A stretch of 62,787 bases of DNA from Clostridiales bacterium (GTDB taxonomy: Bacteria; Bacillota; Clostridia; Oscillospirales; CAG-382), in assembly GCA_016286245.1 (NCBI GenBank), contig JAEESG010000003.1:1-62787 (forward strand), in the 5' to 3' direction. How positions within the stretch are numbered: the first letter of the stretch is position 1; each line of letters begins with the position of its first letter. Shown in pieces: positions 1-62,787 of the stretch. A program made the translations under genes and the position numbers. The notes beneath the pieces are model-generated. The model did no database searches. It saw nothing but the letters and a program-made list of their open reading frames with translations, and was not told the origin of the DNA.

Positions 1-43
1 CAAGGTCCGACTGCTGTCCTTCCTTTTTTTCGACAGCCTATTC

Positions 44-72
44 AGTATATCACTTCTTCTCCGCTTTGTCAA
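44..72 (-). promoter_or_regulatory. Strong sigma-A-type promoter reading leftward off the window (rRNA/tRNA-like, proximal copy)
   Basis: On minus strand: TTGACA (67-72), 17-nt spacer, TATACT (44-49), extended -10 TGA; preceded by AAAAAGTAC. Confidence 0.8.
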
Positions 73-277
73 GTACTTTTTTTATCTTTTTCGGACTTTT
101 TTCAATCTTTTTTCAAGATCGCTTCCCGTCCTTTTACCTGACACGTTTCGGTCCGGCTTATCCGGCGTCCTTCCGCTTTCTTAATCAGCGTCTTTCCGCC
201 TTCTTTTTCCGGCCCCTTTTTTCGGCGCCTTTTTTCGGCGCCTCTGCGCCTACTCCTTTTTCCCGCGGAGCCCTTCT

Positions 278-306
278 ATATTATCACATCTACTCTCTCT
301 TGTCAA
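278..306 (-). promoter_or_regulatory. Strong sigma-A-type promoter reading leftward (distal copy of tandem pair)
   Basis: On minus strand: TTGACA (301-306), 17-nt spacer, TAATAT (278-283); same upstream AAAAAGTAC as the first copy. Confidence 0.8.
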
Positions 307-352
307 GTACTTTTTGATGATTTTTTGATTATTTTTCCAATTTTTTTGTTTA

Positions 353-1075
353 TTACCCGCTATTCAGCATTTTCTTTAATTTTTCCACTATTTTCTTCTC
401 GCTTCTCGATATTTTTACCTGATTTACGCCCATTATTTTCGCCGTATTTGCCTGCGTAAGCCCCTTATAGTATCTGAGAAACACGATTTTCCTTTCTTTT
501 TCTTCAAGTTTTTTCAACGCCTCCTTAAGCGCGATTTTTTCGGTTATATCGGAAATATTGTTATCAGCGAAAGTTTCCTCATACGAGAGTCCGTCCTCGT
601 CCCATATTTTTTCCTGCAGCGACACCGACGGAACACAGGCGTTTACGGCGTAAACGGCATCGTCCTCGCTTATTTTACATATTTCGCAAAGTTCAGACAT
701 ACGCGGTTCCCTGCCGTATTCGGAAAGAAATTTTTCCTTTGCCCTCATGAGAATTCCGTTGTTTCTTTTGGCCTCTCTGCTTACCTTTATAAGCCCGTCA
801 TCGCGCAGAAACCTTTTTATTTCGCCTATTATCAAAGGAAAAGCGTAGGTTGAAAATACCGTTTTGTATTCTTTTCTGTATCCCCTTACCGCCTTAAGAA
901 CGCCTAAGTTTCCTATCTGCACGAGGTCTTCCACATCCTGTCCTCTGCCCGCAAATCGTTGCGCGATGCTCTTTACGAGGGGAGCGTTCAGTTTCACGAG
1001 TTCTTCTTCAGCGTTTTTATCACCGTTTGCGTATCTTTCAAGCAGTTTTGAGTTTTCGTCGCTCTTTGTCATCAC
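353..1075 (-). CDS. sigF: RNA polymerase sporulation sigma factor SigF
   Basis: 240 aa sigma-70 family with region 2 (GNLGVLKAVRGYRKEYKTVFSTYAFPLIIGEIKRFLRDDG) and region 4 HTH; directly after spoIIAB. Confidence 0.92.
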   Translation of the reverse strand: MMTKSDENSKLLERYANGDKNAEEELVKLNAPLVKSIAQRFAGRGQDVEDLVQIGNLGVLKAVRGYRKEYKTVFSTYAFPLIIGEIKRFLRDDGLIKVSREAKRNNGILMRAKEKFLSEYGREPRMSELCEICKISEDDAVYAVNACVPSVSLQEKIWDEDGLSYEETFADNNISDITEKIALKEALKKLEEKERKIVFLRYYKGLTQANTAKIMGVNQVKISRSEKKIVEKLKKMLNSG

Positions 1076-1530
1076 TTATTTGCTTTTCCTATGTATTTTT
1101 TCAGTATAACAGTCGTACCGGCGCCTTTTTTGGATTTTACGGAAAGCTTGTCCGTGAAGCACTTCATTATGGAAAATCCCATTCCGCTTCTTTCCTCGCC
1201 GCCCTCGGTATACATCGGTTCCATTGCTTTTTCGACGTTTTCCATGCCGCAGCCGTTATCCTTTACGCTGATTTTCAAGCAGCCGTTTTCGGTGTATTCG
1301 CCTTTTATGACTATTTTTTTCTTTCTCTCGTCGGTTTCATATTTATACGCGTGCACAATGCAGTTTGTAACGGCTTCGGAAACTGCGGTTTTCACGTCGC
1401 ACAGTTCTTCGACCGTCGGGTCGAGCTGCGAGCAGAACGACGAAACGATGCCTCTTGAAAAGCCCTCGTTTACCGATTTTGCGGGAAACGTACAGGAAAA
1501 TGAATTCAATTTTTTGTTTTCTTTTTTCAT
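1072..1530 (-). CDS. spoIIAB: Anti-sigma F factor SpoIIAB (GHKL ATPase/kinase)
   Basis: 152 aa with EAVTNCIVHAY and DNGCGM GHKL motifs; overlaps sigF start by 4 nt. Confidence 0.92.
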   Translation of the reverse strand: MKKENKKLNSFSCTFPAKSVNEGFSRGIVSSFCSQLDPTVEELCDVKTAVSEAVTNCIVHAYKYETDERKKKIVIKGEYTENGCLKISVKDNGCGMENVEKAMEPMYTEGGEERSGMGFSIMKCFTDKLSVKSKKGAGTTVILKKYIGKANK

Positions 1531-1551
1531 GATCTCACCCCATCCTTTATT

Positions 1552-1872
1552 TTATGCGTCTTTTTGGTTTATTATTTTGATAAGCTTGTCCACGCCTGCC
1601 ATTTTAAGTATTCTTTCCGTCTCGCGCGTGGGATTTTTAATGAGCATTTCCGAGCCCGTTTCGGAAAGTTTTCTGTACCTTCCCAGAACAAGTCCGAGTC
1701 CCGAACTGTCCATAAAATCTATTCCCGAAAGCTCGAGTATCATCGTTTTCGGACGCGACGCGCCTATAATATCATCCAGCTCCTCGCGCACTCCCTTTAT
1801 GGAATGATGGTCTATTTCGCCGTCAAGTTTTACTATGAGATTTCCTTCGGAAAAATACGTTTTCATCTTCAT
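1552..1872 (-). CDS. spoIIAA: Anti-sigma F factor antagonist SpoIIAA (STAS domain)
   Basis: 106 aa STAS domain with LELSGIDFMDSSGLGLVLGRYR phosphorylatable-serine motif. Confidence 0.93.
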   Translation of the reverse strand: MKMKTYFSEGNLIVKLDGEIDHHSIKGVREELDDIIGASRPKTMILELSGIDFMDSSGLGLVLGRYRKLSETGSEMLIKNPTRETERILKMAGVDKLIKIINQKDA

Positions 1873-1940
1873 TTCATCATATCCTTTCTTATTTAATTAT
1901 AATATCCTCAACACGCAAAATTTGTCGCAATACGGCGTCT

Positions 1941-2963
1941 TTATCCGTTTTCGCGCTTTATTGCAAAGCACAGCGCCGCGCAGACAACCGCGCTTATTAT
2001 TTGCGCGTATCCGAAAATTGCGCTTTGTGAAAAAAGCAAAAGCAAAGCCGACAGGGAAACAAAAACAGCCGTCGTTTTCTTATCGTTATATTTTTCTTTT
2101 TTTATTTCTTTTATTGCGAAAAGCGCGGCGCACGCAGACACGCAAATCTTTATTATACATGCGAAAGCGCTTACAATCACGCATATTTCCGGCAAATCGA
2201 AAAGCGGAATCATTCTTATTGCAGTAAAATTCGGGTTTTGTGCGTCGTCTGACAGCTTATCCCCGAACAAAAGCAGATTTTTAAGCACGTTTATTCCGCT
2301 TACGGCGATAAATGCGAAAACGCCTGCCGGGATTGCTTTTTTCAGCGTTTGCCTGCGCTCTTTGCTTTCGTTTTTGCTCAGCACGAACGCAAGCACCGCA
2401 AGGTCTGCGTTAAGGTACAGTATGTCTTTTATTATGCCCGAAAATCTCGTTTTTTCGAGTAAAGAAAGCGGAGATGAAACCGAAAGTGCGTTTTCGGCGG
2501 TGAAAAACGCGAAAAGACCGAAAAAAGTCCATGCGGCAAACAGCGCCGACGAAAGTATGCAGAAAGACGTTACCGCGTTTTTCCCTCGCCGTGCGAGATG
2601 CGCTCCGCAAAGCAGCGCAGCGCCCGCCGAAAACGCCATGCACCACGTTTGCGAATAATAGTCGTCAAACAGCCTTATCGAATAAGCGAAAAAGCAAACG
2701 TCGGACGCGGTATACAGAGCGCAGAATGCGAACAGCAATACCGGAAAAATTTTCTTGATTTTGTTTCCGTTTTCAAAATCCGACGTAAAAAATACAGATA
2801 CCGCAAAAGCAAAAACCGCGGCGCAGGCGGACACGAAAAAATAAGTAAGAAGCGCGTTTGCGTTATAGTCGGGATATTTTCCGACTACGCCCGAATACGT
2901 ATACACAAACACCGCAAGCGCATAATACAGGAACAGATTGACGTTTTTTATTCTCTTTATCAC
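1941..2963 (-). CDS. gerAB: GerAB-like spore germination permease subunit (divergent)
   Basis: Multi-TM protein following GerAA and GerAC homologs. The ORF track starts at 3038, but a GTG at 2961-2963 immediately after the gerAC stop with an upstream purine-rich RBS gives a start that does not overlap gerAC. Confidence 0.65.
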   Translation of the reverse strand: MIKRIKNVNLFLYYALAVFVYTYSGVVGKYPDYNANALLTYFFVSACAAVFAFAVSVFFTSDFENGNKIKKIFPVLLFAFCALYTASDVCFFAYSIRLFDDYYSQTWCMAFSAGAALLCGAHLARRGKNAVTSFCILSSALFAAWTFFGLFAFFTAENALSVSSPLSLLEKTRFSGIIKDILYLNADLAVLAFVLSKNESKERRQTLKKAIPAGVFAFIAVSGINVLKNLLLFGDKLSDDAQNPNFTAIRMIPLFDLPEICVIVSAFACIIKICVSACAALFAIKEIKKEKYNDKKTTAVFVSLSALLLLFSQSAIFGYAQIISAVVCAALCFAIKRENG

Positions 2964-2967
2964 GTTT

Positions 2968-3585
2968 TTATTTTTCTTTCCTTTTAACTTTAATTTTTCC
3001 GTCGGAAAAATACACTTCTTTAATATCAACCTTCTCATTTTGAGCCGACGCTGACAAAAAATATACGATATTTACGGTTTCGCCGACCTCGGCGTACGAC
3101 TTTTCGAATTTCTGGGAATCGAATTCCTTTGCGCACCGTTCGAAAAAGGCGCTCGGGTTTTCGCAAAGCACGGCTCCTCTTTTGAGCGGCAGTTTATTTG
3201 AATTTACAAGATACTTTGCAAAATCGTACAGATTTTCACCGTCAAAATCAGGTGAAAAAGCGTAAAAATTTGCGGAATTGATATAAACGTCGCTGTGTTT
3301 TTCATAAAACTCATCAAACGCTTCATTTACGTCTTTTCCGAATACTTCCTCATATTCGAGTTTTATTGTTCTCTTATCCTTTACGCTTTCGTTTTCAGAC
3401 GCGCCGCCGTTATCGTTTCCGTCCGGTGCGGATTTCAAAAATCCGACCGCAACGCCGCTTTTCGCGTTTTCAAGCGATATTGCGTATACGAACGCAACGT
3501 CCCTCTTTTCCCCGTAATACGAGCAGGAATGAAGAAAAAGCGAAAATATTACCGTAAATGCCGCGCAAAAACAACGTTTTTTCAA
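2968..3585 (-). CDS. gerAC: GerAC-like germination lipoprotein (short form)
   Basis: 205 aa with lipobox LFLHSCS, DVAFVYAISLE, and position between gerAA and gerAB. Confidence 0.7.
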   Translation of the reverse strand: MKKRCFCAAFTVIFSLFLHSCSYYGEKRDVAFVYAISLENAKSGVAVGFLKSAPDGNDNGGASENESVKDKRTIKLEYEEVFGKDVNEAFDEFYEKHSDVYINSANFYAFSPDFDGENLYDFAKYLVNSNKLPLKRGAVLCENPSAFFERCAKEFDSQKFEKSYAEVGETVNIVYFLSASAQNEKVDIKEVYFSDGKIKVKRKEK

Positions 3586-5000
3586 TATTTCAGTTCCTTA
3601 TCCGAGTTTTTTATCGCTTTTTTCGGCAAAACGAAAAGCGAGTCGTATATTCCGTCTTTGCTTACCGGCGAAAAAGGAAGCATATACGGCACTCCGAAGG
3701 ACGTTTTGCATGAAAGGACCGTGAGAATCACCGCAAGGGACGCCGCAATGCCAAGCGCTCCGAAAAGGTACGCCGCCGCCGTGTTCAAAAGCCGTATCAA
3801 AAGCGTGCTGTTCATATAAGTGGGCAGTATAAACGTGCATATTGCGGTAAGCGACGCAACCATTATTATGGGAGGGCTTGAAATTCCCGCCGCTATCGCG
3901 GCGTCTCCGAGAATAAGACCTCCGACTATGCTAACCGCATCCCCGACCGCGCCAGGCATCCTTATTCCGACCTCTCTTATGAGTTCGAATATGAGAAGTA
4001 TCACTATCAGTTCCCCGAATATTCCGAACGGCACGTCGGCTCTCGATTCCGTCATTTTCATATAGAGTTTTGCCGGCACGGCGTTTTTATGGTGCTCCAT
4101 GACGGCGACGTAAAACGCGGGCAGATAAAGCGACAAAATGAGGCTTATAAATCTGAGAATTCTTATAAAAGTCGCGTAATACGGCGTTTTGAGGTAGTCC
4201 TCCGCCGACTGCAGGCTCTCGGCAAACAGATACGGCACGGTCAGCACAACGGGGCTTGCGTCGGAAATAACCGCTATTCTCCCTTCCGTAATTTTGGACG
4301 CGACCTTATCGGGCTTTTCGCTGTTGCCGATTTCGGTAAAAAGTTTACTTTTCCCGCCGGCAAGGTACTGTTCGATATACCCGGAGTCCATTACAGACGG
4401 AATATCCATTTGTTCGATTCTGCTCTTTACGTCGCGTACGAGTCTTTCATCGGCTACGCCTTTGAGATACATGATTTTTATATTCGTATCCGTATATTTT
4501 CCTGCGTTTACGGTAATAACCTTCAGGTTTTCGCTTTTTATGCGCTTTCTTATAAGCGCGACGTTATCCTCCGACTTTTCGATAAAGCCCTCTCGCGGGC
4601 CTCTTATTACGACCTCGCTTTCGGGCTCGTTTACGCTTCTCGAGGGTTCGTTTCTTGCCATAAACGAATAGGCGGAAACGCCATCTGTCGTTTGCGCAAA
4701 AACGACGGCGCCGCCCGAGAGAAGCTGCTTTTTTATATCATTTACGCTTGAAAGTTCCTTTGCCTCCGCGGCGCTTACTATCCCGAGAAAATCCTCGTTT
4801 TTTTCTATTGTTCCCTTATTCATCACAAGCGGTTTTATTATATTTTCGGAAATATAGTCTCTTCCCGTAAAGTTTCCGAAATTTACGACGTACACCGTTT
4901 TTCCGCCCGAAAAAACGGTTCTTATATTTAAATCGCCGCAGTTTTCAAAGATATTTTCGATTTGTGCCTTCACTTCTTCGGCGTTTATATTTTTTATCAT
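3582..5000 (-). CDS. gerAA: GerAA-like spore germination protein
   Basis: Strong GerA family motifs (GYIEQYLAGGKSKLFTEIGNSEKPDKVASKITEGRIAVISDASPVVLTVPYLFAESLQSAEDYLKTPYYATFIRILRF). Start set to MIKNINAEEV at 5000, because the ORF-track start at 5099 runs through a terminator. Confidence 0.9.
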   Translation of the reverse strand: MIKNINAEEVKAQIENIFENCGDLNIRTVFSGGKTVYVVNFGNFTGRDYISENIIKPLVMNKGTIEKNEDFLGIVSAAEAKELSSVNDIKKQLLSGGAVVFAQTTDGVSAYSFMARNEPSRSVNEPESEVVIRGPREGFIEKSEDNVALIRKRIKSENLKVITVNAGKYTDTNIKIMYLKGVADERLVRDVKSRIEQMDIPSVMDSGYIEQYLAGGKSKLFTEIGNSEKPDKVASKITEGRIAVISDASPVVLTVPYLFAESLQSAEDYLKTPYYATFIRILRFISLILSLYLPAFYVAVMEHHKNAVPAKLYMKMTESRADVPFGIFGELIVILLIFELIREVGIRMPGAVGDAVSIVGGLILGDAAIAAGISSPPIIMVASLTAICTFILPTYMNSTLLIRLLNTAAAYLFGALGIAASLAVILTVLSCKTSFGVPYMLPFSPVSKDGIYDSLFVLPKKAIKNSDKELKY

Positions 5001-5041
5001 TTTTTCACCGCTTTTTACGTTTTTAACTATTTTTTCCTCAA

Positions 5042-5076
5042 AATAAAAAAAATATGCGGAAAAATTCCGCATATTT
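5042..5076 (-). terminator. Intrinsic terminator of the GH3 gene
   Basis: Perfect 12-bp stem AAATATGCGGAA/TTCCGCATATTT followed by a T-run on the minus strand. Confidence 0.9.
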
Positions 5077-5095
5077 CCTTTATTTATTATTTTTT

Positions 5096-7450
5096 TCAAT
5101 CTATGCTCATAATGAGCTTCAGCACCCTTTTGACCGATTCGTTCATCGCTTCTCTGTCAAGCTTTCCGTCTTTTAACGCCTGCAGCGTGAGTTCGGGCGA
5201 GCCGTTGCCCATTTTTAAGTCGTTTCCGGCGTTGATTTCCTCCCACTGAGGAGCGTGAGTCCACCAGTCCGACGTTACAAGCCCTTCAAAGCCCCACTCT
5301 TTTCTGAGAATGTCGGTAAGCAGCTCTCTGCACGTGCTTGCGCGCGTGCCGTTTATTATGTTATACGAGCTCATCACGGTTTTCGGGTGCGCTTCCTTTA
5401 CGCATATTTCAAACGCTTTGAGATATATTTCTCTCATCGCCCTCTCGCTTAGCCTCGAATCGGAGTCCTTTCTGTTGGTCTCCTTATTGTTGCACGCAAA
5501 GTGTTTTACGGAGCACGCAATTCCGTTTTCCTGAATTCCGCAGATAACGGCGGACGCCATTTTTCCCGTAAGGAACGGGTCTTCGGAATAATATTCGAAG
5601 TTTCTGCCGCAAAGAGGCGTTCTGTGTATGTTTATTGCGGGCGTAAGCCATATACCCATGCCGTTTTCGTAAACCTCTTGTCCGCCGGCAAACGCAGCTT
5701 CCCTTGCAAGAGAAGTGTTCCACATGCAAGCCATGAGAGTTGCGCACGGGAACGCCGTCGTATTCACGCCCTTATATTGCGGCACGCGCAGTCCCGCAGG
5801 TCCGTCCGCCGTCATGATATTCGGGATTCCGTAATATTCGAGATTTCCCACTCCGAACGTCTCCGCAACGCCGCGGTTGGGCTGTCCGCAAAGAAGATGT
5901 ATTTTCTGCTCGTCATCCAGCACTCCCAAAAACTCGTCAAGGCTCATTTTGCCCTTGAATACCCGAAGCAGCGTCGGATGTCCGTCTTCTCCCCACGCTC
6001 TCCACGGCATATACCATTTTGACGATTCTTCCGGATTTCCGTATTCGAGCGGCAGCAGGCTTTCGTCGTAAACGGGTTTGGGATACGAGTCGTCCGCTTT
6101 TACTGTAATATAACTTCCGTCTGACAGCATCCTTTTATGCAGTCCGTGCGGAGCGCATTTTTCGGACAACCGGTATAAAACCGTATCTTCCTTTATTTCG
6201 TACTCGAAAGACGCCCTGCAGTCCCTTACGTCAAAGCCTGCTTTGAGCGTATATTTTCCCGCTTCAAGCACGTACGCCGATTTACACACCTTTCCGGTAT
6301 CGTCGTACGACGAATAAAAATACGGATTTATTTCGATTTTTACGGTTTCAGACCTTCCGGGCTCAAGAACTTCCGTCTTGCAAAAGCCGACGAGCACTTT
6401 TTTCGGTTTTCCGAGCTTTCCCTGCGGCGCTTCGCAATATACCTGCAAAACCTGTTTTCCCGCGCGTTTTCCTATGTTTTTAATATCGCACGAAAACTCG
6501 ATTTTTTCGTCTTTCTTTTCAAATTTTGCGTTTTCGACCTCGAAAGCGGTATACGAAAGTCCGAATCCGAACGGATAAGCGACCTTCTCCGACGCGCCGG
6601 GCACCGTTTCGAAATATCTGTATCCGACGTATATATCCTCGGTATATTCGACGTAGTCCTCCGATTCAAAGAAGTTTTCAGAACTCGGATAAGCGTCAAA
6701 ATTCACGGCAAACGTATCGGCAAGTCTTCCCGACGGGCACACGTCGCCGACAAGCACGTCGGCTGTCGCAAGTCCGCCCTCCATGCCGCCCTGCCATGCG
6801 AGCAGCGCCGCTTTTACGCGCGCGTCGTTCCGAAACCAGAGCGTATCGGTAACGCCCCCTGTATTGAGGACGGCGATTACGTTTTTGAAATTATTCTTTA
6901 CCGCTTCGACCATTGCCGTCTCCTCGCGGCTCAGATAAAAATCGCCGTCGAAGGCCTCTCCCGTGCGGTCCTTTTCCTCGCCCGAAAAGCGGCAGATCGT
7001 AATTATCGCCGTATCGCAGAAATTTTTGGCGTCATCAAGCAGATTTTGGGGCAGCTGCGGCTCCTTTACAAAGCCCACGCCAACGCCTTTCTGATATTCG
7101 CCCTTCACGTATTCGCGGTAATAATCGGAAACAGGCTTGAAAATCTCGATTTTGCCCTCTTTTTCCTTTATTTCGAGTCCCTCGATAATCGAGCGCACGT
7201 ATGCGGTCGTGGTATCTCCGCTTCCGCCGCCGCCTTTTACGTAATCGGCCTGCGCTTTACCGAAAACGGCGATTTTTCTTCCGTTTTCAAGCGGAAGCGT
7301 GTTTTGCTCGTTTTTGAGAAGCACCATTCCCTCCGACGCCGCTCTTCTTGAAAGGTTTATATGTTGTTCGGAGCCGGTTATGCGCTCCCTTTGGTTATAA
7401 AGTCCCGTGCCCGGCATATACCGCACGCGCGCCCATTTTTCCTTTTGCAT
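5096..7450 (-). CDS. Glycoside hydrolase family 3 (beta-glucosidase-like) with reversed domain order
   Basis: EGMVLLKNEQNTLPL sandwich-domain motif near the N-terminus, FnIII-like middle, TIM-barrel KHFACNNKETNR and VTSDWW at the C-terminus. Start moved to MQKEKWARVRYMP. Confidence 0.9.
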   Translation of the reverse strand: MQKEKWARVRYMPGTGLYNQRERITGSEQHINLSRRAASEGMVLLKNEQNTLPLENGRKIAVFGKAQADYVKGGGGSGDTTTAYVRSIIEGLEIKEKEGKIEIFKPVSDYYREYVKGEYQKGVGVGFVKEPQLPQNLLDDAKNFCDTAIITICRFSGEEKDRTGEAFDGDFYLSREETAMVEAVKNNFKNVIAVLNTGGVTDTLWFRNDARVKAALLAWQGGMEGGLATADVLVGDVCPSGRLADTFAVNFDAYPSSENFFESEDYVEYTEDIYVGYRYFETVPGASEKVAYPFGFGLSYTAFEVENAKFEKKDEKIEFSCDIKNIGKRAGKQVLQVYCEAPQGKLGKPKKVLVGFCKTEVLEPGRSETVKIEINPYFYSSYDDTGKVCKSAYVLEAGKYTLKAGFDVRDCRASFEYEIKEDTVLYRLSEKCAPHGLHKRMLSDGSYITVKADDSYPKPVYDESLLPLEYGNPEESSKWYMPWRAWGEDGHPTLLRVFKGKMSLDEFLGVLDDEQKIHLLCGQPNRGVAETFGVGNLEYYGIPNIMTADGPAGLRVPQYKGVNTTAFPCATLMACMWNTSLAREAAFAGGQEVYENGMGIWLTPAINIHRTPLCGRNFEYYSEDPFLTGKMASAVICGIQENGIACSVKHFACNNKETNRKDSDSRLSERAMREIYLKAFEICVKEAHPKTVMSSYNIINGTRASTCRELLTDILRKEWGFEGLVTSDWWTHAPQWEEINAGNDLKMGNGSPELTLQALKDGKLDREAMNESVKRVLKLIMSID

Positions 7451-7478
7451 GATTTTTCTCCTATGTGCCGATATATTC

Positions 7479-7513
7479 AAAGCGGGATACGGAATTAATT
7501 CCGCATCCCGCTT
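7479..7513 (-). terminator. Hairpin between nifJ and GH3 gene, probable terminator
   Basis: Stem AAAGCGGGATACGGAAT/ATTCCGcATCCCGCTTT. Confidence 0.6.
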
Positions 7514-7525
7514 TCTCTTTATTTA

Positions 7526-10500
7526 TCAGTTATAAAGATTACTGAGTTTAACAAGTCTTTCGTACTTTGCCTTCGCCGCGGCGTCCGCTTTCGCAAACAG
7601 AACCTGTGCTCTTTCGGGGAACTGCTGAGCAAGTCTGCTGTAACGCGTTTCGCTCGTGATGAATTCGATATAATCAGCGGTAGGTTCTTTCGAATCTATC
7701 GTAAGCGGATTCTTGCCCTCCGCCTTGAGTGCGGGATTATATCTGAACGTCTGCCAGTAGCCCGCTTCAACGGCGCGCTTCATTTCGCTCTGGCAGTTGG
7801 TCATACCGCCCTTTACGCCGTGCATTTCACAAGGTGCGTATCCTATTACTATCGACGGTCCGTGATATGCTTCCGCTTCGCAAAGCGCCTTTATCGTCTG
7901 ATTCATATCGGCGCCCATTGCTACCTGCGCTACGTACACGTATCCGTAAGACATTGCGATTTCGGCGAGGTTCTTCTTGCCTATCGCTTTACCTGCGGCA
8001 GCAAACTGTGCAACCTGTCCGATGTTCGACGCCTTGGACGCCTGTCCGCCCGTATTCGAATATACTTCCGTATCGAATACCATGATATTTACGTCTTCGC
8101 CCGACGCGATTACGTGGTCAAGACCGCCGAAGCCTATATCGTATGCCCAGCCGTCGCCGCCGAATATCCATACCGACTTCTTGCTGAGATATTCTTTTTC
8201 GGCAAGTATCTTCTTTCCGTCTTCACATCCGCATTTTTCGAGCATTGCAACGAGTTTATCGGTTGCTTCGCCGTTCTTGCTTCCGTCGTCAACGGTTGAA
8301 AGATATTCGTCGATTACAGCCTTCTTTTCCGCGTCTTCGACCTTTTCGCCGAGTTCCTTTACGTAGTTTATAAGCTTTTCTCTTATCGTCTTCTGACCGA
8401 GATAAATACCGAGACCGTGTTCCGCGTTGTCTTCAAACAGCGAGTTTGCCCAAGCCGGACCCTTGCCGCTTTCGCGGTTTACCGTATAAGGCGTGGAGGG
8501 TGCCGAGCCGCCCCAGATGGACGAGCATCCCGTTGCGTTGGAGATATACATTCTTTCGCCGAACAGCTGTGTTACGAGTCTTGCGTAAGACGTTTCCGCG
8601 CAGCCTGCGCACGAGCCTGAGAATTCAAGCAGCGGCTGGTTGAACTGGCTTCCCTTTACGGAATTCGGCGCAAACGGAGTTTCCTTCTTTGTTACGTTTG
8701 CAACGGCATAATCGAATACCGCCTGCTGTTCGCTCTGCGATTCCTGAGGAACCATCTTGAGCGCTCTCTTTTCGGGTTTTGTCGGGCATACGCCTACGCA
8801 TACGCCGCAGCCCATACAGTCGAGCGGAGATATTGCCATTGTGAATTTATAGTTTTCGCAGCCTTTTCCTATCATCTTTGCCGCAAATTTTGTAGCCGCC
8901 GGCGCTTTTGCCGCTTCTTCCTCGCTCATTGCGAACGGTCTTATCGTTGCGTGCGGGCAAACGTATGCGCACTGGTTACACTGGATACAGTTTTCTGCGT
9001 TCCATTCGGGAACGTCAACCGCAACGCCTCTCTTTTCGTATGCTGCCGCGCCCTGCGGGAACGAACCGTCCGCCATATCTTCAAACGTCGATACGGGAAG
9101 CGAGTCGCCCTGCATTGCCGCTACGGGAAGCACGATATCTTTTACGAATTTTACAAGCTCGGGGCGTGTTCCCGTGATTTCTTTCTTTTCTTCTTTTACT
9201 TCGAGGTTTGCCCACGAAGAAGGTACTTCTATCTTCACAAGCGCTTCAACGCCTGCGTCGATTGCCTTATAGTTCATTTCAACTACGGCTTCGCCCTTCT
9301 TGAGATACGACTTCTTTGCCATATACTTCATATACTCTACCGCTTCGGCGATGGGCATGATATTTGCAAGTGCGAAGAACGCCGACTGAAGTATCGTGTT
9401 GGTTCTCTTGCCCATTCCTATTTCGCGAGCCTTATCTATTGCGTTTACGGTATAGAATTCTATATTGTTTTCGGCAATATATTTCTTTACTCTTGCCGGA
9501 AGATGCTTTTCAAGCTCTTCGGGAGTCCACTGGCAGTTAAGAAGGAATTTTCCGCCCGGCTTTACGTCGTTTACTATCTTATAATCCTTAAGTATATATG
9601 AAGGATTGTGGCATGCGACGAAGTCCGCCTTTGTGATATAATACGACGACTTGATGGGCTTATCGCCGAATCTCAAGTGAGAAATGGTAACGCCGCCCGT
9701 CTTCTTTGAGTCGTACTGGAAATATGCCTGTATGAATTTATCGGTATGGTCGCCGATAATCTTTATGGAGTTCTTGTTTGCGCCGACAGTACCGTCTCCG
9801 CCGAGTCCCCAGAACTTACAGCTTATCGTTCCTGCGGGAACCGTGTCGGGAGCCGGCTTTTCCTCGAGCGAATGATGCGTTACGTCGTCGTTTATGCCGA
9901 TCGTAAAGCCGTTCTTGGGCTTGTCCGCACTCAGATTTTCAAATACCGCGAACATCGACGCGGGAGTCGTATCCTTCGAACCGAGTCCGTAACGTCCGCC
10001 GACAATATCAACGTCCTTTACGCCCATAACGTTAAGAGCCGTTACAACGTCGAGATAAAGAGGTTCGCCGAGCGAGCCGGGCTCTTTAGTTCTGTCGAGA
10101 ACGGCTATTTTCTTTACCGTCTTGGGAAGAACCGCAACGAGTTTTTCCGGCACGAAAGGTCTGTAAAGTCTTACTTTGATAAGTCCTACTTTTTCGCCCT
10201 TGGACATGAGGTAATCTATAACTTCCTCCGCAACGTCGCATACCGAGCCCATAGCTACGATCACTCTGTCTGCGTCGGGTGCGCCGTAATAGTTGAACAG
10301 TTTATAATCCGTTCCTATTTTAGCGTTTACCTTATCCATATATTCTTCAACGATTGCGGGAAGCGCTTCGTAATACTTATTGCACGCTTCTCTGTGCTGG
10401 AAGAATATATCGCCGTTTTCCGCGGAGCCCTTGAGTTTCGGGTTTGCGGGATTGAGCGCCCTTGCGCGGAATTTTGCAACGGCGTCTTCATCTATCATGG

Positions 10501-11080
10501 ATTTGAGATCGTCATAATCCCAAACTTCGATTTTCTGAATTTCATGAGACGTGCGGAAGCCGTCGAAGAAGTTGAGGAACGGAACGCTTCCCTTTATCGT
10601 AGCAAGGTGTGCTACCGCGCCGAGGTCCATAACTTCCTGCGGATTCGATTCCGCAAGCATTGCATAACCGGTCTGACGGCATGCGTACACGTCGGAATGG
10701 TCTCCGAAAATGTTGAGTGCGTGGGACGCAACGCAGCGCGCCGAAACGTGTATAACGTTGGGAAGAAGTTCTCCCGCTATCTTATACATGTTAGGTATCA
10801 TAAGAAGAAGTCCCTGCGACGCCGTATACGTCGTCGTAAGCGCGCCTGCCGACAGCGAACCGTGTACGGTTCCCGCAGCGCCCGCTTCGGACTGCATTTC
10901 CATTACCTTTACTTTCTCACCGAAAATGTTCTTCAAGCCCGTTGCGGACCATGAGTCCGTAAGTTCGGCCATTACGCTTGAAGGCGTTATCGGATAAATT
11001 GCCGCGACTTCCGTAAAAGCGTACGAGACGTGCGCTGCCGCGGTATTTCCGTCCATAGATACTTTGTTTCTCTGGGACAT
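7526..11080 (-). CDS. nifJ: Pyruvate:ferredoxin (flavodoxin) oxidoreductase
   Basis: 1184 aa single-chain PFOR with two CxxCxxCxxxCP clusters, TPP-domain GGDGWAYDIGFGG and NTGGQASK motifs. Confidence 0.97.
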   Translation of the reverse strand: MSQRNKVSMDGNTAAAHVSYAFTEVAAIYPITPSSVMAELTDSWSATGLKNIFGEKVKVMEMQSEAGAAGTVHGSLSAGALTTTYTASQGLLLMIPNMYKIAGELLPNVIHVSARCVASHALNIFGDHSDVYACRQTGYAMLAESNPQEVMDLGAVAHLATIKGSVPFLNFFDGFRTSHEIQKIEVWDYDDLKSMIDEDAVAKFRARALNPANPKLKGSAENGDIFFQHREACNKYYEALPAIVEEYMDKVNAKIGTDYKLFNYYGAPDADRVIVAMGSVCDVAEEVIDYLMSKGEKVGLIKVRLYRPFVPEKLVAVLPKTVKKIAVLDRTKEPGSLGEPLYLDVVTALNVMGVKDVDIVGGRYGLGSKDTTPASMFAVFENLSADKPKNGFTIGINDDVTHHSLEEKPAPDTVPAGTISCKFWGLGGDGTVGANKNSIKIIGDHTDKFIQAYFQYDSKKTGGVTISHLRFGDKPIKSSYYITKADFVACHNPSYILKDYKIVNDVKPGGKFLLNCQWTPEELEKHLPARVKKYIAENNIEFYTVNAIDKAREIGMGKRTNTILQSAFFALANIMPIAEAVEYMKYMAKKSYLKKGEAVVEMNYKAIDAGVEALVKIEVPSSWANLEVKEEKKEITGTRPELVKFVKDIVLPVAAMQGDSLPVSTFEDMADGSFPQGAAAYEKRGVAVDVPEWNAENCIQCNQCAYVCPHATIRPFAMSEEEAAKAPAATKFAAKMIGKGCENYKFTMAISPLDCMGCGVCVGVCPTKPEKRALKMVPQESQSEQQAVFDYAVANVTKKETPFAPNSVKGSQFNQPLLEFSGSCAGCAETSYARLVTQLFGERMYISNATGCSSIWGGSAPSTPYTVNRESGKGPAWANSLFEDNAEHGLGIYLGQKTIREKLINYVKELGEKVEDAEKKAVIDEYLSTVDDGSKNGEATDKLVAMLEKCGCEDGKKILAEKEYLSKKSVWIFGGDGWAYDIGFGGLDHVIASGEDVNIMVFDTEVYSNTGGQASKASNIGQVAQFAAAGKAIGKKNLAEIAMSYGYVYVAQVAMGADMNQTIKALCEAEAYHGPSIVIGYAPCEMHGVKGGMTNCQSEMKRAVEAGYWQTFRYNPALKAEGKNPLTIDSKEPTADYIEFITSETRYSRLAQQFPERAQVLFAKADAAAKAKYERLVKLSNLYN

Positions 11081-11137
11081 TTTTATTTCCTCCTGTTTAT
11101 TGAATATAATTAATATTTAAAAACTAAATCATTGTAT

Positions 11138-11166
11138 ATTTTATCACTTTTTTTCGCGCTTGTAAA
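11138..11166 (-). promoter_or_regulatory. nifJ promoter
   Basis: Minus strand TTTACA, 17 nt, TAAAAT with TGA extended -10. Confidence 0.7.
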
Positions 11167-11258
11167 TAAGTTTTTCAATAAAATTTCTGTTATTTCTTTA
11201 ACGTTCTTGAAATTTCTTGTAAATACTTGTTATTTTTTTGGTTTTTTGCATTTTTTTA

Positions 11259-11293
11259 CAAAAAAATTGCGTCCGCCTTTTCAGGCGGACGCA
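11259..11293 (-). terminator. Intrinsic terminator of the 11308-12621 gene
   Basis: GCGTCCGCC/GGCGGACGC stem followed by a T-run on the minus strand. Confidence 0.85.
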
Positions 11294-11307
11294 TTATTAA
11301 ATGAGAA

Positions 11308-12621
11308 TCAGTCAAATTTGAAGAGTTCTCCGAGGTCAACGTATGCTTCGGATTCTTCTGAAGGAACGAGCGCTATAATGCTGTCGATATAATCTTTATA
11401 TGCATTATAAGTCGTTGCGTCGGTGTTCTTTATTGCGCGTGCAACTTCAAATACCTGTCTTGTCGTCGTTTCGCCGTAAATAATCTTGTCGTTTTCGAGA
11501 ATGTAGTACGGACGAACCGTCATATTTGCGGTTACGGCTTCTTTCGTAAGCGGAATGCCTACTGCCACAAGCGTTACAACTATTCTTTCGCCGTCGAGGC
11601 TGTAGAATATATCCGTTCCGCTTGCCTGGTTATATGCAACGCCGCTCTTTGCCTTGCCCTGAGCAACGAGGTCCATTGTGAGCTCGTGATCTGCAGGCAT
11701 GCCGACTGTAAGTAAGAATCCGTATTCTTTTACGAGGGGCTTGAGCGCCGCCGCGAAGGTCGACTTGAATCTGAGACCGGTTGCTTTGGCGTCGTCTCTG
11801 AGCGAGGATTCGTCGGTTCCGAGAGTACCGTCTCTGTAGTCTTCGCATTCGCTTATGGTTCCAGCCTGAACGAGGTATACCTTCTGCGAGGTGTATCCCT
11901 TGTTTACAACAACGTATCCGTTTTCGGAAGGAATATCAAAATCTCCCGCTGCGGCTGCCGTTGCAACCGTACCGTCCTGAAGGTAAACTCTGTCGCCTGC
12001 TTCAACCGGAACGGAAAGGTCAACTATAATCATCGGAATAACGTTATTGTTAACCGTAAGGGTATTCGTTTCGGTGGGATGATTGAAGGTTTCTTCGTGC
12101 GTTACTAAATCCGCGTACTTAACGTAGTCAACTACAAAGTCTCCCGCCTTAAGATCGGTAATGCCTTTTCCGTCAGCGAACTTGAAGGACATTTCCATCA
12201 TCATAAGGCCTTCTCCAACGTCGTGTCCGCCGGGAAGTCCCTGCTCAACAACGAGCGTTGCGGTGCTTTCGTTAACCGTCCACTGCGGGTTCTGCGGCTG
12301 AACAGCCGTTACGGTTTCGTCGTCGTCCGGGTTATAGTAATTCGTAACCTGTACGGGAGCCTTCGACGTGGTGCTCGTTGCAATATTCGTGAGCGCGCCC
12401 GTCGATTTATTCGCGGGTTTGATAATATCATAATTAAAGGTCAGGTCAGCCTTGAACGCGGTATATTTACCGCCTTCGTTTACGGCTGTCGCAACTATCT
12501 TGTAAAGTCCGTCGTCGTTAACTTTAACGATGTCAAAGTTAATCGTTGCCGTGGCAAACGCGCTTATTGCCAGAGCGCACGCAATGGCAAGCGCCGCGAT
12601 TGCAAATTTGAAGTTTTTCAT
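11308..12621 (-). CDS. Exported protein with N-terminal cohesin-like beta-domain
   Basis: Signal peptide; TINFDIVKVNDDGLYKIVATAVNEGGKYTAFKADLTFNYDI resembles cohesin-fold strands. The C-terminal domain looks like one recurring in Clostridia surface proteins. Confidence 0.55.
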   Translation of the reverse strand: MKNFKFAIAALAIACALAISAFATATINFDIVKVNDDGLYKIVATAVNEGGKYTAFKADLTFNYDIIKPANKSTGALTNIATSTTSKAPVQVTNYYNPDDDETVTAVQPQNPQWTVNESTATLVVEQGLPGGHDVGEGLMMMEMSFKFADGKGITDLKAGDFVVDYVKYADLVTHEETFNHPTETNTLTVNNNVIPMIIVDLSVPVEAGDRVYLQDGTVATAAAAGDFDIPSENGYVVVNKGYTSQKVYLVQAGTISECEDYRDGTLGTDESSLRDDAKATGLRFKSTFAAALKPLVKEYGFLLTVGMPADHELTMDLVAQGKAKSGVAYNQASGTDIFYSLDGERIVVTLVAVGIPLTKEAVTANMTVRPYYILENDKIIYGETTTRQVFEVARAIKNTDATTYNAYKDYIDSIIALVPSEESEAYVDLGELFKFD

Positions 12622-12640
12622 GATTTTTTCCTCCGATTTA

Positions 12641-14224
12641 TTATTCCGTTACGCTTGCCGCGTTATAGTTCATAAGGAGCGTCGAGAAGTCGTCGAAGTT
12701 TACGACTCCGTCGCCGTTTATATCATAATCTGCGGAAGTTGTGCCGTATACCATGAGCATGCCCGAGAAGTCGTCGAAATTAACAACTCCGTCGCCGCCA
12801 AAATCGCCGCCCTTGATGGTTGCGTTCTTTACAACGTCGGCGTCAACCGTAAATCCGGTCTTGGTATAGGAAGTATGAGCCTTCTTGGTTACCGTGAACG
12901 TATATACGTCTTCGGGAACGGAGATTTCATAACTGCCTGCCGCCGTGCTTACTTCGAAGCTCTTTGACGAATCCGTTTCGCTTACGAGTTTAACCTTTGC
13001 GGGAAGCGCAGAATCGGAGGTAATATTACCGCTTACAACGAAATTCGTTCCGGAAGCGTTATTGTTAACGTATCCGAGAAGAACCGCCTTCTGCAGATTT
13101 CCGCCGCCTATGTAAACCGAGCCGGGACGTCCGTCTTCCTTGAGAAGCACGTCTGAGAACGTTACAACGCCCTGATCGTTCGCGGTTTTCTGGTCTATGA
13201 ACAGTACCGAGCTTTCCGTAACTACGGGAGCCGCGTCGGGAGCTGCTATACCGTCGAGAATAACGAGTGCGTAATAGCTTCCGGGAAGTCCCGTATATTC
13301 TATTTCAAAAGTATTGTTCGAGGATGCAACGTAGTTTGTAAGGTCGCCTGCGGGAGGTTCCGTTCCGCCTCCGCCGCTTCCGGTCGCATAAAAGCTCTTG
13401 CCGTAAAGCGTTGCGGCGCTGACAACGTCGTTTGCGTCGTAAACGTCCGTTCCGTCCGTCCACTGTGTTGCGCTTGAAAGCGGATACAGCGAGAATACCG
13501 TCGGGAAGGTATACGTTTCGTCGGCGCACGTAATCATGTTGCCGTCCGTTGCGGTTTCCGCGGATTTAAGAATAAATCCGTTGCTCGGGTATACCCAGAT
13601 TTCGATATCGTCTATAAGTTCCTGCGTATAACTTGCATCCGCATCATTCCAATGGAAGAAATTCCAGTTTGCGGAAGCGACTGCCGTACGCGAATAATCT
13701 CTCCAGGTGTCTCTGTTTGCGTTTGCACCGCTGGTTGCGCTGCCGGAAAGAGGAGCGTCCGCCTGATATGCATAAGTACCGTCGCCGTTATAATACGTAC
13801 GCGTTCCACCGCCGTTTGTTTCGCTTCTTACCATAACTTTGAGTTTTATGGTCTGCTTACCGTCCGGCCATGCGGGCAGTTCGGAGCTTACGTTTTTCAC
13901 AACGGCAAGCGGGCTTGAAAAGCCGTTTATCTGAGACTGAACGCCTGTCAGTTTTGAAACGTCAATACACATTGAAGGGAATCTCGCGTCATCGGAAGGA
14001 CCTACGAGAGCTTCATTGTTGACTTCATCTGCGATCTTAACAGCGTATGCTGCATAAGTCGGGGTCTTAAACGCTGCGTTGTCAAAATTGAAGAACGCTG
14101 CGAGTACGCCGAGATCGTCGTCAACCTTAACCTCCGGCGTGGGCGTTCCCGCCGCCGATACCGCAAAGATGAGCGACATGCTTACGAGCAGTGCTGCAAG
14201 TACGATAAATACTACTCTTTTCAT
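12641..14224 (-). CDS. Exported protein with carboxypeptidase-regulatory-like domain and C-terminal type I dockerin
   Basis: Signal peptide; C-terminal duplicated Ca-binding repeats GDFGGDGVVNFDDFSGMLMVYG / YDINGDGVVNFDDFSTLLMNY. Confidence 0.85.
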   Translation of the reverse strand: MKRVVFIVLAALLVSMSLIFAVSAAGTPTPEVKVDDDLGVLAAFFNFDNAAFKTPTYAAYAVKIADEVNNEALVGPSDDARFPSMCIDVSKLTGVQSQINGFSSPLAVVKNVSSELPAWPDGKQTIKLKVMVRSETNGGGTRTYYNGDGTYAYQADAPLSGSATSGANANRDTWRDYSRTAVASANWNFFHWNDADASYTQELIDDIEIWVYPSNGFILKSAETATDGNMITCADETYTFPTVFSLYPLSSATQWTDGTDVYDANDVVSAATLYGKSFYATGSGGGGTEPPAGDLTNYVASSNNTFEIEYTGLPGSYYALVILDGIAAPDAAPVVTESSVLFIDQKTANDQGVVTFSDVLLKEDGRPGSVYIGGGNLQKAVLLGYVNNNASGTNFVVSGNITSDSALPAKVKLVSETDSSKSFEVSTAAGSYEISVPEDVYTFTVTKKAHTSYTKTGFTVDADVVKNATIKGGDFGGDGVVNFDDFSGMLMVYGTTSADYDINGDGVVNFDDFSTLLMNYNAASVTE

Positions 14225-14277
14225 TGGTGATTCTCCTTAAAATTTATTATAACAAAACTTCTGAAAAGCCGTTTTAA

Positions 14278-15381
14278 TTATTTCTTTTTCTTTGAAACAG
14301 CGATTATTATTGCAACAACCGCAACCACAACTGCCGCAAGTATAACCCAAAGCCAGGGCGAAATGCCGGAAGCCGCCGGAGCTGCTGTATCTGCCGCTTT
14401 ATCTTCTGCTTTATCTTCTGCTTTATCTTCTGCCGCGGTGTCTGTAACTTCAGGTTCGCCGTCTGCTTCAGCGCCGTCTTCTTCAACCTCTTCGGGAGCC
14501 GCAGCCTCTTCGGCGCTCTGTTCCGTTGCGTAGAAGCTCTTGCCGTAAATATCGGCGGTGTTTACGCTTTCGCCTTCAGCGTAAATATCCGTTCCGTCCG
14601 TCCAGTTAACGAACGTGGAGGAAGGATCAACAGATGCAACAGCCGGGAAAGTATACGTTTCGTCAGCGCATACTATCATGGTTCTGTCGTCGGAATCTTC
14701 AGCCGGTTTGAGAATGAAGCCCTGATCCGGATATACCCAGATTTCGATATCGTCGATCAATTCGTGAACGTAGCTGTCCGTAACGCCTGTATTATCGTTC
14801 CAGTGGTAGAACTGCCATGCTGCGGAAACGCCTGCTGCCGTCGTGCGGGAATATTCTCTCCATTCGTCTCTGTTTGCGTTTGCGCCGCTGTTTGCCTGAG
14901 CGGGAATAGGACCTGCGGGCGAATATGCAAGAGATTCATCACCGTCATAGTATGTACGCGACGAGGAAGCGTTTCTGTCGGATCTTGACAAAACCTTGAG
15001 TTTGATGGTCTGCTTACCTTTCGGCCACTCGGGAAGGTCGGAGTCGGGATCTTTTACTATTGCGAAAGGACTGTTAAAGCCTTCAACCTGGTCATGTACG
15101 CCCGGCAGTTTTTCAAAGTCGAGGCAGTTTGAAGGATATCTTTCGTCTTCCGAAGCGTCTGCTATAATCTCATCGGTAAGACCGTCGGCTATTTTTATAC
15201 CGTATGCCGCATACGTCGGTGTAAGGGGGTCTTCGTTATCAAAGTTGAAGAACGCCACGAGTACACCAAGCTTATCTTTCACCTTTACTTCCGGTACGGG
15301 AGTTACGTCTGCCGAAACCGCAAAGATGAGCGACATACTTACGAGCATTGCTGCAAGTAAAATAAATACGACTTTTTTCAT
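14278..15381 (-). CDS. Exported, C-terminally membrane-anchored paralog of the dockerin protein N-terminal module
   Basis: N-terminal ~280 aa closely parallels the 12641-14224 product (ELIDDIEIWVYP, MI(V/T)CADETYTFP, IYGKSFYAT). C-terminus is an acidic/Ala linker with KAED repeats, a TM helix and KKKK. Confidence 0.8.
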   Translation of the reverse strand: MKKVVFILLAAMLVSMSLIFAVSADVTPVPEVKVKDKLGVLVAFFNFDNEDPLTPTYAAYGIKIADGLTDEIIADASEDERYPSNCLDFEKLPGVHDQVEGFNSPFAIVKDPDSDLPEWPKGKQTIKLKVLSRSDRNASSSRTYYDGDESLAYSPAGPIPAQANSGANANRDEWREYSRTTAAGVSAAWQFYHWNDNTGVTDSYVHELIDDIEIWVYPDQGFILKPAEDSDDRTMIVCADETYTFPAVASVDPSSTFVNWTDGTDIYAEGESVNTADIYGKSFYATEQSAEEAAAPEEVEEDGAEADGEPEVTDTAAEDKAEDKAEDKAADTAAPAASGISPWLWVILAAVVVAVVAIIIAVSKKKK

Positions 15382-15435
15382 GATGATTCTCCTTTAAAAA
15401 TTATTAATTTATTTTCCCCTTTTTAATTTTCCTTG

Positions 15436-16569
15436 TTAAATAAAGCTTCGGAACAGCGGCATCATAACGTATCTCATGGCGTCGAGCGCATCTTTTTCCG
15501 CCTGTCTGTCCTCTTTCCACGGCACTATTCCGCCGTAAAGCACGCATTCCTTCGTATTATTTGCGTTTTTATAGATATTCGCGTCGAGAATTTCCGCAAT
15601 CAGTTCCTCGGGAAGCATCGTTCTTGAAAATTCGAGTCTTACGTCGGCGCTTACCGTCTTTTCTCCGATTTCGACAAGGCCTTCGTCAATTCTTATTTTC
15701 GCCGTCTTTCCGGACGCCGTTTTAACTTTCGCCGTTCTCGTTCCGTCGTCCCAGCCCACGTTTGCGCCAAAGCGCTCGCACGCAAATCTCAGAGGCAGAA
15801 ATCTTGTTCCCGATTCATCGGTGTACGGCTTTACGTTTTTGTCGGAGTCTATCGCCGTAAGTTCTCCCTCAAACGCGCAAGCGTAATCGCCGTCAACGAA
15901 GTACAGCGTGTTTTTGAGTCTGTCTTCTTTTGAAAAATCCGGGGGATTTATCTGCGAATAAAGGTATTTTACGCTCTGCGTTTCTTTAATTTTATCGGGA
16001 CCTTCGATTATGATTATCTTTACGGGCAGGTTTCCGTTTTTATCCGTAAACGCCGCTCCGTCGACGAACGTTTCGTCGTAAACGTCTCCGTTATATATGC
16101 TTGCTATCTCAAAGTTCGCTTCTTTATCGGAGATTTTCTTGAATCTGAACGTCGCAGCGTGCGTTTTTCCGGTTATCTGCGCTTCTCCGCTCTTTATGTT
16201 TTCGTTTTCCGCGTTAGGCGTGATAAACGAGGTATACGAGAAATATCCCTTCTGCGCGTCGAGCTTTTCACCGATGAAATTGAAATCCTCGTACCTGTCG
16301 AACTTTGAAAACGCGCCGAAGCTTTCCGTTTCGCTTCCGTCGCTCGATACGGGCGCGACAGCCTCTTTGTCATACTTGAAAGCAAGTCCGTAAGCGATAA
16401 AGTTTACGTTTTCAAGGCTTATATTCAGTTCGATTACGCCGTTTTCCGACGGAGAAGACACCTCCGCATAAAGCGTCGGAGTGCCGTCCGCAAAGGCGCA
16501 AAGCGTCAGAACGCATGAAATAGCGAAAATCAATATGGTAATCAACGCTGTTTTACGGTTCCTTTTCAT
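15436..16569 (-). CDS. Exported protein with cohesin-like domain and copper amine oxidase N-terminal-like stalk domain
   Basis: TLYAEVSSPSENGVIELNISLENVNFIAYGLAFKYD (cohesin-like), then RFLPLRFACERFGANVGWDDGTRTAKVKTASG (CuAO N-terminal stalk motif). Confidence 0.7.
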   Translation of the reverse strand: MKRNRKTALITILIFAISCVLTLCAFADGTPTLYAEVSSPSENGVIELNISLENVNFIAYGLAFKYDKEAVAPVSSDGSETESFGAFSKFDRYEDFNFIGEKLDAQKGYFSYTSFITPNAENENIKSGEAQITGKTHAATFRFKKISDKEANFEIASIYNGDVYDETFVDGAAFTDKNGNLPVKIIIIEGPDKIKETQSVKYLYSQINPPDFSKEDRLKNTLYFVDGDYACAFEGELTAIDSDKNVKPYTDESGTRFLPLRFACERFGANVGWDDGTRTAKVKTASGKTAKIRIDEGLVEIGEKTVSADVRLEFSRTMLPEELIAEILDANIYKNANNTKECVLYGGIVPWKEDRQAEKDALDAMRYVMMPLFRSFI

Positions 16570-16609
16570 ATGACACCCCTGCTTGTAAAGATACTCCTAT
16601 ACACTATGA

Positions 16610-16638
16610 ATAATACCATACAAAAGGCAAAAAGTCAA
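16610..16638 (-). promoter_or_regulatory. Promoter for the exported-protein cluster
   Basis: Minus strand TTGACT, 17 nt, TATTAT. Confidence 0.7.
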
Positions 16639-16777
16639 TAGTTTTTTACGTCAAAATGCGCTCCCTGAAAAAGTATTTTGTAAACTTTTTTCGCATATTT
16701 ATCAAAAAAAACATCCAAAAAAGTATTTTTACGGTACAGGCGGTATTTCGGATTTTTTGAAAAAAGGATATTTACGG

Positions 16778-16806
16778 TTGATTTTGAAAAAATATTATTG
16801 TATAAT
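16778..16806 (+). promoter_or_regulatory. trxA promoter
   Basis: TTGATT, 17 nt, TATAAT upstream of trxA. Confidence 0.65.
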
Positions 16807-16842
16807 TAATTAAAGAAAATTACAGCAAAGAGGTGTAAAAAC

Positions 16843-17148
16843 ATGGAAATAAAACTGACACGCGATAATTTTGAAAAGGTTATATCCGAAAACAAAACCG
16901 TTCTTATCGATTTCTGGGCTTCATGGTGCGGGCCGTGCAAAATGATTGCTCCGCACGTTGAAAAGCTTTCCGAAGAGCTTTCCGACGTTGCCGTCTGCAA
17001 GGCAAACGTCGATGAGGAGGGCGAGCTTGCGGCGTCTTTCGGCATAAACTCCATTCCGACGCTCGTGCTCATAAAAGACGGCGAAGAGGCGGACAGAATC
17101 ATAGGCTACCGCGAATACGACGCGCTCAAAAGCTTCGTTACGGACTGA
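16843..17148 (+). CDS. trxA: Thioredoxin
   Basis: 101 aa with FWASWCGPCKMIAP active site. Confidence 0.95.
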   Translation: MEIKLTRDNFEKVISENKTVLIDFWASWCGPCKMIAPHVEKLSEELSDVAVCKANVDEEGELAASFGINSIPTLVLIKDGEEADRIIGYREYDALKSFVTD

Positions 17149-17163
17149 AAGGCTTCAAAAATG

Positions 17164-17195
17164 AAAAAAATCACGGTTTTTACCGTGATTTTTTT
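17164..17195. terminator. Bidirectional terminator between trxA and rsmA
   Basis: AAAAAAATCACGGT/ACCGTGATTTTTTT hairpin between convergent genes. Confidence 0.85.
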
Positions 17196-18063
17196 ATTCT
17201 TTTATAATTCTTTCGGCAAGCTTTACAAACTGCGTTTCGTCGAGTTCTTCTCCCCTGACGTTTGCGTCTTTGCCGAGCGTTTCAAAAATTATTTCCTTCA
17301 GCTCTTCCTTGTTGTAATCGCAGACCTGCGAAAGTGCGTTTATCAGCGTTTTCCGTCTTACCGAAAACGCCGCTTTGATGACTTTTTTCGCCTTTTCTAT
17401 CTGTTCGTCCGTAAATTTTGCGGGTTTATACATGGAAATTCTCACGACGGCGCTGTCAACCTTCGGTTTCGGCACAAAGCAGCCCGCCGGCACCGAAAAC
17501 AGCTTTTTTACACTTCCGTAAAGATTAAGAGATGCGGTAATGCTTCCGTAATCCGCGCTTTTCGGTGCGGCGGTAAGCCGCAGCGCAACTTCCTTCTGCA
17601 CCATTACGGTAACGTAGTCGAAACCGTGATACGTTTCGGCAAGCTTCATGAGTATCGGCGTCGTTATATAATACGGCAGGTTTGCGCAGACCGAAACGTG
17701 AAGCCTTTTTCCGTCTTTTTCCCTCTCGCTTTCGAGCAGTTCGGGAAGATTTATCTTCATAATATCCCCGAAAATCACCTTTACGTTCGGGTATTCCGCG
17801 AGCGTTTCCGCAAGCACGCCCTTTAATTTTTCGTCTATTTCGACGGCAAGTACCTTTTCAAATCTTTCGGCAAGCTCCTTTGTCAGAATTCCCGCGCCCG
17901 GCCCTATTTCGAGAACGAGCGCGGGTATTTTTCCGTCGCCGTTTCTTTCTCCGTATTCCGTGCAAGCGTCCGCTATTCTTTTCGGAACCTTCGGATCGCG
18001 CAGAAAATTCTGTCCGTATTTTTTCTGAAAGGTAAAGCCGTGTCTGTTAAGTATTTCCGACAT
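17194..18063 (-). CDS. rsmA: 16S rRNA (adenine1518-N6/adenine1519-N6) dimethyltransferase
   Basis: KsgA family: QNFLRDP, LEIGPGAGILT, ANLPYYITTPI. Confidence 0.95.
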   Translation of the reverse strand: MSEILNRHGFTFQKKYGQNFLRDPKVPKRIADACTEYGERNGDGKIPALVLEIGPGAGILTKELAERFEKVLAVEIDEKLKGVLAETLAEYPNVKVIFGDIMKINLPELLESEREKDGKRLHVSVCANLPYYITTPILMKLAETYHGFDYVTVMVQKEVALRLTAAPKSADYGSITASLNLYGSVKKLFSVPAGCFVPKPKVDSAVVRISMYKPAKFTDEQIEKAKKVIKAAFSVRRKTLINALSQVCDYNKEELKEIIFETLGKDANVRGEELDETQFVKLAERIIKE

Positions 18064-18095
18064 TTTCCCGTCTTTCCCGTTATTTTTTCTTTATG

Positions 18096-18130
18096 CAAAA
18101 ACATACCTGCATTCGCAGGTATGTTTTTTA
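18096..18130 (-). terminator. Intrinsic terminator of the oligopeptide-binding protein gene
   Basis: ACATACCTGC/GCAGGTATGT stem with T-run. Confidence 0.8.
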
Positions 18131-18134
18131 TTTT

Positions 18135-19919
18135 TTACCCTTCGTTTGCCGCGGGAAGATGTTTCTGATAATTTTTCATCTTCATTTTCGTGAAATTCTT
18201 TGCTCCGAAGAAGTCCGCGTCGATTTTGCTGAGCTCCTTGCTTGCGTAAACGTCCGCGTTATTGAACAGCGGAATTACCGGGGAATCCTCGATGAGTTTT
18301 TCTTCCGCCGTATGCATTGCCTCGGCTCTCTTTTCGTTATTTGCCGCGTAAACTATCGCGTCGCAGATTATATCGTATTCCTCGCTGTCATAACCGGTAA
18401 TATTGAGCTTCGTATATACGGGCTCATCTGCCTCCGCGTCTGCCCTGCCGCCCGCATACTTCTTTGAAAAGCCCACGAGCACGGAATATGCGTCGGGAGT
18501 CGTGCACTGGAAGTCAAGACCTATGATTTTTGCGTCTCCCTCGGCAAATTTTGTATTTTCGGACGTTATGCCGTAGAAATATTTGGAGTTTTTGCCCGAA
18601 AGCGTAACGGAAAATCCGAGTTCCTTCCATACCGATTTTGCGTATTCGGCTATCTTTTCCTCGTATTCCCTGTCCTTATTGTATTCTATCGTGAACGAGC
18701 CGCTCTTTACGTTTGCCTCGGCAAGCAGTTCCTTTGCCTTTTCGATATCGCCCTTCGGCGCGAACATATTGCCTGCGGCTTTGCGGAATTCCGTATTTTT
18801 CATGGTATCCTCAACGCCGAACGGAATTATGCCTTCCGCCGCTTTTGTGCCTCTTCCGGTAAGCGAGTTGATATGTTCTCTGTCAAGCGCAATCGAAAGC
18901 GCCTGTCTTACGCGGGCGTCGCCGAACAGTCTGCTCGTCGTGTCAAAGAAATATGTATACGTCGACGGAATAAGCGTGCTCTGCGTCTTGCCGGCTTTCT
19001 TTATCGTTTCCTCGTCTGCTTCGCTGAGGTTTATATAGAAAATTTCGCCGTTTAAAAACTTATCTATCTGTTCGTCGGCGGTTGCTCCGTCGGAATAAAC
19101 GGTTATGAGCTGATACGGCTTTACGGCCTTATCGACGGGATTATCCTTGAGCTCGCTTACGTTATTGTAATGCAGGCTTCTTTCAAGAACAATCTCTTTA
19201 TCGTTTACGTTCTTATACTTGAAGGGTCCGTTCGTAAGCGGAATCGCCTTTGCGGACGACGTCTGCCACGAATAATCGCTGTTGTCCTTATCGTCGAATT
19301 TCGACGCGTTTTCCTCTCTGAGCGGTACGAGCACCGGGCTTGCAAGGCGGCGGATGAAGTATTCAACGTTGGTAAAGTCTTTTTCAAACGTTATCTGCAG
19401 CACGTTATCCTTTATCGCGCACACGCCGAGGTCGTTTATCGAGCACTGTCCCTCTTTTACCTTTCTTGCGTTCTTTATCGGATAAAGCAGCGCCGCGGCG
19501 GTATTATCCGTCTCGCTGTTCAGCAGTCTCTGCCATGCGTACACGAAATCCTCCGCGTCAACCGCGATTCCGTCGCTCCAGTTTGTCGCCTTGAGCTTTA
19601 TTTCAAGCTTTAAGGTATTATCTCTTGCATCGGCAAAGTATTTATATTCATCGGCAACGCCTTTTTCAAGCTTGCCTTTGCTGTTTATCCTGAAAAGTCC
19701 CTCGTAAAGAAGTCCGAACAGCTTTGCGTTATCGGCGGAGCCGTAATTTACCGCCGTCGGGTCGAGATTCGACGGAAACGCCGAAATATACATCTTTACA
19801 ACGGCTCCCTTATCATCTGGGCTTTTTCCGCAGCCCGCAAAAAGAAGCGCGGAGCATATCATAAGTATTGCAAGCACAAGGGCCGACGCTTTTTTCATAA
19901 TTTTTATCATACCTTTCAT
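18135..19919 (-). CDS. Oligopeptide ABC transporter substrate-binding protein (SBP family 5), lipoprotein
   Basis: Lipobox LLFAGCG; SBP_bac_5 motifs (NLDPTAVNYGSADNAKLFGLLYEGLFR; DARVRQALSIALDREHI). Confidence 0.92.
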   Translation of the reverse strand: MKGMIKIMKKASALVLAILMICSALLFAGCGKSPDDKGAVVKMYISAFPSNLDPTAVNYGSADNAKLFGLLYEGLFRINSKGKLEKGVADEYKYFADARDNTLKLEIKLKATNWSDGIAVDAEDFVYAWQRLLNSETDNTAAALLYPIKNARKVKEGQCSINDLGVCAIKDNVLQITFEKDFTNVEYFIRRLASPVLVPLREENASKFDDKDNSDYSWQTSSAKAIPLTNGPFKYKNVNDKEIVLERSLHYNNVSELKDNPVDKAVKPYQLITVYSDGATADEQIDKFLNGEIFYINLSEADEETIKKAGKTQSTLIPSTYTYFFDTTSRLFGDARVRQALSIALDREHINSLTGRGTKAAEGIIPFGVEDTMKNTEFRKAAGNMFAPKGDIEKAKELLAEANVKSGSFTIEYNKDREYEEKIAEYAKSVWKELGFSVTLSGKNSKYFYGITSENTKFAEGDAKIIGLDFQCTTPDAYSVLVGFSKKYAGGRADAEADEPVYTKLNITGYDSEEYDIICDAIVYAANNEKRAEAMHTAEEKLIEDSPVIPLFNNADVYASKELSKIDADFFGAKNFTKMKMKNYQKHLPAANEG

Positions 19920-19950
19920 ATTACTGTTAAACCATTAAATGTCAAACTAT

Positions 19951-19979
19951 ATTATATCATCAAAATACCGTTTTAGCAA
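19951..19979 (-). promoter_or_regulatory. Promoter for the substrate-binding protein gene
   Basis: Minus strand TTGCTA, 17 nt, TATAAT with TGA extended -10. Confidence 0.6.
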
Positions 19980-20143
19980 TTATATTTTACCGTTTTTCAT
20001 CACTTTTTTCAATTTGCACAATTTTATGACTTATTTTTGTGTCTGTTGCACAAAATCATATTACGGCAGGCGCCTTTCGCATATATTTTTTGGCGGCGGA
20101 ATATTATTTAACGACCGAATTTCTTTAAAACGGAGGAACAAAA

Positions 20144-21085
20144 ATGACAGAAAAATACAAACCCGAAGGATATCTCGTCGACCTGCCCGAAAACAAAGAA
20201 CAGATTTCAAGCCTTTCGGGGCTTGAATATGCGATGAGCGCGGGCTCCATTCTTGAGGCGAGGGCCGTTTTATGCGACGCAAACCACAATCTTTCAGTCG
20301 AGCTCGGAAAATACAAGGGCGTAATCCCGCGCGAAGAGGCATCTTACAGCATAGACGGCAGCGAAACGCGCGATATTGCAATAATTACGAGAGTCGGAAA
20401 GCCGGTATGCTTCAAAATATTGTCGATAGACAAATCATCGGTTGAGCCGCGCATTATTCTTTCACGAAGAGCTGCGCAGTCCGAGTGCTTTGAAAATTAC
20501 GTCTCGCATCTCTCCCCCGGCGACGTCATCGACGCGCGCGTTACGCACATTGAGTCTTTCGGCTGTTTCTGCGACATAGGCTGCGGAATAATCTCGCTTC
20601 TCCCAGTCGACTGCATTTCCGTTTCGAGAATAAGCAATCCGAAAGAGCGCTTTTGCGGCGGAGATTTCATAAAATGCGCCGTAAAAACAAACGACCGCAC
20701 GACCGGGCGCGTATCGCTGACGCACAAGGAGCTTCTCGGCACGTGGGAGGAAAACGCGTCTCTTTTCAGTCCCGGAGAAACCGCCGCAGGTATAATAAGG
20801 AGCATTGAGCCGTACGGAATTTTCGTGGAGCTGGCGCCAAACCTCGCGGGGCTTGCCGAATGGTGCGAGGGCGCCGAAGCGGGACACGTCGCCGCCGTCT
20901 ACATAAAAAGCATAGTACCGTCGAAAATGAAAATAAAGCTCGTAATAATAGACAGCAACATGCCCTCTTTTTCCGCCGTAAAGAAGCCGCAATACATGAT
21001 AGAATCGGGGCACATAGACAAATGGGTTTATTCCCCCGAAAACTGCGAAAAATACATTTTTACCGATTTTTCGGACGGCATATAA
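20144..21085 (+). CDS. Multi-S1-domain RNA-binding protein
   Basis: 313 aa with S1-like repeats (GDVIDARVTHIESFGCFCDIG..., GETAAGIIRSIEPYGIFVELAPNLAGLAEW); start preceded by GGAGG. Confidence 0.85.
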   Translation: MTEKYKPEGYLVDLPENKEQISSLSGLEYAMSAGSILEARAVLCDANHNLSVELGKYKGVIPREEASYSIDGSETRDIAIITRVGKPVCFKILSIDKSSVEPRIILSRRAAQSECFENYVSHLSPGDVIDARVTHIESFGCFCDIGCGIISLLPVDCISVSRISNPKERFCGGDFIKCAVKTNDRTTGRVSLTHKELLGTWEENASLFSPGETAAGIIRSIEPYGIFVELAPNLAGLAEWCEGAEAGHVAAVYIKSIVPSKMKIKLVIIDSNMPSFSAVKKPQYMIESGHIDKWVYSPENCEKYIFTDFSDGI

Positions 21086-21117
21086 AAAAACAATCGGATT
21101 TCTCCGATTGTTTTTTA
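21083..21117. terminator. Bidirectional terminator
   Basis: AAAAAAACAATCGGA/TCCGATTGTTTTTT hairpin between convergent genes. Confidence 0.85.
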
Positions 21118-21465
21118 AAATCCGGCGTTTACCGTAAGTTTTATTATCAGATCGACGTCGTCGTACTGCTCTTTTTCAAGTTTTGATTTCGCATCGTACA
21201 GCGCCGCCTTGTTATTCCCGACAAAACCGCATTTTTCGCATTTCTGCGTTATCACGTACCCTCTTTTCGCGTCGGGAAACGCAAAAACGGGTCTCATTAT
21301 TCCTCCGCAAGCGCACGCCCTGTCTCCAGGAAGCACGTCGACGTGTTTTGAACAAAGGCATCTCGGGCAGTGGTTTCTGCTTGTCTTTCCCAGAGGTTTT
21401 ACTTCAAAACCGCAGTTTTCGCATACAAAGCCGCTGTCGTTTTTGGTAAAGCGTTTCTGTTCCAT
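21115..21465 (-). CDS. RNHCP domain protein
   Basis: RNHCPRC motif with several CxxC pairs (CENCGF, CEKCGF). Confidence 0.9.
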   Translation of the reverse strand: MEQKRFTKNDSGFVCENCGFEVKPLGKTSRNHCPRCLCSKHVDVLPGDRACACGGIMRPVFAFPDAKRGYVITQKCEKCGFVGNNKAALYDAKSKLEKEQYDDVDLIIKLTVNAGF

Positions 21466-21474
21466 TTTTATTCC

Positions 21475-22488
21475 TTATTTCTGCGCTTTTCTGGCGTTTT
21501 TTCTTGCTTTTTTGAGCCTTATGTCATCGCCGTAAAACTTGAATGTCCTGAAGTTGCCTATAAGTCTCGAATTTATTCTGTCGTCGTACTGTTTTTGGAA
21601 TTCCTTTGCGTCGTCGAGGTTCGTGTTGATAATCATCGGCTTTCCCGACATAATTCTCGTGTTGAGAATATTATACAGCACATTCTGCGAAAATCTGCTT
21701 TTAAGTTCTGTCCCGAGGTCGTCGATTATGAGAAGCGAGCTTTGCGTATACCTTTCGGCGTCCTGCGACGCGGACTCGTCCTTTGGAAAGGTGCTGAGTT
21801 CGAAAATGTGCATAATATTCTGCATGGTGTCGTAAACGACGTCGTAGCCCTTATCTATCACGCCTTTTGCTATCGCCGTCGACAAATGCGTTTTTCCGAG
21901 CCCCGTGCTTCCGACGAACAGCAGATTCTGAGAATTTCCCGGCTTTCCGAACTTCTTTACGTAGTCCTTCGCCTCCGAAAGAACGTATGTCATATTGTCT
22001 CTCGGGCTTATTCCGCCGTCTTTCTTTTCGTCAGAATAAAAAGAAAGATCAAAGTTATCAAATCCCTGCTCCGCAAGCGCTTCTCCCAGTCCCGAAGATT
22101 CGTACGCGCATTTTGCGAGCGCCTTTTTCATGCAGGTGCACATATTTATGCCTATATATCCCGTATCGCCGCATTTTTCGCACGAATAGTTTACGTCGAG
22201 GTAGTTTTCGGGCTTGCCCATGAGTTTAAGTATTCTCTTTTTATCGTCGAGAAGCTCGCGGCTCTCCTTCCGGAGCGCCTTTATTCTCTTTTCGAGTCCG
22301 TCCTTGCCTTCGAGCGAGCTTGAAAAAATTTTCATGCCCGTCATCGACAGCGCCTTGTCGATTTCTTTCAGCTGCGGGCAGATTCTGTCCATTTCCTCTT
22401 TTCTTTCCTGTGCCGTATTAACCGCGTTTTGTCTTTTTTTCGCAAACTCGTCGAGAACTTTTTCGACTATTTGTCTTGAATATTCCAT
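21475..22488 (-). CDS. DnaC-like ATPase / replication protein
   Basis: Zinc-finger CEKCGDTGYIGINMCTC, Walker A VGSTGLGKTHLS, Walker B LLIIDDLGTE. Confidence 0.9.
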   Translation of the reverse strand: MEYSRQIVEKVLDEFAKKRQNAVNTAQERKEEMDRICPQLKEIDKALSMTGMKIFSSSLEGKDGLEKRIKALRKESRELLDDKKRILKLMGKPENYLDVNYSCEKCGDTGYIGINMCTCMKKALAKCAYESSGLGEALAEQGFDNFDLSFYSDEKKDGGISPRDNMTYVLSEAKDYVKKFGKPGNSQNLLFVGSTGLGKTHLSTAIAKGVIDKGYDVVYDTMQNIMHIFELSTFPKDESASQDAERYTQSSLLIIDDLGTELKSRFSQNVLYNILNTRIMSGKPMIINTNLDDAKEFQKQYDDRINSRLIGNFRTFKFYGDDIRLKKARKNARKAQK

Positions 22489-22565
22489 ATTTATTCCTCA
22501 CTGCCGTTTTATTTGAAACGTCCTTAAATTTATAGTATCACAATTTTTTTTCAAAGTCAACATAG

Positions 22566-22604
22566 CAAAAAAGATACCCTTTTATATTTCAAAAGGGTAT
22601 CTTT
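22566..22604 (-). terminator. Terminator of the ZIP transporter gene
   Basis: AAAGATACCCTTTT/AAAAGGGTATCTTT stem. Confidence 0.8.
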
Positions 22605-22609
22605 GATTT

Positions 22610-23392
22610 TTATCCGAGCGCAACGTCGAGCGCCATCATGAGCGTAAATCCCAGCGCGAACATCACAACGCCTATATTCGAGTGCTCGCCCTCCGACATT
22701 TCGGGAATGAGCTCCTCCACCACGACGTATATCATCGCTCCCGCGGCAAAGGAAAGAAGATACGGCATTGCGGGGACAAAAAGTCCCGCGAAAAGCACCG
22801 TAAGCAGTGCGCCTACCGGCTCAACGGCGCCCGAAAGCATTCCGTCGAGAAACGCCCCCGTTTTCGTTTTTCCTTGCGCGTGCAGCGGCATTGAAATAAT
22901 CGCTCCCTCGGGAAAATTCTGTATCGCAATTCCCAGCGCGAGCGCAAGCGCGCCTCCCGCCGTGATATTTGCGGAGCCCGAAAGCAGTCCCGCGTAAACC
23001 ACGCCGACCGCCATTCCCTCTGGTATGTTGTGAAGCGTTACGGCAAGCACCATCATCGTCGTCTTCTTTGCGCGGCTCTTCGGGCCCTCCGCTTTTTGTG
23101 CGTTCATGTGCAGGTGCGGAATCACGCGGTCCAGAAGCAGCAGAAACAGTATGCCGAGCCAGAAGCCCGCCGCGGCGGGCGCAAACGCCCACCTGCCTTT
23201 ATCTTCGCTCTGATTCATTGCGGGTATAAGTAAGCTCCATATCGACGCCGCGACCATTACTCCGCCCGCAAAGCCCGTAAGCGCGCGCTGAACGTTCCTT
23301 CCCAGCTCCCTTTTCATAAAGAACACGCAGGCCGCGCCGAGCGCCGTGCCTAAAAACGGAATCGTTATTCCTTCAAATACGTTAAGCCACAT
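22610..23392 (-). CDS. ZIP family (SLC39-like) metal transporter
   Basis: HNIPEGMAVGVVYAG and QNFPEGAIISMPL metal-site motifs; VVEELIPE. Confidence 0.93.
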   Translation of the reverse strand: MWLNVFEGITIPFLGTALGAACVFFMKRELGRNVQRALTGFAGGVMVAASIWSLLIPAMNQSEDKGRWAFAPAAAGFWLGILFLLLLDRVIPHLHMNAQKAEGPKSRAKKTTMMVLAVTLHNIPEGMAVGVVYAGLLSGSANITAGGALALALGIAIQNFPEGAIISMPLHAQGKTKTGAFLDGMLSGAVEPVGALLTVLFAGLFVPAMPYLLSFAAGAMIYVVVEELIPEMSEGEHSNIGVVMFALGFTLMMALDVALG

Positions 23393-23447
23393 ATTTTACC
23401 TCTTTTATTTTAAAAATAATTCCGCTCCGCAGTCAACCGTTTTTTCG

Positions 23448-23493
23448 GTTAGCCTTTGCTAACTATAATAGCATATTTTTTCGGTTTTGTCAA
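23448..23493 (-). promoter_or_regulatory. ZIP gene promoter with operator-like dyad
   Basis: TTGACA (23488-23493), 17 nt, TATTAT (23465-23470), immediately followed by perfect dyad GTTAGC-N4-GCTAAC (23448-23463). Confidence 0.75.
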
Positions 23494-23504
23494 TGCTCCG
23501 GAAA

Positions 23505-23538
23505 ATCAAAAAGTGCGCCGCGGCTTTTGCCGCGGCGC
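23505..23538 (-). terminator. Terminator at the end of the purine/fhs operon
   Basis: GCGCCGCGGC/GCCGCGGCGC stem then T-run on the minus strand. Confidence 0.85.
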
Positions 23539-23561
23539 TTTGAAGTTTCAATTATCCTTCA

Positions 23562-25238
23562 TTAAAACAGTCCCACAATTTTTCCGTCTTCGGTAACGTC
23601 TATCTTTTCAGCGGCGGGAACCTTGGGAAGTCCCGGCATTGTCATTATGTCGCCCATCAGAACGACGATAAAGCCTGCGCCCGCCGAAACCTTTACGTTC
23701 TTTACGGTTACCTTGAAGTCCTTGGGCGCGCCGAGCTTGGACGCGTCATCGGAAAAGCTGTACTGCGTTTTGGCAACGCATATCGGGCATTTCCCGAAGC
23801 CGAGTTCTTCGAGGCGGTCTATCTGCTTTTCGGCTGCGGGCATATAAATTATTCCCGAGCCGTGATATATTTTCGTTACTACCTTTTCGATTTTTTCCTT
23901 AATTGTCAGGTCGTCCTCATAGCTGAACGTAAAGTCGCCCTTTTCCTCCTCGCAGAGTCTTACGACTTCTCTTGCAAGCGCCTCTCCGCCTTTGCCGCCT
24001 TCCGCCCATACCGTCGAGAGAACGGTGTTCACGCCGAGTTCCTTACACTTTGCGATAATGAAGTCTATTTCGGCGTCGGTATCCGTCGGGAAGCGGTTTA
24101 CGGCTACCACGCAGGGAAGCTTGTAAACGTTCTTTATGTTCGAGACGTGCTGCAAAAGATTCGGAAGTCCCTTTTCGAGCGCGTCGAGATTTTCCGCCGC
24201 GAGCTCCTTTTTATCGAGTCCGCCGTGCATTTTCAGCGCTCTTACCGTTGCGACTATTACAACGGCGTTCGGCACAAGTCCCGTCATACGGCATTTTATG
24301 TCGAGGAATTTTTCAGCTCCGAGATCTGCGCCGAATCCCGCTTCCGTAACGGTATATTCGCTCATTTTGAGCGCCGTTCTCGTTGCGATTACGGAATTGC
24401 ATCCGTGCGCGATATTTGCAAACGGACCGCCGTGAACGAATGCGGGCGTTCCCTCAAGCGTCTGAACGAGGTTGGGCTTGAGCGCGTCTTTAAGAAGCGC
24501 CGTCATTGCGCCCTGCGCCTTTAAGTCCCCCGCCGTTACGGGTTTATCGTCGTAGGTATAGCCAACGATTATTTTTGACAGGCGCGTTTTCAAATCGGAA
24601 AGCGAGTCGGCAAGGCAGAGCACCGCCATGATTTCGCTTGCGACGGTTATATCAAAGCCGTCCTCTCTCGGCGTGCCGTTCGCCTTTCCGCCCAGTCCGT
24701 CCACTATGTTTCTGAGCTGGCGGTCGTTCATATCGACGCATCTCTTCCAGGTTATCTTTCTTACGTCGATGCCGAGCGAATTGCCCTGCTGAATATGGTT
24801 ATCAAGCATTGCGGCAAGCAGGTTGTTCGCCGCGCCTATTGCATGAAAATCTCCCGTAAAGTGAAGATTTATGTCCTCCATCGGTATTACCTGCGCGTAT
24901 CCGCCTCCGGCGGCTCCGCCTTTAATGCCGAACACCGGGCCGAGCGACGGCTCTCTGAGCGCAACGACCGATTTTTTGCCGATTTTGCGAAGTCCGTCCG
25001 CAAGTCCTATCGTCGTGGTCGTCTTTCCCTCTCCCGCGGGTGTGGGGGTTATTGCCGTTACTAGCACGAGCTTTCCGTTTTCTCCTTTGTTTTCGTCAAG
25101 AAAAGCGAGGTCGATTTTCGCCTTATTGTTTCCGTACTGCTCGACGTACTTACGGTCGATGCCTATACTGTCCGCTATTTCCGTTATGTGCTGCGGTTTA
25201 CATGCCTGTGCGATTTCAATGTCCGATAAGTAACTCAT
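23562..25238 (-). CDS. fhs: Formate--tetrahydrofolate ligase
   Basis: 558 aa: [55 protein letters not shown]. Confidence 0.98.
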
Positions 25239-25250
25239 TTTTTCTTCTCC

Positions 25251-28200
25251 TTATTTCTTAAAATATTCTACCGCCGACTCAAACATGAAGCTGTTATAAT
25301 CGCCGGGAACGTTTTTGTAAAGACCTTTTCCCGTTCTCTCGCTGTGTCCCATCTTTCCGAACACTCTTCCGTCGGGAGACGTGATTCCTTCTATTGCAAA
25401 CGCAGAGCCGTTCGGATTATACCTTATATCCATCGACGCGTTTCCGGAAAGGTCGACGTACTGCGTCGCTATCTGTCCGTTCTGCGCAAGTTCGCGTATA
25501 AGCTTTTCGTCTGCCGTAAATCTTCCTTCACCGTGAGAAATCGGAACGTATATTACGTCGCCTACCTTTCTCTTTGAAAGCCACGGGGATTTATCCGACG
25601 CGATTCTCGTGCGCACTATTTTCGACTGGTGCCTTGCTATCGTATTGAACGTCAGCGTCGGGCAGTTTTCATCGGTGTCGATTATTTTTCCGTACGGAAC
25701 GAGTCCCAGTTTGATTAACGCCTGGAAGCCGTTGCATATTCCGCACATGAGGCCGCCGCGGTTGTCGAGAAAATCGTGCACTCCGTCTTTGATTTCGGGA
25801 TTTCTGAAAAACGCCGTTATGAATTTTCCGCTTCCGTCCGGCTCGTCGCCTCCCGAAAAACCGCCAGGGATAAAGACTATCTGCGCCTCAACGAGAGATT
25901 TTGCGAATTTTTCGACGCTTTCTTCAACCCCCTTTGCAGAAAGGTTGTTTATGACGATTATTTCGGGCTGCGCTCCCGCGCTTGACAGCGCCTTTGCGCT
26001 GTCGTACTCGCAGTTTGTTCCGGGAAACACGGGAATAAGCGCCTTGGGCTTGAGATTACATCTTATCGCGGGCGTAATGCGCGTTTTTTCAAAGTAAGAG
26101 ACGTTCTGCGCCCCGCCTTTTGCCTGAGCTTTGCTCGGATACACGCTTTCAAGCTTGTTTTCATATAAGTCGAGCAGTTTCTGAAGGTCTATTTCCTCTG
26201 AGCCGTATTTTACGCACGTTTTTTCGGTGATTTTTCCGATTACCTTTCCGAAATCGGTTTCTTCCGTGATTTCGAGCAGGAACGCGCCGTAGGAATATCC
26301 GAAAATCTCGCTTATTTTTACGTTTTCGTCGAATTCAAATCCAAAGCCGTTGCCGAAGCACATCTTCATGACCGCCTCCGCGATTCCGCCCATGCCGGGG
26401 GTATAGCAGGAAACGGCTTTGCCGCTTCTCAGAAGTCCGTTTACCTTTGCAAACGTCTTTATGAGCGAATCCGCTTTCGGAAGTCCGTCCGAACCGTATT
26501 CGGGTGCGATTAAAATCACCTTGTCGCCCGCTTTTTTGAATTCATTTGAAACTATATTTTCCGTTTTTTCGGCCTTTACCGCAAACGACACGAGCGTCGG
26601 CGGAACGTCGAGGTCCTCGAACGAGCCGCTCATGGAGTCTTTGCCGCCTATTGCGGCGACTCCGAGCTCGATCTGCGCCCTGTACGCACCGAGAAGAGAA
26701 GCAAGCGGTTTGCCCCAGCGTTTTTCGTCCTTGCCGAGCTTTTCAAAATACTCCTGGAACGTGAGGTATACGTCCTCGAACTCTGCACCCGTCGCGACAA
26801 GCTTGCTTACCGATTCGACCACGGCAAGATACGCGCCGTGATACGGGCTTTTCTCCGAAACGAACGGGTTATATCCGAACGACATGAGAGTGCAGGTATC
26901 GGTATGTTTCTTTTCGCACGACACCTTCTGCACCATCGCCTGAACGGGCGTGAGCTGATACTTTCCGCCAAAGGGCATAAGCACTGTTCCCGCGCCTATC
27001 GTGGAGTCAAAGCGTTCCGAAAGTCCGCGCTTCGAGCAGGTATTAAGGTCGGTCGCTGTCTTTATCATATTTTCGCAAAAAGTACCGTCAACCGTCTTCG
27101 AAAAGTCATGGGGCTTTTCGGAAACTACCGAAATATGCTTTTTTGCGCCGTTGGAATTTAAGAATTCGCGGCTTATATCGACGATTTTCTTTCCGTTCCA
27201 GCTCATTGTGAGCCGCTTTTCCTCTTTTACCGTTGCAACGGATGTTGCCTGCAGGTTTTCGGTTTCGGCAAGCTCCAGAAATCTCTCTACGTCCTTTGCT
27301 TCCACAACGACCGCCATTCTCTCCTGGCTTTCGCTTATGGCAAGCTCCGTTCCGTCAAGTCCCTCGTACTTTTTCGGGACGGCGTCGAGGTTTATTTCAA
27401 GTCCGTCGGCAAGTTCTCCTATCGCAACCGACACGCCGCCCGCGCCGAAATCGTTGCACCTCTTTATCATGAGGCACGCTTCCTTGTTTCTGAAGAGTCT
27501 TTGCAGTTTTCTCTCCTCGGGTGCGTTTCCTTTCTGCACCTCCGCACCGCAGGTGTCGATAGATTCGACGGTATGCGATTTTGATGAGCCCGTCGCTCCT
27601 CCGCAGCCGTCTCTGCCCGTTTTTCCGCCAAGCAGTATTACGACGTCCCCGGGAGCGGGCGTTTCGCGTCTTACGTTTTCCGCGGGGGCTGCCGCGATTA
27701 CCGCGCCTATTTCCATGCGCTTTGCCTCGTATCCGGGATGGTATATTTCATCGACGATTCCCGTCGCAAGTCCTATCTGGTTTCCGTATGATGAATATCC
27801 CGCCGCGGCGGTCGTTACTATCTTTCTTTGCGGAAGCTTTCCTTTTCTCGTCTTTTCGACGCCTGCAAGCGGGCTTGACGCGCCCGTAACCCTCATTGCG
27901 CCGTAAACGTATGATCTTCCCGAAAGCGGGTCTCTTATCGCGCCGCCGATACACGTTGCGGCGCCGCCGAAAGGCTCGATTTCCGTCGGGTGATTATGCG
28001 TTTCGTTTTTGAAAAGAAGCAGAAAATCCTCGTCTTTGCCGTCAATGCTTACCTTTATTTTCACGGTGCAGGCGTTTATTTCGTCGCTCTCGTCGAGATT
28101 TTTCAGTTTTCCCTCTTTTTTGAGCGCCTTTGCCGCGATTGTCGCGACGTCCATAAGGCAGACGGGCTTTTTTATGCCGAGTTTTTCGCGTGTTTTCACG

Positions 28201-28943
28201 TAATCCCCGTAGGTTTTCTGTAAAAGCTCATCCTCAAATTTTACGCCGTCTATTACCGTAAGAAAGGTCGTATGTCTGCAATGGTCCGACCAATAGGTAT
28301 CTATCATGCGTATTTCGGTTATCGTCGGGTCCCTTTTTTCCGACTCGAAATACTCTTTGCAAAAGCTTATATCGTCTATATCCATTGCGAGTTTATATTC
28401 TTTTATGAAATTTTCAAGTCCCGCTTTGTCGAGCTTCGTAAATCCGTGAAGCGTCTTTACCTGCGTCGGTATTTCATACTTCGTCTCAAGCGTTTCAGGC
28501 ATATCGAACGACGCTTCTCTCGACTCGACGGGGTTTATTACGTATTTTTTGACCTTTTCGACGTCCTCTTTCGAAATACCGCCGTAAAGGGCGTAAATTT
28601 TAGCCGTTTTTATTATCGGTCTTTGGCCTTTTGATATTATCTGTATGCACTGGGACGCGCTGTCGGCTCTCTGGTCGAACTGTCCCGGCAGGAATTCCGC
28701 CGCAAAGCAGAATGCGTCCCCCGTTTCAAGCGTGTCCGACACGATATCGAGCTGCGGCTCGGAAAAAACGGTCTTTTTTGCGTATTCGAACAGCTCTTCC
28801 GATATGTTTTCGGCGTCGTATCTGTTGATTATGCGAAGATCTGTAAGATTCTTTATTCCGAGAAACGAAACAAGCTCGGAATACAGCGATTTTGCTTCGA
28901 TTGCGTGTTCTTTTTTCTTTTCGACGAAAACTCTGTAAATCAA
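25251..28943 (-). CDS. purL: Phosphoribosylformylglycinamidine synthase (large single-chain form with GATase domain)
   Basis: 1230 aa: ETHNHPTEIEPFGGAATCIGG; C-terminal GATase GGLMCGICNGFQALIKLGL. Confidence 0.97.
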   Translation of the reverse strand: MIYRVFVEKKKEHAIEAKSLYSELVSFLGIKNLTDLRIINRYDAENISEELFEYAKKTVFSEPQLDIVSDTLETGDAFCFAAEFLPGQFDQRADSASQCIQIISKGQRPIIKTAKIYALYGGISKEDVEKVKKYVINPVESREASFDMPETLETKYEIPTQVKTLHGFTKLDKAGLENFIKEYKLAMDIDDISFCKEYFESEKRDPTITEIRMIDTYWSDHCRHTTFLTVIDGVKFEDELLQKTYGDYVKTREKLGIKKPVCLMDVATIAAKALKKEGKLKNLDESDEINACTVKIKVSIDGKDEDFLLLFKNETHNHPTEIEPFGGAATCIGGAIRDPLSGRSYVYGAMRVTGASSPLAGVEKTRKGKLPQRKIVTTAAAGYSSYGNQIGLATGIVDEIYHPGYEAKRMEIGAVIAAAPAENVRRETPAPGDVVILLGGKTGRDGCGGATGSSKSHTVESIDTCGAEVQKGNAPEERKLQRLFRNKEACLMIKRCNDFGAGGVSVAIGELADGLEINLDAVPKKYEGLDGTELAISESQERMAVVVEAKDVERFLELAETENLQATSVATVKEEKRLTMSWNGKKIVDISREFLNSNGAKKHISVVSEKPHDFSKTVDGTFCENMIKTATDLNTCSKRGLSERFDSTIGAGTVLMPFGGKYQLTPVQAMVQKVSCEKKHTDTCTLMSFGYNPFVSEKSPYHGAYLAVVESVSKLVATGAEFEDVYLTFQEYFEKLGKDEKRWGKPLASLLGAYRAQIELGVAAIGGKDSMSGSFEDLDVPPTLVSFAVKAEKTENIVSNEFKKAGDKVILIAPEYGSDGLPKADSLIKTFAKVNGLLRSGKAVSCYTPGMGGIAEAVMKMCFGNGFGFEFDENVKISEIFGYSYGAFLLEITEETDFGKVIGKITEKTCVKYGSEEIDLQKLLDLYENKLESVYPSKAQAKGGAQNVSYFEKTRITPAIRCNLKPKALIPVFPGTNCEYDSAKALSSAGAQPEIIVINNLSAKGVEESVEKFAKSLVEAQIVFIPGGFSGGDEPDGSGKFITAFFRNPEIKDGVHDFLDNRGGLMCGICNGFQALIKLGLVPYGKIIDTDENCPTLTFNTIARHQSKIVRTRIASDKSPWLSKRKVGDVIYVPISHGEGRFTADEKLIRELAQNGQIATQYVDLSGNASMDIRYNPNGSAFAIEGITSPDGRVFGKMGHSERTGKGLYKNVPGDYNSFMFESAVEYFKK

Positions 28944-28955
28944 AGTTTATCCCCC

Positions 28956-30221
28956 TTATTTTTTTGCTTCCAGCGCTCTTTTGCCTATGTCTTTTCTGTA
29001 GTACGCGTTTGCAAAATGAATTTTTTCCACGGCTTTATACGATTCCTCAATCGCCTTTTCAAGCGTTTCGCACACCGACGCAACACCGAGCACTCTGCCG
29101 CCGTTTGTATAAAGTTTTCCGTCCTTTTGCTTTGCTCCCGCGACGTACACTCTGTCGGAAAGTTCGTCGGGAATATCTATTTCAAAGCCCTTTTGGTAGC
29201 TCTGCGGATAGCCGTCTGACGCCATTATCACGCAGCAGGCGCTTGCGTCCTTGAACTTAACCTCGGTATTTTCAAGGTTTCCGTCCGTTACGGCCCTCAT
29301 CACCTCAAAAAGATCGCTTTCCAGCAGCGGAAGCACCACCTGAGTTTCGGGGTCTCCGAAACGGCAGTTGTATTCGATTACCTTCGGACCGTCTTTCGTT
29401 ATCATAAGTCCGAAATACAGACAGCCCTTGAAGGTGCGTCCCTCTTTATTCATCGCGTCTACCGTCGGAAGAAAGATTTCCTTCATGCATACGTCTGCGA
29501 TTTCCTTTGTATAATACGGGTTGGGCGCTATCGTTCCCATACCGCCCGTATTGAGTCCCGTATCTCCGTCGTGCGCCCTTTTATGGTCCATGGACGACAC
29601 CATGGGTTTTACCGTTTTTCCGTCGGTAAAGGCGAGCACCGACACCTCGGGACCCGAAAGGAATTCCTCGATGACTATGCGCTCTCCGCTTTTGCCGAAT
29701 TTCTTATCCCTCATCATTTCACAAACGGCTTTTTTCGCTTCTTCAAGCGTTTCCGCAATAACCACGCCCTTTCCGAGCGCAAGGCCGTCCGCCTTTATTA
29801 CCGCAGGCATCGGCGCGCTTTCGAGATATTCAAGCGCCGCTTCAATATTATCGAACGTTTCGTATTTTGCCGTGGGGATTCCGTATTTTTTCATGAGATT
29901 TTTCGAAAAAACCTTGCTTCCCTCGATTATTGCCGCTTTTTTCTCGGGTCCGAAGCATGCGATTCCGGCGCTTTGCAGTTCGTCAACGCAGCCCGCGACA
30001 AGCGGGTCGTCGGGTGCGACGACCGCGTATTCTATTTTATTTTCTATCGCGAATTTTTTTATTTTTTCGATTTCCGTCGCGCCTATGTCGACGCAAACCG
30101 CGTCCTTTGCAATTCCGCCGTTTCCGGGAAGCGCGTAAATCTTTCCGATTTCACGGCTTTCTTTTAATTTCTTGATTATCGCGTGTTCGCGTCCGCCGCC
30201 GCCTACTACCAGAACGTCCAT
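28956..30221 (-). CDS. purD: Phosphoribosylamine--glycine ligase
   Basis: VLVVGGGGREHAI; ATP-grasp core VIKADGLALGKGVVIA; EYNCRFGDPETQ. Confidence 0.97.
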   Translation of the reverse strand: MDVLVVGGGGREHAIIKKLKESREIGKIYALPGNGGIAKDAVCVDIGATEIEKIKKFAIENKIEYAVVAPDDPLVAGCVDELQSAGIACFGPEKKAAIIEGSKVFSKNLMKKYGIPTAKYETFDNIEAALEYLESAPMPAVIKADGLALGKGVVIAETLEEAKKAVCEMMRDKKFGKSGERIVIEEFLSGPEVSVLAFTDGKTVKPMVSSMDHKRAHDGDTGLNTGGMGTIAPNPYYTKEIADVCMKEIFLPTVDAMNKEGRTFKGCLYFGLMITKDGPKVIEYNCRFGDPETQVVLPLLESDLFEVMRAVTDGNLENTEVKFKDASACCVIMASDGYPQSYQKGFEIDIPDELSDRVYVAGAKQKDGKLYTNGGRVLGVASVCETLEKAIEESYKAVEKIHFANAYYRKDIGKRALEAKK

Positions 30222-30240
30222 TTTTATTCCCCGCTTTATT

Positions 30241-31425
30241 TTAATGATGGAAAAGTCTCATTCCCGTAAACGCCATCGCAATACCGTATTTGTTGCAGCA
30301 TTCGATAACCAGGTCGTCTCTTATCGAGCCGCCGGGTTCCGCGATATATTTTACGCCGCTTCTCTTTGCTCTTTCGATATTGTCGTCAAACGGGAAGAAC
30401 GCGTCGGAGCCCAGAGATACTCCGTCTATCGAAGAAAGATATTCTTTCTTTTCGCTTTCCGTAAGCGGCTCGGGCTGAGTCTTGAAATATTTCTGCCAGT
30501 TGCCGTTCTCGCACACGTCTTCCTCATTATTGTTTATATATCCGTCTATTACGTTATCCCTCTCGGGTCTGCCGAGCTCATCGAGGAACGGAAGAGACAG
30601 CACCTTATCGTGCTGGCGTAAGAACCACGTGTCCGCTTTTGAGCCCGCAAGTCTTGTGCAGTGAATTCTCGACTGCTGTCCCGCGCCCACGCCGATTGCC
30701 TGTCCGTCGTATGCGAAACAAACCGAGTTGGACTGGGTGTATTTAAGCGTGATGAGCGAAATAATGAGGTCGCGTACCGCGCTTTCGGGGAGATTTTTAT
30801 TTGCGGTTACGACGTTCGACAAAAGTTCTTTATTTATTTTGAAATTATTTCTTCCCTGCTCGAACGTGATTCCGAACACCTCTTTATGTTCCTTTTCTTC
30901 GGGCACGTAGTTTTCGTCGATTTTTACGATATTGTACGCGCCTTTTCTCTTGGATTTGAGGATTTCAAGCGCTTCGGGCTCGTATCCGGGAGCGATTATT
31001 CCGTCGGAAACCTCTCTTTTTATGAGGCGCGCCGTTGCGACGTCGCACACGTCCGAAAGCGCAACCCAGTCGCCGAAGGAGCACATACGGTCGGTACCCC
31101 TTGCTCTCGTGTAGGCGCATGCGAGAGGTGAAGCGTCAATGCCGTCCTTTTCATCTATAAAGCACGCCTTTTTGAGCTTTTCGGGAAGCGGTATTCCGAC
31201 TGCCGCCGACGTCGGGCTTACGTGCTTGAAGGACGTTACGGCGGGAAGTCCCGTCGCTTCTTTAAGCTCCTTTACGAGCTGCCACGAATTGAACGCGTCG
31301 AGAAAGTTTATATATCCGGGTTTTCCGTTAAGTATTTCTATCGGAAGGTCGCTTCCGTTTCCCATATATATTTTTGCGGGCTTCTGATTCGGGTTGCATC
31401 CGTATTTGAGTTCAAATTCTTTCAT
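30241..31425 (-). CDS. purH: AICAR transformylase (PurH C-terminal-type domain only, no IMP cyclohydrolase domain)
   Basis: 394 aa: LKYGCNPNQKPA, TSFKHVSPTSAAVG, SDAFFPFDDNIERAKRSGVKYIAEPGGSIRD, AMAFTGMRLFHH; lacks the N-terminal MGS/IMPCH domain. Confidence 0.93.
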   Translation of the reverse strand: MKEFELKYGCNPNQKPAKIYMGNGSDLPIEILNGKPGYINFLDAFNSWQLVKELKEATGLPAVTSFKHVSPTSAAVGIPLPEKLKKACFIDEKDGIDASPLACAYTRARGTDRMCSFGDWVALSDVCDVATARLIKREVSDGIIAPGYEPEALEILKSKRKGAYNIVKIDENYVPEEKEHKEVFGITFEQGRNNFKINKELLSNVVTANKNLPESAVRDLIISLITLKYTQSNSVCFAYDGQAIGVGAGQQSRIHCTRLAGSKADTWFLRQHDKVLSLPFLDELGRPERDNVIDGYINNNEEDVCENGNWQKYFKTQPEPLTESEKKEYLSSIDGVSLGSDAFFPFDDNIERAKRSGVKYIAEPGGSIRDDLVIECCNKYGIAMAFTGMRLFHH

Positions 31426-31438
31426 TTTCCGTTCTCCT

Positions 31439-32158
31439 CTATGCGTTTTTATTTATTATTCTTATTTGTTCTTCTTTTGTCTTTATATCGGTATAGCTTA
31501 CGAACAGCGAGATTTTATTGTTTTCGTCGAGAGAATTCCATATTTTATCCGCAAACTCGTCTATGCCGTCGGGAATTTCCACCCTCTCGGGTTCTCCGGT
31601 AAACGTCGGGATGGGGTTTCCGTCGCAGTTATAGGTATGTATGAAATGTCCGAGTCCCGCAAGCGGCGGATATGAAAAAGTAAATCTTGCGCATGCGCTT
31701 CCGTTTTCGTCGGCGCTTTTGAGGATGCTCATCTCATAGTTGAAATCGCCGTTTTCAAACGTTATTTCGGCGCTTATTCTCGGTGTGAAATTTGGAGAAT
31801 CCGGTTCAAACTCGCGTGTTTTAAGCGATTCGTAAAAGTTTTTGCCGCATTTGTGTCCTTCATATATTGTATCGGTCTGGTTGCCGTTGGTTACGATAAT
31901 TTTATTCTCATATTTTCTGAGCGCCGCGTAAATAATCAAGCTCGGGTCCTTTACCTTTGATTCGTCGAACGGCTCGGTATACAAAACGCCGTCTTTGAGC
32001 GAAAAAATTCTGTTTCTGCTGTTTTCGCTTCTTCCCATTATGAAATAAGCGGCAACCGCGTTTTTTCCGTCCTTCGTTTTTCCGACGACAATTCCTCTGC
32101 CTACGTACGAATTGCCTTTTACAAGCTCCTCAAAATCGTTTATTTTATAAATACTCAT
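31439..32158 (-). CDS. purO: PurO-type (archaeal-type) IMP cyclohydrolase
   Basis: 239 aa: NSYVGRGIVVGKTKDGKNAVAAYFIMGRSENSRNR, NFTPRISAEI, AGLGHFIHTYNCDGNPIPTFTGEP; between AICARFT and purN. Confidence 0.88.
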   Translation of the reverse strand: MSIYKINDFEELVKGNSYVGRGIVVGKTKDGKNAVAAYFIMGRSENSRNRIFSLKDGVLYTEPFDESKVKDPSLIIYAALRKYENKIIVTNGNQTDTIYEGHKCGKNFYESLKTREFEPDSPNFTPRISAEITFENGDFNYEMSILKSADENGSACARFTFSYPPLAGLGHFIHTYNCDGNPIPTFTGEPERVEIPDGIDEFADKIWNSLDENNKISLFVSYTDIKTKEEQIRIINKNA

Positions 32159-32778
32159 TGTTTTCCTCCGTTTTCCGTCATTTCCTTTGCAATTTTTTCA
32201 ACCGACAGCGGAAGTATCTTCCATTCCGCCTGTTTCATTACCCTTTTCTGCAGTTTTTCGGGCGTGTCGGACTCATATACCTTTACCGCCTTCTGCATAA
32301 TTATTTCCCCGCCGTCGGGAATCTCGTTCACGAAGTGCGTCGTCGCGCCCGTAACCTTTACTCCCTTTTTCAGCGCCTCCTCGTGCACTTTAAGTCCGTA
32401 ATATCCCTTTCCGCAAAACGACGGTATGAGCGAGGGGTGGACGTTTATTATGCGGCGGCCGTATTTTTTCGTGAATTTTTCGCTCAAAATCGACAAAAAG
32501 CCTGCGAGAACTATCAAGTCTATATTATTTTCTTCAAGCGTCTTTATCATCGCTTTTTCGGCGTTCTCGGCGGTCTTATATTCGTCTTTCGTTATCACCG
32601 CCGTCTTTATTTTCGCGTTTTTCGCACGTGTCAGCGCGTACGCGTCGGGCTTATTTGAAATAACAAGCTTTATTTTCGCGCTTTTTATTATTCCGCTCTT
32701 CTGTGCGTCGATAAGCGCCTGAAGATTCGTTCCTCCGCCCGAAACCAGCACCGCGGCGTTTATTTTTTTCTTACTCAT
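32155..32778 (-). CDS. purN: Phosphoribosylglycinamide formyltransferase
   Basis: VSGGGTNLQALIDA, NVHPSLIPSFCGKGYYG, GATTHFVNEIPDGGEII. Start trimmed to [10 protein letters not shown]. Confidence 0.95.
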   Translation of the reverse strand: MSKKKINAAVLVSGGGTNLQALIDAQKSGIIKSAKIKLVISNKPDAYALTRAKNAKIKTAVITKDEYKTAENAEKAMIKTLEENNIDLIVLAGFLSILSEKFTKKYGRRIINVHPSLIPSFCGKGYYGLKVHEEALKKGVKVTGATTHFVNEIPDGGEIIMQKAVKVYESDTPEKLQKRVMKQAEWKILPLSVEKIAKEMTENGGKQ

Positions 32779-33376
32779 CTTTTTTCCACGCTCCGCCAAG
32801 CAGCGGCAAAAGCATTCCTCCCAAAGAATTTCCCGCGATTACCGCAAGCATGAAATATACAACCTTTACGTCGAAAATTCCCGACGCACCGAAATAGAAC
32901 ATATCGGCAATCGAGTGCTCAAAGCCCGCAAGTATGAATACCGGCACGCAGAACAGTATTGCGACCACCGTATTCTTTTCCTTATAGATGCTTACCGCAA
33001 GATACATGAGTATTCCGCAGAAAAACGCCCTTATAAGCGTGCTTATTATCTGCTGTTCGAGTTTTGATGCGCAAAGCACGCCTGCCGTCTCGCCCATCGC
33101 GGGAATCGCAAACCGCAGAAGCATTCCCAAAAGAAACGTTGCAAGAAGGTTGCCGAAAAGACAGATTACAAGGTTTTTTACGTTTTTTGCGGTATGGTCT
33201 TTCACAAAATATCCTATTCTTCCCGTAAACAGCGCGTATCCCTTATAGCATATACAGAGCAGCGCCACCGAGAAGAACACGGCTCCCATATATCTGTTAT
33301 CGCACGCCAGAAAAACCGCGCCGCCGATGGTTATCAGCACGCCTGCGCTGATGCTTTCCAAAAAAGTCTTCATCAC
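32771..33376 (-). CDS. Formate/nitrite transporter (FNT) family channel, compact 201-aa form
   Basis: Six predicted TM segments; [14 protein letters not shown] matches the FocA-type TM5 His motif; [11 protein letters not shown] and [10 protein letters not shown] pore motifs. Confidence 0.85.
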
Positions 33377-34416
33377 ACCACCAGAACCTTTTCTTCATTT
33401 TTTATTATTTTTCCTATCGTATAAGCGTCTTCGCCGAAAGAGCGAAGCACATCCAGCGCCTCTTTTTCATCTTTTTCCGGCACGACGACGGTCATTCCGA
33501 CTCCCATATTGAAGGTGTTGAACATATCTCTCTCGGAAATACCGCCTTTTTTTGCGATGAGGTCGAAAATCGGGAGGATTTTTATCTTATCCTTCTCTAT
33601 TCTTGCGCAAAGTCCGTCGGGTATGCTTCTCGGGACGTTTTCGTAAAATCCGCCGCCCGTTATATGCGAAATTCCCTTTACTTTTACCTTTTTCTGCAGT
33701 GCAAGCACGGGTTTTACGTATATTTTCGTAGGCGCAAGGAGCGTTTCTCCGAGTGTTTTTCCGCAAAGTTCGTCGTATTTTTCATTCAGATCCGCGTTTT
33801 CGACGTCGAAAACCTTTCTGACGAGCGAAAAGCCGTTTGAATGCACGCCGCTTGACGCAAGCGCGATGATGACATCTCCCTCTTCCATTTCCTTATTATC
33901 GATTATCTTTTTCTTATCCGCGATTCCCACGCAAAAGCCTGCAAGGTCGTATTCGTTTTCGGGATAAAAGCCCGGCATTTCCGCCGTCTCGCCGCCGATA
34001 AGCGCCGCTCCCGACTGAACGCAGCCCTCGCACACGCCGCTTACGATTTTTTCGATTTTTTCCGGAAAATTCTTTCCGCACGCTATATAATCGAGGAAGA
34101 AAAGCGGTTTTGCACCGCAGCATATAACGTCGTTTACGCACATGGCTACGCAGTCGATTCCGACCGTGTCGTGCTTATCGAGCAAAAACGCGAGTTTAAG
34201 CTTTGTTCCGACGCCGTCTGTTCCGCTTACGAGCACCGGCTGCTCCATACCTTCAAAATCCGGCTCAAAAAGACCTCCGAAGCCTCCCACGTCGGAGCAA
34301 ACGCCGTTTGTTTTCGTCCTTGCGATATGTTTTTTCATGAGCTCCACCGCTTTATATCCCGCGGTTATATCAACTCCCGCCGACGCGTAAATATCGGATT
34401 TTGAGTTCTCAATCAT
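33373..34416 (-). CDS. purM: Phosphoribosylformylglycinamidine cyclo-ligase
   Basis: [47 protein letters not shown]. Start trimmed to [16 protein letters not shown] just past the purF stop. Confidence 0.96.
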
Positions 34417-34417
34417 C

Positions 34418-35845
34418 TTAATCTTCCTTTCCGGTCCAGCAATACGTACAAATCTTTGAAGTATCAAGTCCTATCGCTTCAGAGAGTCCCTCTACCGTCT
34501 GATATTCGAGCGACGCGAGGTGAAGCTCTTCGCATATCGTTTCTCTCAGTTTCTTTCCGCGCTCCGTCGTCGGGTCGCTGTATTCGTCGAGGTGTTTGAA
34601 TCCATTTTCGCCTTCAAGTTTCAAAATCGTGGCTCTCGTTATGAGCTCGTTATCGCTCGTAGCCCTCGAAAAATTCAAAAATTTACATCCGTACATTATC
34701 GGCGGGCAGGCTGAGCGCATATGCACCTTTTTTGCTCCGCTTTCGTACAGGAATTCGACCGTTTCTCTCAGCTGTGTGCCCCTTACTATCGAGTCGTCGA
34801 CAAAAAGCAGTTCTTTATCCTTTATGAGTTCGTCGACGGGTATCTGTTTCATTTTCGCGATTCTGTTGCGTTCCTTCTGATTTGCCGGCATAAAGCTTCT
34901 CGGCCACGTCGGTGTATATTTTATGAACGGTCTTGCAAACGGCAGTTTACTTCCGTTTGCGTATCCTATCGCGTGCGGAGTTCCCGAATCGGGCACGCCC
35001 GCAACGCAGTCCGCCTGCGGCAGTTTTCCCGATTTTATGTCGTTTTTCGCCATGATTTCTCCGTTGCGGTATCTCATGAGTTCAACGTTTACGCCTTCGT
35101 ACGTCGACGTCGGAAATCCGTAATACGACCACAAAAACGAGCATATCCTCATTTTTTCCTTTCCTTTTTTAAGGACGGTCATGTTTTCCGCGCCGATTTC
35201 GACTATTTCCCCGGGTTTCAGCTCGTATGCGTTTTTATATCCGAGTTTCTCATACGCGAAATGTTCGAACGAAACGCACATTCCCTTTTTACTCTTTCCA
35301 ACGTGTACCGGCAGTCTTCCGGCAAGGTCTCTTGCCGCGATTATGGTATTTTTTTCGGTAAGTACAAGTATTACCGCCGTGCCGTCAATGCGCTCCTGTG
35401 CGTATCTTATACCCTGCGCAAACGTCTTTTTTCGGTTGATAAGCGCCGCAAGCAGTTCCGTGGAGTTTACTCCGCCTCTCGTCATTGCGGTAAGCTGTCC
35501 CGCGCCTTCATTTATATATTCCTTTATAAGCTCCTCGGCGTTATTTATCACGCCGACCATACATATCGCGTATCTTCCGAGGTTTGAACGCATGAGCAGC
35601 GGCTGCGGGTCGCTGTCGTTTATACAGCCTATCGCCGCACTTCCCTTCATCTGCTCCAAAATTCCCTCGAACTTCGTTCTGAACGGAGAGTTTCCTATAT
35701 TATGTATCTTTCTCTGCAGTCCGATACTGCTTTCAAACGCCGCCATTCCCGCGCTTTTCGTTCCGAGATGCGAATGGTAGTCGGTTCCGAAAAACACGTC
35801 TGACAAAACGTCCGTTTTGCCTACAACGCCAAAAAATCCTCCCAT
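34418..35845 (-). CDS. purF: Amidophosphoribosyltransferase
   Basis: PRPP-binding [19 protein letters not shown]-terminal glutamine amidotransferase-like region. Confidence 0.94.
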
Positions 35846-35857
35846 GACAAGTCTCCT

Positions 35858-36544
35858 TTAATTTTTTTCAAAGAAAAGCTTTGAAAGCGTCATGGGATCT
35901 ATATATTTTCCGTCCTTATAAACGCGCATATTTCCCGATGCGATTTCGTCGATGAGCATTACTTCGCCGCAAGCGTCGTATCCGAACTCGAACTTTATAT
36001 CGTAAAGGTCAAGTCCCTTTGCTTTTAAATCGTCGGCAACTATTTTCGTTATTTTGCGCGTCATTTCCTTTATATCGTCGTACTGCTTTTCGGTCATTAC
36101 TCCGAGCATAACGAGTCCGTCCTTTGTTACGAGGGGATCGCCCTTTTCGTCGTTCTTGAACGTCATCTCAACGTATGCGTCGAGATCCTGTCCTTCGGTT
36201 ACGTAATCGCTGTAACGTCTGAAAAAGCTGCCTACCGCTTTATAACGGCATATTACTTCAAGCCCTTTTCCGAAAACCTTTGCGGGAAGAACTTCCATGG
36301 TGGTATCGTCAAAATTTGCGTTTACAAAATGCGTCTTTATTCCCGACGCGTTTATTTTTTCAAAGAAATATACCGACATACGAAGATTTACGTCGCCGAC
36401 GCCCTCGATAGTAAGGCCTATCGAATTTTCTCCGGGATCAAACACGCCGTCTTTTCCCGTGCAGTCGTCCTTGAACTTCAAAAGGTAATTTCCGTTGTCG
36501 AGTGCGAATACGTTTTTTGTCTTTCCTGTGTAAACGAGTTTCAT
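35858..36544 (-). CDS. purC: Phosphoribosylaminoimidazole-succinocarboxamide synthase
   Basis: [47 protein letters not shown]. Confidence 0.95.
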
Positions 36545-36570
36545 AAAAGTTTTCCTCCCAAAAATTTATA

Positions 36571-37062
36571 TTATTTATTATTTTCCGATATTTTTTTATC
36601 TTTTTCCAGAACTTTTTCCCTGTCTTTTGCGCGCTGTTCCTTTAATTTATTTTTGAGTCCCTCGTCGCTTATCGAAAGCATCTGTACAGCAAGAATCGCG
36701 GCATTTGTGCCTCCGTTTATGGCAACTGTCGCTACGGGTACTCCGGACGGCATCTGAACGACCGATAAAAGCGCGTCCATTCCGTCGAGCGACGCCGATT
36801 TACACGGTATTCCTATTACGGGAAGAACAGTATTCGCGGCGATAACACCCGCAAGGTGCGCCGCCATGCCTGCCGCCGCAATAATTACGCCGAAACCGTT
36901 TTCCTCGGCGTGAATTGCAAAATCCGTCGCCTCACACGGTGTTCTGTGTGCGGAATATACGTGCATTTCATATTCAACTCCGAAATTTTCAAGCGTTTGC
37001 GCCGCTTTTTCAACGATCGGAAGGTCGCTGTCGCTTCCCATGATTATTGCAACTTTTTTCAT
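36571..37062 (-). CDS. purE: N5-carboxyaminoimidazole ribonucleotide mutase / AIR carboxylase PurE
   Basis: MGSDSDLPIVEKA, SAHRTPCE, AAAGMAAHLAGVIA. Confidence 0.96.
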   Translation of the reverse strand: MKKVAIIMGSDSDLPIVEKAAQTLENFGVEYEMHVYSAHRTPCEATDFAIHAEENGFGVIIAAAGMAAHLAGVIAANTVLPVIGIPCKSASLDGMDALLSVVQMPSGVPVATVAINGGTNAAILAVQMLSISDEGLKNKLKEQRAKDREKVLEKDKKISENNK

Positions 37063-37086
37063 ATCGATTCTCCTTTTGAAATTAAT

Positions 37087-37130
37087 AAAAAAAGAGCATA
37101 ACAGAGCCCGAAAACTGCTCTGTTATGCCC
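37087..37130 (-). terminator. Riboswitch expression-platform terminator upstream of purE
   Basis: GCATAACAGAGC/GCTCTGTTATGC stem followed by a T-run; the 5' arm overlaps the 3' GGGCA of the aptamer. Confidence 0.9.
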
Positions 37131-37210
37131 AGACGGTCGGCATTAAGAATCATTTTAATCTTTGCTCCCCAGCAGTGCTCTGCATTTCTCCGTCAGTAAC
37201 AAAGATTATA
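37125..37210 (-). ncRNA. ZTP (pfl motif, ZMP/ZTP-sensing) riboswitch aptamer
   Basis: Minus strand: AATCTTTGTTACTGACGG...GGGGAGCAAAGATT...ATGCCGACCGTCTGGGCA. The 3' CCGNCYGGGCA element and upstream stem match the pfl architecture; located ahead of a de novo purine operon. Confidence 0.85.
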
Positions 37211-37214
37211 ATTT

Positions 37215-37243
37215 ATTTTAGCATTATTCCGTCAAAAAGTCAA
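37215..37243 (-). promoter_or_regulatory. Promoter of the purine operon
   Basis: Minus strand TTGACT, 17 nt, TAAAAT just upstream of the riboswitch. Confidence 0.8.
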
Positions 37244-37322
37244 CCGATTTACACCTGTTTTTACATTTTTTCCTTTTTGTTTATATATCGGTAAATTTTT
37301 ACGTTTTTTTGCACGTTTTTTA

Positions 37323-37352
37323 CAAAAAAGGACCGGGCTTTTCGCCCGGTCC
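37323..37352 (-). terminator. Terminator of SLH gene 1
   Basis: GGACCGGGC/GCCCGGTCC stem with T-run on the minus strand. Confidence 0.9.
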
Positions 37353-37369
37353 CTGATTTTATTTGATTA

Positions 37370-40300
37370 TCAGTCCCACTTATCTTCGTTTGCTTCAACG
37401 TCGAGGAAATCATAAGGTTCGTCGCCGTTTACAACTACGATGATGTTGTCGATTACGGGATATTCATCCTTCGACTTCTTTTCGTGCGTGAAGAATACCT
37501 TTACGTACTTGCCCTTTTCGGTCGAGTAGGAATCCTCGTCCTTTTCGGCGTACTGCTCGTTGAATGCGAGTACGTTTTCGCCTGCTTCCTTGATATCTTC
37601 AAGCGTTACCTTCGAAATCTCAGCCGTCGTGATGTCTTCCTTATCGGCAAACTTGAGAATAGCTATGTTTGCGTCGCTTGCAACTTCAAATACGTCATAT
37701 ACGTATCCTTCATAGTAGAAGTAGGTCGTATCTGCGTCGTTTACGGGCATCGTTTCAAGAAGCGTTTCGTCGCCGTCGAATATTACGTCCTTTACGAACG
37801 CCATATACTTATTCGTTGCGGGAGATACGGTATTTACGTTATCAACGTCGATCTTCTTATCGTCGATTGCGCCGCTTGCGTCAAGTTTTACGACTGCTCC
37901 GCCGGGAACGGGGTTCGAAAGCGATTTTGCGTCTTTCGTCGTCTTTGTTCCGAGGACGCCCTCAACAACCGTACCGGTTGCAAGGTCAAATACGTCGTAT
38001 GCGTAAGCGAACTTTTCTTCGCTGAGCATCTTGGGCGTGCTGGACTTAACTACAACGTACGAGGATGCAACTGCAGCTGCGTTTGCAAATACTACGTGGT
38101 CGTCTTCAACCTCAGCGTAGAGGAATGCGAGTCTTGCCTGAGTCTTGCTGTCGCCGATGTTTTCGTAAACGTACTGAACGTTTCCGAGTACCGAGTCAAT
38201 CGTGCCCGGGAAGTCGGCGCCGGTATAAGTTTCAAGTTTCGAGGTCATTTCGCCGTCCGTGCCTTCATAGATGCATCTGAACATGAATTCGGTCTTATCG
38301 TCGATTATAACGTCGTTGAACCAGTGCGAAGACTGCGGCGAAGTACCGTCGGTACCGAACATCGAGTATCTGTCGTCAGCTGCGTCAACAAGCGCGTATT
38401 TCTTTCCTGTACGCTTCTTGAAGATTACCTTCTGGTCGTTGCCCTTTTCACCGAGGTCATATGCTGCCTGGCGGGTTCTCGTCGTATCAAAGAACATATC
38501 CGGAAGCAGATAGCTTATGTGCTTGATGTTTCCGTTCTTTGCCTGTTCGTGGAACATGCTCTTCAAGATATACTTATCGTCGTCGTCGTAATCGTACTTA
38601 CACGGTTTGCCGTAATATGCGTAGTACGTCTTACCGTTTTCTTCCGTTACCGTTACGTCGAATCTGTACGTTCCGTTAACCGTCTTTGTGGGTTTCGGAT
38701 AGCATTCGTCAACGCTTACGGGTACGTACGTTTCTTCGCCGTCCATAAGAACTTTAAGATACTGGTCGTATCTGTTGGTTCTCGTGTTGAACGAGGAGAT
38801 CGTTTCTTCTTCAAGCGGAATGATTATATCGTCCGCGTTTGCGAATTTCGAATTGTTCTCGATTAATTCATAATATACAACCTTGCCGTTCAGCGAGTAA
38901 ACTATAGCCGCCTTATTGAGGTTGCCGTAGTCAAGGATTGACGTTGCAAGATTGGATGATGCATAGAAGTTCGTAAATGCTCTGTCGAGCTGGAGAGCCG
39001 AGATCTGCGTCGAGTTACCTATTCTTACATAATAGCTCTGCATCTTACCCGAAATATAGGTGATCGTGCCGTAATATGCAGCTGCAACGCTCTGAACTTC
39101 AATGAAGTTTGCTTTCTGGTTGATGTATGCTGCAACGAAGTCGCCGTCGTTATATGCAACGCCGTATACGTTTGCGCCGTTCGTATAAATTACGGGGAGG
39201 TTCTGGAATGCGTCGGGGTTGGAAGGAGTAATAACAACCGGCTTATTTTCTCTGTATTCTGTGAACTTCGAGAAGTTATAATCCTTGCTTGCTACTATCT
39301 TACCTACAGTTGCGGGTCTGAACCAAACGTATTCTATTCTTCCGTCGCCGTCGTTATCGTATGCGTCTATCTTGAAAATACCGCCGTAGTAAATAGCTCT
39401 GAATGCGTTGAGGAATGCACTGTCGCCGTCAGGTGTGCCTGTTTCTTCATTGCTCTGCCATTTATCGTTTACTATATAGAATGAATACAGACCTGCCGCT
39501 TTATCAAGGCAAAGCATATCGATTCTCTTTGCGTTATCTGCGTTTCTTGCTTCATAATCGCTTACGCCTTCTATGTGCTTGGGCGTAAAGTACGAGTACG
39601 GAGCGTCGTAGAAGTAACATGTCTGACCGGATACCGTCAGCGCGCCCGTTGCTCTCGGGAATTCGCTGTTGCCTTCATAATATTTTCTGCTCCATCTGCC
39701 AAGCTTTGCGCTGTTGTTGGAGTACATTATCATCTTGCATTCCGCAAGAAGTATTTCTTCAACCTTATTATCTTTTTCGTTATATTTGCAGAATACTTTT
39801 ACTTCCGCCATGATATACGAGTCAGCGTCGCCTTCGAGTCCGAGTTCGGCGGTTGTCGTATAGAAGCCGGGAATCTTGTCGCCTTCTTTTGCTGCGAGGA
39901 ACACGGTTCCTTCTCCGTTTGCATCTTCCGTAGGCTTGAATTCCGTGCTTTCTTCGCTATCGTTAAATGCGTAATGAGTCGTTTCTCTTATCACAAACGT
40001 CTGCTCTTCGACTTCATAAATCTTTTCGCAGAGAGTCTTGTTCGCTTCTTCGCTCATAAGCGTCCATTTTCCGTTCGAAAGACGATAAGGTGTTTCTTTG
40101 AGTTCCTTTTCGTTCAGTTCGGCGTAGAACGCGTTATAGAGGATTATTGCGATATCGCCTCTCGTAAGTTCCGATTCATAGTCTTCCATCAAGCTTGCGG
40201 GAAGTCCCTTATTGAGATTTACTCCCTTGCTTTCGGCAATCGTTATGTAATCGAAAGGATATGAAAGAACGGCGTCCTTTTCATAGCCGAGAGCTCTGAC

Positions 40301-40720
40301 TACCATCGTGTATGCGTCCTGAAGCATTATCGTGCCTTCGGGATCAAATTCGGTAGCGGATACGCCCTTTATTATTCCCATGGAATTTGCCCATGAAATC
40401 ATTCCGAAGAACGTCGGGTCTGTAAGGTCGGTAAACGGACTTGTGTTTTCTCCGCCCTCAAGCGACGAACCTTTTTTCATGAGTCTGTAAATAAACGCGG
40501 CCATCTGCTCACGTGTTACAAAGCCGGATGTGCCGTATGCAGTCTCTGTTACACCCTTCGTTACGCCGATACCTTCAAGCAGGGTTACCGCGTTTGTAAG
40601 GATTTCATTATTCGGGTCTACGTCAGTAAATTTTGAAACGGCACTTGCGCTGATCACAAATACCGACATTACAAAAATTACTGCAAGAACGAGTGTAAGA
40701 GTTCGCTTAAAATTTCTCAT
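37370..40720 (-). CDS. Large SLH-domain surface (S-layer-type) protein 1
   Basis: Signal peptide, N-terminal SLH repeats (FTDVDPNNEILTNAVTLLEGIGVTKGVTETAYGTSGFVTREQMAAFIYRLM...). Start trimmed to MRNFKRTLTL behind GGAGG. Confidence 0.9.
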   Translation of the reverse strand: MRNFKRTLTLVLAVIFVMSVFVISASAVSKFTDVDPNNEILTNAVTLLEGIGVTKGVTETAYGTSGFVTREQMAAFIYRLMKKGSSLEGGENTSPFTDLTDPTFFGMISWANSMGIIKGVSATEFDPEGTIMLQDAYTMVVRALGYEKDAVLSYPFDYITIAESKGVNLNKGLPASLMEDYESELTRGDIAIILYNAFYAELNEKELKETPYRLSNGKWTLMSEEANKTLCEKIYEVEEQTFVIRETTHYAFNDSEESTEFKPTEDANGEGTVFLAAKEGDKIPGFYTTTAELGLEGDADSYIMAEVKVFCKYNEKDNKVEEILLAECKMIMYSNNSAKLGRWSRKYYEGNSEFPRATGALTVSGQTCYFYDAPYSYFTPKHIEGVSDYEARNADNAKRIDMLCLDKAAGLYSFYIVNDKWQSNEETGTPDGDSAFLNAFRAIYYGGIFKIDAYDNDGDGRIEYVWFRPATVGKIVASKDYNFSKFTEYRENKPVVITPSNPDAFQNLPVIYTNGANVYGVAYNDGDFVAAYINQKANFIEVQSVAAAYYGTITYISGKMQSYYVRIGNSTQISALQLDRAFTNFYASSNLATSILDYGNLNKAAIVYSLNGKVVYYELIENNSKFANADDIIIPLEEETISSFNTRTNRYDQYLKVLMDGEETYVPVSVDECYPKPTKTVNGTYRFDVTVTEENGKTYYAYYGKPCKYDYDDDDKYILKSMFHEQAKNGNIKHISYLLPDMFFDTTRTRQAAYDLGEKGNDQKVIFKKRTGKKYALVDAADDRYSMFGTDGTSPQSSHWFNDVIIDDKTEFMFRCIYEGTDGEMTSKLETYTGADFPGTIDSVLGNVQYVYENIGDSKTQARLAFLYAEVEDDHVVFANAAAVASSYVVVKSSTPKMLSEEKFAYAYDVFDLATGTVVEGVLGTKTTKDAKSLSNPVPGGAVVKLDASGAIDDKKIDVDNVNTVSPATNKYMAFVKDVIFDGDETLLETMPVNDADTTYFYYEGYVYDVFEVASDANIAILKFADKEDITTAEISKVTLEDIKEAGENVLAFNEQYAEKDEDSYSTEKGKYVKVFFTHEKKSKDEYPVIDNIIVVVNGDEPYDFLDVEANEDKWD

Positions 40721-40780
40721 TTGGATTTCCTCCCGCATTAATTTTATATGTCTACTCTGTTAGACTTATATACACAATAT

Positions 40781-40841
40781 ATTTTATATCACTATTACGC
40801 ATTTTGCAAGTGTTTTTTTACTTTGTAACACAAAAGTAACA
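40781..40841 (-). promoter_or_regulatory. Promoter and direct-repeat element of SLH gene 1
   Basis: TTGCAA (40804-40809), 17 nt, TAAAAT (40781-40786); + strand GTAACA-N5-GTAACA at 40825-40841. Confidence 0.65.
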
Positions 40842-40999
40842 ATATTTTTTGCACTATTTTTTTCTTTTTGTTTAATCTCACAAATTTATTTTTGATTTTT
40901 ATACATTTTTTACAAAACTAATTAACTATTATTATTTTATTTTACATTATAGAACATTTTTCTTTTTTGTTTTTTCGGGAAAAGCGCGCCAAAAATGCG

Positions 41000-41033
41000 C
41001 AAAAAAAGGTCCCGGTCTTTCGACCGGGACCTT
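41000..41033 (-). terminator. Terminator of SLH gene 2
   Basis: GGTCCCGGTC/GACCGGGACC stem with T-run on the minus strand. Confidence 0.9.
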
Positions 41034-41069
41034 ATGTTTAACTAATCAGATTCTGTTTATAAGATTCAA

Positions 41070-44000
41070 TTAGTCAACGTCGAGTTCCTGAGTTTCGCCG
41101 TCCATTACCCAAACTACTGCGAAGAGTACGTCGCCGTTGAAGCCGTCTTCATCTTTTGCGAAGAAGTTATTATCATCTTCCCAATCGATGAGCATCGTAG
41201 CTTTTACGTACTTAGCATATTTTGTCGAGTAGGTCTGTCCGTCGTCTTCTGTGTACGACTTGTTGTAGCATCTGATGGAATCGTTGTCGTCGTCTGCAAG
41301 GTCAGCCTTGTTGAGAGCGGACATCGAGCCCCACGTAATAACGTCTTCAATCCACTTCGTGTCGGATCCGAGTCTTACGATCGATGCTTTGTCAGCGTTT
41401 ACATAGTATACAGAGGTGAGGTCGCCGTACGGGCAGATTTCAAGGGTATCATCATCAGCGTCGTACGAGAGGATCCAGTACTTCTGCATATCCTTGAACT
41501 GCTGCGACTTAGCGTTTTCATCAACCTTACCGGTCGAGGTTACGGTTACCATGTCGCCGTATGCCTTAACCTTAACATTCGCTGCCTTTGCAGCCGTCGT
41601 CGAACCGTAGAGGGTTTCAACTGCGCCTGTGTAAGGATTGTATACCTGATACTTAGCCATGTATTCGTCGTCATCCGTAGGAACTACGTCAACGAGTTTA
41701 ACTATTCTTTCTGCCTTCTTCTTGGAAGCGGAGTCTTCAACGTCGAGGTCTTCACCTTCAGCGTAGAGAACTACGAGTTTAAGAGCGTTCGAATGATCAG
41801 GATCGTTCTTTACTACGAGCTGAACATTGTTGAGTCCCTTAAGTTCGCCTGTGAGATCAGAGAGTGCGAGTTCTTCGAATTTAACTTCGCCGTTCTTTAT
41901 GTTCTTAAGAACAACTTTCGTCGTGTCGTCGAGGTAAAGCTTCTGATCAACACCGGTGAGAGTGAATCTCTTGCCGAGGTCTTTCTTAAGCGTTGCTTCT
42001 ACGTCAACTTCGATAAGTCCGAAGAGTGTTTCGTCTTTGTCAGCTGCGAGAACTTTTGCGATGTCTTTTTCAAGACCTACATAGTCTGCATCTGTCATTT
42101 CTTCGTCGTCATATGCGTTGCCAAGGAGCTTGATCGAGTAGTTGCCGTTTCCGTCTACTGCGAAGGAAGCGATCTTGTTAACGTATGTGTTTTCGCCTGT
42201 CTTGATTTCGGGATAGTAAGCGTCCGTTATTACCGGAACGTATACGAGTTCGCCGTTAACCCAAGCGTGAACGTACGTCGTCTTCTTGCCTGTCTTGTTG
42301 TTGAAGTTCGAGTCATACCACTTGCCGTCGTTTTCTTCGTCTTCAGTGATTACGAGAAGCGTTCCGTCGTAATCGTTAACCGATTCAACGCCTGTCGAGA
42401 AGAGAACTACGCCGTTGTATACATAGTATTCAGCGTCTTTCGAGTCGTATGCTGCCGGCTTCGTGAGGTTTGCAAAGAGTGCGTTCTTGAAGTCAGCCTT
42501 GGATACGAGGTATCCTTTTGCTTCGAGTTCATCAGTGTTGTCATAGTTTTCAACGAGCTTCCAAACGTCGCTTGTCGAAACTTTTTCGCCGTTGCTGAGA
42601 ACGATCGTCTTGTTTGCGTCAGAGATGTCTTTTACTGCGCCTACTACGGGCTTAACAACTGCTGCGATTTCGATGAGGTTAGCCTTCTTGTTGAAGTAAC
42701 CGATTACGAAATCTTCGTCAGCGAATTTTTCGCCTGAAACAACTGCTTTATTGGTGTAAACGATAGGAGCTTCATCAGCTGCGCCGTTCTTTATATAGTC
42801 CTTGTAGAACGTCTTCTTGGTAGTAGCGTCTACTACTGCGAATCTGTAAGGTCTGTAATTCATGTAATCATAGATTCCGTCGCCGTCTACGTCGTAGATG
42901 TCTGCGCTGTAGAGACCGCCGGTGTAAACCTGTGTGAGAGCGTCGATAAGTGCTGTGGAATCATCTGTGAAGAATTCATCGTCGTTCGTTGCGCTGAACG
43001 GATTAGCCTGAACGGTTACTTTGTATCCGCTGTCGGTCTTGTTAGCTTCGTAAAGTTCGATTTCGATGAAGTTGATGTTCTTTTCGTTTCTTGCAGCATA
43101 TTTCTGAGCGTCAGTGTAGCCTGCTGCGTACGTCGGCTGCGTGTAGGAGTACGGAGCGTTGTAGAAGTAAACTGCTTCGCCGTCCATCAAAGCTTTACCG
43201 GAAAGGTGCTTTGCGCCGTTGTAGTCTTCGCCGTTGTAATTATATGTGTAGTAGCTGCCCTTCTTGTTCGAGGAGAGCGATTCAAGTTTGATGTCCTTAA
43301 CGGTCTTCTTCGTGAGAAGAGGTTCTGCGTAAAGGATTTCGTCAATCGCGTCGTCCTTGTCAAGAGTTACGTACATTCTGAAGTAGGACATGATGTATTC
43401 GTCTGCTGCGCCGTCGATTGCGAGATCTTTAACGTCTGCATAGAATTCGTTTGTCTTTACTTCTGTGGGATTTTCGTTGTCATCGGGTGCTCTGAAGAGA
43501 ATTGCGTCGTATCCGAGGTCGTTCGTTGTTTCGCCGTCTTCGAATGCGCAGTTCGGTGTACCGATTGCCTGGTATTCAACTTCGAGTACGTCAAAGTACT
43601 TTTCGCAGAATGTCGGGTAGTCAGTTACTGTCTGAAGTACGAATGAATAACCGTCTTCAGCATTACCGAGTCTCTTTTCTTCCTGTTTCGTTTCTGCAAC
43701 GCCGGTCTTTGCAAAGAATGCGTTGTAGAGAAGGATTGCGATGTCGCCTCTTGTGAGTGCGTCGGTGTAGTTGATCGTGGACGGAAGTCCCTTGTTGAGT
43801 TCTACGCCCTTGCTTTCAGCAACTTCTATGTAGCCGAAAGGATAAGGAAGCGACTCTTCTGTTTCATAACCGAGTGCACGAACGATCATCGTGTATGCAT
43901 CCTGGAGTATGATCGAACCCTTGGGTTCAAACGTGGTAGCCGATGTTCCTTTGATGATGCCCTGGTTGTTTGCCCAGGAAATCATGAAGAAGAATGTCGG

Positions 44001-44300
44001 GTCTTCGAGGTCCGTGAAGGTCGAGGTGTTTGCTCCGTTTTCTACGGAATTACCTTTCTTCATGAATCTGTAGATAAATGCTGCCATCTGTTCACGCGTA
44101 ACAAGTTCTGTTGTTCCGAATGTTGTTTCGGATGTACCCTTTGTTACGTTGAGATAGCTGAGAAGGTTTACTGCTTTCGTAAGATACTCGTTATTAGCAT
44201 CTACGTCAGTAAACGCTGCAGCCGATGCTGTGAACGCGAACGTTCCGACAACCATCAGTACTGCGAGTGCCAGAGTAAGAAACTTCTTAAAATTTCTCAT
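41070..44300 (-). CDS. Large SLH-domain surface (S-layer-type) protein 2
   Basis: Signal peptide, SLH repeats (FTDVDANNEYLTKAVNLLSYLNVTKGTSETTFGTTELVTREQMAAFIYRFMKKG...). Start trimmed to MRNFKKFLTLALAVL behind AGGAGG. Confidence 0.9.
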   Translation of the reverse strand: MRNFKKFLTLALAVLMVVGTFAFTASAAAFTDVDANNEYLTKAVNLLSYLNVTKGTSETTFGTTELVTREQMAAFIYRFMKKGNSVENGANTSTFTDLEDPTFFFMISWANNQGIIKGTSATTFEPKGSIILQDAYTMIVRALGYETEESLPYPFGYIEVAESKGVELNKGLPSTINYTDALTRGDIAILLYNAFFAKTGVAETKQEEKRLGNAEDGYSFVLQTVTDYPTFCEKYFDVLEVEYQAIGTPNCAFEDGETTNDLGYDAILFRAPDDNENPTEVKTNEFYADVKDLAIDGAADEYIMSYFRMYVTLDKDDAIDEILYAEPLLTKKTVKDIKLESLSSNKKGSYYTYNYNGEDYNGAKHLSGKALMDGEAVYFYNAPYSYTQPTYAAGYTDAQKYAARNEKNINFIEIELYEANKTDSGYKVTVQANPFSATNDDEFFTDDSTALIDALTQVYTGGLYSADIYDVDGDGIYDYMNYRPYRFAVVDATTKKTFYKDYIKNGAADEAPIVYTNKAVVSGEKFADEDFVIGYFNKKANLIEIAAVVKPVVGAVKDISDANKTIVLSNGEKVSTSDVWKLVENYDNTDELEAKGYLVSKADFKNALFANLTKPAAYDSKDAEYYVYNGVVLFSTGVESVNDYDGTLLVITEDEENDGKWYDSNFNNKTGKKTTYVHAWVNGELVYVPVITDAYYPEIKTGENTYVNKIASFAVDGNGNYSIKLLGNAYDDEEMTDADYVGLEKDIAKVLAADKDETLFGLIEVDVEATLKKDLGKRFTLTGVDQKLYLDDTTKVVLKNIKNGEVKFEELALSDLTGELKGLNNVQLVVKNDPDHSNALKLVVLYAEGEDLDVEDSASKKKAERIVKLVDVVPTDDDEYMAKYQVYNPYTGAVETLYGSTTAAKAANVKVKAYGDMVTVTSTGKVDENAKSQQFKDMQKYWILSYDADDDTLEICPYGDLTSVYYVNADKASIVRLGSDTKWIEDVITWGSMSALNKADLADDDNDSIRCYNKSYTEDDGQTYSTKYAKYVKATMLIDWEDDNNFFAKDEDGFNGDVLFAVVWVMDGETQELDVD

Positions 44301-44364
44301 TTCAAGATCCTCCTGTAAAAAATTTTTTGTACTCCAAAACATTTTTAGTTTTGTTTACGCTACT

Positions 44365-44426
44365 ATGATATATCACCCTTTGTTTTTTTGCAATAAGTTT
44401 TTTCAAACTGTAACGCAACGTTAACA
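44365..44426 (-). promoter_or_regulatory. Promoter and direct-repeat element of SLH gene 2
   Basis: TTGCAA (44388-44393), 17 nt, TATCAT (44365-44370); + strand GTAACG-N5-TTAACA at 44410-44426. Confidence 0.65.
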
Positions 44427-44519
44427 TTACTTTTTCCCTTACCTTTTTATATATACGGGGAGGGGGTCGCTCAAAAGCCGTCTTTCGCTTTGCTTGTCCG
44501 CTTTTTTCGCGGCTATGCA

Positions 44520-44548
44520 TTGACACGATTTTTGTGATGTGATAAAAT
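44520..44548 (+). promoter_or_regulatory. Promoter of the 61-aa ferredoxin-like ORF
   Basis: TTGACA, 17 nt, TAAAAT with TGA extended -10. Confidence 0.8.
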
Positions 44549-44587
44549 AGGAGTGTAGAAATTCAAAACCAAAAAGGCTGTGATTTT

Positions 44588-44773
44588 TTGAAGAAACTCG
44601 TCATCAACAACGACAATATAATATATAAGGAAGTTTTTATCCGCTGCTGTCCCTTTGACGCGCTGGAAATAAAAGACGAAAAGGTATTTGCAAACGCTAA
44701 ATGCAGGCTTTGCGGCGCGTGCGTCAAAAAATCCAGAAACAACGAATGTGTTCTTGTCGATACCGACGACTGA
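44588..44773 (+). CDS. Small standalone ferredoxin-like protein (degenerate bis-[4Fe-4S] fold)
   Basis: TTG start; CCPFDALEIKDEKVFANAKCRLCGACVKKSRNNEC resembles a ferredoxin domain with some cluster cysteines missing; own promoter and terminator. Confidence 0.65.
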   Translation: MKKLVINNDNIIYKEVFIRCCPFDALEIKDEKVFANAKCRLCGACVKKSRNNECVLVDTDD

Positions 44774-44830
44774 TTTCTTTCGTACAATAAGACTTTCGTT
44801 TTTCGTCAAAGGTTCCGTATAAAGCAAAAA

Positions 44831-44863
44831 AGAAAATTCCGCCGTGTCCGGCGGAATTTTTTC
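44831..44863. terminator. Bidirectional terminator
   Basis: AATTCCGCC/GGCGGAATT stem with flanking A/T runs. Confidence 0.8.
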
Positions 44864-44881
44864 TTCCTTATATATAATATG

Positions 44882-45817
44882 CTATTCTGCAAGCCCCTCT
44901 TCCACTCCGAGTACGATTATTCCGGCAAAAACCACGGCTATCGACGCATAATGTTTAAAGGAAAGCTTTTCCTTCAAGAAAATTCTGCTCCACAGCACGG
45001 ATACCGCGCAGTACGCCGAAATTACGGGCGCCGCGCCCACGGGATTTGCCGAAAGCGCGTATATATACGCAAACTGGCCGAGCGTTTCGCACACGGCGCC
45101 TATCCCCTTCGGATATTCGCGTGAAAATTCAAATTTCTGCTTCTTTATTATTACAACGTACACGAACGCGACGACCGCCATAAACAAAAACGTAAGCTCG
45201 TACGCCACGTTTGCGACGTCTTCCTCGAGATAGTGGAATATATTGGGAAGAAACGTGTTTTCCTCCTCGAGAATAACGCTGTCAAAAAACGTGCCGAGCG
45301 CGTCGATTATGCAGTAAAGTATCGGAAGCAGGAACGCAAGCACGCTTTTTGAGTACTTTACGTTTGATTTCTGCTGCCGCAGCATTTTCGCTTCGTCGTT
45401 TTCGGTGTATTCCGAAATTCCCAGAAACAGTACGCCCACGCTTACGAGTATTACGCCGATTATCGAAAGGCCTCCGAGCTCCGAACCGAGCACGAAAAAG
45501 CAAAGAACCGCCGCAAGAGCGCCCGACGTGTTGCATATCGGCGAGGACACCGAAAGTTCTATGTATCTGAGCGCCACGTAGCCGAATATCATAGAAAGTA
45601 TGTACATAAACGACGCGGGCAGATAATAAATTATATCCTGAAACGTGATTTTTGTTCCCGTCATTATCTCGAAAGCCGCGTGAATACCCATCACGACGCC
45701 GACCGCCATAACCATCTTCCAATGGCTGTATTTATCGTCGGGTTTTGAGCCTATTTTGCTGAAAAGGTCGGATCCGCTCCAACACAAAAGCGCCGCAAGC
45801 GCCAGAATCAACCACAT
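44882..45817 (-). CDS. EamA/DMT-family transporter
   Basis: Ten-TM drug/metabolite transporter pattern with duplicated EamA-like halves (SAYCAVSVLWSRIFLKEKLSFKHYASIAVVFAGIIVLG). Start trimmed to MWLILALAALL. Confidence 0.85.
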   Translation of the reverse strand: MWLILALAALLCWSGSDLFSKIGSKPDDKYSHWKMVMAVGVVMGIHAAFEIMTGTKITFQDIIYYLPASFMYILSMIFGYVALRYIELSVSSPICNTSGALAAVLCFFVLGSELGGLSIIGVILVSVGVLFLGISEYTENDEAKMLRQQKSNVKYSKSVLAFLLPILYCIIDALGTFFDSVILEEENTFLPNIFHYLEEDVANVAYELTFLFMAVVAFVYVVIIKKQKFEFSREYPKGIGAVCETLGQFAYIYALSANPVGAAPVISAYCAVSVLWSRIFLKEKLSFKHYASIAVVFAGIIVLGVEEGLAE

Positions 45818-45886
45818 AATATAAATCCTCCAAACAAGCTGTATTATAACACACGCGCGCCCAAAAATCAACACAAAAATGCGCGA

Positions 45887-45923
45887 AAAAAGAGAAAAAA
45901 CTTCCGTTTTTTCTCTTTTTTGT
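45887..45923. terminator. Hairpin terminator
   Basis: AAAAGAGAAAAAAC/GTTTTTTCTCTTTT stem. Confidence 0.75.
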
Positions 45924-45929
45924 CATATT

Positions 45930-48128
45930 TTACATTGAAATCAGGTTTGCTTTTCCGAGGAGTGCTTCTTTTTCCCTGTCAACGCAGGAAAGAATTATTA
46001 TCTGATATTCTTTCGACAGTTTTTCCATAAGCCCGAGCGCCTTTTTAAGCCTTGTATCGTCAAGTTTGGAAAACGCGTCGTCAAAAACGAGCACCGGCTT
46101 TTCTTTATAGAGGTATTCGCAAAGCGCAAGTCTTAAGCACAAATACGCCGCGTCGAGCGCGCCGGAGCTCAAAAATTCTATGCTTCTGTACTCGGCGCTT
46201 CCCTTTTCGAAGCACCCGAGTTTAAGTCCGCTGTCGACGCACAGTCTTTCATATTTGTCGTCGGTCATCGCTTCAAACATTTTCGACGCGTTTTCGGTTA
46301 GTATCGGGGAGACGTTTTTCTGCATTTCCTCATACGATTCCTTTATTGCGCCGTACGCCGTGTCGAGTGCGTCGTGCTTTATTTTCAGGCTTTCGATTTC
46401 AGACGTAAGCGCGCCGTATTTTTCGTCGAGCTCGTCGGAATCCCTTGTATTTTCGGAAATCACCGCCGCTTTTTTGTCGTATTCGCGCTTCTGTTCGCAA
46501 AGCGTATCTATCGCGCGCAGATAAAAATCGAGTTCCTTTTCGATTTTAGCCTGTTCCCTTACGGGAAGGCTTTCATCGTATGAAAGCGAGAGTTTTTCAA
46601 GCTTTTCAAGGTCGGCAACGCCTTCAAGTGCGCCCTCGAGCTGCGCTCTCTGCGCAGCCTCGTTTTTTTCGAGCTCCTCAAGCTCCGAAATATCAAGGCT
46701 TACCTTCCTTATATGCTCCTTTGCCGTTTCCGCGAGAAGCGACGTGTCGGTAAACGACGTCTTTTTTCCCGTTTTATCGAGAAGCGTGCAAAGCGCCTGC
46801 GCCGCTTTCATTCTCTTTTCGGTCTTTTCCTCGAGGAGAATTTCCGCGTTCTTTGAAATTTCCTTTGCTTCTTTTACGTTATCCGACGACTCTCTGCTTG
46901 CGTCGAGCAGCTTTTCGAATTCCCCGAAATCCTCGCATTCAAAGCTTTTTGCGAGTTCCTCAAGCTTCTGCTTTGCCTTTTTCGCCTTTGAGAAGAAAAT
47001 TGCCGAAAAAGGAAGCGTAACAACGAGGCAGGCAAGGATTATTGCGATTTTCTTTTTCTTTTTCGCCTCGGTTTTAAGTATTTCGACGTCTTCTTTCAGT
47101 TCTTCCGGCGTTTTTGACGATTCCTCAAGCAAAGAATTGAATTTCATCTGCTTTTCGTTGCGGTAAAGGGCCGCTTCCTCGGTTTGCGCAAGGCTTCTTT
47201 TGTGTCTTGCGGTATTTAGCTCCTCTTCGGAGGCTATAAGCGCGATTACCGCCTCGTTCACGTCGGAAAGATAGCTTCTGCCCGGCAGAAAACCGTTCGT
47301 TGAAATTTCAAGGCTCTTATTTTCGAGCGCCTTTTTCGCGGAATTTGCGCTTTGTCTTATTTCCTCAATTCTTTCGCACTTTTCATGCGCCTGTTTTGCC
47401 TTAAGGTTCGCGTATTCCTTTTTGAGTTTTTCGGCAATTCCGGTATCTTCTTCGATTTTGCTGTTTATACGCGCAAGCCGCGCGTTCACGTCTGAAAGTT
47501 CGGCGCGCCTTTGCTCGATAACCTTTCTTTTCTGCTCGAGTTCGGCTTTTTCAAGCCGCAGTTCGTACAGTATGCCGCTTCTCTGCGTTTTACCGAGGAT
47601 TTCCTTTTTGAGATTATCTATTTTCTTGAGAACCGATTCCGAATCTACCGCGCTGTCCGCCGAAAAGACCATATTCTTTATTGCGCCCGACAGCGTTTCG
47701 GGGTCGGAATAAAAAACGTCCCCCGCGCTTATCATCGCGGTTCTGTCATACGTTTCCGCGTCGACTCCGAAAAAAACCTCTCCCGCCGATTTTCCCGAAA
47801 AAACGGGGTTTCCCGATTCGTCGAGAATGCAAAAAGGCGCGTTTTTCTCATGCTGTTCGCGGCGCAGAAGGTAGTTTCCGCTTTCGGTGTGTATTTCCAT
47901 CTCGCCCTTTATGTCAAGGCTGCTCCACGGAGAATACCTCTTTTTATCGTTTTTGAAAAGGTCGGACGCCCTCGACGTAAAGCCGAAAAGCATATATCTT
48001 ATGAATCTCGTAACCGAGCTTTTTCCGCTCTCGTTATTCCCCGTTATCACGTTTATTCCGGGCGAAAAATCCATATTCAGTTTCTCAAGCTTTCCGAAAT
48101 TTTCGGCGTTTATCGATTTTATTATCAT
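45930..48128 (-). CDS. SMC/RecF-like AAA ATPase (YhaN-like)
   Basis: N-terminal GINVITGNNESGKSSVTRFIRYMLFGF, coiled-coil middle, C-terminal FLSSGALDAAYLCLRLALCEYL...VLVFDDAFSKLDD. Confidence 0.85.
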   Translation of the reverse strand: MIIKSINAENFGKLEKLNMDFSPGINVITGNNESGKSSVTRFIRYMLFGFTSRASDLFKNDKKRYSPWSSLDIKGEMEIHTESGNYLLRREQHEKNAPFCILDESGNPVFSGKSAGEVFFGVDAETYDRTAMISAGDVFYSDPETLSGAIKNMVFSADSAVDSESVLKKIDNLKKEILGKTQRSGILYELRLEKAELEQKRKVIEQRRAELSDVNARLARINSKIEEDTGIAEKLKKEYANLKAKQAHEKCERIEEIRQSANSAKKALENKSLEISTNGFLPGRSYLSDVNEAVIALIASEEELNTARHKRSLAQTEEAALYRNEKQMKFNSLLEESSKTPEELKEDVEILKTEAKKKKKIAIILACLVVTLPFSAIFFSKAKKAKQKLEELAKSFECEDFGEFEKLLDASRESSDNVKEAKEISKNAEILLEEKTEKRMKAAQALCTLLDKTGKKTSFTDTSLLAETAKEHIRKVSLDISELEELEKNEAAQRAQLEGALEGVADLEKLEKLSLSYDESLPVREQAKIEKELDFYLRAIDTLCEQKREYDKKAAVISENTRDSDELDEKYGALTSEIESLKIKHDALDTAYGAIKESYEEMQKNVSPILTENASKMFEAMTDDKYERLCVDSGLKLGCFEKGSAEYRSIEFLSSGALDAAYLCLRLALCEYLYKEKPVLVFDDAFSKLDDTRLKKALGLMEKLSKEYQIIILSCVDREKEALLGKANLISM

Positions 48129-48143
48129 AATTTCTCCGCGCTT

Positions 48144-49097
48144 CTATGTACGGTCGGGTTTCTCAAAGAAATCGTTCATATCGAAATCCAGTTTTCCGTC
48201 GCCGCTTTTTTTGTTTTTCTTTTCGTCTTCGTTTTCCTTATAATATCCGTCAACCTCTTCGGGTGTTTCAAGTCCGTTTTCATGCCAGGACTCAAGTATT
48301 TTCGACATATACGAAATCTGCGGTTTGTTGATTTTGGAGATGGTTTTGTCGTACGCGTACGAAACGAGCTCCATGCTTGAATTAAACTTTTCCTCCCAAA
48401 GAGCGATATGCGTTTTTTCGGATTTTGTGAGCGCTCTGTCGGAGGCGCCGATTATCTTTTTTACCTTTTCCTCGTAATCATTACGTCTTTTTTCGGCGCC
48501 GAGGTAGTTTTCAAGCTCGGCGTAGGTCGTAATTCCCTTTTCGTTTATGTTTTCCGCCGTGCGCTCTATGTATCTTACCGACGTCTTTCCGAGCGAGGCG
48601 CAGTACTGCGCGACTCCCATTATCACGTCGTAATTCATGCCGAGCGTGTCGTAAAGGTACATGATTATTCCCTGCTCCGCCGAATTATACAGGTGTCCCG
48701 TAAGCTTTTCAAAATACGAAACAAGGCTTGAAAAGTTTTTGTCGTTTTCCCTCGCAAAAGCAAGCTCTTTTACGGTATAAGACGTGCGTCCCAAGGCTCC
48801 CGAGCCGTTTTTTACGTCTTTCGGGGTTATGACGACTCCTTTTTTCGTCTTTTTCTCGTTCTTTTCTTCCTCTTCGTCGTTTATTATCCCCGCGCCGCGC
48901 AGAAACGCAAGCGAAGACAGTATGCTCTGTTCTGTTTCCTCAAGGTCGGACGCCGCGGATTTAACGTCGATTTCCCCGCCGTTCTGGAAAATATAGTACA
49001 GCAGTTTGAGCTCCGCCTTTTTTGCTCGGTTAAGGTACTGATATTCGATTTTTGGCATTACAAACACTTTTTTTGTGTTTTTATCCGTAATTTTCAT
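48144..49097 (-). CDS. DnaD domain protein
   Basis: GVAQYCASLGKTSVRYIERTAENINEKGITTYAELENYL DnaD-like C-terminal motif. Confidence 0.85.
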   Translation of the reverse strand: MKITDKNTKKVFVMPKIEYQYLNRAKKAELKLLYYIFQNGGEIDVKSAASDLEETEQSILSSLAFLRGAGIINDEEEEKNEKKTKKGVVITPKDVKNGSGALGRTSYTVKELAFARENDKNFSSLVSYFEKLTGHLYNSAEQGIIMYLYDTLGMNYDVIMGVAQYCASLGKTSVRYIERTAENINEKGITTYAELENYLGAEKRRNDYEEKVKKIIGASDRALTKSEKTHIALWEEKFNSSMELVSYAYDKTISKINKPQISYMSKILESWHENGLETPEEVDGYYKENEDEKKNKKSGDGKLDFDMNDFFEKPDRT

Positions 49098-49116
49098 CTT
49101 TTTCTCCGAAAATTCT

Positions 49117-50820
49117 TTACACGTCCATTATAACCGGCAGAATCATGGGCTTGCGTTTTGTTATGTTATATATGTTCGTGGTGAGCGAATCCTTTATTTT
49201 TCCCTTTATTATATTCCAGTCGTCGACGTTTTCGTCAAAACACTTCTGTATCGTATCGTACGCTATTGCTTTAAGGCTTTCCATAAGCTCCTCGTTTTCC
49301 TTTACGTACACAAATCCTCTCGAAACGATGTCCGGTCCCGAAATTATTTCTCTCGTTTCAAGGCTTACCGCCGCAACGACGACGATAAGTCCGTCCTGCG
49401 CGAGATGTCTTCTGTCGCGAAGCACCACGCTTCCGACGTCGCCTATTCCGAGTCCGTCTATGAGCACCTTGCCCGACGCAACCTTTTCCGTCGTTTTCGC
49501 CGTTTTTTCGGTAAGTTCGATTACCATGCCCAACTCCGGAATTATGACGTTAGACGGCTTCATGCCCATTTCCAAAGCAAGGGAAGCGTTCGCTTTCAAG
49601 TGCCTGTATTCGCCGTGTACGGGAATGAAATATTTGGGTTTCAGGAGCGACTGCATTATTTTAAGCTCCTCCTGGCAGGCGTGTCCCGACACGTGAACGT
49701 CGGCTACCGCGTCGTTAAGCAGCGTTACGCCCTTTTTGAGAAGCTCGTTTATTATTTTTGTTACGAGTTTTTCGTTTCCGGGGATTGTCGTTGCGGATAT
49801 AATCACAAGGTCCGACGACGACAGCGAAACCTTATCGTGCTCCGAAAACGCCATCTTGTAAAGCGCGCTCATGGGCTCGCCCTGCGAGCCTGTCGTTACT
49901 ATCGTGAGTTCCTCGGGCTTGAATCTGCTTATTTCGTTTATGTCGATAAGCGTGCCTTTGGGTATATCCATATAGTTGAACTTCTGCGCCGCGTTTATTA
50001 CGTTTATCATGCTTCTTCCGGTAAGCGCGACTTTTCTGCCGTACTTATGGGAATAGTTTATTATCTGCTGCACGCGGTGCACGTTTGACGAAAACGTCGA
50101 GATGACAATTCTCTTGTCGCAGCCTCTTATTATTGTATCGAGCGATTTTCCGACCTTGCGCTCCGACATGGTAAAGCCGGGACGCTCGGCGTTGGTCGAC
50201 TCGCACAGCAGCGCAAGCACGCCTTCTTTTCCTATTTCGCCGAATCTCGTAAGATTTATGGGCTCGCCCTGTATGGGAGTGAGGTCTATCTTGAAATCTC
50301 CCGTAAAAACTATCGTTCCCGCGGGGCATTTGAGCGCAATCGCGCAGGAATCGGCTATCGAGTGGTTTACCCTTATGAATTCCGCCGTAAAGTTTTTGCC
50401 GAGCTTTATCGTATCGCCCGAATTCACCTGCTTCAACGTCGCTTCCGCGTCAAGTCCGTGTTCCTCGAGCTTTCCTTCAAGTATTCCGAGCGTGAGAAGC
50501 GTCCCGTAAATGGGGGCGTTTACAAATCTGAACATATACGGAATCGCTCCGATATGGTCCTCGTGTCCGTGCGTGAGAAGTATTCCCTTTATTTTATCCG
50601 TATTTTCCTCGAGATACTGCGTGTCGGGTATTACGAGGTCCACGCCGAGCATGCTCTCGTCGGGGAATCCTATTCCCGCGTCGACGACTATCATCTCGCC
50701 GCCGTATTCCACGACCGTCATGTTTCTTCCTATCTCGCCGAGTCCGCCCAAAGGAATAATCTTGACAGACTCTGTCTTTTTTCTGCCGTCAGTGTTTGCA
50801 TATTTGTTTTTTTTCGGCAT
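49117..50820 (-). CDS. rnj: Ribonuclease J
   Basis: Beta-CASP MBL: LTHGHEDHIGAIPYM, HVSGHACQEELK, PVHGEYRHL. Confidence 0.96.
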   Translation of the reverse strand: MPKKNKYANTDGRKKTESVKIIPLGGLGEIGRNMTVVEYGGEMIVVDAGIGFPDESMLGVDLVIPDTQYLEENTDKIKGILLTHGHEDHIGAIPYMFRFVNAPIYGTLLTLGILEGKLEEHGLDAEATLKQVNSGDTIKLGKNFTAEFIRVNHSIADSCAIALKCPAGTIVFTGDFKIDLTPIQGEPINLTRFGEIGKEGVLALLCESTNAERPGFTMSERKVGKSLDTIIRGCDKRIVISTFSSNVHRVQQIINYSHKYGRKVALTGRSMINVINAAQKFNYMDIPKGTLIDINEISRFKPEELTIVTTGSQGEPMSALYKMAFSEHDKVSLSSSDLVIISATTIPGNEKLVTKIINELLKKGVTLLNDAVADVHVSGHACQEELKIMQSLLKPKYFIPVHGEYRHLKANASLALEMGMKPSNVIIPELGMVIELTEKTAKTTEKVASGKVLIDGLGIGDVGSVVLRDRRHLAQDGLIVVVAAVSLETREIISGPDIVSRGFVYVKENEELMESLKAIAYDTIQKCFDENVDDWNIIKGKIKDSLTTNIYNITKRKPMILPVIMDV

Positions 50821-50909
50821 TTAATTACCTGCCTTTCGTTATTTATTGTATTCGTTATATTTTCGCAGTGATGTCCGACTGCTTATTTTCAGTTTTTTGG
50901 TGTGTTTTA

Positions 50910-51872
50910 TCAAAACGACGCTATGTCGTTTTCGGGAGATTCGGTTTTGCGCGCCGTGTTTGCGTAAAGCACGGGTCCCGTCTGTCCGTGATACAGTCTG
51001 TGCGGCTCAAACTCGATTCTCGCCGTAAGCACAATCCAGTCCTTCGTCTTGTATTTTGCCGCGTTGTCGCAGATGCATATTATCCCCTTGTACTGCACGT
51101 CCTCGATACAGCAGGTCATAATCCTTCTGCCAACGACTATTTCGTTGTCGCGAAGCGCCTTGTTCTTTGCGACCATAACCTTTATTCTTACCGTTTTGCC
51201 CTTATAGTTTTCGGGCTTATCCGAAAAATCCGCGTACCAGAACGCGTAGTCCTCGTCCTTTACCTCGATTATCGGCGCGTTCATGTCGTAAGGCGGCGGG
51301 TCCTCGATTTCGTCGTATTCCACTTCGCCGTTTTTATATTCGTACGCGATATTCGTCCTTCTTGAAACCGCGCGCACGATTTTATGCGCCGCCATCTTGT
51401 CGAAATCCTTGTCGGCGCGGTTGAAGACGACAAGCTCGCAGCTTTTGAGCTTATCGACGACAAGGCTCCTCATGTTCGTATTGTACGCAAAAAACGTTCC
51501 GGCCTCGGCAAACATGATTTCCTGATAAACCATCCATCCGGGAGGCAGCGCGGCGTACAGAGCGTCTATCGTCCACATTCCGTTATATTCGACAACCGCC
51601 CTGTCAATATCGTATTTTTTCTGTAATGACGCAAGAAATTCGGGCGTCAGGTCCGCCTCGCTTTCAATTTTTTCGATATGAAAGCTTCCCATTACCCCTT
51701 TGAATTTCGAGCGGTCATAATCCTCCTCTCCCTCCTCGCAAACGAGAAGAAGAGTGTTTTCTCCGTTGTTGAACCTCTCGTCCTCGAAGGTTTCCTGAAT
51801 GAATTTTGTCTTTCCCGCTTCGAGAAAGCCCGTGAACAAATATACGGGTATTTCACGTATTCCGCCGTTCAT
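50910..51872 (-). CDS. COG0523-like P-loop GTPase domain fused to a DUF1980/TIGR03943-like C-terminal domain
   Basis: N-terminal VYLFTGFLEAGKTKFIQETF and LVVFNRADKD. C-terminal VVGRRIMTCCIEDVQYKGIICICDNAAKYKTKDWIVLTARIEFE resembles the YcgQ/TIGR03943 C-terminus. Confidence 0.75.
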   Translation of the reverse strand: MNGGIREIPVYLFTGFLEAGKTKFIQETFEDERFNNGENTLLLVCEEGEEDYDRSKFKGVMGSFHIEKIESEADLTPEFLASLQKKYDIDRAVVEYNGMWTIDALYAALPPGWMVYQEIMFAEAGTFFAYNTNMRSLVVDKLKSCELVVFNRADKDFDKMAAHKIVRAVSRRTNIAYEYKNGEVEYDEIEDPPPYDMNAPIIEVKDEDYAFWYADFSDKPENYKGKTVRIKVMVAKNKALRDNEIVVGRRIMTCCIEDVQYKGIICICDNAAKYKTKDWIVLTARIEFEPHRLYHGQTGPVLYANTARKTESPENDIASF

Positions 51873-51895
51873 TTTAGTCCTCTTTTTGCCGTTTT

Positions 51896-52936
51896 TTATA
51901 TTCCGAATGCGCCCGCAAGCTTATCCTCTTTCATTTCCGAGCCGATAACGCAGATTTTGCCCGTAACGTCGGACGAGCCTTTTCTCACGTTTCTTTCGCC
52001 CGGCACGTAGTCAAAATGCGCCCATGAGCCGTCGGCAAGCTCGACGATTCCCTTTGCTCTCAGCACGAATCCGTACTCTTTTTCGTCTTCCAGCTTATCA
52101 AGCGCGCTTTCTATTTCTTCCAAAGTAAATTTGTGCGCTGTTTCAACTCCCCAGCTTGAGAAAACCTCGTCCGCATGATGATGGTCGTGGTCGTGGCAGC
52201 CGCACGTACAGTCGTCGGGGTGTTCGTGTTCATGCTCATGGTCGTGATGATGTTCGTGCTCGTGGTCGTGATGATGTTCGTGCTCGTGTTCATGCTCATG
52301 CTCATGCTCGTGCAGCATCTCTTTAAGTTCATCCTCGAGGGTTTTGGCATTTTCCATCGTCGAGAGAATCTGCGCGCCGGAAAGCTTATCCCACGCCGTG
52401 GTTATAATCGCGGCGTCCTTATTGTGCTCCCTTAAAATCTCGACGCATTTATTCAGCTTGTCCTCGGAAATATCGGACGTTCTGCTTAAAATTATCGTTT
52501 TTGCGAATTCCACCTGGTCCGAGAAAAATTCGCCGAAGTTTTTCATGTACATTCTGCATTTATTCGCGTCGACGACGACCACCGCGGAGTTCAGCGCCGA
52601 TTTTCCGTTTTCCGCGCCCATTACCGCCCTTATCACGTCGCTGAGTTTTCCCACGCCCGACGGCTCTATAAGTATTCTGTCGGGAGAAAACTTTTCAAGC
52701 ACCTCAGACAGCGCTTTTTTGAAGTCTCCGACGAGGCTGCAGCATATACAGCCCGAATTCATCTCGTTTATCTGTATGCCCGATTCCTTCAAGAACCCGC
52801 CGTCAATGCCCGTCTCTCCGAATTCGTTTTCTATAAGCACGAGCTTTTCGCCCTTATACGCTTCCGAAATGAGTTTCTTTATGAGCGTCGTCTTGCCCGC
52901 TCCCAGAAATCCCGAAAACACGTCTATCTTTGTCAT
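51896..52936 (-). CDS. COG0523 (G3E family) GTPase / putative metallochaperone with His-rich insertion
   Basis: DVFSGFLGAGKTTLIKKL, NSGCICCSLVGDF, and HEHEHEHEHEHHHDHEHEHHHDHEHEHEHPDDCTCGCHDHDHHH. Start trimmed to MTKIDVFSG. Confidence 0.92.
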   Translation of the reverse strand: MTKIDVFSGFLGAGKTTLIKKLISEAYKGEKLVLIENEFGETGIDGGFLKESGIQINEMNSGCICCSLVGDFKKALSEVLEKFSPDRILIEPSGVGKLSDVIRAVMGAENGKSALNSAVVVVDANKCRMYMKNFGEFFSDQVEFAKTIILSRTSDISEDKLNKCVEILREHNKDAAIITTAWDKLSGAQILSTMENAKTLEDELKEMLHEHEHEHEHEHEHHHDHEHEHHHDHEHEHEHPDDCTCGCHDHDHHHADEVFSSWGVETAHKFTLEEIESALDKLEDEKEYGFVLRAKGIVELADGSWAHFDYVPGERNVRKGSSDVTGKICVIGSEMKEDKLAGAFGI

Positions 52937-52970
52937 TTGTTTTTGTCCTTTCAGTTTTGCAATTTTATTA

Positions 52971-53001
52971 TATATAACTATACATAGTATATTATATATC
53001 A
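52971..53001 (-). promoter_or_regulatory. AT-rich dyad at the putative COG0523 gene promoter
   Basis: Perfect dyad ACTAT-AC-ATAGT (52977-52988) inside an extended AT palindrome overlapping TATAAT/TATACT-like -10 sequences. Confidence 0.45.
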
Positions 53002-53147
53002 TCGCGTTCAAAAAAGCAAGAATATTATCTTTTATGCACCCGAAGTTTTTTCCGACAGGTCTTCTCATTTTTCCCCGAAAACCGCCGTATTGTGCCGAAA
53101 TCCCCCTTTTCCGTCCCAGTTATGAATATTCATTTTACATTTTTGCA

Positions 53148-53176
53148 TTGAAAAAATCGAACATTTGTGCTATAAT
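53148..53176 (+). promoter_or_regulatory. Promoter of holin-like cassette
   Basis: TTGAAA (53148-53153), 17 nt, TATAAT (53171-53176). Confidence 0.8.
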
Positions 53177-53208
53177 TATGACAGTAAACGGTAAAGGAGG
53201 AAGAAAAA

Positions 53209-53469
53209 ATATTCAGCGAAATCATCGTTGCCCTCATAGGACTTGCGGGCAGCGCGGCAGGCTCGCTTTGCGGCATTATCGTTTCGGGAAAGCTTACCGA
53301 ATACAGGCTTAAACAGCTCGAACTGAAAGTCGAAAAGCACAACAGCCTTATTGAAAGAACGTACGCGCTTGAACAAAAGGCGGGCGTCTGCGTCGAGAAG
53401 ATAAAATCGGCGGAACGCAGAATAGACAGTCTTGAGCGCAAGTGCGAAATATCAAATAAACAGTTTTAA
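53209..53469 (+). CDS. XhlA/phage holin-accessory-like small membrane protein with apparent AUA start
   Basis: Not in the ORF track. AAAGGAGG (53193-53200), 8-nt gap, ATA; 86 codons: (I/M)FSEIIVALIGLAGSAAGSLCGIIVSGKLTEYRLKQLELKVEKHNSLIERTYALEQKAGVCVEKIKSAERRIDSLERKCEISNKQF. In-frame stop just upstream, and no ATG/GTG/TTG in frame. Confidence 0.75.
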   Translation: MFSEIIVALIGLAGSAAGSLCGIIVSGKLTEYRLKQLELKVEKHNSLIERTYALEQKAGVCVEKIKSAERRIDSLERKCEISNKQF

Positions 53470-53478
53470 GGAGATTTT

Positions 53479-53679
53479 ATGAGAAAAATATTGAAAAAAT
53501 TCACAAGCAGAAAGTTTTTGGCGGCGTTCGCGGGTGTCTCCGCGGGAATTTACATGATTTCCTGCGGCAGCGTCTCCGAGGGAACGACGGCGATCGTCGC
53601 TTCCGTCGTATCGTATCTTGCGGCGGAGGGGATTATTGACGCGAAAAGCGCCGGCGCGTCCGCTGACGAAAAAGAATAA
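53479..53679 (+). CDS. Small holin-like membrane protein
   Basis: 66 aa: SRKFLAAFAGVSAGIYMISCG...TAIVASVVSYLAAEGIIDAKSAG, phage-holin-like; AAGGAG RBS; co-transcribed with 53209-53469. Confidence 0.7.
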   Translation: MRKILKKFTSRKFLAAFAGVSAGIYMISCGSVSEGTTAIVASVVSYLAAEGIIDAKSAGASADEKE

Positions 53680-53714
53680 AAAATAACGGCGGGTTTTCCC
53701 GCCGTTATTTTTTT
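53679..53714 (+). terminator. Terminator of holin-like cassette (probably bidirectional)
   Basis: AATAACGGCGGG/CCCGCCGTTATT stem with TTTTTTT. Confidence 0.9.
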
Positions 53715-53717
53715 GTT

Positions 53718-54365
53718 TTACAAATCGAGTTTTTCAAAATTTTTCTGCGCCTTAAAGCAGGATGCCGCCGTCGCGGCGGCGTAAACCGCAAACGCAAAAA
53801 GCAGTATAAGAAACTGCGTCGGCAGACGCTCCGACGTATTCAGAAATTCGAGTCCCGGAATATGATGCGCAATTTCGGAAACGCCTACCGTCAGCATGGA
53901 CAGAACGATAAAAACGATGAACGGTTTTCCGAACTTATACGCCGTCTTATAAAACGGTCCTGCGAAAAATACGTTGAAAAGCGAAAAGACGACAAGAATC
54001 CATGCCAGAAACACGGGGTTGGAATTCATCATGGGGTTTTCCGCATAAGGCGGCGCGCTTCCGAGAAGCGTCATCCGAATAAATGTGAACGCTCCGGCAA
54101 GCAGAAACGCGGCAAATTGTATAACGCACACGAAAATAAACCTTGCTTTGACGACGTCTTTCTTATCTATCGGCAGCAACACTGAATACAGCACGTCGTT
54201 TGTCTCTCTGCCGTTCTGAAAGGTATGAAAAATTCCGAAGCAGACAAAAAACGCGCACACCAGTATCGGATAACCGGGTATGAACGCCATCGCCGAAAAC
54301 AATATGAAAATAAAACTCAAAACGTGCGCTGAAAGCTTCAATTCCTTAATCAGCAAATTTTTCAT
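53718..54365 (-). CDS. ABC-2 type transporter permease
   Basis: Multi-TM protein overlapping and downstream of the ABC ATPase gene; NGRETNDVLYSVLLPIDKKDVVKARF motif. Confidence 0.8.
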   Translation of the reverse strand: MKNLLIKELKLSAHVLSFIFILFSAMAFIPGYPILVCAFFVCFGIFHTFQNGRETNDVLYSVLLPIDKKDVVKARFIFVCVIQFAAFLLAGAFTFIRMTLLGSAPPYAENPMMNSNPVFLAWILVVFSLFNVFFAGPFYKTAYKFGKPFIVFIVLSMLTVGVSEIAHHIPGLEFLNTSERLPTQFLILLFAFAVYAAATAASCFKAQKNFEKLDL

Positions 54366-55089
54366 GAAAATCCTCCTTTTCGTATCTCAGCATTATCTCT
54401 TCGAGATTGTTTCCCTGCGAGCGCAAGGAGTGCTCGGAAAGGAAGGTTTCCTTCTTTTCGGAGGCAACAAGTTTTCCTTTGCGGATATAAGTTATACGGT
54501 CGGCGCATTTGTCGAGGTCGGACGTGATGTGCGTCGAAAAGAGAATCGCAACGCCGCGGTTTTTCAGCTCAGAAAAAATTTCAAGCAGTTCTTCGCGCGA
54601 AACCGGATCGAGTCCCGACGTCGGCTCGTCCAGGATAAGCAGTTTTGCTCCGTGAGAAAGGGCGATTGCAAGATTCAGTTTGACCTTCATGCCTTCCGAC
54701 AGTTCAAGCGGCGTTTTTTTCGGGTCTATGGAGAATATATCCGTATATTTCCGATACGCTCCGTCGTCCCAGTTATCGTAAAATCTGCGCGTTACCGCAA
54801 TTATATCGGCAATTTTCTTTCGCGGATAATAGTTCACGGCACCCCCCGCAAAGCCGATGCTCTGTTTTATTTCCCTCTCGTTTCCGGAAAACGTTTTTCC
54901 GAAATAGCGGATGCTTCCCGAGTCGGGGTGTACTATATTAAGTATCGATTTGAGGGTCGTCGTCTTTCCGGCTCCGTTGCGGCCGATAAAGCCCGTTATA
55001 CTGCTCTCTTCAACAGTGAATGACAGCGGTCCCAGGCAAAAAGACGGATACTTTTTGACAAGGTCTTCAACCTCCAGAATCGGCGTCAT
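54346..55089 (-). CDS. ABC transporter ATP-binding protein
   Basis: GFIGRNGAGKTTTLKSIL, LSEGMKVKLNLAIALSHGAKLLILDEPTSGLDP. Confidence 0.95.
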   Translation of the reverse strand: MTPILEVEDLVKKYPSFCLGPLSFTVEESSITGFIGRNGAGKTTTLKSILNIVHPDSGSIRYFGKTFSGNEREIKQSIGFAGGAVNYYPRKKIADIIAVTRRFYDNWDDGAYRKYTDIFSIDPKKTPLELSEGMKVKLNLAIALSHGAKLLILDEPTSGLDPVSREELLEIFSELKNRGVAILFSTHITSDLDKCADRITYIRKGKLVASEKKETFLSEHSLRSQGNNLEEIMLRYEKEDFHEKFAD

Positions 55090-55331
55090 TTGTCATCCTC
55101 CTTAAAGATGCGTTTCATAAACGTTTCAAAGGTGTTTTTCGGCGGAATGGCAATTCCCCGCTTCTCGTCGCCCAAAAGAATAAGCGTGTCTCCCGGATTT
55201 ATGGAAAACGCCTCCCGCGCTTCTTTGGGAATGACTATCTGCCCCTTTTCACCCACTTTTACGGTCCAGGCATATTTGCCTTTCGGCGTATTCATCGTAC
55301 GCGCCTCCTTTAAGTATGATTTGTTATACAA
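55086..55331 (-). CDS. AbrB/SpoVT family transcriptional regulator
   Basis: VKVGEKGQIVIPKEAREAFSINPGDTLILLGDEKRGIAI swapped-hairpin AbrB motif; first gene of the ABC operon. Confidence 0.9.
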   Translation of the reverse strand: MYNKSYLKEARTMNTPKGKYAWTVKVGEKGQIVIPKEAREAFSINPGDTLILLGDEKRGIAIPPKNTFETFMKRIFKEDDK

Positions 55332-55393
55332 ATCATACTACCGTTTTTTGAAAAAGTCAATAGCGGATAATAAAAAAGCACGCCGAAATCAAT

Positions 55394-55682
55394 CTGTTCT
55401 AAAGGACAGTATATAAAAACCCGGCTGAAGTAAGGAGTCGAATCCTTATTTCAGCCGGTTTTTTGTCGCAAACCTCTGTAAGCAGGACGTTTGTGTGCCA
55501 AACGTCAAAGAAACGATTACGGTTATAAGTTATGATTTACGGCAAAAGCCGCAAAGTTATGATATGAGCTCCGCCAACGTGCCGCAGGCACTCATAACCT
55601 GCAGAGCAATCATAACGCGCGTCAGCGCTCATAACGTTCCGCATCAGCGGAACTCATAACTGCCGACTGTCCTTTGGAACAG
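55394..55682. repeat. Hairpin array 1: short palindromes joined by GTTATG/CATAAC linkers, bounded by inverted CTGTTC(T/C)AAAGGACAG
   Basis: Left half GTTATA/GTTATG at 55522, 55529, 55556; right half CATAAC at 55593, 55611, 55630, 55655; hairpins such as TGCCgcaGGCA and TTCCGCatcaGCGGAA; ends 55394-55409 and 55667-55682. Confidence 0.75.
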
Positions 55683-55712
55683 TCGGCGTACGGCGGCTTT
55701 TTTTAAATTTAA

Positions 55713-57056
55713 TTACGAAAGCAGTCCGAACAGGTTCAGCAGATTTTTACTGCTTTTTTTCGCAGTTGAAAACGCGCTTACGGAATAATTTTCGATATTG
55801 CAGAGAATTTCGGCGCTTTCGGCTCTTGTGAGCAGGTTTTCGGGCAGGATTTCACCGTATCCCGTGCCGTTCATGATTTCCGCCGAGGCAAGATTGGAAA
55901 ACGCGTTCTTCGCCCAGTCGGGACATTCCGAAAAGTCGGAAAATCCCTCGCAGCCGCCGTCTCCGTCGGGAAGCTTTAAAATTCTGTCGACAATCACCGC
56001 GCATTCCGCTCTCGATATTGGTTCGGCGCTCTTGAAAACGGTCTTTCCGTCTTCAATATAGCCGGTAACTATGCCTTTTTTTCTCGCGTATTCGGCATAG
56101 CTCTTTATATTTACGGGAATATCCCCGTCGTCGTCAAATCCCGTCTCGTTCACGAAATTTATTTCGGGCTCGTACCCCGCCGTAATGAGCGCAAGCGCGA
56201 GAAAATCGCCTCTCGTTACCGTTTCGTCGGGATAAAAATTGCTTTCCCCCGTTTCCTCGTCAACCTTTACGTTCATAAGGCCGGCGGACACGGTTTTTCT
56301 GACGGAATTGCACGCCCAGTGCTCATTCATATCGTCGATTTTCACGTCGAGCGCGGGTTTTGACACGTTTATGCTGATTTTCGAGCACTTGCCTCTGTTT
56401 CCGTAGCAGTCGACGGCAAGATACTCAAAGCTGTCCTTTCCGGTATAGCCTGCGGCGGGAATATAGCAGAAATATCCGCTTGCGTCGCCCGCAAGGCAGA
56501 GGTACCCGTGTTCGGGATAGGAAACGACTTCAAACGTCATCTCGTCGTATTCGGGGTCTGACGCGGGCAGGAATTTATAAACGGAAGTCTCCTTGAACGT
56601 TGAAATTTCTTTTTCTTTGCACACGGGCGCGAGATTCACTCCGTCAAGAACACAAAGCACGACTTTCGCTCCGGTATCCCCGTTTTCCGAAACGTTCACG
56701 ATATCGAAAACCGTCTTTCCGGTGGCGTTTTCCACGGGCAGAAATTCAAGTTTTCCGAAATCCCTTCTCGAAATAACCTGATTTGCTTTTACCTTTTCGC
56801 CCGAAAGGTAAAGCGTTCCCGCGCTTTGTTCGGGCAGCGAAACGATTCCGACGTACTCGGTTTTTTCACGGAACGTATCGTCAAAATCGGCTTTCGTAAA
56901 GGAAATCGCGTTATTTGCAACGCCGCACTTTTTCATCTCGATTTCTTTCTCAAGCTTATCGAACGCCGGGCTGAGCGGAGTTTTTCCCGCGGCGGCGACA
57001 AGTCCCAAAAGCGACGCGCACAGCACGCAGGTAACTATTTTTACGATTTTATTCAT
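55713..57056 (-). CDS. Exported SLH-domain protein with tandem-Ig/cadherin-like repeat
   Basis: YPEHGYLCLAGDASGYFCYIPAAGYTGKDSFEYLAVD module; C-terminal SLH repeats (MNEHWACNSVRKTVSAGLMN..., FSDFSECPDWAKNAFSNLASAEIMNGTGYG). Confidence 0.85.
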   Translation of the reverse strand: MNKIVKIVTCVLCASLLGLVAAAGKTPLSPAFDKLEKEIEMKKCGVANNAISFTKADFDDTFREKTEYVGIVSLPEQSAGTLYLSGEKVKANQVISRRDFGKLEFLPVENATGKTVFDIVNVSENGDTGAKVVLCVLDGVNLAPVCKEKEISTFKETSVYKFLPASDPEYDEMTFEVVSYPEHGYLCLAGDASGYFCYIPAAGYTGKDSFEYLAVDCYGNRGKCSKISINVSKPALDVKIDDMNEHWACNSVRKTVSAGLMNVKVDEETGESNFYPDETVTRGDFLALALITAGYEPEINFVNETGFDDDGDIPVNIKSYAEYARKKGIVTGYIEDGKTVFKSAEPISRAECAVIVDRILKLPDGDGGCEGFSDFSECPDWAKNAFSNLASAEIMNGTGYGEILPENLLTRAESAEILCNIENYSVSAFSTAKKSSKNLLNLFGLLS

Positions 57057-57191
57057 TTCCGTCTTCCTTTCTTTTATAAAGAAATTTTATTATGATATTC
57101 GCTTTCGGGTTTATTGTTTGCCGCAAGTGCATAATTTATGCAAAAAAGCGGTTATGATAAATGCGGTTTTCAAATATTTTCTCAAAAAGGC

Positions 57192-57220
57192 TTGACAAAA
57201 TTATTTATGTATGTTATTAT
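57192..57220 (+). promoter_or_regulatory. tRNA-Val promoter
   Basis: TTGACA, 17 nt, TATTAT. Confidence 0.85.
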
Positions 57221-57240
57221 ATCGGTGTTCCGAAAATTAC

Positions 57241-57316
57241 GGGGGGTTAGCTCAGCTGGGAGAGCATCTGCCTTACAAGCAGAGGGTCATAGGTTCGAGC
57301 CCTATACCCCCCACCA
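57241..57316 (+). tRNA. tRNA-Val (anticodon UAC), CCA encoded
   Basis: Cloverleaf: GGGGGGT acceptor, TTAGCTCAGCTGGGAGAGCA D-arm, CTGCCTTACAAGCAG anticodon arm, ATAGGTTCGAGCCCTAT T-arm, CCA end. Confidence 0.97.
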
Positions 57317-57318
57317 TG

Positions 57319-57348
57319 AAAAAGGCAAGTCGAAAGACTTGCCTTTTT
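57319..57348 (+). terminator. tRNA-Val terminator
   Basis: AAAGGCAAGTC gaaa GACTTGCCTTT + TT. Confidence 0.9.
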
Positions 57349-57589
57349 CAATGATATCCGTTCCTTACGGAACGGGTGATATATGCTTTGCATATGATAT
57401 ACCCTTCGGGTATGATATACGCCTGCGGCGTATTGAGGAACGGATATTATTTCATGTTGCGACGAAGGAGCAATATATCATACGGCTTTCGCCGTATATC
57501 ATATCGCTTTGCGATATATCATTAAAATGCAAGGCAAGTCTTTCGACTTGCCTTTTTCAATGATATCCGTTCCTTTCGGAACGGTCGGG
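57322..57589. repeat. Hairpin array 2: TGATAT/ATATCA-linked short palindromes flanked by ~55-bp near-identical direct repeats
   Basis: Flank copies 57322-57376 and 57531-57589 (offset 209). Between them TATGCtttGCATA, TACCCttcGGGTA, TACGCCtgcGGCGTA, ATACGGCtttcGCCGTAT, ATCGCtttGCGAT; outer ATATCCGTTCC/GGAACGGATAT. Confidence 0.8.
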
Positions 57590-57900
57590 AGCCCCGACGG
57601 GCAATTCCGCGCACAAATTGCGCTTAAAATATCTGCTCTTGTGCTCGCGGAGAGGTTTTTACTTAAAAATCGGCAAAAGGGTGCGCCTGCGGGCGCAATC
57701 GGGAGCCCCGACGGGCAATTCCGCGCACAAATTGCGCTTAAAATATCTGCTCTTGTGCTCGCGGCGAGGCTTTTACTTAAAAATCGGCAAAAGGGAGCGC
57801 CTGCGGGCGCAATCGGGAGCCCCGACGGGCAATTCCGCGCACAAATTGCGCTTAAATTATTGGTTTTTTATGCACGCGGAGAAGCTATTTATATAAAAGA
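57585..57900. repeat. 114-bp tandem repeat, two full copies plus a degenerate third
   Basis: TCGGGAGCCCCGACGGGCAATTCCGCGCACAAATTGCGCTTAAA begins at 57585, 57699 and 57813. Confidence 0.95.
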
Positions 57901-57912
57901 GCAAACAAATTA

Positions 57913-57945
57913 AAAAGAACCGTAATTTCATTACGGTTCTTTTCT
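57913..57945 (-). terminator. serS terminator
   Basis: AAAGAACCGTAAT/ATTACGGTTCTTT stem. Confidence 0.85.
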
Positions 57946-57957
57946 TTATTATTCTGA

Positions 57958-59244
57958 TTATTTTTTCTTTTCAACAAGCGCCTGTCCGCCCATATAAGGA
58001 CGAAGCGCAACGGGAATGCGCACGCTTCCGTCGGCGTTTATATTGTTTTCAAGAAACGCGATAAGGCCTCTCGGCGTTGCAAGCACGGTGTTATTGAGCG
58101 TTGCGACGAGATACGTTCCTTTTTCGCCTTTGGCACGTATCGAAAGGCGTCTTGCCTGCGCGTCGCCGAGCGTCGAGCATGAGCCGACCTCGAAATACTT
58201 CTTTTGTCTCGGGCTCCAAGCCTCTACGTCGCAGCTCTTCACCTTAAGGTCCGCAAGGTCGCCGCTGCAGCATTCGAGCGTTCTTACCGGAATATCGAGG
58301 CTTCTGAAAAATTCAACGGTATAGCTCCACATCTTATTATACCAGTCCATTGCGTCCTCAGGCTTGCAAAGCACTACCATTTCCTGCTTTTCAAACTGGT
58401 GAACCCTATATATTCCGCGTTCCTCTATGCCGTGCGAGCCGACTTCCTTTCTGAAGCACGGCGAATACGACGTGAGCGTGAGCGGAAGCTCGGATTCCTT
58501 TATAATCTGTCCCTTGAATCTTCCTATCATGGAGTGCTCGCTCGTTCCGATAAGGAACAGGTCCTCGCCCTCGATTTTATACATCATGGCGTCCATTTCC
58601 GCAAACGACATAACGCCCGTTACGACGTCGCTTCTTATCATAAACGGCGGAACGCAGTAGGTAAAGCCTTTTCCTATCATAAAATCTCTTGCGTAGCTTA
58701 TCATTGCGGAATGAATTCTCGCAACGTCGCCCATGAGGTAGTAAAAGCCGTTGCCGCTCGTTCTTCCCGCGCTGTCCTTATCAAGTCCGCAAAGCGACTC
58801 GCATATATCAGCGTGATACGGGACCTCGAAATCGGGAACGTTAGGCTCGCCGAATCTTTCGACCTCGACGTTTTCGCTGTCGTCCTTTCCTATCGGAACG
58901 GAGTCGTCGATTATATTCGGAATAATCATCATTTTCTGTCTTAACACGTCCGAAAGCTCCGCTTCCTCTTTTTCGATGAAAGCAAGTCTGTCGTTTATCT
59001 CTCCGACGCGCTTTTTCTTTTCATTTGCCTCTTCGGTTTTCTTTTCCTTCATGAGCGCGCCGATTGCCTGGCTTGTGGTGTTCTTTTCGGCTCTGAGGGC
59101 GTCTCCCTCGCTTTTGAGAGCCCTTACCTTCACGTCAAGCTCTATGCACTCGTCCACGAGAGGCAGTTTTTCGTCCTGAAATTTCTTTTTGATGTTTTCC
59201 TTTACCTTTTCGGGATTTTCTCTTACAAATCTGATGTCCAGCAT
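57958..59244 (-). CDS. serS: Serine--tRNA ligase
   Basis: MLDIRFVRENPEKVKENIKKK; class II aaRS motifs SPCFRKEVGSHGIEERGIYRVHQFEKQEMV. Confidence 0.98.
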   Translation of the reverse strand: MLDIRFVRENPEKVKENIKKKFQDEKLPLVDECIELDVKVRALKSEGDALRAEKNTTSQAIGALMKEKKTEEANEKKKRVGEINDRLAFIEKEEAELSDVLRQKMMIIPNIIDDSVPIGKDDSENVEVERFGEPNVPDFEVPYHADICESLCGLDKDSAGRTSGNGFYYLMGDVARIHSAMISYARDFMIGKGFTYCVPPFMIRSDVVTGVMSFAEMDAMMYKIEGEDLFLIGTSEHSMIGRFKGQIIKESELPLTLTSYSPCFRKEVGSHGIEERGIYRVHQFEKQEMVVLCKPEDAMDWYNKMWSYTVEFFRSLDIPVRTLECCSGDLADLKVKSCDVEAWSPRQKKYFEVGSCSTLGDAQARRLSIRAKGEKGTYLVATLNNTVLATPRGLIAFLENNINADGSVRIPVALRPYMGGQALVEKKK

Positions 59245-59318
59245 TTTTATTTCCTTTCATCCGCCAATTTATTAAATATATTTTATCACAATTTTTTTCA
59301 TATTACAATACTTAAAGA

Positions 59319-59990
59319 CTATTTTTCAAACGACGCGAAAAGTCCGCCCTCGGGGAGCGCCTCAAACGAAACCTCTTTTTTCGAAAACGGGTCGAAAAAC
59401 TCTATTTTCTGCGAAAAAAGCGCGATACCCTGCGGATATTCCGTTTTGCTTCCGTATTTTGAGTCCCCCGCGACGGGATACCCTCTTGACGAAAACTGCA
59501 CCCTTATCTGATGCGTTCTGCCCGTCAGAAGCTTTATTTTTACGAGCGAAAACGGTTTATTTTCAATTTCTTTTTCGTCTGAAACTTCATATTCGAGTAT
59601 TGCCTTTTTTACGCCTTTTCTTTCTTTTTTTACGACGAAGCTCTTGTTTTTTGACGAGTCCTTAAACAGAAAATCCTCCATTTTTCCCGACTTTTCGGGC
59701 AGAATTCCCTCGACTACGGCAAGATATGTCTTTGAAAGCTTTCCGTCCGAGACGATTTTTCCGAGTGATGCGGCGCCCTTTTTACCCGCCGCGTAAATCA
59801 TAACTCCCGACGTTTCGCGGTCCAGTCTGTGAACGGGAAAAACTTCCTTTCCGAGCGCCTTTTCGAGCTCGTTTACCATGCTTTTCGTCTTTTTTTCGTC
59901 CTTTGCCCTCTCGCAAAGCATGCCCGCTTTTTTGACTGCGCAGACGTATTCTTTTTCGGTTTTCAGTATTTTTATATTTTCGTTTTCCAT
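59319..59990 (-). CDS. RluA-family pseudouridine synthase
   Basis: VHRLDRETSGVMIYA active-site motif, LLTGRTHQIRVQFSSRGYPVAGDSKYG. Confidence 0.93.
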   Translation of the reverse strand: MENENIKILKTEKEYVCAVKKAGMLCERAKDEKKTKSMVNELEKALGKEVFPVHRLDRETSGVMIYAAGKKGAASLGKIVSDGKLSKTYLAVVEGILPEKSGKMEDFLFKDSSKNKSFVVKKERKGVKKAILEYEVSDEKEIENKPFSLVKIKLLTGRTHQIRVQFSSRGYPVAGDSKYGSKTEYPQGIALFSQKIEFFDPFSKKEVSFEALPEGGLFASFEK

Positions 59991-60120
59991 ATTTTTTCCT
60001 TTGTTTTAATGTAATTATTATAGTTTTACAAAAGGCAAATGTCAAGTAACCGATAATTCTTGAATTATAAAAATCTTTATGTTATAATATTTTTGAAATA
60101 CGAAAAAAGGAGGTGCGGAC

Positions 60121-60741
60121 ATGTGGTTTTCGTGGCTTTTATCGGTTGAAAACGATACCGAAAATGCTCCGGAGGATTTTGCTCTTGCGCAAAAAGCATC
60201 AGGCGGCGACGTTTCGGCTTTTGAAAAAATCGTAAGAAAATACGAAAAATACGTCTGCGCCGTCGTCTTTTCGGTTCTGAAAAACAGAGAGGACGCCTTT
60301 GACGCATCCCAGGAGGTTTTCCTCAAATTATACCACAGCATAGGCACCTTCAAGGGCGAAAGCAGTTTTTCAAGCTGGCTTTACAGAATCGCCAGAAACT
60401 GTGCGCTCGATTTTGTGCGTAAAAATAAAAACAAGCCTTTAAGCCTTACCGTAGGCGAAGACGAAAACGATGCAAAGGAGCTCGACGTGTCCGACACGTC
60501 TGACAAAAACAGCCCCGAAAAATCACTTATAAACAAGGAGCGTCGGGAAATTCTCTACGACGCGATAGAATCTCTTTCCGACGAGCACCGCGAAATTATA
60601 ATTCTGCGGGACATAAACGGATATACATATTCGGAAATTTCGGATATGCTTTCCATCGAGGAAGGCACGGTAAAATCAAGGCTTTTCAGGGCGAGAAGGG
60701 CGCTTAAAGAAATTCTCTCTTCAAAAAAATATTTTCAGTAA
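60121..60741 (+). CDS. ECF-type RNA polymerase sigma factor
   Basis: Region 2 DAFDASQEVFLKLYHSIGTFKGESSFSSWLYRIARNCALDFVRK, region 4 LSDEHREIIILRDINGYTYSEISDMLSIEEGTVKSRLFRARRAL. Confidence 0.94.
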   Translation: MWFSWLLSVENDTENAPEDFALAQKASGGDVSAFEKIVRKYEKYVCAVVFSVLKNREDAFDASQEVFLKLYHSIGTFKGESSFSSWLYRIARNCALDFVRKNKNKPLSLTVGEDENDAKELDVSDTSDKNSPEKSLINKERREILYDAIESLSDEHREIIILRDINGYTYSEISDMLSIEEGTVKSRLFRARRALKEILSSKKYFQ

Positions 60742-60804
60742 AGGAACATTTTATAAATATTTCCGTCAAAAGAACGAAAGCTAAAAAAAGGGGGGTGTGC
60801 GGCG

Positions 60805-61788
60805 ATGGGCACGGAAAGACCTGAAACGGGCGCGGATTTTACGTGTGAAAGCGTTAAGGAAAAACTGCTTTGCGGCGAAGAACTGAACAAAGACGAACAA
60901 AATCACCTTTTATCGTGCGAAAGCTGCCGCACGTATTCCGAAGAAATAAAAACAATGCTTGCCGACCTTGAAAATATCGGAAAAGAGTCGGAAAACCTTG
61001 AAAAAGACGGCGTTTCGCTCGCCGACTCGGTCATGAAAGAGGTAAACGTGCGCAAATTTTTCGGAAATACCGAAAAAAAAGGCGGCTTTTCGGCGTGGAC
61101 AAAACATTTCGGGCTCGTTGCGGCGTGTATAGTTCTTCTCATAATGGCGCTGCCGTTCATAAGAAATCAAAAGCTTGAAAACCGCGCCGACACGGCGTCC
61201 GTCGTTTCGGACGGCGATATAAGTCCTTCTCCCGACGCAGATTTGCAATACGACGGCGTGCAAAACGACGCGTCCGAAAGCGATATTGTCGAATACTCCG
61301 TATCGGAAAGCGCTTCCGGCGAATCGGCAGACGAAGAAGAATCCGATAAGACGGCGGAAAGCAAGCCGATTTACGAAATAAAATCCGTTAAAGTCATTCC
61401 TCCTGCCGCAAAAGGCGCTGCCGAAAGTGAAAACGATATTTTATCGGACGGCGCCCAGGTTCCCGAAACGAATTTTGCCGCAGATGAGGGCGCGGATAAA
61501 GAGTCTTTATCCGACGGCGGCGTAAAAATTTCAAACTCATCGATAAACGTCCGCACGACGCCGACGAAAGGCACGGACGAATATAAGGCGATAAAGAAAG
61601 AAGCTATTGAAAGATGCGCCGAAGCGGGCATACAAGTTGTGATAATTATGTTCGAGGAGACGGGCGAAAACGAAGTAACCGCTTTTCTCAAAACGCAAAA
61701 CGGCGAAGTTACGATGATTTTCGAGCTCAATGAAAGCGGAGAATGGCAGTATTCAGACAAAAATCCCGAAGTTATTTCGGAAAAATAA
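60805..61788 (+). CDS. Membrane anti-sigma factor (zf-HC2-like)
   Basis: HLLSCESCRTYSEE zinc-binding motif, single TM (HFGLVAACIVLLIMALPFI), immediately downstream of the ECF sigma. Confidence 0.82.
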   Translation: MGTERPETGADFTCESVKEKLLCGEELNKDEQNHLLSCESCRTYSEEIKTMLADLENIGKESENLEKDGVSLADSVMKEVNVRKFFGNTEKKGGFSAWTKHFGLVAACIVLLIMALPFIRNQKLENRADTASVVSDGDISPSPDADLQYDGVQNDASESDIVEYSVSESASGESADEEESDKTAESKPIYEIKSVKVIPPAAKGAAESENDILSDGAQVPETNFAADEGADKESLSDGGVKISNSSINVRTTPTKGTDEYKAIKKEAIERCAEAGIQVVIIMFEETGENEVTAFLKTQNGEVTMIFELNESGEWQYSDKNPEVISEK

Positions 61789-61810
61789 GTGTTTCTTTCC
61801 ACAAGTCAAG

Positions 61811-61840
61811 AAAAAAGCAGGTCGCAAGACCTGCTTTTTT
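61811..61840. terminator. Bidirectional terminator
   Basis: AAAAAAGCAGGTC/GACCTGCTTTTTT stem. Confidence 0.9.
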
Positions 61841-61853
61841 CTTTATTTTCAAT

Positions 61854-62651
61854 TTACAGTTTTGCCGTTCTCACAAACGCGTACAGTCCAAACGAGACGA
61901 GAAGCATATTTCTTAAAAATTCCGCGCCGTAGTTTTTTTCGCAAACAAGCTGCGGCACGCACACGGCGATGATTACCGAAAAGGTCATCACGCCCGCCGC
62001 AAAAAATCTTCTCTCTCTTGCGTTTAAGTACTTTGCGTTTTTTTCGTCGTTACGGAGCATTACGGAATATTCCGCCTCGCAGATAAAGAAATACATGGCA
62101 AGCACCATGGCAAGCATCGTAAACGAGCGGTCGGACGCGTTTATCTGCGTATTTACGTCGAGAAACGCCGAAATTACGGCGCACGCCGTATAAATTGCGG
62201 GAAACGTCGGAAACAGGCTGTTTTCGGGAGAAAACCTCTCTTTTCCGAAAGCCGCGAAAGCAAAGTAAAGCGCCGAAAGCAGTGAGAAAACCATGCACGC
62301 CGTCGGCAAAAGTTCGAGTTTCATGGTCTTTACGGTGTTCAAGATATAATATACCGTAAGCGCCGAAAACGCAAGCGCGCACACGAATGCGCCTATTCGC
62401 ACCGCCGTCGTTTTAAACAGCGGTTTTCTGTCTTTCTCGTTCCATTTGAGTGCAAAAGATATTATTACGGGAATTATCACAAGTACCGCAGCAGCGCAAA
62501 GAAACAGATTTCCCGCCGTTGCGCTGGTATAAAGTCCGTTTGATTCCTCAACGTAATTTTTCAGTATAAAAATTCTGAAAACCGCGGCAAGCGCCGAAAG
62601 AACCGCGAATACAACGCAGATTATTCTTATCTTTTTTATTTCGTCATACAT
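61854..62651 (-). CDS. Multi-TM membrane protein of unknown function
   Basis: 265 aa, about seven hydrophobic segments, no recognised motif. Confidence 0.7.
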   Translation of the reverse strand: MYDEIKKIRIICVVFAVLSALAAVFRIFILKNYVEESNGLYTSATAGNLFLCAAAVLVIIPVIISFALKWNEKDRKPLFKTTAVRIGAFVCALAFSALTVYYILNTVKTMKLELLPTACMVFSLLSALYFAFAAFGKERFSPENSLFPTFPAIYTACAVISAFLDVNTQINASDRSFTMLAMVLAMYFFICEAEYSVMLRNDEKNAKYLNARERRFFAAGVMTFSVIIAVCVPQLVCEKNYGAEFLRNMLLVSFGLYAFVRTAKL

Positions 62652-62667
62652 AATTTTTCTCCCGAAT

Positions 62668-62787
62668 TTATTTTTTTGTATTCTTATTGTTTCTCAGTTC
62701 CCGAAAGAAGTCGGAAAGAAGCGACGCGCACTCCTTTTCGAGTATTCCGCCGAAAACGTTCGGCTTATGGTTATATCCTATTTCGTT
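62668..62787 (-). CDS. tadA: tRNA-specific adenosine deaminase TadA, C-terminal fragment (continues past window)
   Basis: Minus strand: NEIGYNHKPNVFGGILEKECASLLSDFFRELRNNKNTKK*, typical TadA C-terminus. Confidence 0.8.
   Translation of the reverse strand, partial: NEIGYNHKPNVFGGILEKECASLLSDFFRELRNNKNTKK

What the first reader, a model, noticed from the sequence alone, without database searches (positions are those of the whole stretch)
57322..57589. Hairpin array 2: TGATAT/ATATCA palindrome cluster between direct repeats, downstream of tRNA-Val
Near-identical flanks (57322-57376, 57531-57589), each containing AAGGCAAGTC-loop-GACTTGCCTT and CCGTTCC-loop-GGAACGG, have first loops GAAA and TTTC (reverse complements). 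Between them lie at least five stems (TATGC, TACCC, TACGCC, ATACGGC, ATCGC) with TTT/TTC/TGC loops, joined by TGATAT on the left and ATATCA on the right, within an outer ATATCCGTTCC/GGAACGGATAT stem. Same bipartite design as array 1 with a different linker, which suggests a family of hairpin-array elements. The first flank hairpin also serves as the tRNA terminator.
Basis: seen in the sequence. Interest (0 to 1): 0.7.

Follow-up and report, generated by a model that had tools for sequence, protein, structure and literature searches.

The report
Mobile hairpin array behind tRNA terminator
Just behind a tRNA gene lies a stripped-down copy of a jumping element made of little DNA hairpins joined by one repeated seven-letter word, and full-length relatives carry a small helper gene (S23) whose family was known mainly from insertions in ribosomal RNA, which suggests that an 'RNA family' (Gut-1), those rRNA insertions and many seven-letter repeats in bacteria belong together.

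Summary
At 57351-57522 four TGATAT linkers separate hairpins and are followed by four inverted linkers (three ATATCA, one ATTTCA) separating further hairpins, directly behind the tRNA-Val terminator (fold z about -6). Each half matches Rfam Gut-1 (RF01706), in opposite orientations. Related arrays occur in 39 of 60 relatives, up to 48 matches per genome. Hairpin stems covary while linkers stay fixed within a class. Arrays are mobile: two congeners differ by a clean insertion of a TGATAT array between tRNA-Val terminator and an older array, and the window array resembles one in another family (145/172) more than the one at its own locus in a sister species (84/146). Autonomous forms carry a S23 four-helix-bundle gene (PF05635) right behind the array. 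Linker class follows the S23 tree, not the host. S23 genes lacking hairpin arrays are often flanked by tandem heptamers, also in other phyla, as in the Coxiella 23S rRNA intervening sequence (PMC4990558). Best reading: a non-autonomous S23/IVS-type mobile element in a new hairpin-array form. That S23 acts on the linkers is inferred; the strand-transfer enzyme is unknown.

The parts
57241..57316 (+). tRNA-Val (TAC), host gene in front of the insertion point
   Evidence: ARAGORN, Rfam tRNA 70.9 bits
57317..57350 (+). tRNA-Val intrinsic terminator hairpin TGAAAAAGGCAAGTC-GAAA-GACTTGCCTTTTTCA; the array starts right behind its T run
   Evidence: inverted repeat 15/15; identical in congener G003; similar stem (GCAAGTC/GACTTGC) behind the tRNA-Val of G006 and G018, where no array follows
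57351..57418 (+). left half: heptamer linkers L0-L3 (A/G)TGATAT at 57351-57357, 57376-57382, 57394-57400, 57412-57418 with hairpins h1 (57358-57375), h2 (57381-57395), h3 (57399-57413)
   Evidence: Gut-1 match 57349-57423 +, 60.3 bits, gathering 50
57417..57433 (+). hairpin h4 ATACGCC-TGC-GGCGTAT
57437..57447 (+). centre GGAACGGATAT: reverse complement of linker tail plus 5' arm of h1, so the h1 5' arm has two possible partners
   Evidence: (I3); own-element match mean 10.1 nt against 5.7 nt for other elements' arms
57449..57522 (-). right half, the same module on the other strand: inverted linkers R1-R4 at 57449-57454 (ATTTCA), 57475-57481, 57496-57502, 57516-57522 with hairpins h5 (57457-57473), h6 (57480-57497), h7 (57501-57517)
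   Evidence: Gut-1 match 57444-57524 on -, 35.7 bits, E 3e-5
57523..57530 (+). short tail (TAAAATGC) where full-length copies carry a promoter and the S23 gene; here both are missing
   Evidence: compare L310 and L346: promoter-like sequence then S23 start codon behind R4
57531..57584 (+). second copy of terminator hairpin plus L0 and h1 with flipped loops; reads as the start of a second, truncated array or a local duplication
   Evidence: D3, I1; array starts arranged in tandem are also seen in L064, L066, L072
55371..55705 (-). array 1, sister element with linker TTATGA (array core 55530-55659), flanked by copies of an ACTGTCC..GGACAGT-type inverted repeat; absent from the same place in congener G003

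Best explanation
57351-57522 is a non-autonomous, MITE-like copy of a mobile element of the S23 / 23S-rRNA-intervening-sequence kind, inserted directly behind the intrinsic terminator of tRNA-Val. The element consists of two copies of one module on opposite strands. Each module has four copies of a seven-letter linker (here (A/G)TGATAT) with short hairpins in between. Full-length copies add a promoter and a S23 gene right behind the second module, and often further accessory genes. Proposed working: S23 protein, a four-helix-bundle ring made by a full-length copy, recognises its cognate heptamer where the hairpins expose it, on extruded single-stranded or cruciform DNA or on the transcript; binding of the two inverted modules brings the ends together; host enzymes then join the element at a structured target, preferably the foot of a terminator hairpin behind tRNA genes. 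Shown: architecture, covariation of stems, constancy of linkers within a class, insertion differences, movement between loci and host families, position behind terminators, linkage of linker class with S23 clade. Inferred: that S23 binds the linkers, that it promotes movement, whether the mobile intermediate is DNA or RNA, and which enzyme cuts and joins.
For: Own genome has five inverted pairs of Gut-1 matches; 39 of 60 relatives have matches. Congeners G012 and G023: a TGATAT array lies between the tRNA-Val terminator and a nearly identical remnant of the TGAAAT array, replacing 12 nt of it. Array 1 absent in G003. Window array 145/172 identical to one behind another tRNA in G039 (other family) but 84/146 to the TGAAAT array at its own locus in G003. 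Terminator at the array start 41/64 against 4.7%. Stem covariation: TGAAA and TGATA hairpin slots use several to all four Watson-Crick pair types per position, 0 of 500 permutations reach the observed pairing. Mirrored loops: left half 51 TTCG-type, 0 CGAA; right half 1 and 23. S23 genes as starting point: 48 of 98 have an array ending within 140 nt and 24 more have lag-7 heptamer repeats (heptamer background 0.7%; a minority of the 98 came from loci first fetched for arrays). L310, L346: complete TGATAT array plus S23 behind tRNA and terminator. Linker class on S23 tree: 20 changes against 55.1 shuffled, 0/200; TGAAAT S23s one clade (97) across host families f1, f8, f24; host genus 54 changes. 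All 24 relatives with 8 or more Gut-1 matches have S23, against 8 of 21 with none. S23 on 16 named plasmid loci from four phyla: 12 with period-7 repeats, 0 at periods 4-6 or 8-11.
Against: No experiment shows that S23 binds linkers or moves anything; S23 has no known catalytic site. Co-inheritance of array and S23 as one unit would also produce the tree signal. Few Gut-1-sampled arrays have S23 next to them (4 of 51), and the two S23 genes found in the window's genome belong to the heptamer class, not the TGATAT clade, so the window copy has no cognate helper there (assembly 95% complete). No consistent target-site duplication: direct repeats of the terminator's 3' part recur downstream in only 3-4 of 60. 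The array is also placed like an operator for S23.
Confidence: 0.66

Rival explanations
1. The array is an operator or attenuator of the S23 gene: S23 binds its own upstream array and represses itself; S23-less arrays are leftovers moved by some unrelated route.
For: In full-length copies the array ends at the S23 promoter; linker class follows S23 clade.
Against: Most arrays have no S23 behind them yet keep paired stems and linkers; heptamer repeats bracket many S23 genes on both sides as inverted arrays, which suits element ends better than an operator.
Confidence: 0.15
2. Gut-1 as described: a trans-acting structured noncoding RNA.
For: Rfam and PMC2864571 list it as a certain RNA, not cis-regulatory; UUCG-type loops are common in the left half; RNA fold z -6.6.
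Against: Features are mirrored on the two strands, which one RNA strand cannot explain; arrays start behind terminators; up to 48 matches per genome; insertion polymorphism; linkers change class as a set.
Confidence: 0.07
3. REP/BIME-type elements moved by a HUH (Y1, RAYT) transposase that reads hairpins on single-stranded DNA.
For: Paired inverted hairpin modules with a conserved short motif at the hairpin foot, intergenic, multicopy.
Against: Y1_Tnp (PF01797) found in only 8 of the 24 array-rich relatives and absent from e.g. G020, G022, G039, G047, G059; repeats are 7 nt and variable between classes.
Confidence: 0.05
4. Retroelement: insertion behind terminators as in group IIC introns, driven by a reverse transcriptase in trans.
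For: Same kind of target, 3' of intrinsic terminators (own knowledge of group IIC introns); S23 belongs to the family of DGR accessory proteins (own knowledge).
Against: RVT_1 found in only 9 of the 24 array-rich relatives, and not in G000, G020, G022, G025, G039, G047 or G059.
Confidence: 0.07

Closest known systems
23S rRNA intervening sequences (IVS) with S23p ORF (Coxiella, Leptospira)
   Same: S23/IVP gene (PF05635); selfish insertion associated with a hairpin; Coxiella IVS has terminal inverted repeats and three tandem heptamers in front of the S23 start (PMC4990558)
   Different: Window element lies behind a tRNA terminator, not in rRNA; heptamers are separated by hairpins and doubled as inverted modules; the window copy lacks S23
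Rfam Gut-1 RNA (RF01706)
   Same: Both halves match the covariance model, the left one above the gathering score
   Different: Gut-1 is only one half of a palindromic element and covers mainly the TGAAAT and TGATAT classes, not all linker classes
REP/BIME with RAYT transposases
   Same: Intergenic paired inverted hairpins with a short conserved motif
   Different: Seven-letter class-specific linkers, four per module, S23 instead of Y1 transposase
Group IIC introns / integron attC cassettes
   Same: Target behind terminators (IIC); structure conserved rather than sequence, accessory genes attached (attC)
   Different: No reverse transcriptase in most array-rich genomes; integrase not tested; different anatomy
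Over-represented heptanucleotide repeats of Nostoc, Xanthomonas, Calothrix (PMC4692102)
   Same: Period-7 tandem repeats, also as inverted pairs; Nostoc S23 genes here are bracketed by such repeats
   Different: Those repeats have no hairpins in between and that paper does not mention S23

Membership tests
Rfam Gut-1 (RF01706) | covariance model match over gathering score (50 bits) | tested here: met
   57349-57423 + 60.3 bits; the - strand half 35.7 bits is below it
Rfam Gut-1 (RF01706) | functions as a trans-acting noncoding RNA | not testable with these tools
   no expression data; strand-mirrored features speak against
S23 / IVS element | encodes a S23/IVP four-helix-bundle protein | tested here: not met
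   no S23 in the window copy; met in full-length relatives L310, L346 with the same array class
S23 / IVS element | heptamer repeats next to S23 | tested here: met
   met for the element family: window linkers are 7-mers of the class next to S23 in L310/L346; period-7 signal around S23 genes
S23 / IVS element | inserted in 23S rRNA helix loops | tested here: not met
   lies behind tRNA-Val terminator
MITE (non-autonomous mobile element) | multicopy, short, no own gene, inverted-repeat organisation, presence/absence between relatives | tested here: met
MITE (non-autonomous mobile element) | target-site duplication | tested here: inconclusive
   direct repeat of terminator plus h1 in the window, but only 3-4 of 60 elements show such repeats
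REP/BIME | RAYT (Y1) transposase in the genome | tested here: not met
   one Y1 gene in G000 but none in many array-rich genomes
Group IIC intron | intron RNA and reverse transcriptase | tested here: not met
   no RVT_1 in G000; no intron family in Rfam scan of the window
Integron cassette (attC) | IntI-type tyrosine recombinase acting on attC | not tested
   recombinase families were not searched

The most novel reading that the evidence does not exclude
S23 proteins are the core of a widespread, so far unrecognised class of mobile elements whose ends are inverted arrays of a seven-letter word, moved without any conventional transposase. Gut-1, the 23S rRNA intervening sequences, the hairpin arrays of this bacterial order and heptanucleotide repeats of cyanobacteria would all be forms or remains of it.
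Probability: 0.4. Interest if true: 0.95.

Novelty: new variant of a known kind. Interest (0 to 1): 0.8.

Why it matters
It would turn an 'RNA family' of unknown function (Gut-1) into half of a mobile element, give S23 proteins (structure solved, function unknown) a testable role, and offer an explanation for over-represented heptamer repeats in bacteria. The design, fixed linkers with freely covarying hairpins and a partner protein whose clade tracks the linker, is a ready-made specificity code that can be tested with a few binding assays. It also bears on horizontal transfer: accessory genes sit behind the arrays.

Tried and rejected
(1) Reverse transcriptase drive: PF00078 found in only 9 of 24 array-rich relatives. 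(2) HUH/Y1 drive: PF01797 in 8 of 24. (3) Phage carriage: two exact patterns in viral contigs gave nothing, though two unverified faecal 'phage' records carry array plus S23. (4) Naming the organism through serS gave only distant mixed hits; the order was not named. (5) Target-site duplication search: few cases. The regions fetched from its hits stand on their own annotation ('four helix bundle protein') and reappear with a genuine query. (7) Global alignment of a class misaligns the hairpins, so covariation was counted per hairpin slot. (8) The 'pairing 1.0' figure is by selection and is not used. (9) The 'none' group contains, by eye, many degenerate arrays; strict counts are reported. (10) The linker search requires the reverse complement on the right, so the L/R rule itself is shown by the S23 loci, not by that search.

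Full report
OBSERVATION. Reading 57317-57590 confirms the finding and sharpens it. Behind tRNA-Val (57241-57316) stands a terminator hairpin (57317-57350). Directly after its T run come L0-h1-L1-h2-L2-h3-L3-h4, a centre GGAACGGATAT, then R1-h5-R2-h6-R3-h7-R4. L is (A/G)TGATAT; R2-R4 are ATATCAT and R1 is ATTTCA. The centre is the reverse complement of the linker tail plus the 5' arm of h1, so that arm has two alternative partners. The stretch folds far better than shuffles. A copy of terminator, L0 and h1 with flipped loops follows at 57531-57584.

KNOWN LABEL. Rfam's Gut-1 matches 57349-57423 on + above its gathering score, and the other half 57444-57524 on - below it. Gut-1 was described from human gut metagenomes as a certain RNA of unknown function (PMC2864571). 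In the window's genome the matches come as five convergent pairs: Gut-1 is one half of a palindromic element.

FAMILY. 39 of 60 relatives have matches, up to 48 in one genome; in 300 genomes spread over the phylum only one genome outside the order had a match, besides the window's own genome and one of the same order. A linker-blind search (a 6-mer repeated, followed by its reverse complement) and the upstream regions of S23 genes gave classes TGAAAT, TGATAT, TGATG, TGAAG, TGAATT, TTATGA, CTAAAT and GTAAAT with one plan. Most arrays show 3-4 linkers on each side. Within a class the linkers stay constant while the stems vary with compensating changes: several to all four Watson-Crick pair types per position, no permutation of 500 reaching the observed pairing for the TGAAA and TGATA slots. 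Loops are mirrored: TTCG-type on the top strand in the left half, CGAA in the right. So the two halves are the same module on opposite strands.

MOBILITY. In congeners G012 and G023 the tRNA-Val gene, terminator and downstream flank are nearly identical; G023 has a TGATAT array between the terminator and the TGAAAT array that G012 also has, with 12 nt of the old h1 arm gone. In G003, 97% identical over tRNA-Val and terminator, the array behind it is of the TGAAAT class. The window's array is closest, among those compared, to one behind a different tRNA in G039, of another family (145/172 against 84/146). In G006 and G018 a similar tRNA-Val terminator has no array. Array 1 of the window is absent from G003. 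By a strict rule 41 of 64 oriented arrays start behind an intrinsic terminator, 4.7% of random positions do; several exceptions have slightly imperfect hairpins.

AUTONOMOUS FORMS. Several arrays run into a promoter and a gene of the S23/23S_rRNA_IVP family (PF05635; solved relative 2rld). Taking S23 genes as the starting point, 48 of 98 have an array ending within 140 nt of the start and 24 more have tandem heptamers beside them (heptamer background 0.7%; no such signal upstream at periods 4-6 or 8-10). L310 and L346 hold the full TGATAT form behind tRNA plus terminator, the likely parent type of the window copy. Behind S23 lie varied genes; by eye some resemble acetyltransferases, methyltransferases and nucleotidyltransferases. 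On a tree of 92 S23 proteins the linker labels need 20 changes against 55.1 when shuffled; the ten TGAAAT S23s form one clade spread over three host families, while host genus needs 54 changes. Linker and S23 are thus inherited together and move between hosts together. This fits recognition but does not prove it.

HEPTAMERS ELSEWHERE. S23 genes without hairpin arrays are often bracketed by tandem heptamers, in clear cases X upstream and the reverse complement downstream. The same holds on plasmids of Nostoc, Dolichospermum, Euhalothece, Treponema, Bernardetia and others: 12 of 16 with period 7, none at periods 4-6 or 8-11. The Coxiella IVS has three heptamers before its S23 start (PMC4990558). 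Heptamer repeats are known to be over-represented in bacteria without a detailed account (PMC4692102). The hairpin arrays look like heptamer arrays with hairpins inserted between the units.

DRIVERS TESTED. Reverse transcriptases and Y1 transposases are missing from most array-rich genomes, S23 from none of the 24 richest. Recombinases were not tested.

VERDICT. A non-autonomous copy of a S23-linked mobile element, in a hairpin-array form that I found nowhere described in the library searched (open-access papers only, no preprints). Mobility and S23 linkage are well supported; the S23-linker mechanism is a proposal.

Noticed in passing
window 57585-57860: A 114-nt unit repeated in tandem (97% identical, 2.4 copies, open in one frame) directly follows the second terminator/h1 copy.
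   Followed up: no
L326, L340, L349, L337, L339, L351 (upstream of S23): In heptamer-class elements the centre between the two inverted heptamer arrays copies the 3' arm of the preceding terminator hairpin, so the terminator plays the part of h1.
   Followed up: partly
L388, L390, L403: On plasmids of Nostoc sp. TCL26-01 and Anabaena cylindrica the S23 gene lies between cas2 and cas1; in Pseudanabaena galeata it lies next to cas1.
   Followed up: no
L399, L400, L402: S23 genes lie between DUF1156 or helicase-related genes and Swt1-HEPN or N6-methylase genes, as if inserted into defence operons.
   Followed up: no
L139 (G015): A heptamer-class S23 element in front of tRNA-Leu seems flanked by a 17-nt direct duplication of the tRNA 5' end (TATACGCGGGTATGGCG).
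   Followed up: partly
L023, L025, L029, L066, L070 behind R4: A shared stretch of about 70 nt (..GAGTTCGAATTCATACG..AAATATCTTTTTTGTAGCCCATAGACA) follows arrays of two linker classes.
   Followed up: no
window 37120-37210 (-): ZMP/ZTP riboswitch, 64.7 bits.
   Followed up: no
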